The notes under the pieces were generated by a model. That model did not search any database and had not been told where the DNA came from. It was given only the letters and a program-made list of their open reading frames with translations. Shown in pieces: positions 1 through 64,000 of a stretch of 64,000 nt of DNA (positions are counted from its first letter, which is position 1; every line of letters begins with the position of its first letter). The position numbers were made by a program, and so were the translations under genes. The DNA is from Paracoccus benzoatiresistens. GTDB lineage: Bacteria; Pseudomonadota; Alphaproteobacteria; Rhodobacterales; Rhodobacteraceae. The DNA lies in the NCBI RefSeq assembly GCF_026913015.1, contig NZ_JAPTYD010000008.1, forward strand, positions 1 to 64,000, given 5' to 3'.

Positions 1-90
1 CATGCCGACCGCGACGGCACCATCAAGGCCATCCACGTGCGCCCGGGCGAACAGATCGACGCCAAGGACCTGCTGGTCGAGGTCGAGTGA
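1..90 (+). CDS. pyc: C-terminal end of a biotin-dependent carboxylase, probably pyruvate carboxylase (partial)
   Basis: Only the last 29 codons before the TGA at 88-90 are inside the window. They read as the closing strands of a biotinyl/lipoyl-type domain, with the stretch PGEQIDAKDLLVEVE. IDAKDLL near the terminus is typical of the biotin carrier domain of pyruvate carboxylase, which makes oxaloacetate from pyruvate and bicarbonate. The biotin-accepting lysine motif would lie upstream of base 1, so it cannot be checked. Other biotin carboxylases, such as a propionyl-CoA carboxylase alpha chain, are less likely but possible. The gene converges on the next one, with 18 bases between the stop codons. 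Confidence 0.6.
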   Translation, partial: HADRDGTIKAIHVRPGEQIDAKDLLVEVE

Positions 91-108
91 GAAGGATCGC
101 CGCAGTCC

Positions 109-1506
109 TTACAGAAGGGACGCGGCGATCAGCACCCAGAGGGTCAGAACGGAACCGGTCACCAGCGCATAAAGGCCGTTCCATCGCATCCCGGCATGGC
201 GGGCCTCGACGCCGCCCAGCTTTCCGACCAGCAGGACGGATGCGGTGAAGGGCGATGTGTTTCCGCTGAGCGCCCAGCCCCCGGTGATGGCGATGACCAT
301 CGCCGTGGGATGGATCCCCAGGGCGGCAGAGGTCGGCAACAAGGGCACCAGGAGCGACACGGCAAGGATCGGGTTCATGCCGATCTGTCCCGTCAGCGGG
401 ATGATCCAGACCATCGCGGCCACCATCAGCAGCGGCGGAACCGCGGACAGATCGGGGCCGTGGGCCTGCATGATCGGAACCAGCAGGTATGATCCCAGGC
501 TGCCGATGAAGCCCGCCATGAACAGCAGAACGATCTCGCCCCGGTAGCCGGCCAATTCCCGCGTCGCGAATTGACCGATGCGGGCCGCAAGCGTCGTCAT
601 GCGTCCCCCCGGTGCCGGAGGCAGGATCAGGGTCCAGGCCATGGCGATCAGCGGCACCACGGTCATGACGGCTCCGGTCACGGCGACGCCGGCCGCGCCA
701 TGCAGCAGGAAGACGCTGCTGACCACGATGCCCAGCAGGACCAGCAAGGGCCGCAGTCGCGGCTGCCAGCTGTCGGTTTCAGCCGCGCGCGGCGGCGGCG
801 GGACCGCCAGCCGCGGCTTGAAGATCGCGTCAAGTCCCCAGCCGATGCCGATCATCAGGGCCGAACTGACCAGGCAGAAGGCCACCGCGCCCGCCCAGGA
901 GGCGCCTTGCACCACGGGGATCGTGACCGCCATGGACAGCGCCATCGGCGACCAGCACAGGGTCGAGGCGAAGCCACGCTGGATCGCCACCAGCATCCGG
1001 CGCAGGCGGTGGCGGCGCAGTTCCTCGTTCGTCTCGCGCGCCGTACTTTCGGCAGCGAGCGAGCCCAGCAGCGAGATCGAGCCGTAAAGCAGGATCAGCC
1101 CGAACAGGTGCCCGCCAACCGTCAGCGCCAGGTAACGGCGGCCGGGCGGTTGGCGCGCCAGGAAACGCCCGCAATCCAGGATCGCCTGAGAACCGATGGC
1201 GGCGCTGCGCAGGGCCGACAGCGCGGTGAACAGCGCGATGATGAAGCCCCCGCGCGTCAGTGCGGTCATTGTGGCCTGCATCCAGTCGCCGCGGGTCGCG
1301 GCTGCCCAGGCAATCAGGCCGATCCCGACGACGACAAAGGCCAGCCTCGACAGGCGGACCGTCAGGGAGAAAAGCGCCAGGGCAGCGACCAGCAGCGCGG
1401 CAGCGACCATCGCAAAGCTCTCTCCGGCCCCGTATTGATAGGGGATCGTCGCCAGCAGGGCGGCGGTGGTCAGGATGCCGCCGATCTGGGCGCTGAGTGG
1501 GGGCAT
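109..1506 (-). CDS. Multi-pass inner-membrane protein, possibly an ion-transporter-superfamily permease
   Basis: The 465-residue product is hydrophobic from end to end, with roughly a dozen membrane segments and a short basic, arginine-rich loop near residues 155-170. The C-terminal half carries two motifs that look like re-entrant hairpins, PLTGQIGMNPILAVSLLVP and GGWALSGNTSPFTASVLL. This Gly/Asn/Ser-Pro-rich pattern recalls permeases of the ion transporter superfamily (anion or citrate carriers). That resemblance is my inference and no substrate can be named. The ATG at 1506 is the only good start. The gene lies 61 bases downstream of the ComM-like gene on the same strand and could be cotranscribed with it. 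An alternative is a membrane protein of unknown function unrelated to transport. Confidence 0.65.
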   Translation of the reverse strand: MPPLSAQIGGILTTAALLATIPYQYGAGESFAMVAAALLVAALALFSLTVRLSRLAFVVVGIGLIAWAAATRGDWMQATMTALTRGGFIIALFTALSALRSAAIGSQAILDCGRFLARQPPGRRYLALTVGGHLFGLILLYGSISLLGSLAAESTARETNEELRRHRLRRMLVAIQRGFASTLCWSPMALSMAVTIPVVQGASWAGAVAFCLVSSALMIGIGWGLDAIFKPRLAVPPPPRAAETDSWQPRLRPLLVLLGIVVSSVFLLHGAAGVAVTGAVMTVVPLIAMAWTLILPPAPGGRMTTLAARIGQFATRELAGYRGEIVLLFMAGFIGSLGSYLLVPIMQAHGPDLSAVPPLLMVAAMVWIIPLTGQIGMNPILAVSLLVPLLPTSAALGIHPTAMVIAITGGWALSGNTSPFTASVLLVGKLGGVEARHAGMRWNGLYALVTGSVLTLWVLIAASLL

Positions 1507-1567
1507 GACGCGGGTCCCTGGTCAGAGTCCGACCGCCATATCCCCGTCCTGCACGATGCGCAATTCG

Positions 1568-3082
1568 TCAGCCGCCAGCGACGAAAGGCAGCCTGTAGCT
1601 GATCGCTTCGGCCAGATGGGGCGCTCGGATGGCAGCGGAGCCGGCCAGATCGGCGATGGTGCGCGCGGTGCGCAGGATCCGGTGATAGCCGCGCGCCGTC
1701 AGGCCCAGGCGTTCGGAGGCCTTGAGAATCAGCGCCCGGCCTTCGCCATCGGGCGCGGCAATGTCGTCCAGCAGCCCGCCCGAGGCCTCGGCATTCACCC
1801 GCACCTGCGGATGGTCGCGGAACCGCGCGGCCTGCACGTCCCGCGCCGCAGCCACGCGTGCCGCCACCTGCGCCGACGTGTCCCCGTCCGAGCGCAGTTC
1901 CAGGTCCATGAAGCCGACGGCCGGAACCTCCAGGCGCAAGTCGAAGCGGTCCATCAGCGGCCCCGAGATCTTGCCCATGTAGTCCGACCCGCAGACCGGC
2001 GCGCGTGAACAGGCCCGCGCCGCATCGGCCAGGTAGCCGCAGCGGCAGGGATTTGCGGCAGCGACCAGCAGGAACCGGCAGGGATAGCGGATATGGGCGT
2101 TGGCACGGGCCACCACGACCTCGCCGGTCTCGATGGGTTGGCGCAGGGTTTCGAGGACCTGCCGGGGAAACTCGGGAAACTCGTCCATGAACAGGACGCC
2201 GTTGTGGGCCAGGCTGATCTCTCCGGGCTTGGCACCACGCCCGCCGCCGACGATGGCGGCCATGGACGCCGTGTGATGCGGCTCGCGGAACGGCGCGCGG
2301 CGGGAAATGCCGCCATCGTCCAACGTGCCCGCCAGCGAATGGATCATGGAGGTTTCCAGCGCCTCGACCGGGCCGAGGGGTGGCATCAGGCCGGGCAGGC
2401 GGGCGGCCAGCATGGACTTGCCCGCGCCGGGCGGGCCGACCATCAGCAGGTGATGCCGTCCCGCCGCCGCGATTTCCAGGGCGCGCTTGGCGCGCTCCTG
2501 GCCCTTCACCTCGGACAGGCAGCCACGCAAGGGCGCGTCACCGATCATGCCGGGGGTCGCTCGGGCAATGGGGGCGCGGTCGGTCAAGTGGTCGATCACC
2601 TCGCGCAGCGTGGCGGGGGCGAGAACTGGGACGGCATCGACCCAGGCGGCTTCCGGACCGCAGGCGCGGGGGCAGATCAGGGCGCGGTCATCCTCGGCCG
2701 CGGCCATGGCGGCGGGCAGGGCGCCCGTCACCGCGACCAGCCGCCCGTCAAGCGCAAGTTCCCCCAGGGCCACGCAGCGCGACAGTTCCTCGGCCGGGAC
2801 GATTTCAAGCGCGGCAAGGATCGCCAGCGCGATGGGCAGGTCGAAATGCGAGCCTTCCTTGGGCATGTCCGCAGGGGACAGGTTCACGGTCAGGCGGCGG
2901 TTCGGCATGGCAATGGCCAGCGATCCGAACGCCGCCTTGACGCGTTCGCGCGCCTCGCTGACGGCCTTGTCGGGCAGGCCCACGATGGCAAAGCCCGGCA
3001 GGCCAGCGGCGACGGAACACTGAACCTCGACCAGCCGCGCCTCGATCCCCTCGAAGGCAACGGAATAGGCGATCGCGACCAT
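1568..3082 (-). CDS. comM: YifB/ComM-type Mg-chelatase-like AAA+ ATPase
   Basis: The 504-residue protein has the three-part build of the YifB/ComM family. Residues about 1-170 form a Lon-protease-like N domain, and the AAA+ core has Walker A GPPGAGKSMLAARLPGL near residue 215 and Walker B VLFMDEFPEF near 300. A C-terminal Mg-chelatase domain ends in HLAEAISYR. Length is normal for the family. ComM is a hexameric helicase that promotes branch migration during natural transformation; in species not known to be competent its role is less clear. The start ATG at 3082 follows a short leader divergent from coaBC. The assignment to family is firm, the link to competence is by homology only. Confidence 0.93.
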   Translation of the reverse strand: MVAIAYSVAFEGIEARLVEVQCSVAAGLPGFAIVGLPDKAVSEARERVKAAFGSLAIAMPNRRLTVNLSPADMPKEGSHFDLPIALAILAALEIVPAEELSRCVALGELALDGRLVAVTGALPAAMAAAEDDRALICPRACGPEAAWVDAVPVLAPATLREVIDHLTDRAPIARATPGMIGDAPLRGCLSEVKGQERAKRALEIAAAGRHHLLMVGPPGAGKSMLAARLPGLMPPLGPVEALETSMIHSLAGTLDDGGISRRAPFREPHHTASMAAIVGGGRGAKPGEISLAHNGVLFMDEFPEFPRQVLETLRQPIETGEVVVARANAHIRYPCRFLLVAAANPCRCGYLADAARACSRAPVCGSDYMGKISGPLMDRFDLRLEVPAVGFMDLELRSDGDTSAQVAARVAAARDVQAARFRDHPQVRVNAEASGGLLDDIAAPDGEGRALILKASERLGLTARGYHRILRTARTIADLAGSAAIRAPHLAEAISYRLPFVAGG

Positions 3083-3153
3083 GACTTCCCCTTTTCGTTC
3101 CCGTGATGGTTAACGGCAGGGGGCTTAAGGAAAGGTTAACAGGAGGCGATTGC

Positions 3154-3181
3154 TTGCGACACAAGGGCCGGGGGGCTATGT
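3154..3181 (+). promoter_or_regulatory. Probable sigma-70 promoter of coaBC and the suf run
   Basis: TTGCGA (3154-3159) and CTATGT (3176-3181) are separated by 16 bases. This fits the CTTG-N-CTATNT style of housekeeping promoters in alphaproteobacteria. Transcription would begin near 3188, about 20 bases before the coaBC ATG. The match is moderate and rests on spacing and position only. Confidence 0.4.
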
Positions 3182-3209
3182 GTCTGATGCGGAACGCCAA
3201 GGGGGCAAG

Positions 3210-4442
3210 ATGAACGGCAAGCGCATCCTGTTGATCGTGGGCGGCGGCATCGCGGCCTTCAAGGTCCCGCAACTGATCCGCCTGATCCGGGCCGAGGGTG
3301 CATCCGTCACGCCGGTCCTCACGCAGGCGGGGGCGCAGTTCACCACCGCGATGACCCTGTCCGTGCTGGCCGGAGAGGCCGTGCATGACAGCCTGTGGAA
3401 CATCGCGGCCGAGGCCGAGATCGGTCATATCCAGCTGTCGCGCAAGGCCGACCTGGTGGTCGTGGTGCCTGCGACCGCCGACCTGCTGGCGAAGATGGCG
3501 CATGGGCTCGCGGACGACCTGGCATCGACCCTGCTGCTGGCAACCGACAAGCGCGTTCTGGTCGCACCTGCGATGAACGTGCGGATGTGGAACCACCCCG
3601 CGACGCAGCGGAACCTGCGGGTGCTGCGCAACGACGGCATCCTGTTCGTCGGCCCCGAGGAGGGCGACATGGCCTGCGGCGAGTACGGCGCCGGCCGGAT
3701 GTCCGAACCCGAGGCGATCCTGGAGGCCATCCGCGAGGAACTGGCCCCGCAGCCGCTGAAGCTGCTGCCCGAGGCGCAGGTGCGCACGGGCGCCTTGTCC
3801 GGACGGCATGTGATCGTCACCTCTGGCCCGACGCATGAGCCCATCGACCCGGTGCGGTATATCGCCAACAGATCCTCGGGTGCGCAGGGAACGGCGATTG
3901 CGGCGGCCCTGCGCGACATGGGCGCACGGGTCAGCTTTGTCACCGGCCCCGCCGAGATCGCCCCGCCCGAAGGCGTCGAGGTGATCCGCGTCCAGACCGC
4001 CCGGCAGATGCGCGACGCGGTCGAGGCCGCGCTGCCCGCCGACGCGGCGGTGATGGCCGCCGCCGTGGCGGATTGGCGGATCAGGAATTCCTCCGCCAAG
4101 AAGATGAAGAAGGACGGCAGCGGCAAGGCCCCGGTGCTGGAGATGACCGAGAACCCCGACATCCTGGCCTGGATCAGCCGCGCCGATGAACGGCGGCCCC
4201 GGCTGGTGGTGGGCTTTGCCGCCGAAACCAACGATGTGCTTGCCCATGCCACCGACAAGCGGCTGCGCAAGGGCTGTGACTGGATCGTCGCGAATGATGT
4301 CAGCGAAGGCACCGGGATCATGGGCGGGTCAGAGAACGCCGTGACCGTCATCACCGACGACGGCGCCGAGGAATGGCCGCGCATGGCCAAGGACGCCGTG
4401 GCGCGCAGGCTGGCGCAGAAGATCGCGGGGGCGATCGCATGA
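3210..4442 (+). CDS. coaBC: CoaBC, phosphopantothenoylcysteine decarboxylase / phosphopantothenate-cysteine ligase
   Basis: This bifunctional enzyme of coenzyme A synthesis joins cysteine to 4'-phosphopantothenate and then decarboxylates the product. The N-terminal flavoprotein domain (about residues 1-180) starts GGGIAAFKVPQLIRLIR. It carries the conserved APAMNVRMW segment and the substrate-clamp motif GDMACGEYGAGRM. The CoaB domain starts at VIVTSGPTHEPIDPVRYI, about residue 205, and contains AAVADWR. I chose ATG 3210 because it follows a GGGGGC ribosome site and matches the family N-terminus; an upstream in-frame TTG at 3150 overlaps the promoter. The product is 410 residues. The stop overlaps the next start in an ATGA, so the desulfurase is translationally coupled to it. 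Confidence 0.96.
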   Translation: MNGKRILLIVGGGIAAFKVPQLIRLIRAEGASVTPVLTQAGAQFTTAMTLSVLAGEAVHDSLWNIAAEAEIGHIQLSRKADLVVVVPATADLLAKMAHGLADDLASTLLLATDKRVLVAPAMNVRMWNHPATQRNLRVLRNDGILFVGPEEGDMACGEYGAGRMSEPEAILEAIREELAPQPLKLLPEAQVRTGALSGRHVIVTSGPTHEPIDPVRYIANRSSGAQGTAIAAALRDMGARVSFVTGPAEIAPPEGVEVIRVQTARQMRDAVEAALPADAAVMAAAVADWRIRNSSAKKMKKDGSGKAPVLEMTENPDILAWISRADERRPRLVVGFAAETNDVLAHATDKRLRKGCDWIVANDVSEGTGIMGGSENAVTVITDDGAEEWPRMAKDAVARRLAQKIAGAIA

Positions 4443-5476
4443 GAACCTATCTCGACTGGAACGCCACCACCCCCCTGCGCGAGGAAGCGAAGGCCGCGAT
4501 GCGCGAGGGGATGGAGATCGTGGGCAATCCCTCATCCGTCCACAGCGAGGGGCGGGCGGCCAAGATGGCGATGGAGCGCGCGCGCGAACAGATCGCGGCG
4601 GCGCTTGGCGCGGAAGGGGCGGATGTGATCTTCACCTCGGGCACGACCGAGGCTGCGGCGATGGTGCTGGCGGGCCGTGGCATCCATTGCGCGCCGGTCG
4701 AGCACAGCGCGATCAAGGTCTGGTGCGAACAGGATCTAGCAGTGGATGGCGATGGCATCGTCACCGCGCCGGCCCCCGCGCAGGCCAGCCTGCAACTGGC
4801 CAACAACGAGACCGGCGTGATCCAGACCCTGCCCGAAGGCCTGGGGTCCAGCGACCTGACGCAAGCCTTCGGCAAGGTCCCCTTTGCCTTCAACTGGCTT
4901 GGCATCACCGCAGGCTTCGTCAGCGCCCACAAGCTTGGCGGTCCCAAGGGGATCGGCGCCCTCGTCGTCAGGCGCGGCACCGATGTCGAGGCGATCATCC
5001 GCGGCGGCGGGCAGGAGCAGGGCCGCCGCGGCGGGACCGAGAACCTGCTTGGCATCCTCGGCTTTGCCGCGGCCGCCACGGCGGCGCAGAAGGAACTTGA
5101 GGCGGGCCTTTGGGACGAGGTCGCCGCCCGCCGCGACGCGTTGGAGGAACGGCTGCTGTCCTTGCCGGGCACAATCATTGCTGGAAAAGGCGCAAGGCGC
5201 TTGCCGAACACCACCTGTCTTCTTACATCGGGCTGGAAGGGTGAAACCCAGGTCATGCAGATGGATCTGGCGGGCTTTGCCATTTCGGCAGGGTCGGCCT
5301 GTTCCTCGGGCAAGGTCCGGGCCAGCGGAGTTTTGCAGGCCATGGGTTTCGACGATAAGGCCGCGCAATCGGCAATTCGGATCTCGATAAGCCCGGCTAT
5401 GGGCGACGATCAGGTGAACCGATTTGCGGATGCGTGGGAAAGCGCGTATGGACGCTGGCGCGAACGCAACGGCTAG
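4439..5476 (+). CDS. Cysteine desulfurase, NifS/IscS-like, of the suf run
   Basis: This class V PLP enzyme takes sulfur from cysteine for Fe-S cluster assembly. The 345-residue product begins TYLDWNATTPL and has the PLP lysine in SAHKLGGPKG. The persulfide cysteine lies in the SAGSACSSGKVRASGVL loop, which is the type I (IscS/NifS) arrangement. It is somewhat short for IscS (about 400 residues). The ATG at 4439 overlaps the coaBC stop, and sufB follows after 30 bases. A separate SufS-type desulfurase closes the same run at 10286-11497, so two sulfur donors flank one scaffold complex. No IscR-type regulator precedes it here. Confidence 0.92.
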   Translation: MRTYLDWNATTPLREEAKAAMREGMEIVGNPSSVHSEGRAAKMAMERAREQIAAALGAEGADVIFTSGTTEAAAMVLAGRGIHCAPVEHSAIKVWCEQDLAVDGDGIVTAPAPAQASLQLANNETGVIQTLPEGLGSSDLTQAFGKVPFAFNWLGITAGFVSAHKLGGPKGIGALVVRRGTDVEAIIRGGGQEQGRRGGTENLLGILGFAAAATAAQKELEAGLWDEVAARRDALEERLLSLPGTIIAGKGARRLPNTTCLLTSGWKGETQVMQMDLAGFAISAGSACSSGKVRASGVLQAMGFDDKAAQSAIRISISPAMGDDQVNRFADAWESAYGRWRERNG

Positions 5477-5506
5477 GCGACCACCCAGCCTTGGGAAGGA
5501 CAAAGG

Positions 5507-7051
<1,545 letters not shown>

Positions 7052-7118
7052 GGCCACGACGGGATTTGATGATGGTGCCGTGGCTTCGGCACCGCCGCCA
7101 CCATCTGATGAGGAAAAG

Positions 7119-7874
7119 ATGCTGAAAATCGAAAACTTGCACGTGAAACTTGAGGAAGAGGACAAGCAGATCCTGAAGGGTCTGTCGCTGGAGGTCCCCG
7201 CCGGTCAGGTTCACGCGATCATGGGCCCGAACGGTTCGGGAAAATCGACCCTGTCCTATGTCCTGTCGGGCCGCGACGGTTATGAGGTGACCGAGGGTTC
7301 CGCCACGCTGGACGGCGAAAGCCTGCTGGACATGGAGCCCGAGGAACGCGCGGCCGCGGGCCTGTTCCTGGCATTCCAGTATCCTGTCGAGATCCCCGGC
7401 GTTGGCAACATGACCTTCCTGCGGACTGCGGTGAACGCGCAGCGCAAGGCGCGCGGCGAGGAGGAACTGTCCTCGGGCGATTTCCTGAAGTTGGTGCGCA
7501 CCAAGGCGGCGGAACTGCAGATCAGCCCCGATATGCTGAAGCGCCCGGTCAACGTGGGCTTCTCGGGCGGCGAAAAGAAGCGCAACGAGATCCTGCAGAT
7601 GGCCATGCTGGCACCGCGCATGTGCATCATGGACGAAACCGACTCGGGCCTGGATGTGGACGCGATGCGGCTGGTGTCGGACGGCGTGAACGCGCTGCGT
7701 TCGCCCGAGCGCAGCTTCCTGGTCATCACGCATTACCAGCGGCTGCTGAACCACATCCAGCCGGACGTGGTGCATATCATGGCGAATGGCCGGATCGTGA
7801 AGTCGGGCGGCCCGGAACTGGCGCTTCAGGTCGAACAGCAAGGCTATGGCGATCTTCTGGCGGAGGTCGGCTGA
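7119..7874 (+). CDS. sufC: SufC, ATPase of the Fe-S assembly complex
   Basis: SufC is a cytoplasmic ABC-type ATPase that drives structural change in SufBC2D. The 251-residue product has Walker A GPNGSGKSTLSYVLSG, signature GFSGGEKKRNEILQMA and the Walker B region CIMDETDSGLDVD. The modified DETDSGLD is typical of SufC. I chose ATG 7119 because the protein begins LKIENLHVKL as in the family and a GAGGAAAAG ribosome site precedes it; a GTG 39 bases upstream would add a Pro-rich tail. Its TGA overlaps the ATG of sufD. Confidence 0.97.
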   Translation: MLKIENLHVKLEEEDKQILKGLSLEVPAGQVHAIMGPNGSGKSTLSYVLSGRDGYEVTEGSATLDGESLLDMEPEERAAAGLFLAFQYPVEIPGVGNMTFLRTAVNAQRKARGEEELSSGDFLKLVRTKAAELQISPDMLKRPVNVGFSGGEKKRNEILQMAMLAPRMCIMDETDSGLDVDAMRLVSDGVNALRSPERSFLVITHYQRLLNHIQPDVVHIMANGRIVKSGGPELALQVEQQGYGDLLAEVG

Positions 7875-9208
7875 TGGCTGACACCGCAGTCAAGGCAAAG
7901 GACCAGACGCCGACCATCGACGGCGCGCCCAAGCCCGCCGGTGCGCTGGATGCCCGGCTGGCGGCCCTGAGCCTGCCGCAGGGCGGGTTCACGGCGGCGG
8001 CCCGCCGGGATGCTCTGGCGCGCTTGCAGGACATGGGGCTGCCCGGTCCGCGCGACGAATACTGGCGTTATACCGATCCGCGCAGCTTCAATGCTCCGGT
8101 GCCTGCGGCGCTTGCGGTTCCGGATGCCGACGAGACGCCGCTGTTCGACGGGCTGGACAAGCTGACGCTGGTCTTCGTGGACGGTGTCTTCGACGAGGCC
8201 GCTTCGGACGATCTTGCGCTGGAAGGGGTCGAGATCGCGACCCTGGCCCAGGCCGATGCGGCGGGAAGCTGGGCGGCGGACCTGTATGGCAAGCTGGAGG
8301 CTGCGGGCCAGAAACCCGTGAAGCGGCCTTTTGCGGCGCTGAACACGGTGGCAGCGCGCGACGGGCTGCTGATCCGCGTAACGGCGACCCCTGCCAAGCC
8401 GTTGCATGTGGTGCATCGCCGCGCCTCGGACAGCGCGGACGCGGTCTGGCACCATGTCATCCGCGTCGAGGAAGGCGCGGAACTGACGCTGCTGGAAACC
8501 GGCATGTCGGGTGCCCGGTCGAACAGCGTGATCGAGGTCGATCTGGCCGAGGGCGCGAAGTTCCACCATGTCGCCTCGAAGCGCGCGGTCGATCCCAAGG
8601 TCGGCATCGGCCACATCTTCGCCCGCATTGCGGCCAGGGCGCAGTTCAAGTCCTTCACCCTGTCGGTGAAGGGCACGATGATGCGCAACGAGGCCGTGAT
8701 CGACATCGCGGGCGACGATGCCGTGGCCCATATCGCTGCCGCTGTGTTGGGCGATGGCGCGCAGGCGCCCTTCCATCAGGACGACACCGTCTTCGTTACC
8801 CACGGGGCCGAACGCTGCGAAAGCCGCCAGGTCTTCAAGAAGGTCCTGAAGAACGGCGCGACGGGCGTGTTCCAGGGCAAGATCCTGGTCAAGCCCGGCG
8901 CGCAGAAGACCGACGGCTACCAGATCAGCCAGGCGCTGCTTCTTGACGAACGCAGCCAATTCCTCGCCAAGCCGGAACTGGAGATCTATGCCGACGACGT
9001 GAAATGCTCTCACGGCTCGACCACCGGCGCGATCGACGAGGAAGCGTTGTTCTATCTCCGCTCGCGCGGGGTGTCGCGCGAACGGGCCATCGTGTTCCTG
9101 GTCCTGTCCTTCCTGGCCGACGCGCTGGCCGAGGTCGAGGACGATGGGATTCGTGACCGCATCTATGAACGGCTCGACGTGTGGCTGACCCTGAACGCGG
9201 TTCAGTAA
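7874..9208 (+). CDS. sufD: SufD, Fe-S cluster assembly subunit
   Basis: SufD pairs with SufB in the SufBC2D scaffold and is needed for iron delivery. The 444-residue protein has the N-terminal helical part with PRDEYWRYTDP near residue 57. The beta-helix core ends in the family block KCSHGSTTGAIDEEALFYLRS, where the cysteine and histidine sit at the SufB interface. Its ATG overlaps the sufC stop (TGATG), so the two are coupled. Length and motifs are normal. Confidence 0.96.
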   Translation: MADTAVKAKDQTPTIDGAPKPAGALDARLAALSLPQGGFTAAARRDALARLQDMGLPGPRDEYWRYTDPRSFNAPVPAALAVPDADETPLFDGLDKLTLVFVDGVFDEAASDDLALEGVEIATLAQADAAGSWAADLYGKLEAAGQKPVKRPFAALNTVAARDGLLIRVTATPAKPLHVVHRRASDSADAVWHHVIRVEEGAELTLLETGMSGARSNSVIEVDLAEGAKFHHVASKRAVDPKVGIGHIFARIAARAQFKSFTLSVKGTMMRNEAVIDIAGDDAVAHIAAAVLGDGAQAPFHQDDTVFVTHGAERCESRQVFKKVLKNGATGVFQGKILVKPGAQKTDGYQISQALLLDERSQFLAKPELEIYADDVKCSHGSTTGAIDEEALFYLRSRGVSRERAIVFLVLSFLADALAEVEDDGIRDRIYERLDVWLTLNAVQ

Positions 9209-9237
9209 GGCGCGCGCAGGGGGGCATTCTTCCCCGC

Positions 9238-9699
9238 GTGCTGCAAAGCTGGTGGGCCCCGCGCCAGGTGGTGCGGGGCCTTTCCGCCATGCCGGAAGCG
9301 GTCAAGCTCGTGGTGCTGATGGCGGCGATGCTGGTCTTCCTGATCGCGCAGGCGCCCGCCAATGCGCGAATGGCGCAGCTTGACCCCTCGGTTCCTTTCC
9401 AGGCCCGCATGGCAGGTGCGTTGCTGGGGGTGATGTTCCTGATGCCGATACTGGCCTATGGCCTTGCGGCGCTGACCTCTGCCCTGTCCCGGCTGACGCC
9501 ATGGCGACTGGCGCCCGGCGACTCCCGGCTTGCGCTGTTCTGGGCGCTGCTGGCCGTGGCGCCCGCGATGCTGCTGGCCGGACTGGTTGCCGGACTGGTC
9601 GGTCAGGGTCCCGGACTGACCCTGACTCAGGCGGTCTGCGGATTGGGCTTTCTGATGATCTGGGGCGCCGGCATTGCGGCGCTGGCGAGGCGAAGATGA
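9238..9699 (+). CDS. YIP1-like small membrane protein inside the suf run (first of a pair)
   Basis: The 153-residue protein starts LQSWWAPRQVVRGLSAMPE, then has four hydrophobic segments and ends in a basic AALARRR tail. The WW-x-PR-x-VVRGL opening followed by a bundle of helices resembles YIP1-family membrane proteins, which in bacteria have no assigned role. I chose GTG 9238 because it keeps that opening; ATG 9289 would lose it, and the upstream GTG at 9181 lies within sufD. The stop overlaps the start of a second, related gene in an ATGA. The family call is by pattern and the function is unknown. Confidence 0.7.
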   Translation: MLQSWWAPRQVVRGLSAMPEAVKLVVLMAAMLVFLIAQAPANARMAQLDPSVPFQARMAGALLGVMFLMPILAYGLAALTSALSRLTPWRLAPGDSRLALFWALLAVAPAMLLAGLVAGLVGQGPGLTLTQAVCGLGFLMIWGAGIAALARRR

Positions 9700-10289
9700 G
9701 TTTCAACGACTTCAAGGCATTGGTCGGATTGTCCTTCCGTGATCCGCAGGTCGCGGCGCATCTGCTGATGCGGCAGAACTGGCCGATCCAGGCGCGCTGG
9801 ATGGCGCTGCTGGCCGCCGTGTCGGTCTCGGCGCTGCTGGCCTGGCTTGCCTCGGCAATGTTCGCTGCCCCGGCCGAGGAGAGCGTCCAGGTCATCATGC
9901 TGAGCCAGCAGCCCATGGTCATGGCCGTGATGCAGATGGTGGCCATCCTGCTGGCAGCGGGCCTGATGTCCGGCGTCGGCCGGATGTTCGGGGGCCAGGG
10001 CCGGTTCGAGGATGCGCTGCTGCTGACCGTCTGGATCGAGGTTCTGCTGCTGCTGGTTCAGGCCGCCCAACTTGTGCTGTCGATGGTCCTTCCCTCGGCC
10101 GCCGGGCTGCTGGGGATCGCCGCGATGGTCCTGTTCCTGTGGCTGACGGTTCAATTCACCAAGGCGCTGCACGGGTTCCGCAGCACGCTGAAGGTCACGA
10201 TGGGCCTGATCGGAACCGCAATCGGGGCAGGGTTCGTTCTGTCCATTCTTGCCGCCGCCTTTGGGATCATGCCGGAGATACCGCAATGA
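9696..10289 (+). CDS. YIP1 family membrane protein inside the suf run (second of a pair)
   Basis: The 197-residue product begins SFNDFKALVGLSFRDPQVAA, a typical YIP1-domain opening. It has five or so membrane helices and the segment GRMFGGQGRFEDALLLTVWIE. It overlaps the gene before it and sufS after it by four bases each (ATGA), so translation of the whole block is coupled. Bacterial YIP1 proteins have no known activity. The tight overlap with sufS suggests it is made with the Fe-S machinery, possibly at the inner membrane, but that is inference. Confidence 0.8.
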   Translation: MSFNDFKALVGLSFRDPQVAAHLLMRQNWPIQARWMALLAAVSVSALLAWLASAMFAAPAEESVQVIMLSQQPMVMAVMQMVAILLAAGLMSGVGRMFGGQGRFEDALLLTVWIEVLLLLVQAAQLVLSMVLPSAAGLLGIAAMVLFLWLTVQFTKALHGFRSTLKVTMGLIGTAIGAGFVLSILAAAFGIMPEIPQ

Positions 10290-11497
10290 GCTTTGATATC
10301 GACAAGGTCCGCGCCGACTTCCCGATCCTGTCGCGGCAGGTCAACAGCCGTCCGCTGGTCTATCTGGACAGCGGCGCCAGCGCGCAAAAGCCGCGCCAGG
10401 TCATCGACGCGATCACCCGCGCCTATGAGGACAAATATGCCAATGTCCATCGCGGCCTGCATTTCCTGTCGAATCTGGCCACCGAGAATTACGAACGCGT
10501 CCGCGCGACCATCGCGCGCTTCCTGAACGCCCCGCACGAAGACGAGGTGATCTTCACCAGCGGATCCACTGAAGGCATCAACTTGGCCAGCTATGGCTGG
10601 GCCGCGCCGCGCCTGCAGGCGGGGGATGAGATCGTCCTGTCGGTGCTGGAACACCATGCTAATATCGTGCCCTGGCATTTCCTGCGCGAACGGCAGGGTG
10701 TGGTGCTGAAATGGGTGGAACCGGAACCCGACGGCAGCCTGCCGCCTGAAAAGGTGCTGGCGGCGGTCGGACCAAGGACAAAGCTGATCGCCGTCACGCA
10801 TATGTCGAACGTGACCGGCACCGTCGTCGATGTGGGCGCCATCGCGCGGGGCACCGACGTGCCGGTGCTGGCGGACGGCTCTCAGGCGGCGGTTCACATG
10901 CCGGTCGATCTGGCGACGCTGGGCGTCGATTTCTACTGCATCACCGGGCACAAGCTTTACGGCCCCTCGGGGTCGGGCGCGATGTGGATCCGGCGCGAGC
11001 GGCAGGCCGAGATGCGGCCCTTTATGGGGGGCGGCGACATGATCCGGACGGTGACGCGCGAGGGCGTCGATTATGCCGATCCGCCCTTGCGGTTCGAAGC
11101 GGGCACCCCCGGCATCGTCAACCAGATCGGCCTAGGCGCGGCGCTGGAATACCTCATGGATCTGGGTATGGAGAACATTGCCGCCCATGAACGGTCCCTG
11201 CGCGATTATGCCCGCGACCGGCTGCGCAGCCTGAACTGGCTGCAGGTCCAAGGCGATGCGCCGGGAAAGGGCGCGATCTTTTCGATGACCATGCAGGGCG
11301 CCCATGCCCATGACCTGTCCACCATCCTGGACAAGCGCGGCATCGCCGTCCGCGCGGGCAGCCATTGCGCCATGCCGTTGATGGAGTTCTTCGGAATCAC
11401 CGCCAGCGCCCGTGCCTCCTTCGCGATGTACAACACGAAGCAGGAAGTGGATGCTTTGGTCGAAGGTTTGAGCTTCTGCCGCGAGCTTTTCGCCTGA
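10286..11497 (+). CDS. sufS: SufS-type cysteine desulfurase
   Basis: SufS is a type II PLP cysteine desulfurase that feeds persulfide sulfur to the SufBCD scaffold. The 403-residue protein has the PLP lysine in YCITGHKLYGPSGSGAM and the catalytic cysteine in VRAGSHCAMPLMEFFG, the shorter type II loop. The N-terminus, FDIDKVRADFPIL, is standard. ATG 10286 overlaps the YIP1 stop. Unlike many suf operons, no SufE, SufT or SufA gene follows; an IscA-type carrier is encoded far away at 45981. Confidence 0.95.
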   Translation: MSFDIDKVRADFPILSRQVNSRPLVYLDSGASAQKPRQVIDAITRAYEDKYANVHRGLHFLSNLATENYERVRATIARFLNAPHEDEVIFTSGSTEGINLASYGWAAPRLQAGDEIVLSVLEHHANIVPWHFLRERQGVVLKWVEPEPDGSLPPEKVLAAVGPRTKLIAVTHMSNVTGTVVDVGAIARGTDVPVLADGSQAAVHMPVDLATLGVDFYCITGHKLYGPSGSGAMWIRRERQAEMRPFMGGGDMIRTVTREGVDYADPPLRFEAGTPGIVNQIGLGAALEYLMDLGMENIAAHERSLRDYARDRLRSLNWLQVQGDAPGKGAIFSMTMQGAHAHDLSTILDKRGIAVRAGSHCAMPLMEFFGITASARASFAMYNTKQEVDALVEGLSFCRELFA

Positions 11498-11599
11498 ATC
11501 TTGCAAAGTTTTCGGTAGAGGCCGAAGATCATGCGATAGTCCTTGCCGGATTTCTGGAATGTCTGCATCCCTGACCAAAACACGGGTCAAGGTGCGGAT

Positions 11600-12814
11600 A
11601 TGGCAGAGATTCTGGTTCTGGGTGCGGGCATGGTGGGCGTTACGACCGCCCTGGCGTTGCAGGCGCGCGGGCATCAGGTCACCATCGTCGAACGCGGCGT
11701 GCCGGGGCGCGAAACCAGCTATGGCAATGCGGGATTGATCCAGACAGAGGCGGTCGAGCCCTATGCCATGCCCTTGGCCCCCGGCGCGCTGCTGCAGATC
11801 GCCATGGGGCGCGGCTACGACGTCAAATGGAACCTGCCGGGCCTGTTGTCGCAACTGAACGCGGTCTGGACCTATGCCATCAACTCGCTGCCCGCGGGTC
11901 ACCGCCGGGCAACGCTGACCTGGGGCAAGCTGATCCGCCAATCGACCGAGCGTCACGCCCCCCTCGTCGAAGCTGCGGGCGCCGACAACATCATCAGCCG
12001 CGACGGCTACATCGAGGTGCATCGCACCCCCGCGCGGATGGAAAAGGCCCGTATCACTGCCAAGCGCTTCCTCGATGATTTTGGCGTCGAGGCCAGGCTG
12101 ATGGACGGAAAGGCCCTGCGCGCCCTGGAACCCGCCATCAAGATCGAGGTCGAGGGCGCGACCCATTGGGCCGACACCTGGACCTGCTCTGACCCCGGCG
12201 GGCTGGTCGCGGCCTACGCGAGCCTGTTCGAAAGGCGCGGGGGGAGGATCGTCAACGGCGACGCGGGCGACCTGCACCGCGCCGGGAAGGGCTGGCAGGC
12301 AGGCGAGGCGACGGGCGAACATGCGGTGGTGGCGCTTGGCCCCTGGTCGCCGATGCTGCTGCAGCGCTTCGGCCTGACCGTGCCGATGGTCTTCAAGCGC
12401 GGCTATCACCGCCATTACCGCATGGAGACGCCCCCGAAGCATCCGATCGCCGATTTCGGCAATTCGGTCGTGCTGTCGCCGATGCGCCGGGGCTTGCGGA
12501 TCGCCACCGCCGCCGAGCTGACCAGCCACCCGCGCCTGACGCCGCCGCAACTGAAACACGGCGAAAGGGCCGCACGGGAACTGTTCGACATCGGCAGCCC
12601 GGTCGAGGCCGAACCCTGGACCGGCCGCCGTCCCTGCATCCCCGACATGCTGCCGGTGATCGGCCGCGTCCCCGACCAGCCGAACCTCTGGGCGCATTTC
12701 GGCCACGGCCACCAGGGGTTCACGCTCGGCCCCGTGACAGCGGAGATCCTCGCCGAGGAGTTCGACGGCGGCCAAGGATGGGCAGAATTGAACCCCGCTC
12801 GTTTCAAACGCTGA
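11600..12814 (+). CDS. FAD-dependent oxidoreductase, D-amino-acid dehydrogenase (DadA) type
   Basis: The 404-residue flavoprotein has a Rossmann FAD motif at the N-terminus, VLGAGMVGVTTALALQARGH, and the DAO-family closing region CIPDMLPVIGRVPDQPNLWAHFGHGHQGFTLGP. These fit the DadA group, membrane-associated enzymes that oxidise D-amino acids to keto acids and pass electrons to the respiratory chain. The substrate cannot be read from sequence; a proline-type or other D-amino acid is possible. ATG 11600 follows AAGGTGCGGAT. The gene stands alone behind sufS, 102 bases away, and is followed by a repeated sequence described separately. Confidence 0.85.
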   Translation: MAEILVLGAGMVGVTTALALQARGHQVTIVERGVPGRETSYGNAGLIQTEAVEPYAMPLAPGALLQIAMGRGYDVKWNLPGLLSQLNAVWTYAINSLPAGHRRATLTWGKLIRQSTERHAPLVEAAGADNIISRDGYIEVHRTPARMEKARITAKRFLDDFGVEARLMDGKALRALEPAIKIEVEGATHWADTWTCSDPGGLVAAYASLFERRGGRIVNGDAGDLHRAGKGWQAGEATGEHAVVALGPWSPMLLQRFGLTVPMVFKRGYHRHYRMETPPKHPIADFGNSVVLSPMRRGLRIATAAELTSHPRLTPPQLKHGERAARELFDIGSPVEAEPWTGRRPCIPDMLPVIGRVPDQPNLWAHFGHGHQGFTLGPVTAEILAEEFDGGQGWAELNPARFKR

Positions 12815-12819
12815 CTGGT

Positions 12820-12841
12820 TCTTCTTCACCCAAATATCCTC
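12820..12841. repeat. 22-nt repeat, copy 1, just after the DadA-like gene
   Basis: This 22-base sequence contains TTCACCCAAATATCCTC. It starts five bases after the stop codon of the DadA-like gene. An identical 22-base copy sits directly after the pheT stop at 41315-41336. In both places a run of Gs and then a GC-rich hairpin follow on the same strand. It does not code for anything visible. Its placement after stop codons suggests a 3'-end element of transcripts or a small dispersed repeat family. Confidence 0.85.
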
Positions 12842-12867
12842 AGGGGGTGAATTGGCCACAGGCCAAG

Positions 12868-12887
12868 AGGGGGCGCGAGCGCCCCCT
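12868..12887. repeat. GC-rich perfect hairpin downstream of the DadA-like gene
   Basis: AGGGGGCGC pairs perfectly with GCGCCCCCT across a two-base GA turn. It lies 54 bases after the DadA-like stop and 27 bases after the 22-nt repeat. No T run follows, so it is not a classical intrinsic terminator; it could block 3' exonucleases or mark the transcript end with Rho. Confidence 0.55.
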
Positions 12888-12968
12888 GCTGCCGCAAACC
12901 GTCAGCAGTCCCGGTTGACTTTCGCGCCCGGGAACACACCTTAAGGCTCTGCCGCACAAGGGTCGCCC

Positions 12969-15155
12969 ATGGGTCACAACAATACCAACGCGCCGGTTGC
13001 GCGCCCGATCGAAGTCACCCGCCCCAAGCTGGAAGGCGGGCGGCGCTTCGTGATGAAAAGCGAATTCCAGCCAGCGGGCGACCAGCCGACCGCCATTGTC
13101 GAACTGACCCAAGGGGTGCAGGCGGGCGAACGCGACCAGGTGTTGCTGGGCGCGACGGGCACCGGCAAGACCTTCACCATGGCCAAGGTGATCGAGGCCA
13201 CGCAGCGCCCCGCCATCATCCTGGCCCCGAACAAGACGCTGGCGGCCCAGCTTTACGGCGAGTTCAAGGGCTTCTTCCCCGACAACGCGGTCGAGTACTT
13301 CGTCAGCTACTACGACTACTATCAGCCCGAGGCGTATGTCCCCCGGTCGGACACCTATATCGAAAAGGAATCGCAGATCAACGAGGCCATCGACCGGATG
13401 CGCCACTCGGCCACGCGCGCGCTTCTGGAACGCGACGACGTGATCATCGTCGCATCGGTCAGCTGCATCTATGGCATCGGCTCGGTCGAGACCTATTCGG
13501 CGATGACCCAGGACATGATCGTGGGCGACAGCTATGACCAGCGCGAATTCCTGAACCAGCTCGTCGCCCAGCAGTACAAGCGCCTTGACGCGGCCTTCCA
13601 GCGGGGCGGCTTCCGCGTCCGCGGCGACGTGGTCGAGGTCTGGCCCGCCCACCTTGAGGACCGCGCCTGGCGCTTCGACTTCTTCGGGAACGAGCTTGAG
13701 GCGATCACGGAGTTCGATCCGCTGACCGGGCAGAAGACCGACAACTTCCGCCAGATCCGCATCTATGCCAACAGCCACTACGTCACGCCGCGCCCGACGC
13801 TGCAGCAGGCGATCAAGGGCATCAAGGCCGAGCTTCAGGGCCGGCTCAAGCAGCTGGTGGACGAGGGCAAGCTGCTGGAAGCCCAGCGGCTGGAGCAGCG
13901 CACGAACTTTGACATCGAGATGCTGGAGGCGACCGGCGTCTGCAACGGGATCGAAAACTATTCCCGCTACCTGACCGGCCGCGCGCCGGGCGAACCGCCC
14001 CCCACGCTGTTCGAGTTCATCCCCGACAACGCCATCGTCTTCGCCGACGAGTCCCACGTTTCCGTGCCCCAGATCGGCGGCATGTATCGGGGCGACTTCC
14101 GGCGCAAGTTCACGCTGGCCGAGCACGGCTTCCGCCTGCCAAGCTGCATGGACAACCGCCCCCTCAAGTTCGAGGAATGGGACGCCATGCGCCCGCAGTC
14201 GGTCTTTGTCAGCGCCACCCCCGCGCAATGGGAGATGGACCAGACCGGCGGCGTCTTCACCGAACAGATCATCCGGCCCACCGGCCTTCTGGACCCCCAG
14301 ATCGAGATCCGCCCGGTCGAGATGCAAGTGGACGACCTGCTGGACGAAATCCGCAAGGTCAGCGCGGCAGGCCTGCGCACGCTGGTCACGACGCTGACGA
14401 AACGGATGGCCGAGGATCTGACCGAGTATTTCCACGAGCAGGGCATCCGCATCCGCTACATGCACAGCGACATCGACACCATCGAGCGGATCGAGATCCT
14501 GCGCGACCTGCGGCTTGGCGCCTTCGACGTGCTTGTGGGCATCAACCTGCTGCGCGAAGGCCTGGACATCCCCGAATGCGGGCTGGTGGCGATCCTGGAT
14601 GCGGACAAGGAAGGCTTCCTGCGGTCCGAAACCTCGCTGATCCAGACCATCGGCCGGGCCGCGCGGAACGTGGACGGGCGGGTGATCCTTTATGCCGACA
14701 GCATCACCGGCAGCATGGAACGCGCCATGGCGGAAACCGAACGCCGCCGCCAGAAGCAGATGGCCTATAACGAGGCCCACGGCATCACGCCGCAAACTGT
14801 TCGCAAGAACGTCGAGGATGTGCTGGCAGGCCTGTGGCAGGGCGATACCGACCAGTCGCGCGTCACCACCAAGGTCGACCGACCGATGGTTGGCGCGAAC
14901 CTGCAGGCGCATCTGGACGCCCTGCGCGCGCAGATGCGCAAGGCCGCCGAGAACCTGGAGTTCGAGGAAGCCGCCCGCCTTCGCGACGAGGTGAAGCGCC
15001 TGGAGGCGGTCGAACTGGCTGTCGCCGACGATCCGCTGGCGCGCCAGTCCGTTATCGAGGAGGCGGCAGAGGAAGCCGTCAAGGCCTCGGGCCGGTCCAC
15101 TGCGGGCCGGGCAGGGCAGCGGGGCGGCAACAAGCGGTCGAAACGGCGGCGCTAA
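12969..15155 (+). CDS. uvrB: UvrB, excinuclease ABC damage-recognition helicase
   Basis: UvrB verifies DNA lesions handed over by UvrA and recruits UvrC for incision. The 728-residue protein has Walker [15 protein letters not shown] near residue 60. The beta-hairpin lock is [12 protein letters not shown], and motifs V and VI lie around [12 protein letters not shown] and QTIGRAARN. The UVR domain at the C-terminus reads [17 protein letters not shown]. It is a little longer than the E. coli protein because of a basic, low-complexity tail. TTGACT at 12915-12920 may be the -35 box, though no convincing -10 follows. The stop overlaps that of the convergent kinase gene. Confidence 0.97.
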
Positions 15156-17788
15156 CCCATCGGCGGGCGGGACAGCACGTCGTTGATCTTGCGCGCAAGC
15201 TGGTCGAAGCTGAAGGGCTTGGGCAGGAAGTTCCCGCCCGACCTGATCCGGTCGTCGGTTTCCAGCGACTTGCCGGTATATCCGCTGGTGTAAAGGACGC
15301 GCAGGTCGGGACGAAGGGCCTGCGCCTGGTCCACCAGTTGCGGGCCGGTCATCTGCGGCATCACCACGTCGGTGAACAGCAGCCGGATATCCTGCCGAGC
15401 GTCCAGCAGCGCCAGGGCCGCTGTACCGGACGCCGCCTCAAGCACCGCATAGCCCAACTCGCGCAGGGCCGAGACGGTAAAGCTGCGCACGCGGTCCTCG
15501 TCCTCGACGACCAGGATCACGTCTTCGGGCCGGCCCAGGGGCACATCAGCCGCCTGGTCGCGCGGGGTCTGGAATGCGCCCTCTTGGCAGCGTGGCAGAT
15601 ACAGATCGACGATCGTGCCTTCTCCGGTCTGCGACCTGATCGAGACATGCCCACCCGACTGGCGGATGAAGCCATAGACCTGGCTCAGGCCAAGCCCCGT
15701 TCCCCGGCCTGTCGGCTTGGTGGTGAAGAAAGGATCGAAGGCCTTGGACAGCACCTCGGGCGTCATGCCGCTGCCGGTATCCTTCACGCGGATGCGGACA
15801 TGCTCGCCCGGCTCCATTCCAAGGGCACGGGCCTGATTGCCATTCAGATGGACATTCTTCGTCTGAAGCAGGACCCGCCCGCCGTTCGGCATGGCGTCGC
15901 GCGCGTTGACCGCCAGGTTGACGATGGCGTTTTCCAGCTGGTTGCGATCGAGCTTGATGGCCCAAAGATCCGGCTGCAGCAGTGTTTCCAGAACGATCGT
16001 TTCGCCGAGGGACCGCGACAGCATGTCCGAAAGCCCGGTCAGCAGGCCGTTGGCATCGACCACCGCAGGCTCCAGCGGCTGCTGGCGCGAAAAGGACAGC
16101 AGCCGCTGCGTCAGGGCGGCGGCCCGGTTTGCCCCCTCAAGGGCGCCCTCGATATACTGGCCGACATCGGTGTTGCCCCGGGCCAGCTGGCGCTGGGTCA
16201 GGTTCAACCCGCTGATGACCACGGCAAGCATGTTGTTGAAGTCATGCGCGATGCCGCCCGTCAGTTGGCCCACGGCCTCCATCTTCTGCAACTGTCGCAG
16301 CTGGAGTTCGGCGGCTTCGCGGCGCGCGAACTCGTCCCGCAGGACGATTTCCCGTTGGGCAATGGTGGCGTCCTGTTCCTCGATCCGGCGGTTCAGGCTG
16401 AGCAGGGCCTCGGCCCGCTCCATCGCCAGCCAGGTTTGCTGCACGATCTCCTTGGCGAGCGTGACTTCGGGCTCGGTCCAGCTGCGCACCGCAGCCTGGT
16501 GAAGATAGATGCCGGCAGCCCACCGTCCGTTGGTCAGCAAGGGCACGCAGAGCCCGGCCAGGACGCCCTCGTCTGCATAGGGCGCAAGCTGGCCATCCGC
16601 GTCCCGACGGCTGTCGCCGAAGACCAGGCACCGCCCCGCCCGGCGCTCGGTGTCGGCGTGAATGCCGTAATGGTTGGTTGGTTGCATCCCGATCAGCGGG
16701 TCCAGCGTGCCGTCCGTCCAGGATGCCTCGTGACAGATGCTGTCGGGGCCGGTCAGCCGATAGAAGCCCACCCGGTTCACGCCAAGCCTCCGGCCCAGTG
16801 CCTCGGACGATCTGTGCAGGATCTCCCTCGGATCGGTCAGCACTCGCTGGCGGCCGATCTGTTCCAGGACGAATTCCCGTTCCTCCTTGGCGGCGCGCAG
16901 CTTCAGTTCGGCCTCCTTCACCTCGGTGATGTCATAGCTGACACCGGGCAGCCGGATGCAGCGCCCGTCCGGGCCGGGAATCGAGCGCCCCTGCGCCGAT
17001 ACCCAGCGGATCGTGCCATCCGCGCGCAGCAGCCGGTATTCCGAACTGAACAAGCCGACCGTGCGCACCGCCTGGGCCACTTCGGCCTCGACCCGGGGGC
17101 GGTCGTCCGGATGGATGCCCTTGAAGAATTCCTCGACCCTGGCGCCGCCTGCGGCCATGGCCTTGTCGACCCCGTACAGGGCGGCGAAGCGGCTGTCTGC
17201 CGTGACGCGGTCTTCCGGCACTTCCCAGTCCCAGATGCCAACACTGTTTCCCGCCGCCATCGCAAGGTTCAGCCGCTCGTCCGCCTTGGCGCGGGCGCGT
17301 TCCGCCAGGATCCGCGCCGTTGTTTCATTCGTGACGCAAAGCAGCCCGGCAATGCGCCCGTCGTCGCCGAAGACTGGCGAATAGGTGAAGGTCCAGTAGC
17401 TTTCCTCGGGCTCGCCAGTGCGGCTGAGGTCGAGCGGCATGTCCACCATCTGCTGGCTTTCGCCGCGCAGGCAGGAATCGACCAGGGGCGAGATGTCGTC
17501 CCAGATGCTCGCCCACAGGTCACGGAACGGGCGGCCAAGCGCATTTTGCTCGCGATAACCCAGGATCGGGCGATAGGCGTCATTGTAGAACGACACAAGC
17601 TCTGGCCCCCAGGCCAGATACATGGGCGTCGGGCAGGTCAGCATGGCCGACAGGATGGCGCGCAGCGAAAGCGGCCAGACGTCAAGCGGGCCCAAGGACG
17701 TCGCCGACCAGTCGCGCAAGGCAATCTGTTGCGCCACCTCGCTGCTGGTGACAGGCAGCCAGGTGGAGGCGGGCCATTGAATATTCAT
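15152..17788 (-). CDS. Hybrid sensor histidine kinase with PAS, GAF and receiver domains
   Basis: The 878-residue product is soluble; I see no membrane helix. A first PAS domain begins near residue 25 ([20 protein letters not shown], then [20 protein letters not shown]), and a second with a PAC tail spans roughly 180-300. A GAF-like domain covers about 315-460. The HisKA motif is [11 protein letters not shown] with the phosphoacceptor at His515, followed by a HATPase with DTGSGM and [15 protein letters not shown]-terminal receiver carries the phosphorylated aspartate at Asp807 ([13 protein letters not shown]). The build resembles cytoplasmic energy- or light-sensing kinases with intramolecular phosphotransfer. 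ATG 17788 is chosen over a GTG/ATG 60 codons upstream because the upstream part is low-complexity. No response regulator gene is adjacent. Confidence 0.9.
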
Positions 17789-18034
17789 CTGTCTGTCCTG
17801 ATCGCGCGTCGACTTGTCGGGGTTGTCTTCCCCGGGCAAGGGATTTCCTGTCTCCGTGCGCGGATATTTGCCTGCACGGCGCGAAGCTGCAAGAGTGTCG
17901 CTGGGTTGCGCGGAAAGAGGATGCGACGATTGTTGCCCCGGTCGCCCCGTCAGGCGCGCAGGGAACAACGAGCGCGCGAAACATGCGCGCGTCTTGGCCG
18001 CCCGTGGGAGATCATCCCGCGAATGCCGGTTGAA

Positions 18035-18061
18035 CGAGAACCCGGGAAACCCGGGTTCTCG
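18035..18061. repeat. Perfect 12-bp hairpin after glpV
   Basis: CGAGAACCCGGG pairs with CCCGGGTTCTCG across an AAA loop (TTT on the minus strand). It starts ten bases past the glpV stop on the minus strand and is the likely 3' end of the glycerol operon transcript. No T run follows on the minus strand, so it may act as a stabiliser or Rho-linked end instead of a classical terminator. Confidence 0.6.
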
Positions 18062-18070
18062 GGAAGTCCG

Positions 18071-19786
<1,716 letters not shown>

Positions 19787-19823
19787 AACGTTTCCTCCCC
19801 AGATGGGCCGAATGGCCCGGTTC

Positions 19824-20224
19824 TCACACCCAGCGGAACACCGCCGCGGCGTAGATCAGCGACACAAGCAGTCCTCCCCAGGCTGGCGCTCCTCCAAGGC
19901 CAAGCCAGGCGAGGTTCACGAAGGCCGAGCCGAGCAGGCTGATGAACAGCCGGTCGCCCCGGGTCGTCAGGATGCCGAGAACGCCCTTGCGCGGCGTCTC
20001 GGGGAAACGGATCGCGGCCCAGGTGAAGGCCAGCAGCAGCGCGGTTATCACCCAGAAGAAAAGGGCGGTCGGAAAGGTCCAGGCCATCCAGCCGCCGGGA
20101 TTGAGGCTGCCCGTCCATTCGCGGACGCCGTCCTCGGCGGGGACCAGCAGGATCAGCCAGGCAAGCAGGCCCAGCATCAGCAGGGCGGCGATGACGAAGC
20201 CTGCAGCAAGGGAACGCGCGCGCA

Positions 20225-20225
<1 letters not shown>
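19824..20225 (-). CDS. glpU: GlpU, small DUF2160 membrane protein of the glycerol transporter
   Basis: The 133-residue product has four hydrophobic helices, the last ending AAAVFRWV. The central LNPGGWMAWTFPTALFFW segment is typical of the DUF2160 proteins that accompany glpP, glpQ and glpV in rhizobial-type operons. Its molecular role is unknown. ATG 20225 overlaps the glpQ stop in an ATGA; the GTG one codon earlier is a less likely start. Confidence 0.85.
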
Positions 20226-21911
<1,686 letters not shown>

Positions 21912-21912
<1 letters not shown>

Positions 21913-22994
21913 CACGCGGCCCTTTCCAGCGGCTCGATGCGCCAGTCATCGACAAAGACGCCGATGCGGGCGGGATCCAGCGTCACCCGGTCGAAACCGG
22001 CGAGGATCGGCTGGTCCTCGGGGACGACAAGGTTGAAGGGTGCGCCGGCGACCTCGCCGCGCAGGATGCGGTGGTGGCCCACGTCCTCGGTGCGGATAAG
22101 GCGGAAGGGCAGGCCCTCGCCTGCGCTGGGCCGCGCGGCATCGGGGCGGATGCCGATCTGCACGCGGCCCTTCGGCGCGGCATAGGGCGCCGCCAGCGGG
22201 ATCGTGGTCCCTGCAACAAGGGCGGTCCCACCTGAAACCTGCGCATCCAGCAGGTTCATGCCGGGCGAGCCGATGAAATAGCCCACGAAGGTATGCGCCG
22301 GGGCATCGAACAGCGACTGGGGGGTGCCCGCCTGCACCACGCGGCCTTCGGACATGACCACCACCTCGTCGGCGAAGGTCAGCGCCTCGGTCTGGTCGTG
22401 GGTGACGTAGATCATCGTGTGGCCGAACTCGCGGTGCAGCGCCTTCAGTTGGGTGCGCAGTTCCCATTTCATCTGCGGGTCGATGACCGTCAGCGGCTCG
22501 TCAAACAGGATCGCGTTCACGTCCTGCCGGACCATCCCCCGGCCCAAGCTGATCTTCTGTTTCGCATCCGGGGTCAGCCCCTGCGCGCGCCGGTCAAGCG
22601 CATCCTGCATCCCGATCATGCGGGCCACCGCATCGACCCGCGCGGCGATCCGGTCGGCGGGAAGGCCGCGGTTCCTGAGCGGGAAGGCGAGGTTCTGGCG
22701 GACCGTCATGGTGTCGTAGACAACCGGGAACTGAAACACCTGTGCGATGTTGCGCGCAGCCGTCGGCTGATCCGTCACGTCGCGGTCGCCGAACAGCACG
22801 CGCCCGCGGGTGGGGTGCAGAAGGCCCGAAATGATGTTCAGCAACGTCGTCTTGCCGCAGCCGGAACTGCCCAGCAGCGCATAGGCTCCGCCGTCCCGCC
22901 ATGTCAGCGACATCGGCTTCAGTGCCCAGTCGCCTTCCGCCCCGGGCGCGGGGCTGTAGCTGTGGGCAAGGGAATCCAGCGTGATCCGCGCCAT
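21912..22994 (-). CDS. glpT: GlpT, ABC ATPase of the glycerol importer with a degenerate signature motif
   Basis: The 360-residue protein has Walker A GSSGCGKTTLLNIISG, Q-loop VFQFPVVYDTMTV, Walker B AILFDEPLTVIDPQ and an intact switch histidine (IYVTHDQTEAL). Where most ABC ATPases have LSGGQ, it reads LTPDAKQKISLGRGMV. The partner ATPase GlpS has a normal LSGGQ, so the dimer would have one canonical and one degenerate ATP site. A C-terminal TOBE-like region follows residue 240. The gene name follows the rhizobial operon and is not the E. coli antiporter of the same name. Start ATG 22994 overlaps the glpS stop. Confidence 0.9.
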
Positions 22995-24061
22995 TACGCC
23001 GCCGCCGCGGAAGGGGCGGCGCGCGCAAGGCGGCCGCCGTCGTCGAACAGATAAACATGCGCCGGGTCCAGCCACAGGGTCAGCGGCGCCCCCGGCGGCA
23101 GCTTCCGCACGCCGGGAACCAGCCCGACCCAGCGGTCCTCACCGTGCAGCAGGTGCAGGAATGTCTCCGCCCCCGTGATCTCGATCGCGTCAAGCTGCGC
23201 GACCAGAGGAACGGCGCGCGGGCTCTGCTCCAGCGTCAGATGGGGCGCGCGGAAGCCTGCTGTATACTGGCCATCGGTGACATCCACGCGCCAGCGGGCT
23301 TCGTCCAGAGCCGCCTCGCCGCGCTTCACCTCGATGCGCTTGAAGTTCATCGGCGGGTCGCTGAACACGCGCGCGGTCACGGCATCCTGCGGGGCGCGAT
23401 ACACCTGTGGCGTCGGGCCGAACTGCGTCACCCGGCCTTCCCACAGCGTCGCGGTGTTGCCGCCCAGCAGCAGCGCTTCCTCGGGTTCGGTCGTGGCATA
23501 GACGAAGATCGCGCCCGATGCCTCGAAGATGCGGGGGATTTCGGCCCGCAGTTCCTCGCGCAGCTTGTAGTCGAGGTTGGCTAGGGGTTCGTCCAGCAAC
23601 ACCAGCCCCGCCCCCTTGGCCAGCGCGCGGGCCAGCGCGGTGCGCTGCTGCTGGCCGCCCGACAGTTCCAGCGGACGACGATCAAGGAAAGGCGTCAGCC
23701 GCATCATCGCCGCCGTTTCGCGCACGCGCCGGTCGATCTCGGCCCGCGGGACGCGCTGCAGCCGCAGCGGCGAGGCGATGTTGTCGTAAACGCTCATCGA
23801 CGGATAGTTGATGAACTGCTGATAGACCATCGCCACGCCCCGGTCCTGCACCCGCTGGCCGGTCACGTCCTTGCCCTGCCACAGGATCTGCCCGGCGGTG
23901 GGATGGTCCAGCCCCGCCATCAGCCGCATCAGCGTGGTCTTGCCCGAGAGCGTCGGTCCCAGCAGCACGTTCATGCTGCCCGGCCCCATGGCCAGGTCGG
24001 TCGGATGGACCCAGGCCTGGCCTGCGACCTCCTTGGTGACGCGCCGAAGCTCCAGCGTCAT
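22994..24061 (-). CDS. glpS: GlpS, ABC ATPase of the glycerol importer
   Basis: The 355-residue ATPase has Walker A LLGPTLSGKTTLMRLMAG, signature LELSGGQQQRTALARAL, Walker B LVLLDEPLANLD and a C-terminal TOBE region. The GPTLSGKT form of Walker A is characteristic of this subfamily. The switch region reads YATTEPEEALLLG, where the usual histidine of THD is replaced by Thr-Glu; GlpT keeps its histidine. ATG 24061 overlaps the stop of the glpD remnant (ATGA), so glpS translation now depends on that remnant or on its own start. Confidence 0.9.
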   Translation of the reverse strand: MTLELRRVTKEVAGQAWVHPTDLAMGPGSMNVLLGPTLSGKTTLMRLMAGLDHPTAGQILWQGKDVTGQRVQDRGVAMVYQQFINYPSMSVYDNIASPLRLQRVPRAEIDRRVRETAAMMRLTPFLDRRPLELSGGQQQRTALARALAKGAGLVLLDEPLANLDYKLREELRAEIPRIFEASGAIFVYATTEPEEALLLGGNTATLWEGRVTQFGPTPQVYRAPQDAVTARVFSDPPMNFKRIEVKRGEAALDEARWRVDVTDGQYTAGFRAPHLTLEQSPRAVPLVAQLDAIEITGAETFLHLLHGEDRWVGLVPGVRKLPPGAPLTLWLDPAHVYLFDDGGRLARAAPSAAAA

Positions 24062-24291
24062 GCCGCGACCCTCTCGCCTGCAACACAATCCTCGACCGCC
24101 GCGAATGGCCTGGGCGACATCAGCAGCCCCAGCCTTGGGCGTTGCCGCATCACCCCCTCCGCATCTCGCGTGCATTCCCGCTTGATCATCCAGCGCCGTT
24201 CGGATTCCGTCAACGCCGCACTCCGCGCACCGCCCGGCATCGTTGCGTCAATCCCGCCACCGGTAACGAACAGGTCCGTCGTCTCCGACAT
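24058..24291 (-). pseudogene. glpD: glpD remnant, glycerol-3-phosphate dehydrogenase with most of the gene deleted
   Basis: A 77-codon frame starts SETTDLFVTGGGIDA, which is the first dozen residues of a GlpD protein up to the FAD-binding GGGI. It then passes almost at once into ALTESERRWMIKRECTRDAEG and RPRLGLLMSP, matching the C-terminal TAEDVLWRRSKLGL region of GlpD. Full GlpD has about 500 residues, so more than 400 codons are missing while the frame stays open. The FAD motif GxGxxG, the active site and nearly all folding core are gone, so it cannot be an enzyme. It sits where glpD lies in rhizobial glp operons and its stop overlaps the glpS start, so it may survive as a translational leader. 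Confidence 0.8.
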
Positions 24292-24319
24292 TGCCGCTCC
24301 TCTCTCCCCCGCGCCAAGT

Positions 24320-24358
24320 CGAACATCCACGGGCACGATCTGTCAACATGGATGTTCG
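24320..24358. promoter_or_regulatory. Candidate GlpR operator and overlapping glp operon promoter
   Basis: CGAACATCCA (24320-24329) and TGGATGTTCG (24349-24358) form a perfect 10-bp inverted repeat with a 19-base spacer. Inside it, on the minus strand, is TTGACA (24346-24341), a consensus -35 box for the operon; the -10 would fall in the left arm but is weak. A second TTGACA on the plus strand (24380-24385) could serve glpR. DeoR-family GlpR operators carry TTCG-type half-sites, as here. Binding by the adjacent repressor would occlude the operon promoter. Confidence 0.6.
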
Positions 24359-24451
24359 TTCGTGCGCATCCTGTTTCGCTTGACACATCGACCGCGCGCG
24401 GTCTCCTGAACAAACGGACATCCGGTCCGCCTTGCCAGACGAGGGACGCAG

Positions 24452-25216
24452 ATGAATATCAGGCAGATGCAGATCCTCGAAATCCTGCGCGCCTCCGGGC
24501 GGGCCAGCGTCGAGGAGTTGTCGATGCGGCTGGAAGTGACGCCGCAGACGATCCGCCGCGATCTGGCCGAGTTGGCCGACCAAGGTGTCCTAGACCGCGT
24601 CCATGGCGGCGCGATCCTGCGCAGCGGTGCCGGCAACATCGCCTACGAGGAACGGCGCCGCATGAACGAGGCCGCCAAGGCTGCCATCGGCCGCGCTTGC
24701 GCTGCCGAGATTTCCGACAACAGCTCGGTCATTCTCAACATCGGCACGACTACCGAGGCAGTCGCCCGCGCCCTGCTGCGCCACCGCAACCTGACGGTGG
24801 TGACCAACAACCTGAACGTGGCCAACATCCTGGCCGCGAACGACAGTTGCGAGGTGTTGGTGGCGGGCGGCCTGCTGCGACGCGCCGATGGCGGGTTGAT
24901 CGGGGATCTGACCATCGAGTTCATGGCGAACTTCAAGACCGACTATGCCATCATCGGCTGCTCGGCGCTGGACGAGGACGGGGACATCCTCGACTTCGAT
25001 CTGGCCGAGGTGCAGGTCAGCCGCGCCATCCTGCGCCAGGCGCGTGAGCGCTGGCTGGTGACGGATGCCGCAAAACTGGCGCAGAAGGCGCCGATCCGGG
25101 TCGTGTCCCTGGCCGAGCTTGACGCAGTGGTCATCGACCAGCCGCTTCCCGAAACCTTGCGAAAGGTCTGCGAGGAAGCCGGGACGCGCGTGGTAATAGC
25201 GTCCCAGCACACCTGA
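24452..25216 (+). CDS. glpR: GlpR, DeoR-family repressor of the glycerol operon
   Basis: The 254-residue protein has the DeoR winged helix at the N-terminus (ASVEELSMRLEVTPQTIRRD, with RVHGGAI ending the wing). The sugar-phosphate-sensing DeoRC domain follows, with NIGTTTEAVARAL and VVTNNLNVANIL. It is transcribed divergently from the glp operon across a 160-base region with the operator. In this family glycerol-3-phosphate is the usual inducer. ATG 24452 follows a GAGGGACGCAG site. Name given from family and position. Confidence 0.88.
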   Translation: MNIRQMQILEILRASGRASVEELSMRLEVTPQTIRRDLAELADQGVLDRVHGGAILRSGAGNIAYEERRRMNEAAKAAIGRACAAEISDNSSVILNIGTTTEAVARALLRHRNLTVVTNNLNVANILAANDSCEVLVAGGLLRRADGGLIGDLTIEFMANFKTDYAIIGCSALDEDGDILDFDLAEVQVSRAILRQARERWLVTDAAKLAQKAPIRVVSLAELDAVVIDQPLPETLRKVCEEAGTRVVIASQHT

Positions 25217-25266
25217 ACCCTCCTTGGCGGCAACAGCGCCTCTGGATCCGCGTCAGCAAATCCCCC

Positions 25267-26016
25267 TTAGGGAACAAGGCCGACGCGACGGCGGATGGCC
25301 TCGTCCCTGAGCGAGACCTCGGCCCCGAGAAACTCGTCTCCGTCCGGGCCACACAGCCACACAAGCGCCTGCGCGGGCCATTCGGGTGGGATATGCACCG
25401 ACCAGTCAAGCTGGCTGACGGGGTTCACCCCGCTTTTCCGAATGGCGTCTTGCATGTCGGTCGCCACCGTGCCCGGCGAAAGGCTGATCGCGCGAATGCC
25501 GTCCGAGCGCGCCTCGTGATCCAGGGCGCGGGTCATCATCCAGGCGCCTGCCTTGCTTGCGCAATAAGCGCTCCAACCCTGCTGGGGAGCGTGGGCCGCG
25601 CCGGAGCCGATGGTGAGGATCGTTCCGCCACCCTGGGCGCGCATCACCGGCAGCGCGGCGCGCATTCCGTGGAAGACCCCCTTCAGGTTGACATCGACCG
25701 CCTGCGACCATTCATCGACATCGGCCGCCGCGATCCCGGCGATGGGGCCGATCAGGCCGGCGTTGTTCACAAGGACATCAAGCCGCCCCGCGCGTTCACG
25801 CAACGCGGCCACGGCGCGCTCCATGTCACCGGACCGGGCAACATCACCTGCCAGCGCGACGCCGCCGATCCGGGCCGCCAGTTCGTCCACGGCCGATGCA
25901 TTCCGTGCCATCACGCCGACCACGGCCCCCGCTTCGGCAAAAGCGCGGGCAGCGGCGGCGCCGATGCCGCGGCTTGCCCCGGTAACCAGGACGACCTTGC
26001 CTTCAAGGTTGACCAT
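25267..26016 (-). CDS. SDR family NAD(P)-dependent oxidoreductase
   Basis: The 249-residue short-chain dehydrogenase has the cofactor motif TGASRGIGAAAARAFAEAG, the NNAG motif (VLVNNAGLIGPIAG) and the catalytic Tyr-Lys in SAYCASKAG. The serine sits in ILTIGSGAA, two dozen bases before. Nothing reveals the substrate. Two adjacent ATGs exist; I chose 26016 because AGGAGG is then five bases upstream, against two for 26019. Located between glpR and tetR but not tightly linked to either. Confidence 0.85.
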   Translation of the reverse strand: MVNLEGKVVLVTGASRGIGAAAARAFAEAGAVVGVMARNASAVDELAARIGGVALAGDVARSGDMERAVAALRERAGRLDVLVNNAGLIGPIAGIAAADVDEWSQAVDVNLKGVFHGMRAALPVMRAQGGGTILTIGSGAAHAPQQGWSAYCASKAGAWMMTRALDHEARSDGIRAISLSPGTVATDMQDAIRKSGVNPVSQLDWSVHIPPEWPAQALVWLCGPDGDEFLGAEVSLRDEAIRRRVGLVP

Positions 26017-26076
26017 CATATCCTCCTTTCAGTGAACAACGGGCCTACAGACCACGTCGCAGGCCTTGGCGTCCAG

Positions 26077-26763
26077 TCAGGCATCGGGACGGGGCAGCGC
26101 GGACGGCCCGGGCAGGCGATGCGCCGCCATGAAGATCCGCACGGCATCCGCGGCAAGCGAGTCGATCTCGGCCTGGTCGGGTGGCTCCTGGCGCAGGCCG
26201 AACAGGCATTGTCGCCAGACGCCCGCCATGGCCAGTTCGGTGAACTGCTGCGCGGCGCGTTCGGCGTCGGGGATGCGCAAAAGGCCCGCTTCCTCCGCCT
26301 CGATCAGCCAGCGACCAAGGCTGCCCAGCACCTGCCGTGCCCCGGCATCGTAGAAGCGGCGGGCAAGGTCGGGCATCCGTTCGGCCATGGCCACCACGAT
26401 CCGCTGCGCCCGCAGCACATCGGACGAGGTCTGCATCCTGATCAGCGCGACGGCATAGGCGGTCAGCCGCGCCTCGATATCGCCGGGGATCGCAAGGGCG
26501 GCGCGCAACTGCTCGGCGATCTGGGCGCGGCGATGTTCGACAAGGGCGACGAACAGGTCCTCCTTGTCGCGGAAATAGACATAGAGCGTCCCCTTGGACA
26601 CGCCCGCCGCGCGGCAGATCCCGTTCATGGTGGCGGCGTCAAAGCCTTTTTCCATGAACTCGTGCCAGGCACCGGCAAGGATCTGTTCGCGCTTGCGGGG
26701 GTCCTCTCCGGCGGCGTGGCGGCGGGAAGGGGCTTCCGGAGAAGCAGAGGGGTCATGGGTCAT
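26077..26763 (-). CDS. TetR-family repressor divergent from an EmrAB-type exporter
   Basis: The 228-residue regulator has the TetR helix-turn-helix at about residues 25-75 (ILAGAWHEFMEKGFDAATMN, then AAGVSKGTLYVYFRDKEDLF). Its all-helical ligand domain, about 80-215, is of the kind often found next to efflux genes. It faces emrA across 118 bases that contain two matching palindromes. It probably represses itself and the exporter and releases DNA when a toxic compound binds; the ligand is unknown. Confidence 0.88.
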   Translation of the reverse strand: MTHDPSASPEAPSRRHAAGEDPRKREQILAGAWHEFMEKGFDAATMNGICRAAGVSKGTLYVYFRDKEDLFVALVEHRRAQIAEQLRAALAIPGDIEARLTAYAVALIRMQTSSDVLRAQRIVVAMAERMPDLARRFYDAGARQVLGSLGRWLIEAEEAGLLRIPDAERAAQQFTELAMAGVWRQCLFGLRQEPPDQAEIDSLAADAVRIFMAAHRLPGPSALPRPDA

Positions 26764-26775
26764 GGTCCGATCCTA

Positions 26776-26795
26776 ATCGAACCGCAGGGTTCGAT
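26776..26795. promoter_or_regulatory. TetR operator 1 (20-bp palindrome)
   Basis: ATCGAACC-GCAG-GGTTCGAT is a perfect inverted repeat with a 4-base centre. It lies 12 bases upstream of the tetR start codon and just upstream of the -35 box of emrA. It shares both 8-bp arms with operator 2. Confidence 0.75.
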
Positions 26796-26801
26796 GGAAT
26801 A

Positions 26802-26830
26802 TTGAAATTTCCGCCGCGCGGCGCTATTGT
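26802..26830 (+). promoter_or_regulatory. Promoter of the emrAB-type operon
   Basis: TTGAAA (26802-26807) and TATTGT (26825-26830) are 17 bases apart. The start point would be near 26837, inside operator 2. The -35 box begins seven bases after operator 1, so the two operators bracket the promoter. Confidence 0.6.
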
Positions 26831-26834
26831 CGCC

Positions 26835-26854
26835 ATCGAACCAGTTGGTTCGAT
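26835..26854. promoter_or_regulatory. TetR operator 2 (20-bp palindrome)
   Basis: ATCGAACC-AGTT-GGTTCGAT has the same 8-bp arms as operator 1; only the centre differs. Its middle is 59 bases from that of operator 1. It covers the predicted start of emrA transcription. Confidence 0.75.
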
Positions 26855-26881
26855 ATCCACTTCAAGCCAGGTAAGCTTTCG

Positions 26882-28057
26882 ATGTCCCGTCATGAACGAC
26901 CCGAGGCGGATCAGCCTGTCGTGACGCCTGCGACCGACGCGGTCGTCCCGGCTGCGTCCGACACACCCGCGCCGCAGCCGCGCGTTGCGAGGGGTCGCAA
27001 GAAGATGATCGGGGGCGGGCTTGCGCTGGTTGCCCTGCTGGCAGGCGGCTACGAGGGTTGGCAGTGGTGGAGCGAGGGGCGCTTCCTGGTTTCGACCGAC
27101 GATGCCTATGTCCAGGCCGATCTGTCGCTGATCTCGGCCAAGATCACCGGCTATGTCGTAGACATTCCGGTTGCCGACAACCAGCATGTCCGGGCGGGCG
27201 ACGTGCTGCTGCGCATCGACGATGGCGATTACCGGATCGCGCTGGAGCAGGCGCAGGCCAGGCTTGCGGAACTGTCTAGCACCCTGACACGGATCGACGC
27301 GCAGGTCGCTGCGGCCGAAAGCAATGTCGTCCAGGCCGAGGCGCAGCTTGCCGCCTCCGAGGCGGTGCTGATCGCAGCCCGCACCTCGGCCGAGCGGGCC
27401 CGGGGCCTAGCGGAGCGCCGCGTGACCTCCCAGGCGGATCTGGACGACGCTAACGAGGCTCTGGCAACGGCCGAGGCCAACCGCAATGCGGCAAGCGCCG
27501 CGATCACCGGCGCCGGGGCCCAAGTGGAGGTTCTGAAGGCGCAGCGGGCCGAGGCCGAGGCGAGCCGCCGCGAACTGGAGCTTGCCGTGGCGCAGGTCCG
27601 GCGCGACCTGGACTTCACCGTCCTTCGCGCACCTTTCGACGGAACGGTCGCCAATATCGCGATCAAGCAGGGCGAATTGGTCAGCGCGGGCGCCCGTCTG
27701 GCGGCGGTGGTTCCCGATCGGGGAATGTATGTCGAGGCCAACCTGAAGGAAACGCAACTGGCCGAGGTTCGCGCCGGCCAGACCGCCCGCCTGTCGGTTG
27801 ATGCCTTCGAGGGTCCGGAAATCGAGGGCCGCGTCGTGTCGGTTGCGCCTGCCACCGGCGCCGTCTTCTCGCTGCTGCCCGCCGACAATGCGACAGGCAA
27901 CTTCACCAAGATCGTGCAGCGCGTTCCCGTCCGCATCGAACTGCCCGAGGGCACGCCCGGCCTGCGCGCGGGCCTGTCGGTCGAGGTCGCGATCGACACG
28001 CGCACCGGCACGGACGCCGCTGGCACGGACACGGCCCGCCTGGCCGAGGCCGAGTGA
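26882..28057 (+). CDS. EmrA-type membrane fusion protein (HlyD family)
   Basis: The 391-residue adaptor has a basic, proline-rich cytoplasmic start, a single membrane helix near residues 42-58 and the barrel-sandwich half STDDAYVQADLSLISAKITGY. A long coiled-coil hairpin covers about 115-245. The second half of the sandwich includes DFTVLRAPFDGTVANIAIKQGE. This is the EmrA layout, which links an inner-membrane MFS pump to an outer-membrane channel. The stop overlaps the start of the pump gene in GTGATGA. The exported compound is unknown. Confidence 0.92.
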   Translation: MSRHERPEADQPVVTPATDAVVPAASDTPAPQPRVARGRKKMIGGGLALVALLAGGYEGWQWWSEGRFLVSTDDAYVQADLSLISAKITGYVVDIPVADNQHVRAGDVLLRIDDGDYRIALEQAQARLAELSSTLTRIDAQVAAAESNVVQAEAQLAASEAVLIAARTSAERARGLAERRVTSQADLDDANEALATAEANRNAASAAITGAGAQVEVLKAQRAEAEASRRELELAVAQVRRDLDFTVLRAPFDGTVANIAIKQGELVSAGARLAAVVPDRGMYVEANLKETQLAEVRAGQTARLSVDAFEGPEIEGRVVSVAPATGAVFSLLPADNATGNFTKIVQRVPVRIELPEGTPGLRAGLSVEVAIDTRTGTDAAGTDTARLAEAE

Positions 28058-29616
28058 TGACCGCCCCCGCCGAAGCCGCCGCCGCGCCCGAGCTGACGCC
28101 GCGGCGGGTCGCCGCGTTCTTCATCATGGTCTTCGGCATGTTCATGGCGATCCTGGACATCCAGATCGTCTCGGCATCATTGCCGGAAATCCAGGCGGGG
28201 CTGGGGGCCTCCTCGGACGAGATCTCGTGGGTGCAGACCTCCTACCTGATCGCCGAGGTGGTGATGATCCCGTTGTCGGGCTTCTTGGGCCGGATGATGT
28301 CCACGCGCTATCTGTTCGCCATATCGGCGGCGGGCTTCACGGCGGCGTCGTTTCTCTGCGCCACCTCGTCCTCGATCAACGAGATGATCCTGTGGCGCGG
28401 CGTGCAGGGTTTCCTGGGCGGCGGCATGATCCCCGCGGTCTTTGCCGCGGCCTTCACGATTTTTCCGCCTGCGAAACGCAATGTCGTCTCGCCCTTGATC
28501 GGGCTTGTCGCGACGCTGGCCCCGACGGTGGGGCCGACGGTCGGCGGTTATCTCAGCCATGCGCTGTCCTGGCACTGGCTGTTCCTGGTCAACGTGCCCG
28601 CCGGCATCGGCATCACCATCGGCGTGCTGGCCCTGGTGGACTTCGACAAGCCGGAATGGTCGCTGTTCCACAAGTTCGACTGGACCGGCCTGGCGGCGCT
28701 GGCGGCCTTCCTGGGCGCGATGGAATTCGTGCTGGAGGAGGGGCCGAACAACGACTGGTTCCAGGACGAGGCCGTGGCCATGCTGTTCGTCGTCATGATC
28801 GTCGGCGGCGTGGTCACCTTCTGGCGCGCCTTTACCTGCGACGAGCCGCTGGTCGATCTCTCAGCCTTCGCCAACACCAACTTCGCCGTGGGGTCGGTCT
28901 TTTCCTTCGTGATGGGGATAGGCCTTTACGGCATGACCTATCTCTACCCGCTCTATCTGTCGGCGATCCGGGGTTACGACAGCCTGATGATCGGCAAGAC
29001 GGTCTTCGTGTCAGGCCTTGCGATGTTCGTGTCGGCTCCGTTGGCGGGGGTTCTGTCGTCGAAGATGGACCTGCGGCTGATGCTGCTCTGCGGCTTCGTG
29101 GGTTTCGGGACGTCGTCCTGGATGCTGACCGGGATGACCGCCGACTGGGATTTCAACGAGCTGTTCTGGCCGCAGGTGCTGAGGGGCCTGTCCCTGATGA
29201 TCTGCATGGTGCCGATCAACAACCTGGCGCTGGGCACGCTGCCGCCCGCAAAGATGAAGGGCGCCTCGGGGCTTTACAACCTGATGCGGAACCTGGGCGG
29301 CGCGGTCGGCCTGGCGCTGATCAACACGGTGCTGACCGACCGCCGCGCGCTGCATACCGCGCGGCTGGACGAGGCTGTGAACTGGGCCAATCCCGAAGCG
29401 CTGAGCCAGCTTCGGATGATGCAACAGAACCTTGCCAGCCACGGCCTGGCGCCCGAGGGGGCGCTGACCCAGATGGTCGGAAAGGTGGCCCGGCAGGCCA
29501 CGGTCATGTCCTTCATCGACGTCTTCACCCTGCTGACGATGCTGTTCATGGGGCTTGCGCTGATGGCACTGGCGATGAAGCCGCCCGCAAGGGGAGCGTC
29601 AGGCGGCGGGCATTGA
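28054..29616 (+). CDS. EmrB-type DHA2 family multidrug exporter (MFS)
   Basis: The 520-residue pump has about 14 membrane helices, the size of the DHA2 drug:proton antiporters. Motifs include MAILDIQIVSASLPEIQAGLG in helix 1, GFLGRMMSTR (motif A type) and RGVQGFLGGGMIPAVFA (motif C region). It is coupled to the emrA-like gene by a four-base overlap and is under control of the adjacent TetR by position. No tolC-type gene is near. Substrate not predictable. Confidence 0.93.
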   Translation: MMTAPAEAAAAPELTPRRVAAFFIMVFGMFMAILDIQIVSASLPEIQAGLGASSDEISWVQTSYLIAEVVMIPLSGFLGRMMSTRYLFAISAAGFTAASFLCATSSSINEMILWRGVQGFLGGGMIPAVFAAAFTIFPPAKRNVVSPLIGLVATLAPTVGPTVGGYLSHALSWHWLFLVNVPAGIGITIGVLALVDFDKPEWSLFHKFDWTGLAALAAFLGAMEFVLEEGPNNDWFQDEAVAMLFVVMIVGGVVTFWRAFTCDEPLVDLSAFANTNFAVGSVFSFVMGIGLYGMTYLYPLYLSAIRGYDSLMIGKTVFVSGLAMFVSAPLAGVLSSKMDLRLMLLCGFVGFGTSSWMLTGMTADWDFNELFWPQVLRGLSLMICMVPINNLALGTLPPAKMKGASGLYNLMRNLGGAVGLALINTVLTDRRALHTARLDEAVNWANPEALSQLRMMQQNLASHGLAPEGALTQMVGKVARQATVMSFIDVFTLLTMLFMGLALMALAMKPPARGASGGGH

Positions 29617-29675
29617 AACCGTGCGCGGCGGCGTGATTGCCGCCTGCGTCGCCACGGCGGACGGGCAGGCTCTTG

Positions 29676-32600
29676 TCAGGCCATCCGCTCCAGCAGGTCG
29701 CTGGCGACCTCCAGCCGATCCTCGGGGCCGGGATGGTGCAGCGTCAGGCGCATGTCCTTGCAAGCCAGCCCGTCAAGGCTGGACAGCTGCGAGGCAAGGT
29801 CTTCCACGGGCACGCCCTGCCGAAAGTCCAGCGCCACACCCTCGGGGCCGAGGCTGAGGGCCGCCACCCCCAGGCTTCCGGCCAGTGCCCGCAGCCGGGC
29901 AGCACGCAGAAGCGTATCAACCGGCTCGGGCGGGGTGCCGAAGCGGTCCGCGATCTCGTCGGCCAGGCGCGCCACATCGGCCGAACTCGAAGCGCGCGCG
30001 ACGCGGTGGTAAAGGTCCATGCGGGTTTCCGGTTCGGGAATGTAGTCGGCGGGAATGTGGCCGGGCTCGCCGGGGACCTGCGGGGGCGGCGGGGCATCCG
30101 CCTCGCCCTTGGCGCGCCGCAGGGCGGATGCCAGCATCTCCTGGTAAAGGCCTAGCCCCACGCGCTGCACATGGCCCGCCTGCTTGTCGCCCAGCAGGTC
30201 GCCAGCGCCGCGCTGGTCCAGATCGGCGGCGCTGATGGCCATCCCCGCGCCCAGCCGGTCCATGGCCTGCAGCGTTCCAAGACGTTTTTGCGCAGTCTCC
30301 GACAGATCCTCGCCCTCGGCCGTCAGCAGATAGCAGTAAGCCTGCGCCGAGCCGCGCCCGACCCGGCCGCGAAGCTGATGAAGCTGCGCAAGGCCGAACA
30401 GCGCCGGGCGCAGGATCACCATCGTGTTCGCCCGCACCACGTCCAGCCCGCTTTCGATGATGGCGGTCGCCAGCAGGACATCACCCTCGCCCCTGGCGAA
30501 ACCGACCATTGTCTCGTCGATCTCGCGGGCGGAAAGACCGCCATGGGCGACGCGCAGGCGCAGGTCCGGGAAAAGACGCCCGAGGCGTTCCGCGACGGAT
30601 GCGATGTCTTCGACTCGCGGGACGACGACGAAGCTTTGCCCCCCGCGACGCCGTTCGCGCAGCAACGCCTGGCGCAGGGTGGCGTCATCCTCGTCGGCCA
30701 GCAGTGTGCGGATGGGGCGGCGGCGGGCAGGGGGCGTCAGAAGGTAGCTGAGATCCTGAAGTCCCACCAGCGCCGCCTGCAGCGTGCGCGGTATGGGCGT
30801 CGCGCTCATCGACAGGACATGGATCCCTTGGCCCATGCTGCGCAGCTTCTCCTTCTGGGTGGAACCGAAGCGTTGTTCCTCGTCGATGACCAGAAGGCCC
30901 AGGTCCTCGAAGCCGACAGTCTTGCCCAGAAGGGCATGGGTTCCGACGGCGATTCGGATCGTCCCGTCGGCAAGGCCTGCGCGAACGGCGGCTGCGGGTT
31001 TACCGGTAACCAGCCGCGACAGATGCCCGACCTTTATCCCGAAGGGGGCGAAGCGGCGGCGGAACGTGTCGTAATGCTGCCGCGCCAGAACGGTGGTTGG
31101 GGCGCAGATGGCCACCTGGCAGCCGCTCAGGACCGCCGCCGCCGTTGCACGAAGGGCGATCTCGGTCTTGCCGAACCCCACATCGCCGATCACCAGCCGG
31201 TCCATGGGCCGCCCCGAGGCCATGTCCTTCAGCACCGCGCGGACTGCGGCGGCTTGGTCGGGCGTCGGCTGAAAGGGAAAGCGGGCGACAAAGCGCTCAT
31301 AGTCGCGGGCCGGGGGCACCAGCTTCGGCGCCGTCGCGGCGTCCCGCGCGCGGGTGAGCGCCACGAGATGATCGGCCAGCCTTGCCAGCGCCTGGGCGGT
31401 GGCCGCGCGGCGCTTCTCCCACGCGGTCCCCCGCAGGCGGTCAAGCTTCACGCCGGCCTCGGCCGTGCCATAGCGCCAGATGCGGCCCGCGTCATGGGTG
31501 GGGACCATCAGCCGTTCGTCCTGCGCGAAGGTCAGGCGGATCGCCTCGGCCCCCGGACGATCGGGGTCCAGTGGCTCCAGCCCTTCCAGGCGGGCCAGTC
31601 CATGGTCTTCGTGCACCACGATGTCGCCCAGGGCAAAGCCCGGGGACGGCAGGGCCAGCGCGGGCGCAAGGCGCTTGTCCAAGGATCCGGCCCGGCTGCC
31701 CATCAGGTCCTGCGCGGTGACCACCACCAGATCTTCGGTCACGGCTCCTTCGGCCAGATCGGCCAGAAGGACCGCGCGGTCATGGGCTTCGCACTCGGCC
31801 CAACTGGCGGCATGTTCGGGAGGACGTCCGTCCGCCTGCGCGACCATGCGCGCAAGGCGCGCCCGTTCCGCCTCGGAGCCGGCAACGAAGACCACCTGCC
31901 GCCCCTCCACGCCCTCGCTGGCCAGGAACTGCGCAAGCCGGGCGCGCGGCCGGGCGGCGGCGGCGAAGGCCGGGACGGCGCGCCACTCCGTTTCGGGCAG
32001 CGGCTCGACGCGGGACGCCAGTTCCGCCCATTCCTCTGCCCCAAGATAAAGTGCGTCCACCGGCAGCGGATGGGCGCCATCCGCTTCCGCCTCGGCCCGG
32101 GCCTCGGCCAGCCGCGCCTGCCGCAGGTCCGCAGCCCCAAGCGTCTCGGGCAGGGCGGTGATGCGGGCCCCCGCCATGTGGTCGGGCAGGATCGTCAGGG
32201 CCTCCCATGCCTTGGACAGCCGGTGTTCGGCCCCGCGCTCCGGTGGGTGCTCGGCGGGTGGCAGCTCCGTGACCGGGACGATGTCAAGCACGTCGATGTC
32301 ACCGGTGGAACGCTGCGTGACCGGGTCAAAGCAGCGCAGCGCCGTTACGGTCCCGTCCGAGATCTCGATCCGGCAGGGACGCGCATTGCCGCCGGCAAAG
32401 ACCTCGATGGTGCCGCTGCGCAGGGTGATCTCGCCCGCTTCGTCCACGCGGTCATCTGCGACATACCCGGCTTGGCGGGCAAAGGCTTCCAGGGCTTCCG
32501 CGTCCAGATGCTGGTCCTGCCGGACCGGGAGGCAACGCACCGCCCGTTGCGGTGGCAGGCGTTGCAGCAGGGCGGAAAGCGGCGCCACGACGATGTCGCC

Positions 32601-32858
32601 CGGCCGCGCATCCTGAAGCTTGTGCAGGACGGCCATGCGGCGGCCCATTGCGTCCGGCGTGGGCGAGGCGCCGTCGAAAGGCAGGCAATCCCAGGCCGGG
32701 AAAAAGAGGATACGGCGTTCCGGCAGCGCCCCGCGCAGGAAGGCGGCCAGAGCCTCTGCCGTCTGGCCGTCGCGCGTCACATGCAGGACCCTGTCATCCG
32801 GGCCAAGGTTGCGAAGAAGGACCAGGGCCTCGACGCAAATGGGAAGGGGCTCGGACAT
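29676..32858 (-). CDS. mfd: Mfd-like transcription-repair coupling helicase (divergent, shorter form)
   Basis: Mfd displaces stalled RNA polymerase and recruits UvrA. The 1060-residue protein has a UvrB-homology region at about 1-300 and an RNA-polymerase-interacting tudor-like domain (GDIVVHEDHGLARLEGLEPL near 420). The translocase has GDVGFGKTEIALRA, DEEQRFG and GRVGRG, and ends in a TRCF domain. It is about 90 residues shorter than typical Mfd. Several blocks depart from the usual wording, for example GLQDLSYLLTPPARRRPIRT where most have a RELSxIxTPPxxRxxVxT pattern. It could be the only Mfd or a second, specialised copy. I chose ATG 32858; a GTG two codons upstream is in frame. Confidence 0.8.
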   Translation of the reverse strand: MSEPLPICVEALVLLRNLGPDDRVLHVTRDGQTAEALAAFLRGALPERRILFFPAWDCLPFDGASPTPDAMGRRMAVLHKLQDARPGDIVVAPLSALLQRLPPQRAVRCLPVRQDQHLDAEALEAFARQAGYVADDRVDEAGEITLRSGTIEVFAGGNARPCRIEISDGTVTALRCFDPVTQRSTGDIDVLDIVPVTELPPAEHPPERGAEHRLSKAWEALTILPDHMAGARITALPETLGAADLRQARLAEARAEAEADGAHPLPVDALYLGAEEWAELASRVEPLPETEWRAVPAFAAAARPRARLAQFLASEGVEGRQVVFVAGSEAERARLARMVAQADGRPPEHAASWAECEAHDRAVLLADLAEGAVTEDLVVVTAQDLMGSRAGSLDKRLAPALALPSPGFALGDIVVHEDHGLARLEGLEPLDPDRPGAEAIRLTFAQDERLMVPTHDAGRIWRYGTAEAGVKLDRLRGTAWEKRRAATAQALARLADHLVALTRARDAATAPKLVPPARDYERFVARFPFQPTPDQAAAVRAVLKDMASGRPMDRLVIGDVGFGKTEIALRATAAAVLSGCQVAICAPTTVLARQHYDTFRRRFAPFGIKVGHLSRLVTGKPAAAVRAGLADGTIRIAVGTHALLGKTVGFEDLGLLVIDEEQRFGSTQKEKLRSMGQGIHVLSMSATPIPRTLQAALVGLQDLSYLLTPPARRRPIRTLLADEDDATLRQALLRERRRGGQSFVVVPRVEDIASVAERLGRLFPDLRLRVAHGGLSAREIDETMVGFARGEGDVLLATAIIESGLDVVRANTMVILRPALFGLAQLHQLRGRVGRGSAQAYCYLLTAEGEDLSETAQKRLGTLQAMDRLGAGMAISAADLDQRGAGDLLGDKQAGHVQRVGLGLYQEMLASALRRAKGEADAPPPPQVPGEPGHIPADYIPEPETRMDLYHRVARASSSADVARLADEIADRFGTPPEPVDTLLRAARLRALAGSLGVAALSLGPEGVALDFRQGVPVEDLASQLSSLDGLACKDMRLTLHHPGPEDRLEVASDLLERMA

Positions 32859-33085
32859 AGGCACCTCTGATCGTCGCTTCGGTCAGGGGATCTGCCCGTC
32901 GTCCTAATGAATTCGGCGGCAGGGGATCGGTTCCAATCGATGGAGGAAGGACGACCCGGCGCGACCCCCAGGCCTTGCCTGATGCGCAAGCTTGGCCAGA
33001 CCAGGGGGATTGAACAGGTGAAGATCAGCGCCCTGGCAGACGACGAGATCGGCAGAACCCGTCTCGTCGTCCCGCGTGATGAACA

Positions 33086-33832
33086 TCAACCCTGACGCTG
33101 ACCACCGCCAAAGAGCTTGTCCAAAAGCCGCGCAAATATCGATTCGTTTTTCTTGGCAGGGGGCGTCGGGGCCGACTTCCATTGCGCTTCCGTGGCGGCG
33201 CCTTGCCTTGCCTCGGCAGATGCAGCAGGGGCGCTTTGTCCGGCCTGGGCTGGCGCAGGTTTCGCCTGACGCTTCGCCGCATGCGTTGCAATGGCATCCA
33301 TCAATGGCGGCGACAATGTGTCATAGGGAGTAAGCCCCAGTTCGCGCAGTCGTGCCCGAATGCCGTCCATTCTGGACGGATCGACGCCGGATTCGATGAC
33401 CGAGCTGACAAAGGCGGCGAATTCGGGGGCCGACCAGCCTTCGTCCTTTGACAATTCGGTATGCACGAAATCCAGTCCGTAGAATGGGTGGTCCTTGTTC
33501 TCGATCCGGCCATACATGTGCACGCCGCAACCCGTGCAGGCGTAACGCTGGATCGGCGCGTCCTTGTTGACCACCTGCAGCTTGTCGCCATTCTCCAGGA
33601 CCTGGACCGCGTCGCGCGACACCACGGCGACCTGGCTGAAGATGGCGCCCTTGGGCTTCCAGCACTTGGTGCAGCCGCAAACGTGGTTATGCGCGGTCTG
33701 GGCACTTACACGGACCTTCACGGGCTTGCTGGTGCAATGACAGGTCAGAACGCCTCCGGAAAAGTCCGGCTTGCCTCGCTTGATGCCGTTGTCGACTGCA
33801 GGATGAATAAGAACGGTTTGAGTGTTCGCCAT
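33086..33832 (-). CDS. gfa: Gfa, S-(hydroxymethyl)glutathione synthase, with a C-terminal extension
   Basis: Gfa speeds the joining of formaldehyde to glutathione, the first step of glutathione-dependent formaldehyde oxidation in methylotrophic Paracoccus. The first 190 residues follow the known enzyme closely: [56 protein letters not shown] and GLDFVHTEL. These cysteines bind the zincs. The known protein is about 194 residues, this one 248. The extra tail is Ala/Pro/Gln-rich and ends in a short amphipathic-looking helix, [17 protein letters not shown] 33832 follows GGAGAGGACC. Its usual partner genes (flhA, fghA) are not in the window. Confidence 0.93.
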
Positions 33833-34141
33833 GGTCCTCTCCTCCGATGACCAGATCATGTCAGGCTCCTCCGGGCGGAAGGGATTGGCAAGCTAGCAGA
33901 AAGTTGCAGTTCCAAGGTTGCCACTGCATCTCTCCAGGCACGCTCGCCCGCCCTGCAGCGCGCGTCCTGGCTGCGTGATCCGCGGCAGAATAGACAGCCC
34001 GCTGCAATGCCTTCGGATAGGTAGTTGGGCGTTTTTGCCGTTGGCCCGGGATTGCGCCTGCCCCGGGGGTTCCGCCTTGACTATGGCGGCACTCTGCTCA
34101 AGAGAGCCCCGGCTGCCGGTTCCTATTGCACGAGGCCAACA
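33833..34141. other. 309-base gap between gfa and the SH3-protein gene
   Basis: Divergent intergenic region. I see no convincing ORF, RNA or palindrome. The gfa ribosome site occupies the left edge. In-frame upstream extension of the SH3 gene to a TTG at 34025 is possible but would put 39 residues before its signal peptide. Confidence 0.5.
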
Positions 34142-34645
34142 TTGCTCAGATTCGCCCTGCCGCTCATCATTCCCGCCCTTTGTCTGGGCGCCGTCACGCC
34201 AGCGGCCGCGGAGCCGGTCGTGCGCGGCGCAGAGCACTGCGTCGTGAACGTTCGTGCTGACGACCGGCTGAACCTGAGGGCCAAGCCGGGCGCGAATGCC
34301 GCAATTCGCGAGCGTTTTGCCTATGGCTCTTGTGGGCTCATAGTGACTGCCGCCTGCGAAGGGTCCTGGTGTCCTGTCGAGGACGGGCACCACTCGGGTT
34401 GGGTGCACCGGCACTACATCGCCGCCTTGCCTGACGCGGAGTTCTGCTTCACCGCCGCGGCGCGCCGCGACATGCGGAACCTGCGCGCCTGGCCGTCGCC
34501 GGAATCGCGCGTCGTGACTGAGTTGCCGGCCGGGCAATGCGGGATCAGTCCGCTCCCGTACAAGGTCGAGGGCTGGCAAAAGGCTCGCGTGGAGGGGTGG
34601 GAGGGCTGGCTGCCCCAGGCAGGGCTGGCCCACACCGGCGACTGA
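34142..34645 (+). CDS. Exported protein with two bacterial SH3 domains
   Basis: From TTG 34142 the 167-residue product starts with a good signal peptide (LRFALPLIIPALCLGAVTPAAA). Two SH3b-like units follow. The first, about residues 32-95, has LNLRAKPGANAAIRERF and GWVHRHYIAA; the second, about 98-160, has RNLRAWPSPESRVVTELPAGQ and GWLPQAGLA. Each unit has two cysteines that could form disulfides. Such domains bind cell-wall peptides or metals. Start choice rests on the signal peptide, since the ribosome site is weak. Function unknown. Confidence 0.7.
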   Translation: MLRFALPLIIPALCLGAVTPAAAEPVVRGAEHCVVNVRADDRLNLRAKPGANAAIRERFAYGSCGLIVTAACEGSWCPVEDGHHSGWVHRHYIAALPDAEFCFTAAARRDMRNLRAWPSPESRVVTELPAGQCGISPLPYKVEGWQKARVEGWEGWLPQAGLAHTGD

Positions 34646-34845
34646 GGGGAGTGGCTGACGGTCGCGGCCGGCTCCGCCGCGCTGCCTCCGCATTCCTTGT
34701 GCAAGCCGCCTTCGCCAGAGGCCCGCTTGCCATGTCCATTCGCCTGATCTCAACCGGCATCAAGGCCTCTGTCCCTGAACGCCCATGCTTCAGGTCGTGA
34801 AACCGAAGGGCGGCCTGGCCGAGTCTGAGATCAGGGCGGCGGGTA

Positions 34846-35712
34846 TCAGAACCACTGACCCGGCTCTATCAGTCCCAGTTCCATCAGTTGCTGTGCCCGC
34901 CATTGGAAAGGCTCGGAGTTGCGCCAGCGGAAGCTGCCGATGGCCTCGCGGGAGCCAGGGTTCGTGGCAAGCGCCTTGGCTGCACGGAACGAGGCGATGG
35001 CGGCGGTCAGGTTGTGGTGCCAGGGGCAGGAATACGTGTTGTACTCGGGGATGTTGAAGCGGCGATCGGCTCCGATGCGCAGGTCGGGCGCGGCGCGGAA
35101 CAGGGCGATGCGGTCGATCCTGCGGCTTGCCGTGGGAATATGCTCCTCGAACCGCCAGCGCAGACCGCCGTGGAAATCCAGTTGACGTTCCAGCGGACCC
35201 TCCGGACCTTTCCGCCCAAGCGCGAAATAGCCCGCGCGGTCGAACATGGCGTCGGTCAGGCTGACGGCGTTCGGATCGCGGGAAAGGTCCGGCGAGTAGA
35301 GATCGACCACATAGGTCAGCATCGCCTGGCGCCGTTCCTCGGCGTGAAAGGCCAGAAGTTCGCCGATGCTGCGGGTTTCCGAAAAGGGGAAGAACAGGAA
35401 CTCGGCATTGTAGCAGTAATAAAGCCAGGTTCCGGCAGGTACGGCGGCCAGGATCGCGTTGACGGCGTCCTGGTGGGCATGGGGGCGGCGCGTGTTCCAG
35501 TGCAGGCATGTGACGCACTGCGCCAAGTCTTCCGGCAACGGGACGGGGCTGGGCGACAGCGCCAGGATGTGCCGAAAGCCGACCTGCGCATGGTGGCGCA
35601 GGGTTTCCGTCACGACGGCATCGTCCTCGACAAGGATGATGGCGATCGGGCCGCGCTTCAGGACCGCAGGACGCGATTTCAGGAAATCGGTCAGCGACAG
35701 GTGCGCCGTCAC
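34846..35712 (-). CDS. Glycosyltransferase family 2-like protein of unknown substrate
   Basis: The 288-residue protein has the opening [26 protein letters not shown], like the nucleotide-sugar-binding fold of GT2 relatives. The central [31 protein letters not shown] region holds the position of the DxD-type site. The end, [19 protein letters not shown] and [18 protein letters not shown], is conserved among Rhodobacteraceae proteins as I recall. It starts with GTG 35712, overlapping the stop of the gene before it (GTGA), so the two are coupled. It may be cytoplasmic and act on cell-surface glycan, but no activity can be claimed. Confidence 0.65.
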
Positions 35713-36317
35713 GGCATCACGGCCTTGACCTGATCAAGCGCCTGGCGCAGCAGGGCCGGATCGCTCCCCGCAGTCTCGACCAGGCGCTTCAGCGTGGCTT
35801 TCTGCGTGTCGCTGATCGCGGCATCCTCGATGATCCGTGCGACACGAGCGGCATCGAAGCCCTCGGGGGTGAGCAGCGACTGGATCTGCGTGGCGGCGGC
35901 GGCGGCGCTGGCGGCCTCGTCGGTGGCTGCGGCGGCGTCAGAGGCGGCGGTCGCGGCATCCTCGGCTGCCTCGGGGGCGGTCCCGGCCGCCGCGGCAGCC
36001 TCGGCCGCGCGGTCGGCGGCGGTCAGCGCGGCCTCGGCGGCGGCCTCGGCCTCGGCGGCGGCGTCGCTGACGGGGGCCACGCCGGCTTCCTCGGAGGCTT
36101 GGGCAGCCTCGGCCGCCGCATCGGCGGCGACTGCGGCGGCATCGGCCGCTGCATCTGCTGCTGCCTCGGTCGCCTCGGTCACGGCCGGGGCTTCGGCGGG
36201 GGGCGGGGTCTCGGTCGCCACGGGGCTTTCGACGAGGGGTGGACGGCCATCCTGCCAGATCCACCAGCCGCCGACGCCAAGAAGCACTATCACGATCAGG
36301 GCCAGAAGAATTCGCAT
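35709..36317 (-). CDS. Membrane-anchored alanine-rich protein
   Basis: The 202-residue protein has one N-terminal helix ([20 protein letters not shown]). A Pro/Thr/Glu stretch follows, then about 100 residues made almost only of Ala, Asp, Glu, Thr and Ser (from residue 47 to 147). That middle part should be a long charged helix or coiled coil. A compact C-terminal domain follows, with [19 protein letters not shown] and [18 protein letters not shown]. The shape suggests a spacer reaching across the periplasm or along the membrane. It is translationally coupled to the GT2-like gene. I do not recognise the C-terminal domain. Confidence 0.7.
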
Positions 36318-36443
36318 GGCGGGCAGTCCTTGAATAGGTCGATTTGCCGCCAGCTATGGCACAGCCGAAACGCGCGGAAAAGGCGGCGGATGGGGCAGGG
36401 CGGGCCATATCCGGCCGCATTGCCTGCGCGCCCGCAAATACGG

Positions 36444-36472
36444 TTGAATCATCGGGCTTTGACGCTTATTTT
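36444..36472 (+). promoter_or_regulatory. Probable promoter of infC
   Basis: TTGAAT (36444-36449) and TATTTT (36467-36472) are spaced by 17 bases. A start near 36479 would give an infC leader of about 30 bases with the ribosome site at 36497-36502. Confidence 0.45.
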
Positions 36473-36509
36473 CCGTTCATTCCGATTTGGCCATCCAAGG
36501 AGCATCGCC

Positions 36510-37049
36510 ATAGCCCGTCGACCGCATAACGCACCGCCCACCCGCGACACCGGACCCCGCGTGAACGAACGCATCCGCGTGTCCGAAATCCGCCTGATCG
36601 GCGCTGACGGAGAGAATGTCGGCGTCGTGCCGCCCTCGGTCGGGCTGCAGATGGCGCAGGACGCCGGGCTGGATCTGGTCGAAATCTCGCCCAACGCGAC
36701 CCCGCCCGTGTGCAAGGTCATGGACCTCGGCAAGTTCAAGTACGAACAGCAGAAACGCGAAGCCGAGGCCCGCAAGAAGCAGAAGATCATCGAAATCAAG
36801 GAAATCAAGTTCCGTCCCGGGACCGATACCCATGATTACGACGTGAAGATGCGTTCCGTCATGAAATTCCTGGGCGAGGGCGACAAGGTCAAGGTCACCC
36901 TGCGCTTCCGCGGCCGCGAGATGGCCCACCAGGATCTGGGCCTGGAACTGCTGAACCGCGTCAAGGACGACGTGGGCGAGGCGGGCAAGATCGAATCCAT
37001 GCCCAAGCTGGAAGGCCGGCAGATGGTCATGATGATCGCGCCGAAATAG
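36510..37049 (+). CDS. infC: Translation initiation factor IF-3 with an apparent AUA start codon
   Basis: IF-3 binds the 30S subunit and rejects wrong start codons. The 179-residue product contains the family core [20 protein letters not shown], then [32 protein letters not shown] and FRGREMAH. The frame has no ATG at the right place. AAGGAG (36497-36502) is seven bases from ATA 36510, which opens [17 protein letters not shown], the normal alphaproteobacterial N-terminus. The GTG at 36561 has no ribosome site and would remove 17 conserved-type residues. E. coli infC uses AUU and is held down by IF-3 itself; an AUA start here would allow the same control. A shared terminator follows. Confidence 0.93.
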
Positions 37050-37064
37050 GCCGCCTGACCTGAC

Positions 37065-37106
37065 AAAAAGGGCCGCGCCGGCACGTGCCGCGCGGCCTTT
37101 TTTGTT
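37065..37106. terminator. Bidirectional intrinsic terminator between infC and the TM2 gene
   Basis: GGCCGCGC (37071-37078) pairs with GCGCGGCC (37090-37097), and the loop contains the self-complementary GGCACGTGCC. AAAAA lies on the left side and TTTTTT on the right, so it can end transcription in both directions. It is 16 bases after the infC stop and touches the stop of the convergent TM2 gene. Confidence 0.9.
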
Positions 37107-37422
37107 ACGGGCGGCCAGCCATCAGGCGCTGGCGGATCACTGCCTGGTCATCGCGGATCATGCCGGGGATCAGGAACAGGTCGATGACCGCCCAGACCGT
37201 GACAAGGGCGATCGGGATCCAGCCGATCAGGATCGGCGCCGTCAACCAGCCGATGCCCCACAGGACCAGCATCACGATGCCGCTGGCCCACCGGCCCAGA
37301 TACATGCGGTGGACGCCGCATCCCCACAGCAGGATCGCCAGAAGATAGGCGACCAGTTGCGATTTCGATTCGTTCGCCACGCGCTGTTCGATCAGCAGTT
37401 GTTGCTGGACATTGTCCGCCAA
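37105..37422 (-). CDS. TM2 domain membrane protein
   Basis: The 105-residue protein has a polar start (ADNVQQQLLIEQRVANESKS) and then the TM2 domain: helix LVAYLLAILLWGCGVHRMYLG and a second helix region ending in VWAVIDLFLIPGMIRDDQ. The motif GxHRxYLGR between helices is diagnostic. TM2 proteins are small inner-membrane proteins without a settled role. The start is TTG 37422, preceded by GGGAGAGA. It converges on infC across the shared terminator. Confidence 0.85.
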   Translation of the reverse strand: MADNVQQQLLIEQRVANESKSQLVAYLLAILLWGCGVHRMYLGRWASGIVMLVLWGIGWLTAPILIGWIPIALVTVWAVIDLFLIPGMIRDDQAVIRQRLMAGRP

Positions 37423-37490
37423 AGGTCTCTCCCTCCCGGGCGATTATCCGCCCCATGAATAGATAGGAAGCGCCGGGTGGCGCGCAAGGA

Positions 37491-38741
37491 TCACTCGACC
37501 CGCTGAAAACGCTCGAACCTCAGGCCGATGGGGCGGATCGGGCCGGCAGTGCCGTTGTTGCGGCTGACATCGAGGACGCCCAGGTGATAGCGGCCCGGCT
37601 CCAGCAGGACCGGCCCAAGGCGCGCATCCGTGCCGCCGTCCACGTCGTCATTCTCGGCCTCCAGCGCGCCCGAGGCGGCGAACAGCACCAGCCGCGGATC
37701 GGAGCCCGCAAAGGACCCATAGCCCCTGATGATCAGCACTGTCGGCTGGTCCAGGTCCAGGGCCATCCACTGCGCGGTCCCGTCATGCAGGATCACGCTC
37801 TGTTTCTGCGACGGGTCGATCTGCTGGACGGGATAGCTTCCGTCGGCGGGCGGGCTGAGTTCGCCCTTGCGATAGGCATTGCGCAGGAAGTTCTCGGGTT
37901 CCAGCCTTTCGGCGCTGATGGTCAGTTGGCCCGGCTGCCTCGTCAGGGCGGCGGCGCCGATGCAGTATTCGCCAGGGGTCAAGGCCGAGAGGAAATCCAG
38001 CCGCGCGTTCAGCCCATCGGCATCGTCGCTTTCTGCGATCAGCATGCCCTGGGCGTCGAACAGCTTCAGATAGGAATCCAGCGTCGGGCTGGAGGCGCGC
38101 AGCGTCAACGGTACAGTCTGCGGCAAGGTAAAGCGGTAATAGCCAACCTCCGTGCCCTCTTGCGTCGCGCTGACCGGCCCCTGGGCCAATTGCCCGTCGA
38201 GCGCACCCTCGGCCAGCAGGGCGGCCGGAGTATCGGGCGTGCAGGCCGCAATCTGGTTGCTGCCGGTGCTTTCCTCGTTCTCCTCCAGCAGCACCGCCTG
38301 TTCGGGGCGCGAGACCTGCACGGTGGCGGTCATGTTGCTGTCGCCGACCGAACGGACCGCGATGCAATAGGCGCCGGGCCCTACCGAGACATCCAGGCGG
38401 GGATTCAGCGAACCGGGCGAATCGTCGTTCTCCGCGATCATGTCGCCGTCTTCCGTCATCAGCGAGACGGCAGGATCGCCGCTGTCCGTGCTGGCTTCGA
38501 TGCGCAGGGCCTGGCTTCCCGCGGTGCTGCGAAAGGCCAGAACGGACGGCTGCCCGCCGGTGACCTGCACGCGGGCCGAAAGTGGGGCTTCGGCGGACGT
38601 GATGTCCTGCCCGGCCTCGTCCTCGGCCAGCCACTTGACCTGTGTTGCACCGCAGAACTGGGGCGTTTCCTGCGCCAGGGCGGGCAGGCCAAATGCTGAT
38701 GGGACGGTCAGGCAGGCAAGGACGGAAAGGCGATGGAACAC
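37491..38741 (-). CDS. Secreted protein with PPC-like repeats
   Basis: From GTG 38741 the 416-residue product opens with a signal peptide (FHRLSVLACLTVPSAFGLPALAQ). Three bacterial pre-peptidase C-terminal (PPC)-like units follow, each with a strand pair around a LxEDGxxIAENDD-type turn: LMTEDGDMIAENDD, LFDAQGMLIAESDD and LFAASGALEAENDD. After each turn comes a (D/N)xRLxxxLxPGxYxIxV strand, as in GEYCIGAAAL. The acidic turns may bind calcium. No catalytic domain is present. Longer starts upstream lack a signal peptide. It is divergent from pheT. Confidence 0.75.
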   Translation of the reverse strand: MFHRLSVLACLTVPSAFGLPALAQETPQFCGATQVKWLAEDEAGQDITSAEAPLSARVQVTGGQPSVLAFRSTAGSQALRIEASTDSGDPAVSLMTEDGDMIAENDDSPGSLNPRLDVSVGPGAYCIAVRSVGDSNMTATVQVSRPEQAVLLEENEESTGSNQIAACTPDTPAALLAEGALDGQLAQGPVSATQEGTEVGYYRFTLPQTVPLTLRASSPTLDSYLKLFDAQGMLIAESDDADGLNARLDFLSALTPGEYCIGAAALTRQPGQLTISAERLEPENFLRNAYRKGELSPPADGSYPVQQIDPSQKQSVILHDGTAQWMALDLDQPTVLIIRGYGSFAGSDPRLVLFAASGALEAENDDVDGGTDARLGPVLLEPGRYHLGVLDVSRNNGTAGPIRPIGLRFERFQRVE

Positions 38742-38926
38742 GGAAGACCTCTGGCGGCGGGTGCCGGATTTCGGGCGGACCGTGGCATTTCCATGGGCGA
38801 TAAACAATAGTTAGCCGCTGAAAGACACTCCGCTTGCCGGCAAAATCGGGCTTGACGCTTGACCATCGCGTCCCGGAACGGTTCAAGGCAGGCAAACGCC
38901 ACAAGCGCGAACCGGAAAGCTGCGTC

Positions 38927-41314
38927 ATGAAGTTCACCTTCTCCTGGCTCAAAGAGCATCTCGACACGACCGCCACCCTTGACCAGATCACCGAGGCGCT
39001 GACCGACCTTGGCCTGGAGGTTGAGGAGGTCCGCGACCCCGCCGCCAAGCTGAAAACCTTCACCCTGGCCCGCGTGCTGCATGCCGAACAGCATCCCGAT
39101 GCGGACCGGCTGCGCGTCTGCCGCGTGCTGACCGACGAGGGCGAGAAGCAGATCGTCTGCGGCGCGCCGAACGCGCGCGAGGGGATCACCGTGGTGCTGG
39201 CAAAGCCCGGCGACTACGTGCCCGGCATCGACGTGACCCTGGGCGTGGGCAAGATCCGCGGCGTCGAGAGCCACGGGATGATGGCTTCTGAACGCGAGCT
39301 GGAACTGTCGGACGAACATAACGGCATCATCGAGCTGCCCTCGGGCGAGGTCGGCGAGCGTTTCGTGGACTGGCTGGCCGCCAATACGCCCGAGAAGGTG
39401 GATCCGATGATCCACATCAAGATCACCCCCAACCGGCCCGATGCGCTTGGCGTCCATGGCATCGCGCGCGATCTGGCGGCCCGCGGCCTAGGGACGTTGA
39501 AGCCGGTGGCCGATACGGTCGTGACCGGCCGTTTCCCCAGTCCTGTCACCGTCGCCACCGATCCGGCCATCGCGGACAAGGCGCCCTATTTCGCGGGCCG
39601 CGTGATCCGGGGCGTCAGGAACGGCCCTTCGCCGGAATGGCTTCAGCAGCGCCTGCGTGCCATCGGGTTGCGCCCTATCAACACGCTGGTCGATGTCACG
39701 AACCTGTTCACGTATGACTTGAATCGTCCGCTGCATGTCTTTGACATTGAAAAGGTTTCCGGAGACCTGCATGTCCGCCCGGCTGCCGCTGGCGAGGAGA
39801 TCCTGGCGCTTGACGGCAAGACCTATGCGCTGCCCGAAGGCGCGATGGTGATTGCCGACGACAATGGTCCCGAAAGCATCGCGGGCATCATGGGGGGCGA
39901 ACATTCCGGCTGCTCGGATGACACCACCGACGTGTTCCTGGAAAGTGCCTATTGGGATCCGATCGCCATTGCCGCGACCGGCCGCGCGCTGAAGATCAAC
40001 AGCGACGCCCGTTATCGCTTCGAACGCGGCGTCGATCCCGCCTTCACCCGCCCGGGGCTGGAGCTTGCGACGCAGATGATCCTGGATCTCTGTGGCGGCG
40101 AACCCTCGGAGGTGGTCGAGGCCGGCGCCGTTCCCGGCACCGCCCGCGCGTACCCTCTGGACACGGCCCGCACCGCCCGCCTGGTCGGCCTGGACATTCC
40201 GGCGGATGTGCAGCGGGCAACGCTGACCGCGCTTGGCTTCCGGATGGAGGGCGACATGGCGCATGTTCCCTCCTGGCGCCCTGACATCCTGGGAGAGGCG
40301 GACCTGGTCGAGGAAATTGCCCGCATCGCCAGCCTCACCAAGCTGCAGGGCCAGCCCCTGCCGCGCCCGCGTCCCGGCGTGCCGAAGCCCGTGCTGACGC
40401 CCCTGCAGGTCCGCGAGAAGGCCGCGCGGCGGCAGGCGGCGGCGCTTGGCTACAACGAATGCGTGACCTACAGCTTCATCGACGGCGCCTCGGCCGGGTT
40501 GTTCGGCGGCGGCGCAGATGCCGTTCAGGTCGAAAACCCGATCAGCAGCGAGATGACGCATCTGCGCCCCGACCTGCTGCCGGGCCTTCTGGCCGCCGCA
40601 GCCCGCAACCAGGCGCGCGGCTTTGCTGACCTGGCTCTGTTCGAACTGGGGCCGGTCTTTGCAGGCGGCGAGCCGGGCGAGCAGGCCACCCAGATCACCG
40701 GCCTGATGATCGGCAATACTGCGCCCCGCGATCCCTTCGGCAGTCGCCGCAAGGTCGATCTCTATGACGCCCGGGCGGATGCCGAGGCCGTGCTGGCCGC
40801 CATCGGCGCGCCCGCCAAGGTTCAGATCAATCGCAAGCTGGACCCCTGGTGGCATCCGGGCCGCGCGGGCAACATCGCCCTTGGCCCCAACGTGCTGGCG
40901 ACCTTCGGCGAGTTGCATCCACGCATCCTGCGCGCGCTCGACGTGAAGGGTCCGGCGGTAGCATTCACCGTCAGGATCGCCAACGTGCCCTTCCCCAAGG
41001 CGCGCAGCGCGACCCGCCCGGCGCTTGTCATGTCGGAACTGCAGGCCGTCGAGCGCGACTTCGCCTTCGTGGTTGATCCGCAGGTCGAGGCGCTGACCCT
41101 GGTCAATGTCGCCGCGGGGGCCGACAAGGCGCTGATCGACAGCGTGACGGTCTTCGACCAGTTCGCAGGGCTCGAGGGCGGCAAGAAGTCGATCGCCATC
41201 ACCGCCCGCCTTCAACCGCGCGACAAGACCCTGACGGACGCGGAAATCGAGGCCGTCAGCCAGAAGATCATCGAAAAGGTGCAGAAGGCGACCGGCGGCA
41301 CCCTGCGCACCTGA
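38927..41314 (+). CDS. pheT: Phenylalanyl-tRNA synthetase beta chain
   Basis: PheT is the large chain of the PheRS tetramer, which charges tRNA-Phe and edits mischarged tyrosine. The 795-residue protein has the N-terminal KFTFSWLKEHLDTTATLDQI and the EMAP-like tRNA-binding domain (HPDADRLRVCRV, then IVCGAPNAREGITVVLA). B3/B4 editing and B5 regions follow, and it ends in a ferredoxin-fold anticodon-binding domain (FVVDPQVEALTLVNVAAGAD). ATG 38927 is chosen because it starts this standard N-terminus. The alpha chain gene pheS is not in the window. The 22-nt repeat starts at the base after the stop. Confidence 0.97.
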   Translation: MKFTFSWLKEHLDTTATLDQITEALTDLGLEVEEVRDPAAKLKTFTLARVLHAEQHPDADRLRVCRVLTDEGEKQIVCGAPNAREGITVVLAKPGDYVPGIDVTLGVGKIRGVESHGMMASERELELSDEHNGIIELPSGEVGERFVDWLAANTPEKVDPMIHIKITPNRPDALGVHGIARDLAARGLGTLKPVADTVVTGRFPSPVTVATDPAIADKAPYFAGRVIRGVRNGPSPEWLQQRLRAIGLRPINTLVDVTNLFTYDLNRPLHVFDIEKVSGDLHVRPAAAGEEILALDGKTYALPEGAMVIADDNGPESIAGIMGGEHSGCSDDTTDVFLESAYWDPIAIAATGRALKINSDARYRFERGVDPAFTRPGLELATQMILDLCGGEPSEVVEAGAVPGTARAYPLDTARTARLVGLDIPADVQRATLTALGFRMEGDMAHVPSWRPDILGEADLVEEIARIASLTKLQGQPLPRPRPGVPKPVLTPLQVREKAARRQAAALGYNECVTYSFIDGASAGLFGGGADAVQVENPISSEMTHLRPDLLPGLLAAAARNQARGFADLALFELGPVFAGGEPGEQATQITGLMIGNTAPRDPFGSRRKVDLYDARADAEAVLAAIGAPAKVQINRKLDPWWHPGRAGNIALGPNVLATFGELHPRILRALDVKGPAVAFTVRIANVPFPKARSATRPALVMSELQAVERDFAFVVDPQVEALTLVNVAAGADKALIDSVTVFDQFAGLEGGKKSIAITARLQPRDKTLTDAEIEAVSQKIIEKVQKATGGTLRT

Positions 41315-41336
41315 TCTTCTTCACCCAAATATCCTC
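41315..41336. repeat. 22-nt repeat, copy 2, directly after pheT
   Basis: Identical over 22 bases to 12820-12841, starting on the base after the pheT stop. The following bases are CGGGG-type again (GGGG 41337-41340), and a GC-rich hairpin lies 72 bases downstream. Confidence 0.85.
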
Positions 41337-41408
41337 GGGGCTTTCGAGCGTCCGGAAAAAGGTCCAGTGGATCTTTTTCAGCGAGGAAGAGCCCGGTAGG
41401 CCCGAGCG

Positions 41409-41425
41409 GGGGGCGAAGCGCCCCC
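41409..41425. repeat. GC-rich hairpin downstream of pheT
   Basis: GGGGGCG pairs with CGCCCCC over an AAG loop. It resembles the hairpin at 12868-12887 and has the same relation to the 22-nt repeat. It lies 20 bases before the stop of the convergent RHH gene and has no T run. Confidence 0.5.
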
Positions 41426-41444
41426 GGCCTTCGCGGGACGCAAA

Positions 41445-41660
41445 TCAACCCCGCCGCATTTCGGCAACCACGAACAGCCGCAGCGCCGTTGCCAGCCCGA
41501 CCTCGGGCGGGCGGGCGTGATCGATCTGGCCGATCAGTTGCGCCCGCGTGACGCCGCGCGCCTTCGCGGCATCGGCAATGCCGCGCCAGAAGGCATCCTC
41601 CAGCGACACCGAGGTGCGATGCCCGTCAATCGTCACCGACCGCTTCATCGGCGGGGTCAT
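41445..41660 (-). CDS. Small ribbon-helix-helix protein
   Basis: The 71-residue protein has the RHH_4-type pattern KRSVTIDGHRTSVSLEDAFW, with a DNA-contacting beta strand then two helices, and GVTRAQLIGQIDHAR. Such proteins are usually dimeric DNA binders. I use ATG 41660, 10 bases after the DUF4169 stop. An upstream ATG at 41690 would add ten residues and overlap DUF4169. Target unknown. Confidence 0.8.
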   Translation of the reverse strand: MTPPMKRSVTIDGHRTSVSLEDAFWRGIADAAKARGVTRAQLIGQIDHARPPEVGLATALRLFVVAEMRRG

Positions 41661-41670
41661 GGGCGGCAGG

Positions 41671-41862
41671 TCAATCACCCTGTTCGCCATCCTCGCGGCG
41701 ATGCGCCTCATGCGCCCGGGCGGCGCGGTCGGCTTCCGCCTCGCGCGCCTGGCGCAAAGGCTTCGCCTCGCCGAACTTCGCGGCATTTGCATCGCCCACC
41801 GTGCGCTTCGCATCGCGGTCGCGCTGCTTGCGGGCCTGCCGCAGGTTGATGATCTTTGTCAT
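41671..41862 (-). CDS. DUF4169 family small basic protein
   Basis: The 63-residue product begins TKIINLRQARKQRDRDAKR and is dominated by Arg, Ala and Glu, as in the DUF4169 family. It is probably a single charged helix and has no known function. It precedes the RHH gene on the same strand, a pairing that is common in this family of bacteria as far as I recall. Confidence 0.85.
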   Translation of the reverse strand: MTKIINLRQARKQRDRDAKRTVGDANAAKFGEAKPLRQAREAEADRAARAHEAHRREDGEQGD

Positions 41863-41874
41863 TTGGATCCCATG

Positions 41875-41910
41875 AAAAAGCCGGGGAGCGGTCATTCTAC
41901 CGCGCCCCGG
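41875..41910 (-). terminator. Intrinsic terminator of fumC
   Basis: On the minus strand, CCGGGGCGCGGT pairs with ACCGCTCCCCGG (one internal CG/CT mismatch pair) over a six-base loop, followed by CTTTTT. It starts about 20 bases past the fumC stop and separates fumC from the DUF4169 gene. Confidence 0.8.
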
Positions 41911-41931
41911 CCCGATCGGGTCAAGCGGCGA

Positions 41932-43326
41932 TCAGCCCTTGGGGCTGATCATGTCCTCGGGGCGGACCACCCGGTCGAAGGTCTCGCCATCCACGAAGCC
42001 CAGGGCGATGGCTTCCTCGCGCAGGGTGGTGCCGTTCTTGTGCGCGGTCTTGGCAACCTTGGTGGCGTTGTCATAGCCGATGGTCGGCGCCAGGGCCGTC
42101 ACCAGCATCAGCGATTCCTTCATCAGCTTGTCGATCCGCGCGACATTGGCCTGCGTGCCCACGACCATGTTGTCGGTGAACGATCCAGCCGCATCGCCCA
42201 GAAGCTGCATCGACTGGATGACGTTGTAGGACATCATCGGGTTATAAACGTTCAGCTCGAAATGCCCTTGGCTGCCCGCAAAGCCGATAGCGGCGTCATT
42301 GCCCATGACATGGGCGCAGACCATGGTCAGCGCCTCGGCCTGGGTCGGATTGACCTTGCCCGGCATGATGGACGATCCAGGCTCGTTTTCCGGCAGGATC
42401 AGTTCGCCCAGACCCGAACGGGGGCCCGAGCCCAGCAGGCGCATGTCGTTGGCAATCTTGAACAAGGATGCCGCAATCGTCTTCAGCGCGCCCGAGAAGA
42501 AGACCATCGCGTCATGCGCCGCCAGGGCCTCGAACTTGTTCGGCGCGGTCACGAAAGGCAGGTCGGTGATCTTCGCGATCTCTGCCGCGATTGCCTTGTC
42601 CCAGCCTTTCTTGGTGTTCAGCCCGGTGCCGACGGCGGTGCCGCCCTGCGCCAGTTCATAGATGTCGGTCAGCGCCAGCTTCACCCGCTCGATGCCCTTC
42701 TGGACCTGATGGGCATAGCCGCCGAATTCCTGGCCCAGCGTCAGGGGCGTCGCATCCTGCGTGTGCGTGCGGCCGATCTTGATGATGTCCTTGAATTCCT
42801 CGGACTTCGCGACCAGGGCGTCGTGCAGCTTTTCAAGACCGGGGATCAGCGTGTCGCGGGCGACCATGCCGATGGCGACATGCATCGCGGTCGGGAAGGT
42901 GTCGTTCGACGACTGGCCCATGTTCACGTGGTCGTTCGGATGAACCGGCTTCTTCGAACCCAGTTCGCCGCCCAGGATCTCGATGGCGCGGTTCGAGATC
43001 ACCTCGTTGGCATTCATGTTCGACTGCGTGCCGGAACCGGTCTGCCAGACGACCAGCGGGAAGTTGTCATCAAACTTGCCCTCGAAGACCTCGGTCGCGG
43101 CCTGCTCCATCGCCTTGCCGATGGCCGGGTCCAGATCGCCATTGGCCTGGTTCACGCGTGCCGCCGCCAGCTTGATCGCCCCAAGCGCGCGGATGATCGC
43201 CACCGGCTGGCGTTCCCAGCCGATGGGAAAGTTCTGGATCGATCGCTGCGTCTGCGCGCCCCAGTATTTGCTGGCATCAACCTCAAGCGGGCCAAAGCTG
43301 TCGGTTTCGGTGCGGGTCTTGGTCAT
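41932..43326 (-). CDS. fumC: Fumarase C (class II fumarate hydratase)
   Basis: FumC interconverts fumarate and malate in the TCA cycle without an Fe-S cluster. The 464-residue protein has [31 protein letters not shown] and the family signature [13 protein letters not shown] with the flexible catalytic loop. Length is normal. ATG 43326 is a clean start. It stands as a single gene ended by a strong terminator. Confidence 0.97.
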
Positions 43327-43406
43327 CGGAAGGCTCCCTCGCGGTTTGGCGCGGTTCTAGCCGCCGCGAGGCCGATAGGCAATCGGTATGCAACAGTATG
43401 CCGGGA

Positions 43407-44249
43407 TCAGGCAAACAGCATGCCGTCCAGTTCGTTCCCCTGCTCATCGACGGGGTGGCACCAGACGCGGAAGTTGGTCAGGGCATGGGGGCCGAAGCTG
43501 TTGATCAGCGGCACGTCGGCCGCGTCCAGACCGCGCGCCACCACCACGCGGCCGATGCGGCGCTGGTTGTTGCGGGGATCAAAGGTCCACCACTTGCCGC
43601 CCAGGAACACCTCGATCCAAGCCGCGAAGTCCATGGGCGCGGCGGCGGCGGGCACGCCGATATCGCCGACATAGCCGTTGACATAGCGCGCCGGGATGTT
43701 CAGCGCGCGCAGATAGGCCAGTGTCAGATGCGCGAAGTCGCGGCAGACGGCCACGCCATCGCTGCGGGCGCTGGCCGCGGTGCGGAACTGCGATGCCAGC
43801 TTGTAGTCGAAGACCATGCTGCCGTTCACGTGATCGACGATATGCTGGACCCGGTTCCAGCCCGGCGCGACATTGCCGAACAACGCCCAGGCCTCGTCGC
43901 TGACCAGATCCGTCTCGACATAGCGGGATGCGGTCAGAAAGCCCAGAACCTCGGGGGGCAGGGCCTCGACTGGCCATTCGGCGGCATTGAAGTCGGCCTC
44001 GTCGCGCGCGCCGGGGTCGTTGAGGGTGATGTCGCTGAAAATCGTGAAAGTGCCCGCCGGCGCCACCATGCGCCGGCAGATATTGCCAAAACGATCGACA
44101 TAGTTCTGGACCGGGACATGGGGCGTCGTCCTGAAATCTTCGGGAAAGACATAGTCCCGGTGGCGCGCCGCCTCTGGGGTCGTCAGACTGATCAGCGGCG
44201 TGTCCTGCGACACCTGAATCGTCATCTCGTGCCCGATCCGGATACGCAT
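43407..44249 (-). CDS. Transglutaminase-like family protein
   Basis: The 280-residue protein has the catalytic-cysteine region of transglutaminase-like proteins, DGVAVCRDFAHLTLAYLRAL, followed by YVNGYVGDIG and then DFAAWIEVFLGGKWWTFDPRN. In many relatives a histidine precedes AWxEV; here that place is alanine (DFAAW), so either this subfamily uses another residue or activity is altered. The N-terminal 130 residues form the usual beta-rich leading domain. ATG 44249 overlaps the OsmC stop (ATGA). Role unknown, perhaps a cysteine peptidase. Confidence 0.8.
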   Translation of the reverse strand: MRIRIGHEMTIQVSQDTPLISLTTPEAARHRDYVFPEDFRTTPHVPVQNYVDRFGNICRRMVAPAGTFTIFSDITLNDPGARDEADFNAAEWPVEALPPEVLGFLTASRYVETDLVSDEAWALFGNVAPGWNRVQHIVDHVNGSMVFDYKLASQFRTAASARSDGVAVCRDFAHLTLAYLRALNIPARYVNGYVGDIGVPAAAAPMDFAAWIEVFLGGKWWTFDPRNNQRRIGRVVVARGLDAADVPLINSFGPHALTNFRVWCHPVDEQGNELDGMLFA

Positions 44250-44671
44250 CACGCGACCGTCGCGTCCATGGTGACCTCGGCGTTCAGCAGTTTGGAAATC
44301 GGGCAGCCCGCCTTGGCCTTCTGCGCCAGTTCCTCGATCCGCGCCTTGTCGCCATCGCCCGAGATGCGGGTGACCAGATGCGCCTTGGTGACCGAGAAGC
44401 CCTCGCCGTCCTTTTCCAGCGTGATCTTCGAGGTGGTCTCGATCGAGATGTTGCCGATGCCCGCCCCGGACATTTCGTTGGACAGGGCCATGCTGAAGCA
44501 GGCGGCATGGGCCGCGCCGATCAGTTCCTCGGGATTGGTGCCGGGCTCATCGCCGAAGCGCTTGTTGAAGCCGTAGGGCAGGCCGTTCAGTGCGCCCGAC
44601 TGGGTCGATACCGTGCCCGTGCCATCCTTCAGCCCGCCTTGCCATGCGGCCGATCCGCTGCGTGTGAACAT
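44249..44671 (-). CDS. OsmC family peroxide reductase
   Basis: The 140-residue protein is an OsmC-type thiol peroxidase. The two catalytic cysteines lie in AAHAACFSMAL and KAGCPISKLL, about 70 residues apart, and the N-terminal WQGGLKDGTGTVS is typical. These dimers reduce organic hydroperoxides. The gene is translationally coupled to the transglutaminase-like gene behind it. Confidence 0.93.
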   Translation of the reverse strand: MFTRSGSAAWQGGLKDGTGTVSTQSGALNGLPYGFNKRFGDEPGTNPEELIGAAHAACFSMALSNEMSGAGIGNISIETTSKITLEKDGEGFSVTKAHLVTRISGDGDKARIEELAQKAKAGCPISKLLNAEVTMDATVA

Positions 44672-44747
44672 GCCTGGTCCTCCATGCGTTCATGCTTTCG
44701 CATGTCGAACGCAGCGGCAAGGCTTCGGTTCAGACATGGGGCAAATA

Positions 44748-45905
44748 TCAGCGGTTCGGCAGCAGCCGCTGATGTTCGGCGATGGCAAAGCGGTCGGTCA
44801 TGCCTGCGACGTAATCAAGGACGACACGGGCGCATTGCGTCTCGTCCCCTGCAGCCCTGGCGACCTGGCACCAATGGTCGGGCATCTGCGACGGGTCGTG
44901 CAGGAACAGCGGGAACAGGTCGTTCAGCATCGCGGTGACATTGCTGCGCTCCACCACGACCGAGGGCGCGCGATACATGCGCGTGAACAGAAAGGACTTG
45001 ATCGCCTTGATGTTCTGGTAAAGCGGCTTTGAAAAGCGGATGATCGGCCCCTCCATGTCGCGGATTTCCTGCGCCGACTGCGGCTGCAGCCCGGCAAGCC
45101 GGTTCTGGGCGACGGCGATCACGTCTTCCACCATGACGCCAAAGACGCGGCGCAAGGCCTCGTATCGGCGGCGGGTGGGATCCAGGCCCGGATAAAGGCG
45201 GTCCACCTCGGCGAAGGCGGGGCCCACGACGGGCAGTTCGGCCAGTTCGTCCTCGGTGAACAGCTCAGCGCGCAGGCCGTCATGCAGGTCGTGGTGGTTG
45301 TAGGCCACGTCGTCGGCCACGGCCGCCACCTGAGCTTCGGCGCTGGCATTGGTGTGCAGTTCCAGATCCCAGGTGGCATTCACCTCGGCCAGGGCATAGG
45401 GCAGGGGGCCGGTGACGGGACCGTTATGCTTGGCAATGCCTTCCAGCGCCTCCCATGTCAGGTTCAGCCCGTCGAAATCGGCATAGTGCCGCTCCAGCCG
45501 GGTCACGATCCGCAGGGCCTGCGCATTGTGGTCGAACCCGCCATAAGGCTGCATCAGCGCGGCAAGCGCATCCTCTCCGGTATGGCCGAAGGGGGGATGG
45601 CCCAGGTCATGGGCCAGGGCAACGGTTTCGGCCAGGTCGGTGTTCAGGCCAAGCGCCCCGGCGATCGTGCGGGCGACCTGCGCGACCTCGATCGTGTGGG
45701 TCAGGCGGGTGCGGAAGTAGTCGCCGCGATAGGCCTCGCCGTCATGCTCGACAAAGACCTGGGTCTTGTGCTTCAGCCGGCGGAAGGCGCTGGAATGGAT
45801 GATGCGGTCGCGGTCGCGCTGCCAGGGGCTGCGGAAGGTGGACATCCGTTCCGAATGCAGCCGCCCACGGCTGGCATCGGGATGGCAGGCATAGGGCGCG
45901 GTCAC
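44748..45905 (-). CDS. dgt: dGTP triphosphohydrolase-like HD enzyme
   Basis: Dgt-type enzymes hydrolyse dNTPs to nucleoside and triphosphate. The HD-domain metal ligands are in RTRLTHTIEVAQVARTI, AHDLGHPPFGHTGE and further DDVAYNHHDL. RIIHSSAFRRLKHKTQVF is a family hallmark. From GTG 45905 the protein has 385 residues and begins TAPYACHPDASRGR, like its relatives. Longer frames would run into the divergent IscA-type gene. The divergent spacer is only 75 bases. Confidence 0.93.
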   Translation of the reverse strand: MTAPYACHPDASRGRLHSERMSTFRSPWQRDRDRIIHSSAFRRLKHKTQVFVEHDGEAYRGDYFRTRLTHTIEVAQVARTIAGALGLNTDLAETVALAHDLGHPPFGHTGEDALAALMQPYGGFDHNAQALRIVTRLERHYADFDGLNLTWEALEGIAKHNGPVTGPLPYALAEVNATWDLELHTNASAEAQVAAVADDVAYNHHDLHDGLRAELFTEDELAELPVVGPAFAEVDRLYPGLDPTRRRYEALRRVFGVMVEDVIAVAQNRLAGLQPQSAQEIRDMEGPIIRFSKPLYQNIKAIKSFLFTRMYRAPSVVVERSNVTAMLNDLFPLFLHDPSQMPDHWCQVARAAGDETQCARVVLDYVAGMTDRFAIAEHQRLLPNR

Positions 45906-45980
45906 GGTGGCGAAGCCTTCCTTGCAACAGGTGCTGTGGACCCTATATTTAGGGCCTGCCGACGAAAACGGGAACGCCCC

Positions 45981-46304
45981 ATGAACCTGCCGCCGAAAGT
46001 CACAGAACGCGCCTTTGCCCGTCTGGCCGAGATCAACGATTCGGGCGAGGTTCGCCCGCTGCGCGTGGCCGTCGCAGGCGGCGGCTGTTCCGGCTTTCAA
46101 TATGACATCCGCCTGGACCAGGCCGAGGCGGACGACCTGGTGCTGGAAGGCGCAGGCCAGAAGGTGGTGGTTGACCCCGTCTCGCTGCCCTACCTGGCCG
46201 GGGCAACCATCGACTTTGCCGACGAGCTGATCGGGGCGCGCTTCGTCATCGACAACCCGAATGCCTCCTCAAGCTGCGGCTGCGGCACCTCCTTCTCCGT
46301 CTAG
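45981..46304 (+). CDS. IscA/ErpA-type Fe-S carrier protein
   Basis: The 107-residue A-type carrier has the three conserved cysteines in AGGGCSGFQY and SSSCGCGTSFSV, and the ATIDFADELIGARFVIDNPN block. A-type proteins receive Fe-S clusters from the SufBCD or Isc scaffold and hand them to apo-enzymes. ErpA is the closest type by appearance, but IscA cannot be excluded. It is encoded away from the suf run, which lacks a SufA. The stop overlaps that of the convergent gene. Confidence 0.93.
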   Translation: MNLPPKVTERAFARLAEINDSGEVRPLRVAVAGGGCSGFQYDIRLDQAEADDLVLEGAGQKVVVDPVSLPYLAGATIDFADELIGARFVIDNPNASSSCGCGTSFSV

Positions 46305-46942
46305 GGGCAGACCTGGCTGCGGGTGTCCACCTGGATGTCCAAGTCGCGCAGGCCGGGCGCGGGCAAGCGGTTGGTGTTTACCTCGGGTTCTTCGTCCTGC
46401 TCGATATCCAACTTGCGCAGGCCTGACGTCGTCAGGCGTTTGATGGCTGTCTCGCGTTCCTCGTCCAAGTGGATAATCTCGCTTGTCACGTACAGGTCCT
46501 GACACTGATCCAGGGGCCCGGTCGACGCTATCTGCATCCGCCCCTCGTGTTCAGCAAGCCGGACGATATAGCCGTGCCTGCGCGCGACGCCGGAGCCGAA
46601 GGTCATCGGTTCGTCCACGCCGGTCCATTCGGTATCCGGGCCGAACAGGGTGTCGCCGCCTTGCCATTCCCGGCCATGGGCAAAGCGGACATGCCAGCTG
46701 CCGGGCGGCACGAGCAGGCGGAAGAAGGTGCCGCCGTGGATATAGCCCGCCATCACCGGGTCGCCCCCGTCGGGCGGGACCAGGAAGACCACGTAATCCT
46801 GCCCCGGTTCAGTCCCGACAACCAGTGGCAGGGTCGCCGGCAAGCCGCTGCGGTTCCACATCAGGCCCGCGCGCGGCCGGTCCTGGGCCCAGGCCGGCAA
46901 GGCCAGGGCGATCACCAGCAGCAGGGCAAGCAGGTGGCGCAT
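46301..46942 (-). CDS. Exported protein of unknown function with a tandem C-terminal repeat
   Basis: The 213-residue product starts with a signal peptide (RHLLALLLVIALALPAWAQ). A domain of about 140 residues follows, with VPPDGGDPVMAGYIHGGTFF and PPGSWHVRFAHGREWQG. The end has two copies of an R-L-x-x-x-G-L-R-x-L-D-I unit, RLTTSGLRKLDIEQD then RLPAPGLRDLDIQVD, about 22 residues apart. I do not recognise the protein. Probably periplasmic; a cysteine at the C-terminus (SQVCP) could pair with another near residue 155. Confidence 0.65.
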   Translation of the reverse strand: MRHLLALLLVIALALPAWAQDRPRAGLMWNRSGLPATLPLVVGTEPGQDYVVFLVPPDGGDPVMAGYIHGGTFFRLLVPPGSWHVRFAHGREWQGGDTLFGPDTEWTGVDEPMTFGSGVARRHGYIVRLAEHEGRMQIASTGPLDQCQDLYVTSEIIHLDEERETAIKRLTTSGLRKLDIEQDEEPEVNTNRLPAPGLRDLDIQVDTRSQVCP

Positions 46943-46994
46943 GGGACCATGGTAGCGGCCCGTCCCCCGGTTGCCAATCGCCGCGAGGTCGCTA

Positions 46995-47792
46995 ATGATG
47001 CCGGCCATGAAGATCGCGACATTCAACATCAACGGCGTCAAGGCCCGCATCCAGGCCCTGACGGACTGGCTGGCCGGATCGGCGGCCGATCTGGTCGTCC
47101 TGCAGGAAATCAAGTCCGTGGACGAGGCCTTCCCCCGGTCCCATTTCGAGGATCTGGGCTGGACGGTCGAAACCCACGGGCAAAAGGGCTTCAACGGCGT
47201 GGCGATCCTGTCCCGGCTGCCGCTTGAGGACGTGACCCGGGGCCTTCCCGGCGACGATGCCGACGAACAGGCCCGCTATATCGAGGCGACGGTGGTGGGC
47301 GCCACGGCCGTGCGCATCGCCGGGCTGTATCTGCCCAACGGCAACCCCGCGCCGGGCCCGAAATACGACTACAAGCTGGCCTGGATGGAGCGCCTGCGCC
47401 AGCGTGGCGAGGAACTGCTCGCCAGCGAAATGCCGGTGGTGATGCTGGGCGATTTCAACATCATCCCCGAACCGCGCGATGCCGCGCGGCCGCAGGCCTG
47501 GACCGAGGACGCCTTGTTCCTGCCCGAAAGCCGCGCGGCCTTCCGGCGGATCGTCAACCAGGGCTGGACCGATGCGGTTCGTATCCGCGATCCATGGTCG
47601 TCACGCGGCCCGTTCACCTTCTGGGACTATCAGGCGGGTTCCTGGAGCAGGGACGACGGCATCCGCATCGACCACCTGCTGCTGTCGCCGCAGGCCGCCG
47701 ACCTGCTGGTCGAAACCGGCATCGACAAGGAAGCCCGCGCGGCCGAGAAGCCCAGCGACCATGTTCCCGTCTGGGTGCGGCTGGCGGCCTAG
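46995..47792 (+). CDS. xthA: Exodeoxyribonuclease III (AP endonuclease)
   Basis: This EEP-fold enzyme cuts DNA at abasic sites and trims 3' ends. The 265-residue protein has KIATFNINGVKARIQALTDW, the metal-binding LQEIK, active-site GLYLPNGNPAPGPKYDYKL, MLGDFNIIPEP and the terminal SDHVPVWV histidine. ATG 46995 is favoured by GAGG six bases upstream; the family-standard start is ATG 47007 (four residues shorter), so either may be used. The stop overlaps that of the CDF gene. Confidence 0.95.
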   Translation: MMPAMKIATFNINGVKARIQALTDWLAGSAADLVVLQEIKSVDEAFPRSHFEDLGWTVETHGQKGFNGVAILSRLPLEDVTRGLPGDDADEQARYIEATVVGATAVRIAGLYLPNGNPAPGPKYDYKLAWMERLRQRGEELLASEMPVVMLGDFNIIPEPRDAARPQAWTEDALFLPESRAAFRRIVNQGWTDAVRIRDPWSSRGPFTFWDYQAGSWSRDDGIRIDHLLLSPQAADLLVETGIDKEARAAEKPSDHVPVWVRLAA

Positions 47793-48676
47793 AGGACCAG
47801 CACGCCCGAATGCTTGGCCTTGTGTTCGGGTTCGACATGAATGGTGATCTGCGCGTCATCCAGCCGCCGCTTCAGCGCCGCCTCGATCCGATCGCAGATC
47901 ACATGGGCCTCGGCCACCGAGGTATCGCCGTCCACGACCAGATGAAAGTCGATGAATGTCATGCTGCCGGCATGGCGGGTGCGCAGGTCATGGGCCTCGA
48001 TCGCGCCCTCCGCCTGGTCCGAGATGGTGCTGCGGATCGCATGCAACATGTCGTCCGACACGGCTTCGTCCATCAGCCCGCCCAGCGAGGCCGTCATGAC
48101 CTTCCAGCCGGACCACAGGATGTTGACCGCGACCACCGCCGCCAGGATCGGGTCAAGGATCGCGTGACCCGTGACGATGGCCAGCAGCACGCCCACGATC
48201 ACCCCGGCCGATGTGACGACATCCGACAACAGGTGCTTCCCGTCGGCAACCAGCGCCGGGGACCTCAGCCTGCGACCCTGGTTCAGCAGCACCCAGCACC
48301 ATCCCGCATTGATCGCGCTGGCGGCGACGTTGATCAGCAGGCCCTCCATCGGCGCATCCAGCGGGCGGGGCGCCATGATGCCCTGGAAGGCTTCTTCCAG
48401 GATCAGCAGGGCGGCCACGATGATCATCACGCCTTCCAGCACGGCGCTGAGGAATTCGGCCTTGTGATGGCCATAAGGGTGGCTCTGGTCCGCCGGGCGC
48501 TGCGCGATGCGGATGGCGATCAGTGCGGCAAGGGCCGTGGCGACGTTGACCGTGCTCTCCAGGGCGTCCGACAGCAGAGCGACAGACCCGGTCACCCGCC
48601 AGGCCAGGGTCTTGAGCCCAAGCACCACGATCCCGACAATGATGCTGCCCAGGGCAATCTTCAGGGTGCGGTTCAT
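47789..48676 (-). CDS. Cation diffusion facilitator family metal exporter
   Basis: The 295-residue CDF protein has six helices. The metal-site motifs are [14 protein letters not shown] in helix 2, with the first aspartate, and [15 protein letters not shown] in helix 5 (HxxxD). The cytoplasmic domain follows, with [12 protein letters not shown] and MEGP-like dimer contacts. CDF pumps move zinc, iron or other divalent metals out with proton exchange. HxxxD in helix 5 with D in helix 2 is compatible with zinc or a broad range. Metal not determinable here. Confidence 0.92.
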
Positions 48677-48792
48677 TGCGACGTTCCTTCGATCCTGCCC
48701 TCCCGTCGCGGTGCATCTGGCAGGTTATCGGTCCAGTTGCAACTGGAAAGGGGAATGGACGCTGGCTGCAGGCTCGGCTATCGGCACCACGC

Positions 48793-49281
48793 ATGCAGGC
48801 CATCGCCGTCTATATCCTTGCCGCATTGGCCGAAATCTCCGGCTGCTTCGCCTTCTGGGCATGGTTCCGGCTGGGCCGATCCGCCCTGTGGCTGGCCCCC
48901 GGCGTGGCGTCCCTGGCGCTTTTTGCCTGGCTCCTGTCGCTCAGCCCCGCAGATCAGGCGGGCCGCGCCCATGCGGCCTATGGCGGCGTCTATATCGCCG
49001 CCTCGCTTGTGTGGCTGTGGCTTGCCGAGGGGCGCCGCCCTGACCCTTGGGATCTGCTAGGCGCCACCATCTGCCTGGCGGGTCAGCGGTCCCCGTCGTC
49101 GGGGTATTCGTCGTCATCCCCAAAGCGGGCGTCGTCGGCATATTCGTCCTCGCCCTCGTTGACGTACTTGCCGCTGAGCGCGATGGAATGGTTGTCATGG
49201 GTAGGGTCCATGACCACGTCCGAGGGGATCTCTCCGGCCAGCCATTCGCGCACTTCCTCGCGGATCTCGGACGGCTCCTGA
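48793..49281 (+). pseudogene. ynfA: ynfA (UPF0060) with a lost 3' end, running into antisense of the next gene
   Basis: Residues 1-96 match the YnfA family of small four-helix membrane proteins: [19 protein letters not shown], then [21 protein letters not shown] and [15 protein letters not shown]. Family members end about ten residues later with an AIIxFxPR tail. Here the frame instead continues as [18 protein letters not shown] for 66 foreign residues, all antisense to the CsbD-like gene at 49083. The junction near 49080 therefore looks like a deletion that joined ynfA to the tail of a convergent gene and removed the end of helix 4. It may still be made as a 162-residue fusion; function is doubtful. 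Confidence 0.7.
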
Positions 49282-49424
49282 CCGGTCGCCTCGGCCAGGT
49301 AGGCCACGAAGGCGCGCTGGTCACCATCGATCTCGTCCAGGTCCACCTCGTCAACCTCGGGCCATTTTTCCACGATGGCTTCGTAGAAGGCGGCCCAGTT
49401 CTGTTGCACGTGCTGCCATTTCAT
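49083..49424 (-). CDS. CsbD-like small acidic protein
   Basis: The 113-residue protein begins [20 protein letters not shown], then [19 protein letters not shown] and [11 protein letters not shown]. This W-x-x-x-x-x-N-W ... W ... D-x-I-x-G-x-R ladder is the CsbD four-helix pattern, so I place residues 1-65 there. The remaining 45 residues are very acidic and end [20 protein letters not shown]. CsbD proteins are induced by general stress and have no known activity. ATG 49424 shares a base with the TGA of the entericidin-like gene, so the two are coupled. Confidence 0.7.
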
Positions 49425-49552
49425 CAGTATCCGCCTCCCATTGAGGACTGTGCCCAAGTTGCCATGCCGGTGATATCCTCGCCGACGCCTGCCATTGTAT
49501 TGCATCCAGCCAGCATCATGCAGGCCAGAGCCAAGCCTATCACTGCTCTCAT
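49424..49552 (-). CDS. Entericidin-like small lipoprotein (42 residues)
   Basis: This tiny gene lies between yejA and the CsbD-like gene. It has a lipoprotein signal, RAVIGLALACMMLAGC, with lipobox LAGC, and then NTMAGVGEDITGMATWAQSS. The N-T-x-x-G-x-G-x-D-I core is the hallmark of entericidin EcnA/EcnB peptides, lipoproteins linked to stress and cell death in other bacteria. Its ATG overlaps the yejA stop (ATGA) and its TGA overlaps the next ATG (TGATG), so all three genes are translationally chained. There is no antidote-toxin pair; only one entericidin is seen. Confidence 0.85.
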   Translation of the reverse strand: MRAVIGLALACMMLAGCNTMAGVGEDITGMATWAQSSMGGGY

Positions 49553-51411
49553 TCCTCTGCCTCCTGCCACCACAGCTCGGGCATGAAGCCCGGCCAATCT
49601 CCGTAGAGTGGCATTGTTTGGGCAGGATATCGCAGGTCCGCGGCATGAGCCAGCCGCGAGACCGGCGAGAACCCCACCGGTACGACATAACGCCCGGCGG
49701 TCAGGATTCGATCCAAGGCTCGGACAGCGGCGGTGAAATCGGCGGCGTTTTGCGAGTTCACCATCGCCGCGATCACCGATTCGACGGCCGGGCTCTTCAT
49801 GCCCATCCAGTTGCGGCTGCCCGGCTGGTCCGCTGCGGCGGACCCCCAGTACAGCAACTGCTCGGTGCCCGGCGACAGCGACAGGGCGCGTTCATACCAG
49901 GTCACGTCGAACTGGAATTCGTTGGTCCGCTGAACGAACTGCGCCGAATCCAGCAAGGTGATGCGCGGCCGCATTCCCAGGTTCCGCAGCGCCTGGACAT
50001 AGATGTCCGCAATCTGCTGCGTCTCGGATGCAGTCCGCATGGCGGTGCCGGATTGATTCAGCAGGATCTCGAAGGCGAAGGGCCGGCCCTGGGCGTTCTG
50101 CAGGACGCCGTCGCGGACCGTCCAGCCCGCTTCCTCCAGCAGCTTGATGGCACGGCGCAGCCCTGCGCGATCCAGCGCCCGGTCCGATCCCTCGGGGAGC
50201 GCATAGCCTTCGATCGTACCGGGCGGCAGGTCGGCGGCAAAGGGCTGCAGCAGTTCGGCCTCGCGCCCGGCTGCCGGACCGGGCTGCATCGCCAGATCCG
50301 AATTCGCGAAATAGGAGGTGATGCGCCGGTCCTTGCCGCCATTCAGCGTCGCGTTGATGAAGCGGAAGTTGAAGGCCTCGATCATCGCCTGCCGGACGCG
50401 CCAGTCCGCAAACAGCGGATTGCGGGTGTTCATTACCAGCCCCATGATCCCCGACGGGCGGCCATGGGGGATCTCGGCCTTCAGGGCATCTCCGCGCTGC
50501 ATCAGGGGAAAATCGTACTCCTGTTCCCACTTCAGCGCGGACAACTCTCGCCAGACCGTGACCTCGCCTGCCTTGAACGCCTCGAACATGGCATTGGCAT
50601 CGCCGAAATAGTCATAGCGGATGGTGGCCAGGTTGTTGCGCCCCTGGTTCACCGGCAGATCCTTGCCCCAGTAATCAGGGTTCCGCCGGAAGGTGATGGA
50701 CCGGCCCGGATCCACGCGGTCAACCACGTAGGGACCCGATCCGACCGGCGCTTCCAGGCTGGAGGACGCGAAATCCTTCCCCTCCCATTGCGCCTTCTTC
50801 AGGACCGGACGCAGTCCCATCAGCATGGGCAGTTCGCGGTCGGCTTCCGTGAAGGTGATCCGCAGCCCGAGTTCGCCCGTCTGTTCGATCTTCGCAACTT
50901 TGGACCAGGCTGCCTGGTAACGCGGATGCCCCTGCGTTCCGAGCGTCTGATAGGACCAGATCACATCCTCGACAGTGACCGGGCTGCCGTCGGAAAAGTG
51001 GGCTTCGGGGCGCAGGGTGAATTCGACCCATGAACGGTCCGGAGCCGTCTCGACCGACTGGGCCAGAAGACCGTAAAGGGTGAAGGGCTCGTCAAGGCTG
51101 CGATACATCAGCGTCTCGGCCACATGGATGCCGACGCCCCATGCTGCATTGCCTTTCAGCACCCAAGGGTTCAGAGAGTCGAATCCCCCAGGTTCCGCCA
51201 AACGAATCACTCCGCCCTGCGGCGCGTCGGGATTCACATAAGGAAGGGCCGTGAATCCCTCGGATAGCGCCGGTTCGCCATACATGGCAAGGGCGTGCGC
51301 GGCTTCGGCAGGACCTGAAAGCGGCATAGATGCAACACCTGAAAAAGCCCCAAAAATCAGGCACAAGGCGCGCAGAGTCGCGGAATTGTTAAGGTTTCTT
51401 AAGATTTTCAT
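49549..51411 (-). CDS. YejA-like periplasmic oligopeptide-binding protein
   Basis: The 620-residue family 5 solute-binding protein has a signal peptide of about 37 residues ending around GPAEAAHA. Its opening ALAMYGEPALSEGFTALPYVNP and GGFDSLNPWVLKG are typical of YejA, the binding protein of the microcin C/peptide importer YejABEF. FTLRPEAHFSDGSPVTVEDV and GSGPYVV are family 5 hallmarks. No permease or ATPase genes follow; instead the entericidin-like and CsbD-like genes do. So it may be an orphan binding protein, or the yejBEF genes are elsewhere. Control is from the promoter at 51447-51475. Confidence 0.9.
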   Translation of the reverse strand: MKILRNLNNSATLRALCLIFGAFSGVASMPLSGPAEAAHALAMYGEPALSEGFTALPYVNPDAPQGGVIRLAEPGGFDSLNPWVLKGNAAWGVGIHVAETLMYRSLDEPFTLYGLLAQSVETAPDRSWVEFTLRPEAHFSDGSPVTVEDVIWSYQTLGTQGHPRYQAAWSKVAKIEQTGELGLRITFTEADRELPMLMGLRPVLKKAQWEGKDFASSSLEAPVGSGPYVVDRVDPGRSITFRRNPDYWGKDLPVNQGRNNLATIRYDYFGDANAMFEAFKAGEVTVWRELSALKWEQEYDFPLMQRGDALKAEIPHGRPSGIMGLVMNTRNPLFADWRVRQAMIEAFNFRFINATLNGGKDRRITSYFANSDLAMQPGPAAGREAELLQPFAADLPPGTIEGYALPEGSDRALDRAGLRRAIKLLEEAGWTVRDGVLQNAQGRPFAFEILLNQSGTAMRTASETQQIADIYVQALRNLGMRPRITLLDSAQFVQRTNEFQFDVTWYERALSLSPGTEQLLYWGSAAADQPGSRNWMGMKSPAVESVIAAMVNSQNAADFTAAVRALDRILTAGRYVVPVGFSPVSRLAHAADLRYPAQTMPLYGDWPGFMPELWWQEAEE

Positions 51412-51446
51412 CGCCCGAGTGCCCGTTTTTATTCTTTTCGATACAA

Positions 51447-51475
51447 ATTCAACTGACTCGACCGAAGATCGTCAA
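51447..51475 (-). promoter_or_regulatory. Promoter of the yejA-entericidin-csbD operon
   Basis: On the minus strand TTGACG (51475-51470) and TTGAAT (51452-51447) are exactly 17 bases apart. Transcription would begin near 51440, giving a leader of about 30 bases. This is a sigma-70 pattern, not the EcfG general-stress one. Confidence 0.55.
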
Positions 51476-51495
51476 TGGCAGGTGAGACTTATTCG

Positions 51496-51524
51496 TTGGA
51501 CTCTGGCAGGCTTTGGCGTATAAA
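51496..51524 (+). promoter_or_regulatory. Promoter of the structured RNA upstream of bdhA
   Basis: TTGGAC (51496-51501) and TATAAA (51519-51524) lie 17 bases apart on the plus strand, with the -10 extended to TATAAAT. It points toward bdhA and would start transcription near 51531. Confidence 0.6.
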
Positions 51525-51530
51525 TAGCTT

Positions 51531-51605
51531 ACTGCTCGATAGGTTTCTTGCCTGTATGAAACCTGCCTCATGACTAGCGCCCGCCTTGTGCGGGCGTTTT
51601 TTTTT
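51531..51605 (+). ncRNA. Candidate small RNA or attenuating leader of bdhA
   Basis: Between the predicted start near 51531 and the end of a nine-T run at 51605 lies a transcript of about 75 nt without an upstream plus-strand gene. It has two parts. A first hairpin has AGGTTTC (51541-51547) paired with GAAACCT (51558-51564). A strong intrinsic terminator follows at 51578-51605. Because bdhA begins only 72 bases further on the same strand, it may be an independent small RNA or a leader in which the terminator is conditionally read through. No coding capacity fits within it. Confidence 0.55.
51578..51605 (+). terminator. Strong intrinsic terminator upstream of bdhA
   Basis: CGCCCGC (51578-51584) pairs with GCGGGCG (51590-51596) over a five-base loop and is followed by nine T residues. 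No plus-strand protein gene lies between it and the minus-strand yejA start, so it must end a non-coding transcript or act inside the bdhA leader. Confidence 0.9.
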
Positions 51606-51676
51606 GCCCATGCTGCACCTGCAAAGACGGGTTCTGGTCCGGTTCGGCCGGATACAGGCAGCAGCGTGGGGGTGCG

Positions 51677-52459
51677 ATGTTCAAAAGATTTCTGAGCGGT
51701 AAGACAGCAATCGTGACCGGTTCTAACTCCGGCATCGGGCTGGGGGTGGCGCGTCAACTGGCCAAGGCAGGCGCCGATCTGGTCCTGAACAGCTTCACCG
51801 ACCGTCCCGAGGACCATCAGATTGCCCAGAATCTGGCTGAGGAACATGGCGTAACTGTCCGGTATATAAAGGCAGATATGTCGAAGGCCGACGAATGCCG
51901 CGACTTGGTCCGGCAGGCTGGCCGCTGCGACATCCTGGTCAACAATGCGGGCATCCAGCATGTAGCGCCCATCCCCGACTTCCCGGTCGAAAAGTGGGAT
52001 GCGATCATCGCGATCAACCTGACCTCGGCCTTCCACACCACCGCTGCGGCACTGCCCATGATGCGCGAGGCAGGTTGGGGACGGATCGTCAACATCGCCT
52101 CGGCCCATGGCCTGACTGCCAGCGCCTTCAAATCGGCCTATGTCGCGGCCAAGCACGGGCTTGTCGGCTTTACCAAAGTGACGGCGCTCGAGACGGCGAG
52201 GGAATCGATTACCTGCAACGCCATTTGCCCCGGCTATGTCCTGACCCCTCTGGTCGAGGCGCAGATCCCCGACACGATGAAGGAATACAACATGACGCGC
52301 GAGGAGGTGATCCGGAACGTCATGCTGGAACGCCAGCCCTCCAAGGAATTCGCGACGGTCGAGCAGATGGGCGACACGGCCGTCTTCCTGTGCAGCGATG
52401 CGGCAGCGCAGATCACCGGCACCGCGATCAGCGTGGATGGGGGCTGGACGGCCCTGTAA
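51677..52459 (+). CDS. bdhA: 3-Hydroxybutyrate dehydrogenase
   Basis: BdhA oxidises 3-hydroxybutyrate to acetoacetate with NAD, the exit step from stored polyhydroxybutyrate. The 260-residue SDR protein has TGSNSGIGLGVARQLAKAGA, NNAGIQHVAPIPDFP, catalytic YVAAKHGLVGFTK and the BDH-type VLTPLVEAQIPD substrate loop. The NNAGIQHV...F motif separates BDH from generic SDR. Start ATG 51677 follows GTGGGGGTGCG. The gene sits behind the structured RNA. Confidence 0.94.
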   Translation: MFKRFLSGKTAIVTGSNSGIGLGVARQLAKAGADLVLNSFTDRPEDHQIAQNLAEEHGVTVRYIKADMSKADECRDLVRQAGRCDILVNNAGIQHVAPIPDFPVEKWDAIIAINLTSAFHTTAAALPMMREAGWGRIVNIASAHGLTASAFKSAYVAAKHGLVGFTKVTALETARESITCNAICPGYVLTPLVEAQIPDTMKEYNMTREEVIRNVMLERQPSKEFATVEQMGDTAVFLCSDAAAQITGTAISVDGGWTAL

Positions 52460-52493
52460 GCCACGAACGCCGCTCGTCGGGGCCGGACATCGA

Positions 52494-52598
52494 TCAGGCC
52501 AGCGCGTCCTTGACGGCGCGCGGGTCCCAGTCGGACAGGCTCTTCGCCGCATCCTGGCCCGGCCGAACTGCAGTTCCTTTTGATAAAGCCGCATAGGG
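52494..52598 (-). other. Possible gene remnant between bdhA and the aminotransferase gene
   Basis: On the minus strand a frame ending at TGA 52494 reads PYAALSKGTAVRPGQDAAKS, then LSDWDPRAVKDALA before the stop. This looks more like a real protein C-terminus than chance sequence, but its upstream part would lie within the aminotransferase gene in another frame and no start is visible. It may be the end of a lost gene or a coincidence. Confidence 0.2.
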
Positions 52599-52599
52599 G

Positions 52600-54190
<1,591 letters not shown>

Positions 54191-54263
54191 ATTTTTCTGC
54201 AGTATCTCACGGAAGTTGAGTTGCATTAACTGTAGATTTGATTTTTGCGGCAATGATGGAGTC

Positions 54264-54818
54264 ATGACGAACAAATCAGGACCGCGAGACGCCATGATTT
54301 CACCCGCGCCGCGCGATATGCGCCCCCAAGCCGACGTTCAGGCCCTGCCTGATCTGGCGGACACGACCGAGGCTTATCTTGAAACCCTCCAGCTTCTGGA
54401 GCGGTTGCACCGGCTGATGCTGGATCTGGTCAAGGATGAATTCGAACGCCTCGGTCAGCACGACCTGACCCCGGTGCAGGCGATGATCCTGTACAACCTC
54501 GGCGGGGCCGAGGTGTCGGCGGGCGAGTTGCGGTCCCGCGGCATGTATCAGGGGTCGAATGTCAGCTATAACCTGAAGAAGCTGGTGACGATGGGCTATG
54601 TCCACCACGAGCGCAGCGATCTGGACCGCCGCTCGGTCAGGGTAAAGCTGACGGACGAGGGGCAGGCCATCCGCGACATGGTTCACCGACTGTTTCTGCG
54701 CCATGCCGAGGGGCTGGCCATGTCGGGCGTGCTGGAAGACCCGCCCCTGGATCAGGTGAACATGCAAAGCCGCCGGATCGAGCGGTTCTGGCTGGAACAG
54801 ATCCGCTATATCTACTGA
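54264..54818 (+). CDS. MarR-family regulator of the PetP/LdtR type
   Basis: The 184-residue protein has a winged helix in which LETLQLLERLHRLMLDLVKD leads into the dimer helices. MYQGSNVSYNLKKLVTMGYV is the recognition helix region and ERSDLDRRSVRVKLTDEG is the wing. The GSNVSYNLKKL block is shared by LdtR of Liberibacter and PetP-type proteins of Rhodobacter, which respond to small ligands. ATG 54264 is chosen; ATG 54294 is also possible. The leader at 54195-54260 is unusually AT-rich for the window and is likely its promoter region. Confidence 0.85.
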   Translation: MTNKSGPRDAMISPAPRDMRPQADVQALPDLADTTEAYLETLQLLERLHRLMLDLVKDEFERLGQHDLTPVQAMILYNLGGAEVSAGELRSRGMYQGSNVSYNLKKLVTMGYVHHERSDLDRRSVRVKLTDEGQAIRDMVHRLFLRHAEGLAMSGVLEDPPLDQVNMQSRRIERFWLEQIRYIY

Positions 54819-54833
54819 CCGGCGGCGGCGGGC

Positions 54834-55262
54834 TTACCAGTGGCCAGTGTTCTCCATGTTGGCCCAGGGTTCGGCCGGGGGCAGGTGGTCGCCTTCTTGC
54901 AGCAGCTCGATCGAGACGTTGTCGGGGCTGCGCACGAAGGCCATGTGCCCGTCGCGGGGGGGCCGGTTGATGGTGACACCCGCGTCCATCAGCTTCTGGC
55001 ACATCTCATAGATGTTGCCGACGCGATAGGCCAGGTGGCCGAAATGACGGCTGTCCGACGGCAGGCCTTCATCCCCGTCCCAGTTGTGGGTCAACTCGAC
55101 GGGGCATTCCGGCTGGCCCGGCGGGGCCATAAAGACCAGCGTAAAGCGGCCCTTGTCGTTGTCGATGCGGCGTGTTTCCTCCAGCCCCAGAAGCTTGAAG
55201 AAGGCCATGGTCTTGTCCAGATCCTTCACCCGGACCATCGTGTGCAGATAGCGGATATTCAT
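54834..55262 (-). CDS. gloA: Lactoylglutathione lyase (glyoxalase I)
   Basis: GloA converts the methylglyoxal-glutathione adduct to S-lactoylglutathione. The 142-residue VOC-fold protein has YLHTMVRVKDLDKTMAFFKLLG, VELTHNWDGDEG and GHLAYRVGNIYEMCQKLMDAG. The metal ligands His and Glu are visible in LHTMVRV, VELTHN, FGHLAYRV and VSIELLQ. ATG 55262 follows AGGAGACGCCC. Together with Gfa it shows a glutathione-based defence against aldehydes. Confidence 0.94.
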   Translation of the reverse strand: MNIRYLHTMVRVKDLDKTMAFFKLLGLEETRRIDNDKGRFTLVFMAPPGQPECPVELTHNWDGDEGLPSDSRHFGHLAYRVGNIYEMCQKLMDAGVTINRPPRDGHMAFVRSPDNVSIELLQEGDHLPPAEPWANMENTGHW

Positions 55263-55329
55263 GGGCGTCTCCTTGTCTTGCCGCGGGTTACAAGCAGCTT
55301 GGCACGCCGCGTGCCGGGGTGCAAACCGG

Positions 55330-55809
55330 CTAGCGACAGCGCAGGTATTCGAACAGTACGCAGGCGGGATCTGCGGACCGCAGGGGGACCGAGCCGAGGC
55401 AGTGCCATTCGCTCCGGTCGAAGGCCGGAAAGAACGCATCCGCTTCTGCCACGTCCAGATCGACCTCGGTCAGAAGCAGCCGATCCGCCACCGGCAGCAG
55501 GGCGCGATAGATGCCGGCACCACCGATGCCATAGACGCGCCGGTAGCCTGCCTGATGTGCATGATCGACAGCCGCGTCGGGGGAGGGAAGGACCTGTTCG
55601 GCAACGTGCGGGTCGGACGACACCACAAGGTTAAGGCGGTTCTTCAGCGGCCTGACCGGCAGGCTTTCCCATGTCCGGCGGCCCATGACCACGGCGCCGC
55701 CCGTGGTTTCGCGCTGGAAGAAGGCCAGATCCTCGGGCGCGCGCCAAGGAATGTCGTTGTCCTTGCCGATGGCGCCATTGCGGTCGTGGGCAGCGATCAG
55801 GGTCAGCAT
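55330..55809 (-). CDS. folA: Dihydrofolate reductase
   Basis: FolA regenerates tetrahydrofolate with NADPH. The 159-residue protein begins LTLIAAHDRNGAIGKDNDIPW and has the catalytic acid in the PEDLAFFQRETTG helix, VVMGRRTWES and GGAGIYRALLPVADRLLLTEV. It starts three bases after the thyA stop, completing the parE-thyA-folA unit. ThyA makes dihydrofolate, which FolA reduces. Confidence 0.96.
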   Translation of the reverse strand: MLTLIAAHDRNGAIGKDNDIPWRAPEDLAFFQRETTGGAVVMGRRTWESLPVRPLKNRLNLVVSSDPHVAEQVLPSPDAAVDHAHQAGYRRVYGIGGAGIYRALLPVADRLLLTEVDLDVAEADAFFPAFDRSEWHCLGSVPLRSADPACVLFEYLRCR

Positions 55810-55812
55810 GGG

Positions 55813-56646
55813 CTACACCGCCACCGGGGCCTTGATGGCCGGATCGGGGTCATAGTTCACGATCTCGAAATCCTCGAAACGAAAGTCGAAGATGGATTCG
55901 ACCTGCCGCCGCAGGCGCAACTGGGGCAGGGACTTCGGGGTCCGCGCAAGCTGCGTCCGCACCTGATCCAGGTGGTTGCTGTAGATATGCGCATCGCCGA
56001 TGGAGTGGACGAAATCCCCCGGCTCGTATCCCGTTACATGCGCCAGCATGACCTGCAGCAGCGCATAGGAGGCGATGTTGAACGGCACCCCCAGGAACAT
56101 GTCGGCAGACCGCTGGTAAAGCTGCAGGTGCAGCTTGCCCGACAGGATCCGCACCTGCCACAGCGTATGGCAGGGCGGCAGCGCCATCTGGGGCACATCG
56201 CCGGGGTTCCAGGCCGAGACGATCAGGCGGCGCGAGTCGGGTGTCCTGCGGATCGCCTCGACCAGACCGGCGATCTGATCGACATGATCCGCAAAGAACA
56301 GCGGCCGCCCGTCGGCATCTAGCCCGCTTGGCACCAGCTTGGGAAAGTGGCGCCATTGGCGGCCATAGACCGGACCCAGATCGCCATTCTCATCCGCCCA
56401 TTCGTCCCAGATCGAGACGCCGTTCTTCTGCAGATAGCGGATGTTCGTATCGCCCGACAGAAACCACAAAAGCTCGTGGATGATCGATTTCAGGTGCAGC
56501 TTCTTGGTCGTCACCAGCGGAAAACCGTCCGCCAGCGGATAGCGGCATTGCAGCCCGAAATACGAGATCGTGCCGGTGCCGGTCCGGTCCGAGCTTTCGT
56601 GACCCTGGTCCAGCACGGTCCGCAATGCTTCGTGATACTGCCGCAT
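55813..56646 (-). CDS. thyA: Thymidylate synthase ThyA
   Basis: ThyA makes dTMP from dUMP with methylene-tetrahydrofolate. The 277-residue protein has [21 protein letters not shown], the catalytic cysteine in [12 protein letters not shown] and the substrate motif [22 protein letters not shown] 56646 is one base past the parE stop. An upstream GTG frame lies within parE and is rejected. Confidence 0.96.
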
Positions 56647-56647
56647 G

Positions 56648-58606
56648 TCAGACGTCCAGTTCTTCCGCGAAGCGCGCATTCTCCTGGATGTATTCGAAGC
56701 GCAACTCGGGCTTCTTGCCCATCAGGCGTTCGACCAGATCGCCGGTCTCGCCGCCTTCTTCATCGTCGATGCTGACCCGAATCAGCTTGCGCGTCCTGGG
56801 GTTCATCGTGGTGTCCTTCAGGTCCTTGGCGTCCATCTCGCCAAGGCCCTTGAATCGCTGCACGTCGATCTTTCCCTTGCCACCCAATCCCTTGGCCAGC
56901 ATCCGCTCCTTTTCGGCATCATCCGCGACATAGATGCGATGCGCCCCCTGCGTCAGCCGGTAAAGCGGCGGGCAGGCGAGATACAAGTGCCCCTTGTCGA
57001 TCATCGGCCGCATCTGCGTGAAGAAGAAGGTCATCAGCAGCGAGGCGATATGGGCGCCGTCCACGTCGGCGTCGGTCATGATGATGACCTTGTCATAGCG
57101 CAGGTCATCGACGTTGAACTTGGATCCGATGCCAACGCCAAGCGCCTGGCAAAGATCGTTGATTTCCTGGTTGGCCCCCATCTTCGACGATGCCGCGCCC
57201 AGCACGTTCAGGATCTTGCCCCGCAGCGGCAGCAACGCCTGGTTGGTCCGGTCCCGCGCCATCTTGGCGCTGCCGCCCGCGCTGTCGCCCTCGACGATGA
57301 ACAGTTCGGTGCCCTCGCGGCTGGTGGCGCTGCAATCGACCAGCTTGCCCGGCAGGCGCAGCTTCTTGGTGGCCGACTTGCGGGCGGTTTCCTTTTCCTG
57401 CCTGCGCCGCAGGCGTTCCTCGGCCCGCAACACCAGGAAATCGAGGATCGCGCCCGCCGATTTGGTATCCGCCGCCAGCCAGGTGTCGAAATGATCGCGA
57501 ACGGCGTTTTCGACCAGGCGCGCGGCCTCGGTCGTGGCCAGGCGGTCCTTGGTCTGGCCCACGAATTCCGGCTCGCGGATGAAGCAGCTGACCAAGGCGC
57601 AGCCGCCGGTCAGCAGATCCTCGCGCGTGATCTGGGCGGCCTTCTTGTTGTTGACCCGCTCGCCATAGGCGCGCACGCCTTTCAGGATTGCGGACCAGAA
57701 GCCGGCCTCGTGGGTGCCGCCCTCGGGGGTGGGGACGGTGTTGCAGTACGACTGGATGAAGCCGTCACGCGCGGGCGTCCAGTTGATCGCCCAATCGACC
57801 TTGCCCGGCGCATTGAAGCGGCGGAAGTCGACGCTGCCCGCAAAGGGGCGGTCGGCATAAGTGCTGGCGCCGGTCAGCGTCTCGGCCAGGTAGTCCGCCA
57901 GGCCGCCGGGGAAATGAAAGGTAGCCTCGCGCGGTGTCTCGCCGTCATCGATCTCGGACTTCCAGCGAATTTCGACGCCGCTGAACAGATAGGCCTTGGA
58001 TTTGACCATCTTCAGCAACCGCGCGGGCTTGAAACGGTGATGGCCGAAAATATCCTCGTCCGCGTGGAAGGTCACCGTCGTGCCGCGCCGGTTGGGGGCG
58101 GCGCCGATCTTCGCCACCGGGCCTTGCGGGATCCCGCGCGAGAAGCGCTGCTCGAACAGTTCCCGGTTGCGGGCAACCTGCACGACCATGCTGTCCGACA
58201 GCGCGTTCACGACGGATGCGCCCACCCCGTGCAAGCCGCCCGAGGTCTGGTAGGCATCGCCCGAGAACTTGCCCCCCGCATGCAGGGTGCACAGGATCAC
58301 CTCAAGCGCGGACTTTCCCGGGAACTTGGGGTGCGGGTCGATGGGGATGCCGCGTCCGTTGTCGCGGATGGTGACGCTGTAATCGGCCAGAAGCTCGATC
58401 TCGATGCGGCTGGCATGGCCTGCCACCGCCTCGTCCATCGAGTTGTCGAGGATCTCGGCAACCAGGTGATGCAGCGCGCGTTCGTCGGTGCCGCCGATAT
58501 ACATGCCGGGGCGCTTGCGCACGGGCTCCAGCCCCTCCAGCACCTCGATCGAGGCGGCGGAATAGCTGTCGGTCGCGTCAACGGCGGAAAGAAGGTCGTC
58601 GGCCAT
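56648..58606 (-). CDS. parE: DNA topoisomerase IV subunit B
   Basis: ParE is the ATPase subunit that drives chromosome decatenation with ParC. The 652-residue protein has [23 protein letters not shown]-fold [12 protein letters not shown] and [12 protein letters not shown], and the TOPRIM block [20 protein letters not shown] with [13 protein letters not shown]. Length fits ParE instead of the longer GyrB. Start ATG 58606. parC is not in the window. Confidence 0.95.
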
Positions 58607-58771
58607 CTGTATCTGCTCTTGTTCTTCGGTCGGCTGGCCGGACTATCTCACGCGAGCAGGCTCAAGGCCAGACCCGCGCTTGCCGCGCAGCCCCTGGGAA
58701 GGGTCGCCATCGTCCATCATGCCATCGGCGAAACGGTTATCGACGGGAGCCCGGCATTACGATCTAAGGGC

Positions 58772-59431
58772 TTACTCCGGTTCCGCCAACCGCTCCTGCC
58801 ACATTTTCCGGAAGCCGGGACGGGCCTGGCAGGTTTCCAGCCAAGCCATTGTCGCGGGAAACTGGCTCATCAAATCGCCATAGCTCTGGGCGTAACGCAG
58901 GATCTCGGCCAGGTTGATGTCAGCCACAGTGAAGCGGCCCCCGACCAGGTGCTTGTGCGTTGAAAGATAATCCTCGACCACTTTCAGGGGGCGGACCAGG
59001 CGCTCGGCCGCGTTGGCGACGATGGCCTGGTCCTCGCCCGATTGCAGGCGCGAGCGGGCGTGCAGGAACAGGATGGTCAGCGCGTCTGGCTCGATGCTGG
59101 TCGCGGCATAGAAGCTCCACTGCATCATCTGCGCATCCTCGGCCAGATCGGCTGGGCCGACGTCGCCGCCATACTTGCGCGCCAGATACAGGGTCGCGGC
59201 CAGGGATTCCGACAGGACCAAGCCGTCATCCTCGATCACGGGGATCGCTCCTGCAGGCGAGAGAGCCAGGAAGGCGGGAGAATGCGTGTTCAGCGGCGCA
59301 TCCGGCGCATCGGGGTCGGCCAGCCGATAGGCCTGGATGACCGGGATCTGCCGGAACTCCAGCCCGATCTCGTGGCACAGCCAGATGATGCGCGAGGCGC
59401 GCGAACGGGTGACGCCGTGGATGGTCAGCAT
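58772..59431 (-). CDS. Glutathione S-transferase family protein
   Basis: The 219-residue protein has the thioredoxin-like N domain TIHGVTRSRASRIIWLCHEIG with the SRASR-type serine/arginine at the activation site. SPAGAIPVIEDDGLVLSESLA is the glutathione-binding cis-proline and SES motif. The helical C domain follows, with GGRFTVADINLAEILRYA. Substrate unknown. ATG 59431 follows AGGAGTGCCCC. Confidence 0.9.
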   Translation of the reverse strand: MLTIHGVTRSRASRIIWLCHEIGLEFRQIPVIQAYRLADPDAPDAPLNTHSPAFLALSPAGAIPVIEDDGLVLSESLAATLYLARKYGGDVGPADLAEDAQMMQWSFYAATSIEPDALTILFLHARSRLQSGEDQAIVANAAERLVRPLKVVEDYLSTHKHLVGGRFTVADINLAEILRYAQSYGDLMSQFPATMAWLETCQARPGFRKMWQERLAEPE

Positions 59432-59501
59432 GGGGCACTCCTTCTGTCGGGCGCAGGTTAGCCGCGCAGCAAAGGATCCGAAAGCATCAAGCCCATTGCA
59501 T

Positions 59502-59515
59502 TTGATGCAGGTCAA
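59502..59515. promoter_or_regulatory. FNR/FnrP-type box upstream of ccoG
   Basis: TTGAT-GCAG-GTCAA matches the anaerobic FNR consensus TTGAT-N4-ATCAA at nine of ten arm positions. Its centre is 65 bases before the ccoG start codon. In Paracoccus and Rhodobacter, FnrP or FnrL turns on the cbb3 oxidase genes at low oxygen, so this box probably governs ccoGHIS. Confidence 0.8.
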
Positions 59516-59573
59516 GGAATCGCACGCGCCCCCGGTCTAGACCGGCAGTCGCGAAACAGGAGCGATTCTTCAC

Positions 59574-61124
59574 ATGTCCAGCCCAGAGTTGGACCCCCCG
59601 AGCCTTTATGCGGCGCGCGAGCCGATTTTCCCGAAGCGGGTCAAGGGGCGGTTCAGAAACCTCAAGTGGGTCGTCATGGCAGTGGCCTTGGCGATCTATT
59701 ATGTCATGCCGTGGATCCGCTGGGACCGGGGGCCTTCGATGCCCGACCAGGCGGTCCTGGTCGATCTTGCCAACCGCCGGTTCTTCTTCTTCTGGATCGA
59801 GATCTGGCCGCACGAATTCTATTTCGTGGCGGGCCTTCTTGTCATGGCGGGTCTTGGCCTGTTCCTGTTCACCTCGGCCCTGGGACGGGTGTGGTGCGGC
59901 TATGCCTGCCCGCAGACGGTCTGGACCGACCTGTTCATTCTGGTCGAACGCTGGATCGAAGGTGACCGCAATGCCCGAATCCGCCTGCAGCGCCAGAAAT
60001 GGGACGCGCAGAAGATCAGGTTACGGGCCGCGAAATGGACGGTCTGGCTGATCATCGCGCTGCTGACCGGCGGGGCGTGGATCTTCTATTTCACCGATGC
60101 ACCGACACTGCTGCGCAACCTGCTGGCGGGCCAGGCCCATCCGGTCGCCTATACAACCATGGCGATCCTGACGGCGACGACCTTCGTCTTCGGCGGCTTC
60201 GCGCGGGAACAGATCTGCATCTATGCCTGCCCCTGGCCGCGAATTCAGGCCGCGATGATGGACGAGGACACCCTGACCGTCGCCTATCGCGAATGGCGGG
60301 GCGAGCCGCGCGGCAAGAGTAATGTCCGCCACCGCAGCCCGGCCGTGGCCGAAGCAGCCGAGGCAACCAGCCACGCGGCAGGGCCGGTCGCAGGCGGGAA
60401 GTATCCGCCCGTCCCCTATCCCGGCGTGCCCACGGGCGTTGGCGGGCCGATCCCCGCCAATTCCGCTGGCGACTGCATCGACTGCATGGCCTGCGTGAAC
60501 GTCTGTCCCATGGGCATCGACATCCGCAACGGCCAACAGATGGAATGCATCACCTGCGCGCTGTGCATCGATGCCTGCGACGAGATCATGGACAAGATCG
60601 GCAAGCCGCGCGGGCTGATCGACTACATGGCGCTGAAGGACGAGACCGCCGAACGCGCCGGAGCCGCGCCCAAGCCCGTCTGGAAGCATGTCCTGCGCCC
60701 GCGCACGCTGCTTTATTTCACGCTTTGGGCCGGAATCGGCATGGCGCTGATCGTGGCCCTGTTCATCCGCTCGCCGCTGGAGCTGAACGTCTCGCCGGTG
60801 CGCAACCCGCTGTTCGTCACCATGTCGGACGGAGCGATCCGCAACACCTACGAAGTGCGGCTGCGCAACAAGCAGCACGAAACCCGCGCCTTCAGCTTCG
60901 ATGTGGAAGGGGCCGATGAGCTGGTTGTCGCCATCGAAGGCGCGCCCTCGGGCGTGGTAGATGTGCCGGCGGACGAGACGCTGAGCCGCAGGCTGTATGT
61001 GACGGCCCCTGCGGGGTCGCCGCTCGCATTGGCCGAAACGACCTCGCTGGACTTGGTCGTCCAGGACGAAACTGACGGAACTACCGCAACCGTCGCCACG
61101 GTTTTCCACGGAAAGGGCGAATGA
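59574..61124 (+). CDS. ccoG: CcoG, copper-handling accessory protein of cbb3 oxidase
   Basis: CcoG is a membrane Fe-S protein that reduces copper for delivery to the cbb3 oxidase. The 516-residue protein has four or five helices, CGYACPQTVWTDLFILVE, and two 4Fe-4S ferredoxin motifs, CIDCMACVNVCPMGIDIRNG and CITCALCIDACDEIMDKIG. The C-terminal half (about 380-516) is an immunoglobulin-like FixG domain. ATG 59574 follows an AGGAG site. The gene is the first of ccoGHIS. Confidence 0.96.
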   Translation: MSSPELDPPSLYAAREPIFPKRVKGRFRNLKWVVMAVALAIYYVMPWIRWDRGPSMPDQAVLVDLANRRFFFFWIEIWPHEFYFVAGLLVMAGLGLFLFTSALGRVWCGYACPQTVWTDLFILVERWIEGDRNARIRLQRQKWDAQKIRLRAAKWTVWLIIALLTGGAWIFYFTDAPTLLRNLLAGQAHPVAYTTMAILTATTFVFGGFAREQICIYACPWPRIQAAMMDEDTLTVAYREWRGEPRGKSNVRHRSPAVAEAAEATSHAAGPVAGGKYPPVPYPGVPTGVGGPIPANSAGDCIDCMACVNVCPMGIDIRNGQQMECITCALCIDACDEIMDKIGKPRGLIDYMALKDETAERAGAAPKPVWKHVLRPRTLLYFTLWAGIGMALIVALFIRSPLELNVSPVRNPLFVTMSDGAIRNTYEVRLRNKQHETRAFSFDVEGADELVVAIEGAPSGVVDVPADETLSRRLYVTAPAGSPLALAETTSLDLVVQDETDGTTATVATVFHGKGE

Positions 61125-61125
61125 C

Positions 61126-61590
61126 ATGGCAAGGGAACTGACGGGCCGCCACGTCCTGATCATCACGCTGGCCGCTTTCGGCGTCATCATCGCCGTCAAT
61201 GTCGTCATGGCGGTCCTCGCCGTGGGCAGCTTTCCAGGGCTGGAGGTGAAGAACAGCTATGTCGCCTCGCAGCAGTTCGACCGGGAACGGCAGGCGCAGC
61301 AGGGCCTTGGCTGGACAGCCAGGGCCAGCCATGACGGGGGGGAACTGGCCATCCAGATCCTGGACAGGCATGGCAGGCATCCGATCCTCCGCGACTTCTC
61401 GGCCACCATCGGGCGGCCGACGCACAAGCGCGCGGACGTGACGCCGGATTTCCACGTCGCGGGCGGCGTTTACCGCGCCCCCCTGGATCTGGAGCCGGGA
61501 AACTGGAACATCCATGTCCAGGCGGTGGCCGAGGATGGCACGCAATTCCGCCAGCGGCTGGACCATCATGCCGGGGCAAAGGTGAAGTAA
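61126..61590 (+). CDS. ccoH: CcoH (FixH) cbb3 oxidase assembly protein
   Basis: The 154-residue protein has one membrane helix (LTGRHVLIITLAAFGVIIAVN, then VVMAVLAVGSFPGLEVKNSY) and a periplasmic beta domain with YVASQQFDRERQAQQGLGW. These are the FixH hallmarks. CcoH is needed for stable cbb3 assembly. It starts one base after the ccoG stop. Confidence 0.93.
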   Translation: MARELTGRHVLIITLAAFGVIIAVNVVMAVLAVGSFPGLEVKNSYVASQQFDRERQAQQGLGWTARASHDGGELAIQILDRHGRHPILRDFSATIGRPTHKRADVTPDFHVAGGVYRAPLDLEPGNWNIHVQAVAEDGTQFRQRLDHHAGAKVK

Positions 61591-61591
61591 T

Positions 61592-63793
61592 ATGGCCGAC
61601 CTGACCGCATCCGGCTTCAGCGCTTGTCCCGCCTGCGATGCAGCACCCCTGGCGCAGCGCCTGGCCGACCGGGCCGACCACGCCGATGGCACGCTGATCC
61701 TGTCGCTGCCCACCGCCCATTGCGCGACCTGCATCACCGATGTGGAAACAGCGCTGGCCGCCCATCCCGGCGTGCGCGGCGCCCGCGTCAACCTGACCCT
61801 GCGCCGCGTCACCGTTGATGCGCCGGGCCTGAGCGCCGACGACCTGATCCCGGTCCTGGCGGGCGTGGGCTACGAGGCGCACGAGCTTGACCCCGATGCG
61901 CTGTCGGCCACCACGGCCGACCGGCAGGGCCGCGACCTGTTGATGCGGATCGGCGTCTCGGGTTTCGCGATGATGAACATCATGATCCTGTCGGTCGCCG
62001 TCTGGTCGGGGGCCGAGGCCGCGACCCGCGACCTGTTCCACTGGATCAGCGGCGCCATCGCCCTGCCGACGGTGTTCTTCGCGGGCCAGCCGTTCTTCCG
62101 CAGCGCCTGGTCCGCGATCCGGGTCGGCCGCCTTGGAATGGACGTGCCGATCTCGCTGGCGCTGGTGCTGGCCAGCGCGATCTCGGTCTATGAGACGATG
62201 CAGTCGGGGCATCACGCCTATTTCGATGGCGTGACCATGCTGTGCTTCTTCCTGCTGATCGGACGGTATCTGGACCACCGCACCCGCGCCATCGCCCGTT
62301 CCGCCGCGGCCGAACTGACCGCGCTGGAGGTTCCGCGCGCCACCCTGCTGGCCGACGGTGCCGAGCAGGTCGTGCCGATCGCCTCGCTGCGCCCCGGCGA
62401 TCTGATCCGCGTCCGTCCGGGCGCCCGCATCCCCGCGGACGGCGAGATCGTCGAGGGACGGTCCGAGATCGACCGCGCCCTGCTGACCGGCGAGACGCTG
62501 CCCGTGCTGGCCGCCCCCGGCCAGATGCTCTCGGCGGGCGAGGTGAACCTGACGGGTCCTCTTACGCTGCGCGTCACGGCCGCAGGGCGGGATTCGTCCC
62601 TAGCGCGCCTTACCGCCCTGGTCGAGGCCGCCGAGGCTGCGCGCGGGCGCTATACCTCGCTGGCCGAACGGGTCGCCAAGGCCTATTCGCCCAGCGTGCA
62701 CGTGATGGCGCTGTGCAGCTTTGCGGGCTGGATCTGGGCCACGGGCGACCTGCGCCTGGCCATCAATATCGCGGCGGCGGTTTTGATCGTGACCTGCCCC
62801 TGCGCCCTTGGCCTTGCGGTCCCGGCCGTCGCCACCGCGGCTTCGGGGCGGCTGTTCCGCCGCGGGCTGCTGATCAAGGATGGCACCGCCCTGGAGCGAC
62901 TGGCCGAGGTGGACACGGTTGTCTTCGACAAGACCGGCACCCTGACCTGGGGCCGTCCGGTGCTCGTCTCGCCCGATCCGTTGGCGCCTGACCTGCGCCC
63001 CGTCGCGCGCGCGTTGGCCGAGGCCTCGGCCCATCCCCTGTCTCGCGCGCTGGCGGATGCCTTGGCCGATTACCCCGCCGCCGACCTGTCGGACGTGACC
63101 GAACATCCGGGCTTCGGCGTCTCGGGCCGCTGGCAGGGACGGGCGGTCCGGCTTGGCCGCGCCGACTGGCTGGGCGTGGCCGATGATGACAAGGACCTTC
63201 CCACGAGCGCCACCTGGCTGGCGGTCGAGGGGCATGAGCCGGTCCGGCTGGACTTTACCGATGAATTGCGGCCCGGAGCCGAGGACTGCGTGGCGATGCT
63301 GCGCAAGGCGGGGCTGCGGGTCGTGCTGATTTCGGGCGACCGCCCGGCGGCGGTGGCTGATCTGGCCGCGCGGCTAGGCATCGACGACTTCCATGCCGGC
63401 GTCGATCCGCGGGGTAAAGAGGCCATGGTTGCGGATCTTGCCGCCCGGGGAGCGCGCGTCCTGATGGTGGGCGACGGGCTGAACGACACGGCGGCGCTGG
63501 CCCGCGCCCATGCCTCGATCTCGCCCGCAAGCGCCCTGGACGCCGCGCGGGTCGCCAGCGACATGGTCCTGACCGGCAGCGACCTTGCCCCCGTGGCCGA
63601 TGCCGTTGCGACCGCGCGCCGCGCCACCCGTCGCATCCGCCAGAACTTTGCGATCTCGATCACCTATAATATCGTGGCGGTGCCGCTGGCCGTGGCCGGC
63701 ATGGTGACTCCGCTGATCGCGGCCCTGGCGATGTCGCTCAGCTCGATCACGGTGACGCTGAACGCCCTGCGGCTTCGCGACGGAAAGGAGTAG
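61592..63793 (+). CDS. ccoI: CcoI (FixI), P1B-type copper ATPase for cbb3 oxidase
   Basis: The 733-residue pump has a heavy-metal-associated domain with TAHCATCITDVETALAAH, preceded by a CPACDAAP cysteine pair. Eight helices carry the metal motif CPC in VTCPCALGLAVPA, and the ATPase core has DKTGTLTWGRP, HP locus SAHPLSRAL and MVGDGLNDTAALA. Such pumps carry copper out to the periplasm for the CcoN CuB site. Starts one base after ccoH stop. Confidence 0.96.
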   Translation: MADLTASGFSACPACDAAPLAQRLADRADHADGTLILSLPTAHCATCITDVETALAAHPGVRGARVNLTLRRVTVDAPGLSADDLIPVLAGVGYEAHELDPDALSATTADRQGRDLLMRIGVSGFAMMNIMILSVAVWSGAEAATRDLFHWISGAIALPTVFFAGQPFFRSAWSAIRVGRLGMDVPISLALVLASAISVYETMQSGHHAYFDGVTMLCFFLLIGRYLDHRTRAIARSAAAELTALEVPRATLLADGAEQVVPIASLRPGDLIRVRPGARIPADGEIVEGRSEIDRALLTGETLPVLAAPGQMLSAGEVNLTGPLTLRVTAAGRDSSLARLTALVEAAEAARGRYTSLAERVAKAYSPSVHVMALCSFAGWIWATGDLRLAINIAAAVLIVTCPCALGLAVPAVATAASGRLFRRGLLIKDGTALERLAEVDTVVFDKTGTLTWGRPVLVSPDPLAPDLRPVARALAEASAHPLSRALADALADYPAADLSDVTEHPGFGVSGRWQGRAVRLGRADWLGVADDDKDLPTSATWLAVEGHEPVRLDFTDELRPGAEDCVAMLRKAGLRVVLISGDRPAAVADLAARLGIDDFHAGVDPRGKEAMVADLAARGARVLMVGDGLNDTAALARAHASISPASALDAARVASDMVLTGSDLAPVADAVATARRATRRIRQNFAISITYNIVAVPLAVAGMVTPLIAALAMSLSSITVTLNALRLRDGKE

Positions 63794-63796
63794 ACC

Positions 63797-63958
63797 ATGG
63801 AGATCCTGTCGATCCTGATCCCCATATCGCTCGGTCTGGGCGCCGCAGGCCTTGTGGCCTTCATTTGGGCCCTGCGGTCGCGCCAGTTCGAGGATCCCAA
63901 GGGCGATGCCGAACGGATCCTCAGCGACAAATGGGACGACCGTCCAAGGCCGGACTAG
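63797..63958 (+). CDS. ccoS: CcoS, small cbb3 oxidase maturation protein (53 residues)
   Basis: The tiny protein starts EILSILIPISLGLGAAGLVAF, one membrane helix, and has WALRSRQFEDPKGDAERILS after it. R-x-x-Q-F-x-D-P-x-G-D-A-x-R-I-L is the CcoS signature. CcoS is required to insert haem and copper cofactors into cbb3. It starts three bases after ccoI with GGAAAGGAG as ribosome site. Confidence 0.95.
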   Translation: MEILSILIPISLGLGAAGLVAFIWALRSRQFEDPKGDAERILSDKWDDRPRPD

Positions 63959-63980
63959 GACAGCCGGCACAACGACAAAG

Positions 63981-64000
63981 GGGCGGAGTGACCTCCGCCC
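63981..64000 (+). terminator. Terminator-like hairpin after ccoS at the window edge
   Basis: GGGCGGAG pairs perfectly with CTCCGCCC over a TGAC loop, 22 bases past the ccoS stop. A T run could follow outside the window, so the terminator status is not proven. Confidence 0.55.

Follow-up and report, generated by a model that had tools for sequence, protein, structure and literature searches.

We describe a small RNA (sRNA) gene of Paracoccus benzoatiresistens that is very likely the Paracoccus orthologue of StsR, an sRNA (formerly RSs0827) known from Rhodobacter (Cereibacter) sphaeroides, where it contributes to slowing division when the cells are stressed. The assignment is based on the length of the RNA, on its predicted partner and on its occurrence at the same locus in Cereibacter johrii, StsR itself being compared by its description and not by its sequence. 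By sequence comparison we document the structure of the gene, its conservation across the family Rhodobacteraceae, its synteny and its complementarity to a site in the 5' leader of mraZ, the leader of the dcw (division and cell wall) genes.

The sRNA gene and its conserved elements

The window analysed here is a stretch of 64,000 nucleotides, positions 1 to 64,000 of contig NZ_JAPTYD010000008.1. Within it, positions 51531–51605 are, judged from sequence and comparison, a free-standing small RNA gene, with the following elements:

51496..51501, + strand: -35 element TTGGAC, read from the sequence; TTGG at -35 in 121/123 genus loci and 39/44 loci of other genera
51519..51524, + strand: -10 element TATAAA, read from the sequence; TATA at -12 in 121/123 genus loci and 42/44 loci of other genera
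51531..51605, + strand: gene of the sRNA (about 75 nt), a predicted orthologue of StsR; based on structure, fold and the genus and family searches
51531..51570, + strand: invariant 40-nt core; based on identity across all loci read
51540..51565, + strand: hairpin 1 (8 pairs, 10-nt loop) of the predicted fold; 8/8 pairs invariant in 44 distinct sequences
51576..51605, + strand: intrinsic terminator, stem-loop 51576–51598 and a run of nine T at 51597–51605; based on fold, terminator scan and covariation

The original prediction for this locus had proposed a structured transcript with a good promoter, a 7-bp first hairpin and a terminator, being either an unannotated small RNA or a leader of bdhA. 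Its coordinates, its TTGGAC-17-TATAAA arrangement and its nine-T terminator all agree with the sequence, and the first hairpin is present as well, with 8 pairs once the outer U-G is counted. In this hairpin, positions 51540–51547 pair with 51558–51565 around a loop at 51548–51557, the U-G being the outermost pair. The 5' end at 51531 was placed from the promoter and from the point where invariance begins.

The TTGG and TATA of the promoter are kept in 121 of 123 genus loci, as is the 17-base spacer between the two elements (of the 124 genus loci, L055 is not counted here because the bases upstream of its sRNA are masked). By sigma-70 standards it is not a good promoter, TTGGAC matching TTGACA at 3/6 positions, and a sigma-70 consensus scan of 50500–52600 listed no promoter. 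The predicted fold of the sRNA has an energy of -25.0 kcal/mol (z -3.50), which was equalled by 1 of 200 shuffles. A scan of the region for terminator-like sites returned three, two of which are the sRNA terminator, against a shuffle mean of 1.8, so that the terminator by itself is not beyond chance. We regard the unit as real because it is conserved: in the spacing of its promoter, in its 124/124 identical cores and in the covariation of its terminator, where both sides changed in 6/9 pairs. The original prediction had named compensatory base changes in the two hairpins as a check; the terminator provides them, while hairpin 1 gives no verdict, since it never varies among the 44 distinct sequences. 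Of the two options first proposed, the unannotated small RNA is the one that the conserved core, the promoter and the terminator covariation support. Rfam gave no match in the window at gathering thresholds, and a permissive Rfam search of 51400–51700 gave 14 matches, every one under its gathering score.

Conservation in the genus, the family and the class

A DNA search found strong matches to the sRNA in 124/125 genus genomes (E 5.4e-24 or better), the lone exception being a genome that is 71% complete (G103, best E 1.37). All 124 genus loci share the same first 40 nt, as do 44/44 loci read from other genera; the latter come from genomes chosen as best-scoring, as multi-hit or as named and are not a random draw, weaker matches such as G177 and G350 having been left out, so that 44/44 may flatter the invariance. 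From 33 distinct genus sequences we built a covariance model, which at E<=0.1 recognised 292 of the 295 family genomes, 289 of them at E<=1e-14; three matches are weak (G256, G270 and G359, E 0.002 to 0.017), and the model missed three of the 295 genomes (G156, G278 and G289). Among 289 sampled genomes of the class, only four score at least 92 bits, all belonging to the same family, and 12 others score 25–34 bits. Further weak matches to the model (19–32 bits) were seen in 13 of 14 genomes inspected, the P. benzoatiresistens genome being the exception; we presume that these are matches to the terminator.

In some Paracoccus the sRNA lies on a replicon of 1.5–2.2 Mb that is filed as a plasmid (4 records). 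Locus regions in such records are NZ_CP035287.1 211985–217072 (L480) and NZ_CP038206.1 50670–55757 (L481); the two plasmid records read at the locus carry two annotated features per whole record, which makes the missing sRNA annotation there uninformative.

Immediately before the -35 element, loci of other genera show a conserved CAAACTTTTAG block (L072–L111 without L078 and L101; L208–L213), and AAACTT stands before the -35 in 39/44 of the other-genus loci and 47/123 of the genus loci. The block is possibly an activator site or an UP element.

The sRNA is probably not a leader of bdhA

The gene is flanked by two protein-coding genes:

49549..51411, - strand: extracellular solute-binding protein (SBP) gene, divergent; SBP family matches, all under cut-offs
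51677..52459, + strand: bdhA, 3-hydroxybutyrate dehydrogenase, a neighbour outside the sRNA unit; TIGR01963, 376.6 bits against a cut-off of 307.05

The SBP gene is a stable neighbour, found 112–131 bp from the sRNA in 123/124 genus loci; the remaining locus is L055, with its masked upstream bases. The position of bdhA bears on the second option of the original prediction, namely that the transcript is a leader through which attenuation would switch bdhA, for example with the carbon storage state. The terminator would then be a conditional attenuator, and bdhA would be expressed by read-through. In agreement with such a leader, bdhA lies downstream on the same strand in 116/124 genus loci (39–1349 bp, median 104.5 bp), and where the gap is shortest (at least 39 bp) a promoter of bdhA's own would hardly fit in. 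However, bdhA is 709–1349 bp away in 13/124 loci and was not found in 8/124 (2 at a contig edge, 6 with 1.5–3.8 kb of downstream DNA searched), the sRNA core being unchanged in both groups, and synteny over the 124 genus loci revealed no fixed linkage of the sRNA to bdhA. In addition, no base of hairpin 1 is also part of the terminator in the predicted fold, so that no alternative antiterminator is apparent, and a conserved complementary site exists elsewhere, in the mraZ leader. Altogether, control of bdhA by attenuation is disfavoured by the variable distance, by the loci where bdhA was not found and by the complement in the mraZ leader; the sRNA is probably not a bdhA leader, and we consider the leader reading very unlikely.

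A complementary site in the mraZ leader

The mraZ leader emerged unprompted from the secondary matches of the genus DNA search, in which a 20-base stretch of the transcript recurs in several genomes. The part of the sRNA that faces it is the following:

51549..51560, + strand: predicted seed, TGCCTGTATGAA, from the loop and the beginning of the 3' arm; complement to the mraZ leader and UpsM

A matching mraZ leader is present in 125/125 genus genomes, and the complement of the loop, ATACAGGC, occurs in 117 of these 125 leaders. In leaders of other genera it was found on the mraZ sense strand in 29/30 and on the opposite strand in 0/30. The genus leaders were gathered by similarity to one leader, so that conservation of the site partly reflects conservation of the leader; those of the 30 other genomes were collected via the MraZ family. 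When 8-mers were slid along the 40-nt core, a single sharp peak appeared: the complements of the windows starting at 19–23 were found in 108–117 of the 125 genus leaders, and none of the remaining 28 windows had its complement in more than 30, either strand being accepted in these counts and the strand being resolved for the 30 other genomes. The longest perfect complement in 60 leader loci (30 of the 125 genus leaders and the 30 others) measures 11–18 nt on the mraZ strand against 7–11 nt on the opposite strand, two ranges that touch. The full 18-nt complement is present in 4/125 genus leaders and 7/30 others; a count of the site that allowed up to 4 edits gave 0 edits in 4 genus leaders, 1 in 81, 2 in 32, 3 in 7 and 4 in 1. 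The outer target half GCAGGTTT is retained in 11/125 genus leaders.

In P. benzoatiresistens itself the leader lies on another contig than the sRNA (G000:C33:12337-12599), in front of a gene that matches MraZ with 49.4 bits (cut-off 23). It carries a 13-nt perfect complement, and the duplex needs a one-base bulge, which is why a search of this genome with a 22-base stretch of the sRNA, at up to 3 mismatches, returned the sRNA itself only. The predicted gain from co-folding is 15.0 kcal/mol in this genome and 15.1 kcal/mol in Cereibacter johrii, with hairpin 1 opening. Shuffling of whole-duplex energies, performed for 54 of the 125 leaders, gave 0/200 shuffles as good in 21 leaders and at most 2 in 35, and is not decisive; the argument is therefore carried by the complement-length and sliding 8-mer tests.

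Probable identity with StsR

The StsR of R. sphaeroides measures 72 nt and is under the control of RpoHI/RpoHII (PMC8307010; PMC11354728). It is reported to bind UpsM as well as the 5' UTR of dcw, and to promote cleavage by RNase E of the RNA that it binds, which refolds (PMC8307010; PMC11354728), and a strain without StsR reaches a higher density in stationary phase (PMC8307010; PMC11354728; PMC8625941). UpsM is the 206-nt product of a 268-nt mraZ leader, a type of leader that PMC5089854 describes as exclusive to Rhodobacteraceae. The P. benzoatiresistens RNA resembles StsR in several respects: it is a short sRNA (about 75 nt against 72 nt) to which the sequence assigns its own promoter and terminator, and it is complementary to the mraZ leader, the source of UpsM in R. 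sphaeroides (117/125 genus leaders, 29/30 others, 13 nt in its own genome), UpsM, which comes from the dcw leader, being its predicted partner. In Cereibacter johrii, a relative of R. sphaeroides, the sRNA has bdhA on one side and the SBP gene on the other, its 40-nt core is identical, and the mraZ leader of that species holds a 12-nt complement to it. We know of no difference from StsR. An 84-nt RNA-seq peak of Paracoccus denitrificans, 'Intergenic 134', is described in PMC5107571 as lying in the same context as a putative sRNA of R. sphaeroides, and is a candidate for the counterpart in that species.

One could also suppose that this is a conserved sRNA with another main job, to which the mraZ complementarity is secondary. 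All 40 nt of the core are invariant and no more than about 12 lie opposite the conserved site of the leader, as such a reading would have it, but an sRNA of the same size and with the same partner is reported to act on UpsM in R. sphaeroides (PMC8307010; PMC11354728), and we judge a different main function to be highly improbable.

The promoter was compared with the features that PMC3441632 reports for RpoH promoters, which are TTG in the -35 element, T-13, A-12, T-11, C-37, C-14 and T-9. The promoter in the window has the TTG, T-13, A-12 and T-11, and lacks C-37, C-14 and T-9; a sigma-70 -10 element would have a similar appearance. CTTGG, which supplies the C-37, is found in 60/123 genus loci and 40/44 loci of other genera. 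With four of these features shared and three lacking, RpoH control of the sRNA is plausible.

Relation to aR8 and a possible operator of bdhA

The general plan of the sRNA, with its size, a weak 5' hairpin, an unpaired stretch and a terminator, is also that of the alphaproteobacterial aR8 family (MmgR, SisA–D; RF00519), membership of which would imply a link to polyhydroxybutyrate. The sRNA scores 20.6 bits with RF00519, which is weak and well under the 41-bit cut-off; two further weak matches (27.4 and 26.1 bits) fall on the sRNA locus in G024 and G042, and the similarity of the region preceding the terminator was equalled by 26/1000 shuffles for the genus form and 34/1000 for the other form. 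However, the defining core UUUCCUCCCU, as described in PMC12559287, is missing from 51531–51605, and in all four genomes that list both RNAs (G125, G180, G263 and G269) aR8 and the sRNA are at different places. With a score below the cut-off, no UUUCCUCCCU core and separate loci, we rejected aR8 membership, which we hold to be exceedingly improbable; a distant common origin of the two RNAs is conceivable. According to PMC12559287, aR8 is present in all Alphaproteobacteria except Rickettsiales. Here it was above the cut-off in 0/19 genus genomes searched and in only 15/149 Rhodobacteraceae genomes, the larger search having used stricter filters, and aR8 may have been lost or have diverged in many Rhodobacteraceae.

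Outside the sRNA, the gap before bdhA holds one more element:

51610..51625, + strand: operator-like element ATGCTGCACCTGCAAA, between the terminator and bdhA; based on pattern counts

With 2 mismatches allowed, ATGCTGCACCTGCAAA matches the window once, where 2.3 matches are expected, which is not above chance. A looser form of it is found in the gap at 47/122 genus loci and 13/44 others, and in 0 of the upstream control stretches; in the P. benzoatiresistens genome the pattern occurs at 16 places with at most 1 mismatch, and its reversed form at 1. Of the other places in this genome, C11:15255 precedes a patatin-like gene and C91:31824 an acyl-CoA synthetase-like gene, and an exact copy lies beside a peptidyl-prolyl isomerase-like gene (C44:12933), these gene names being our reading of the translations. 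The PhaR box is likewise TGC-rich, and the TGC-N4-GCA spacing of ATGCTGCACCTGCAAA differs from that of the R. sphaeroides box CTGCNNNGCAG given in PMC12542648. Judging by this pattern, ATGCTGCACCTGCAAA is a possible PhaR site with unusual spacing. If so, the suspected storage link would belong to the control of bdhA itself and not to that of the sRNA.

Discussion

We propose that the sRNA acts in the manner of StsR. Its own promoter, probably of a stress type, would produce the 75-nt RNA, a transcription step that we infer for P. benzoatiresistens. Hairpin 1 has a 10-nt loop, UUGCCUGUAU, which is predicted to form a duplex with a AUACAGGC-containing site in the long mraZ/dcw 5' leader, and would pair with the same site in UpsM, an sRNA whose end lies inside this leader. 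Pairing would then extend into the 3' arm and open hairpin 1. If events follow those in R. sphaeroides, the leader would refold and expose an RNase E site, and dcw expression would go down in stress or stationary phase. For the Paracoccus sRNA, RpoH control and the Hfq and RNase E steps are likewise carried over from the R. sphaeroides model.

That 40 bases are invariant and only about 12 of them face the conserved target site is a puzzle. In a wider reading, which we put forward as speculative and think rather unlikely as a whole, the switch by which StsR and UpsM connect stress to division would be a frozen, near-universal circuit of the family, the 5' end and both arms locking the 40-nt block through further conserved RNA or protein partners; in species whose bdhA begins no more than about 40–75 bp downstream, read-through may tie the breakdown of the storage polymer to the sRNA promoter.

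The locus very probably holds the orthologue of a known regulatory RNA, whose target site is now mapped across the family. This gives a name to an RNA gene of a genus that serves in denitrification research, and places the likely seed in the loop of hairpin 1, where it is amenable to direct mutation. The prediction that follows is that a stress sRNA would restrain the cell division genes in nearly all Rhodobacteraceae, beyond one model species.
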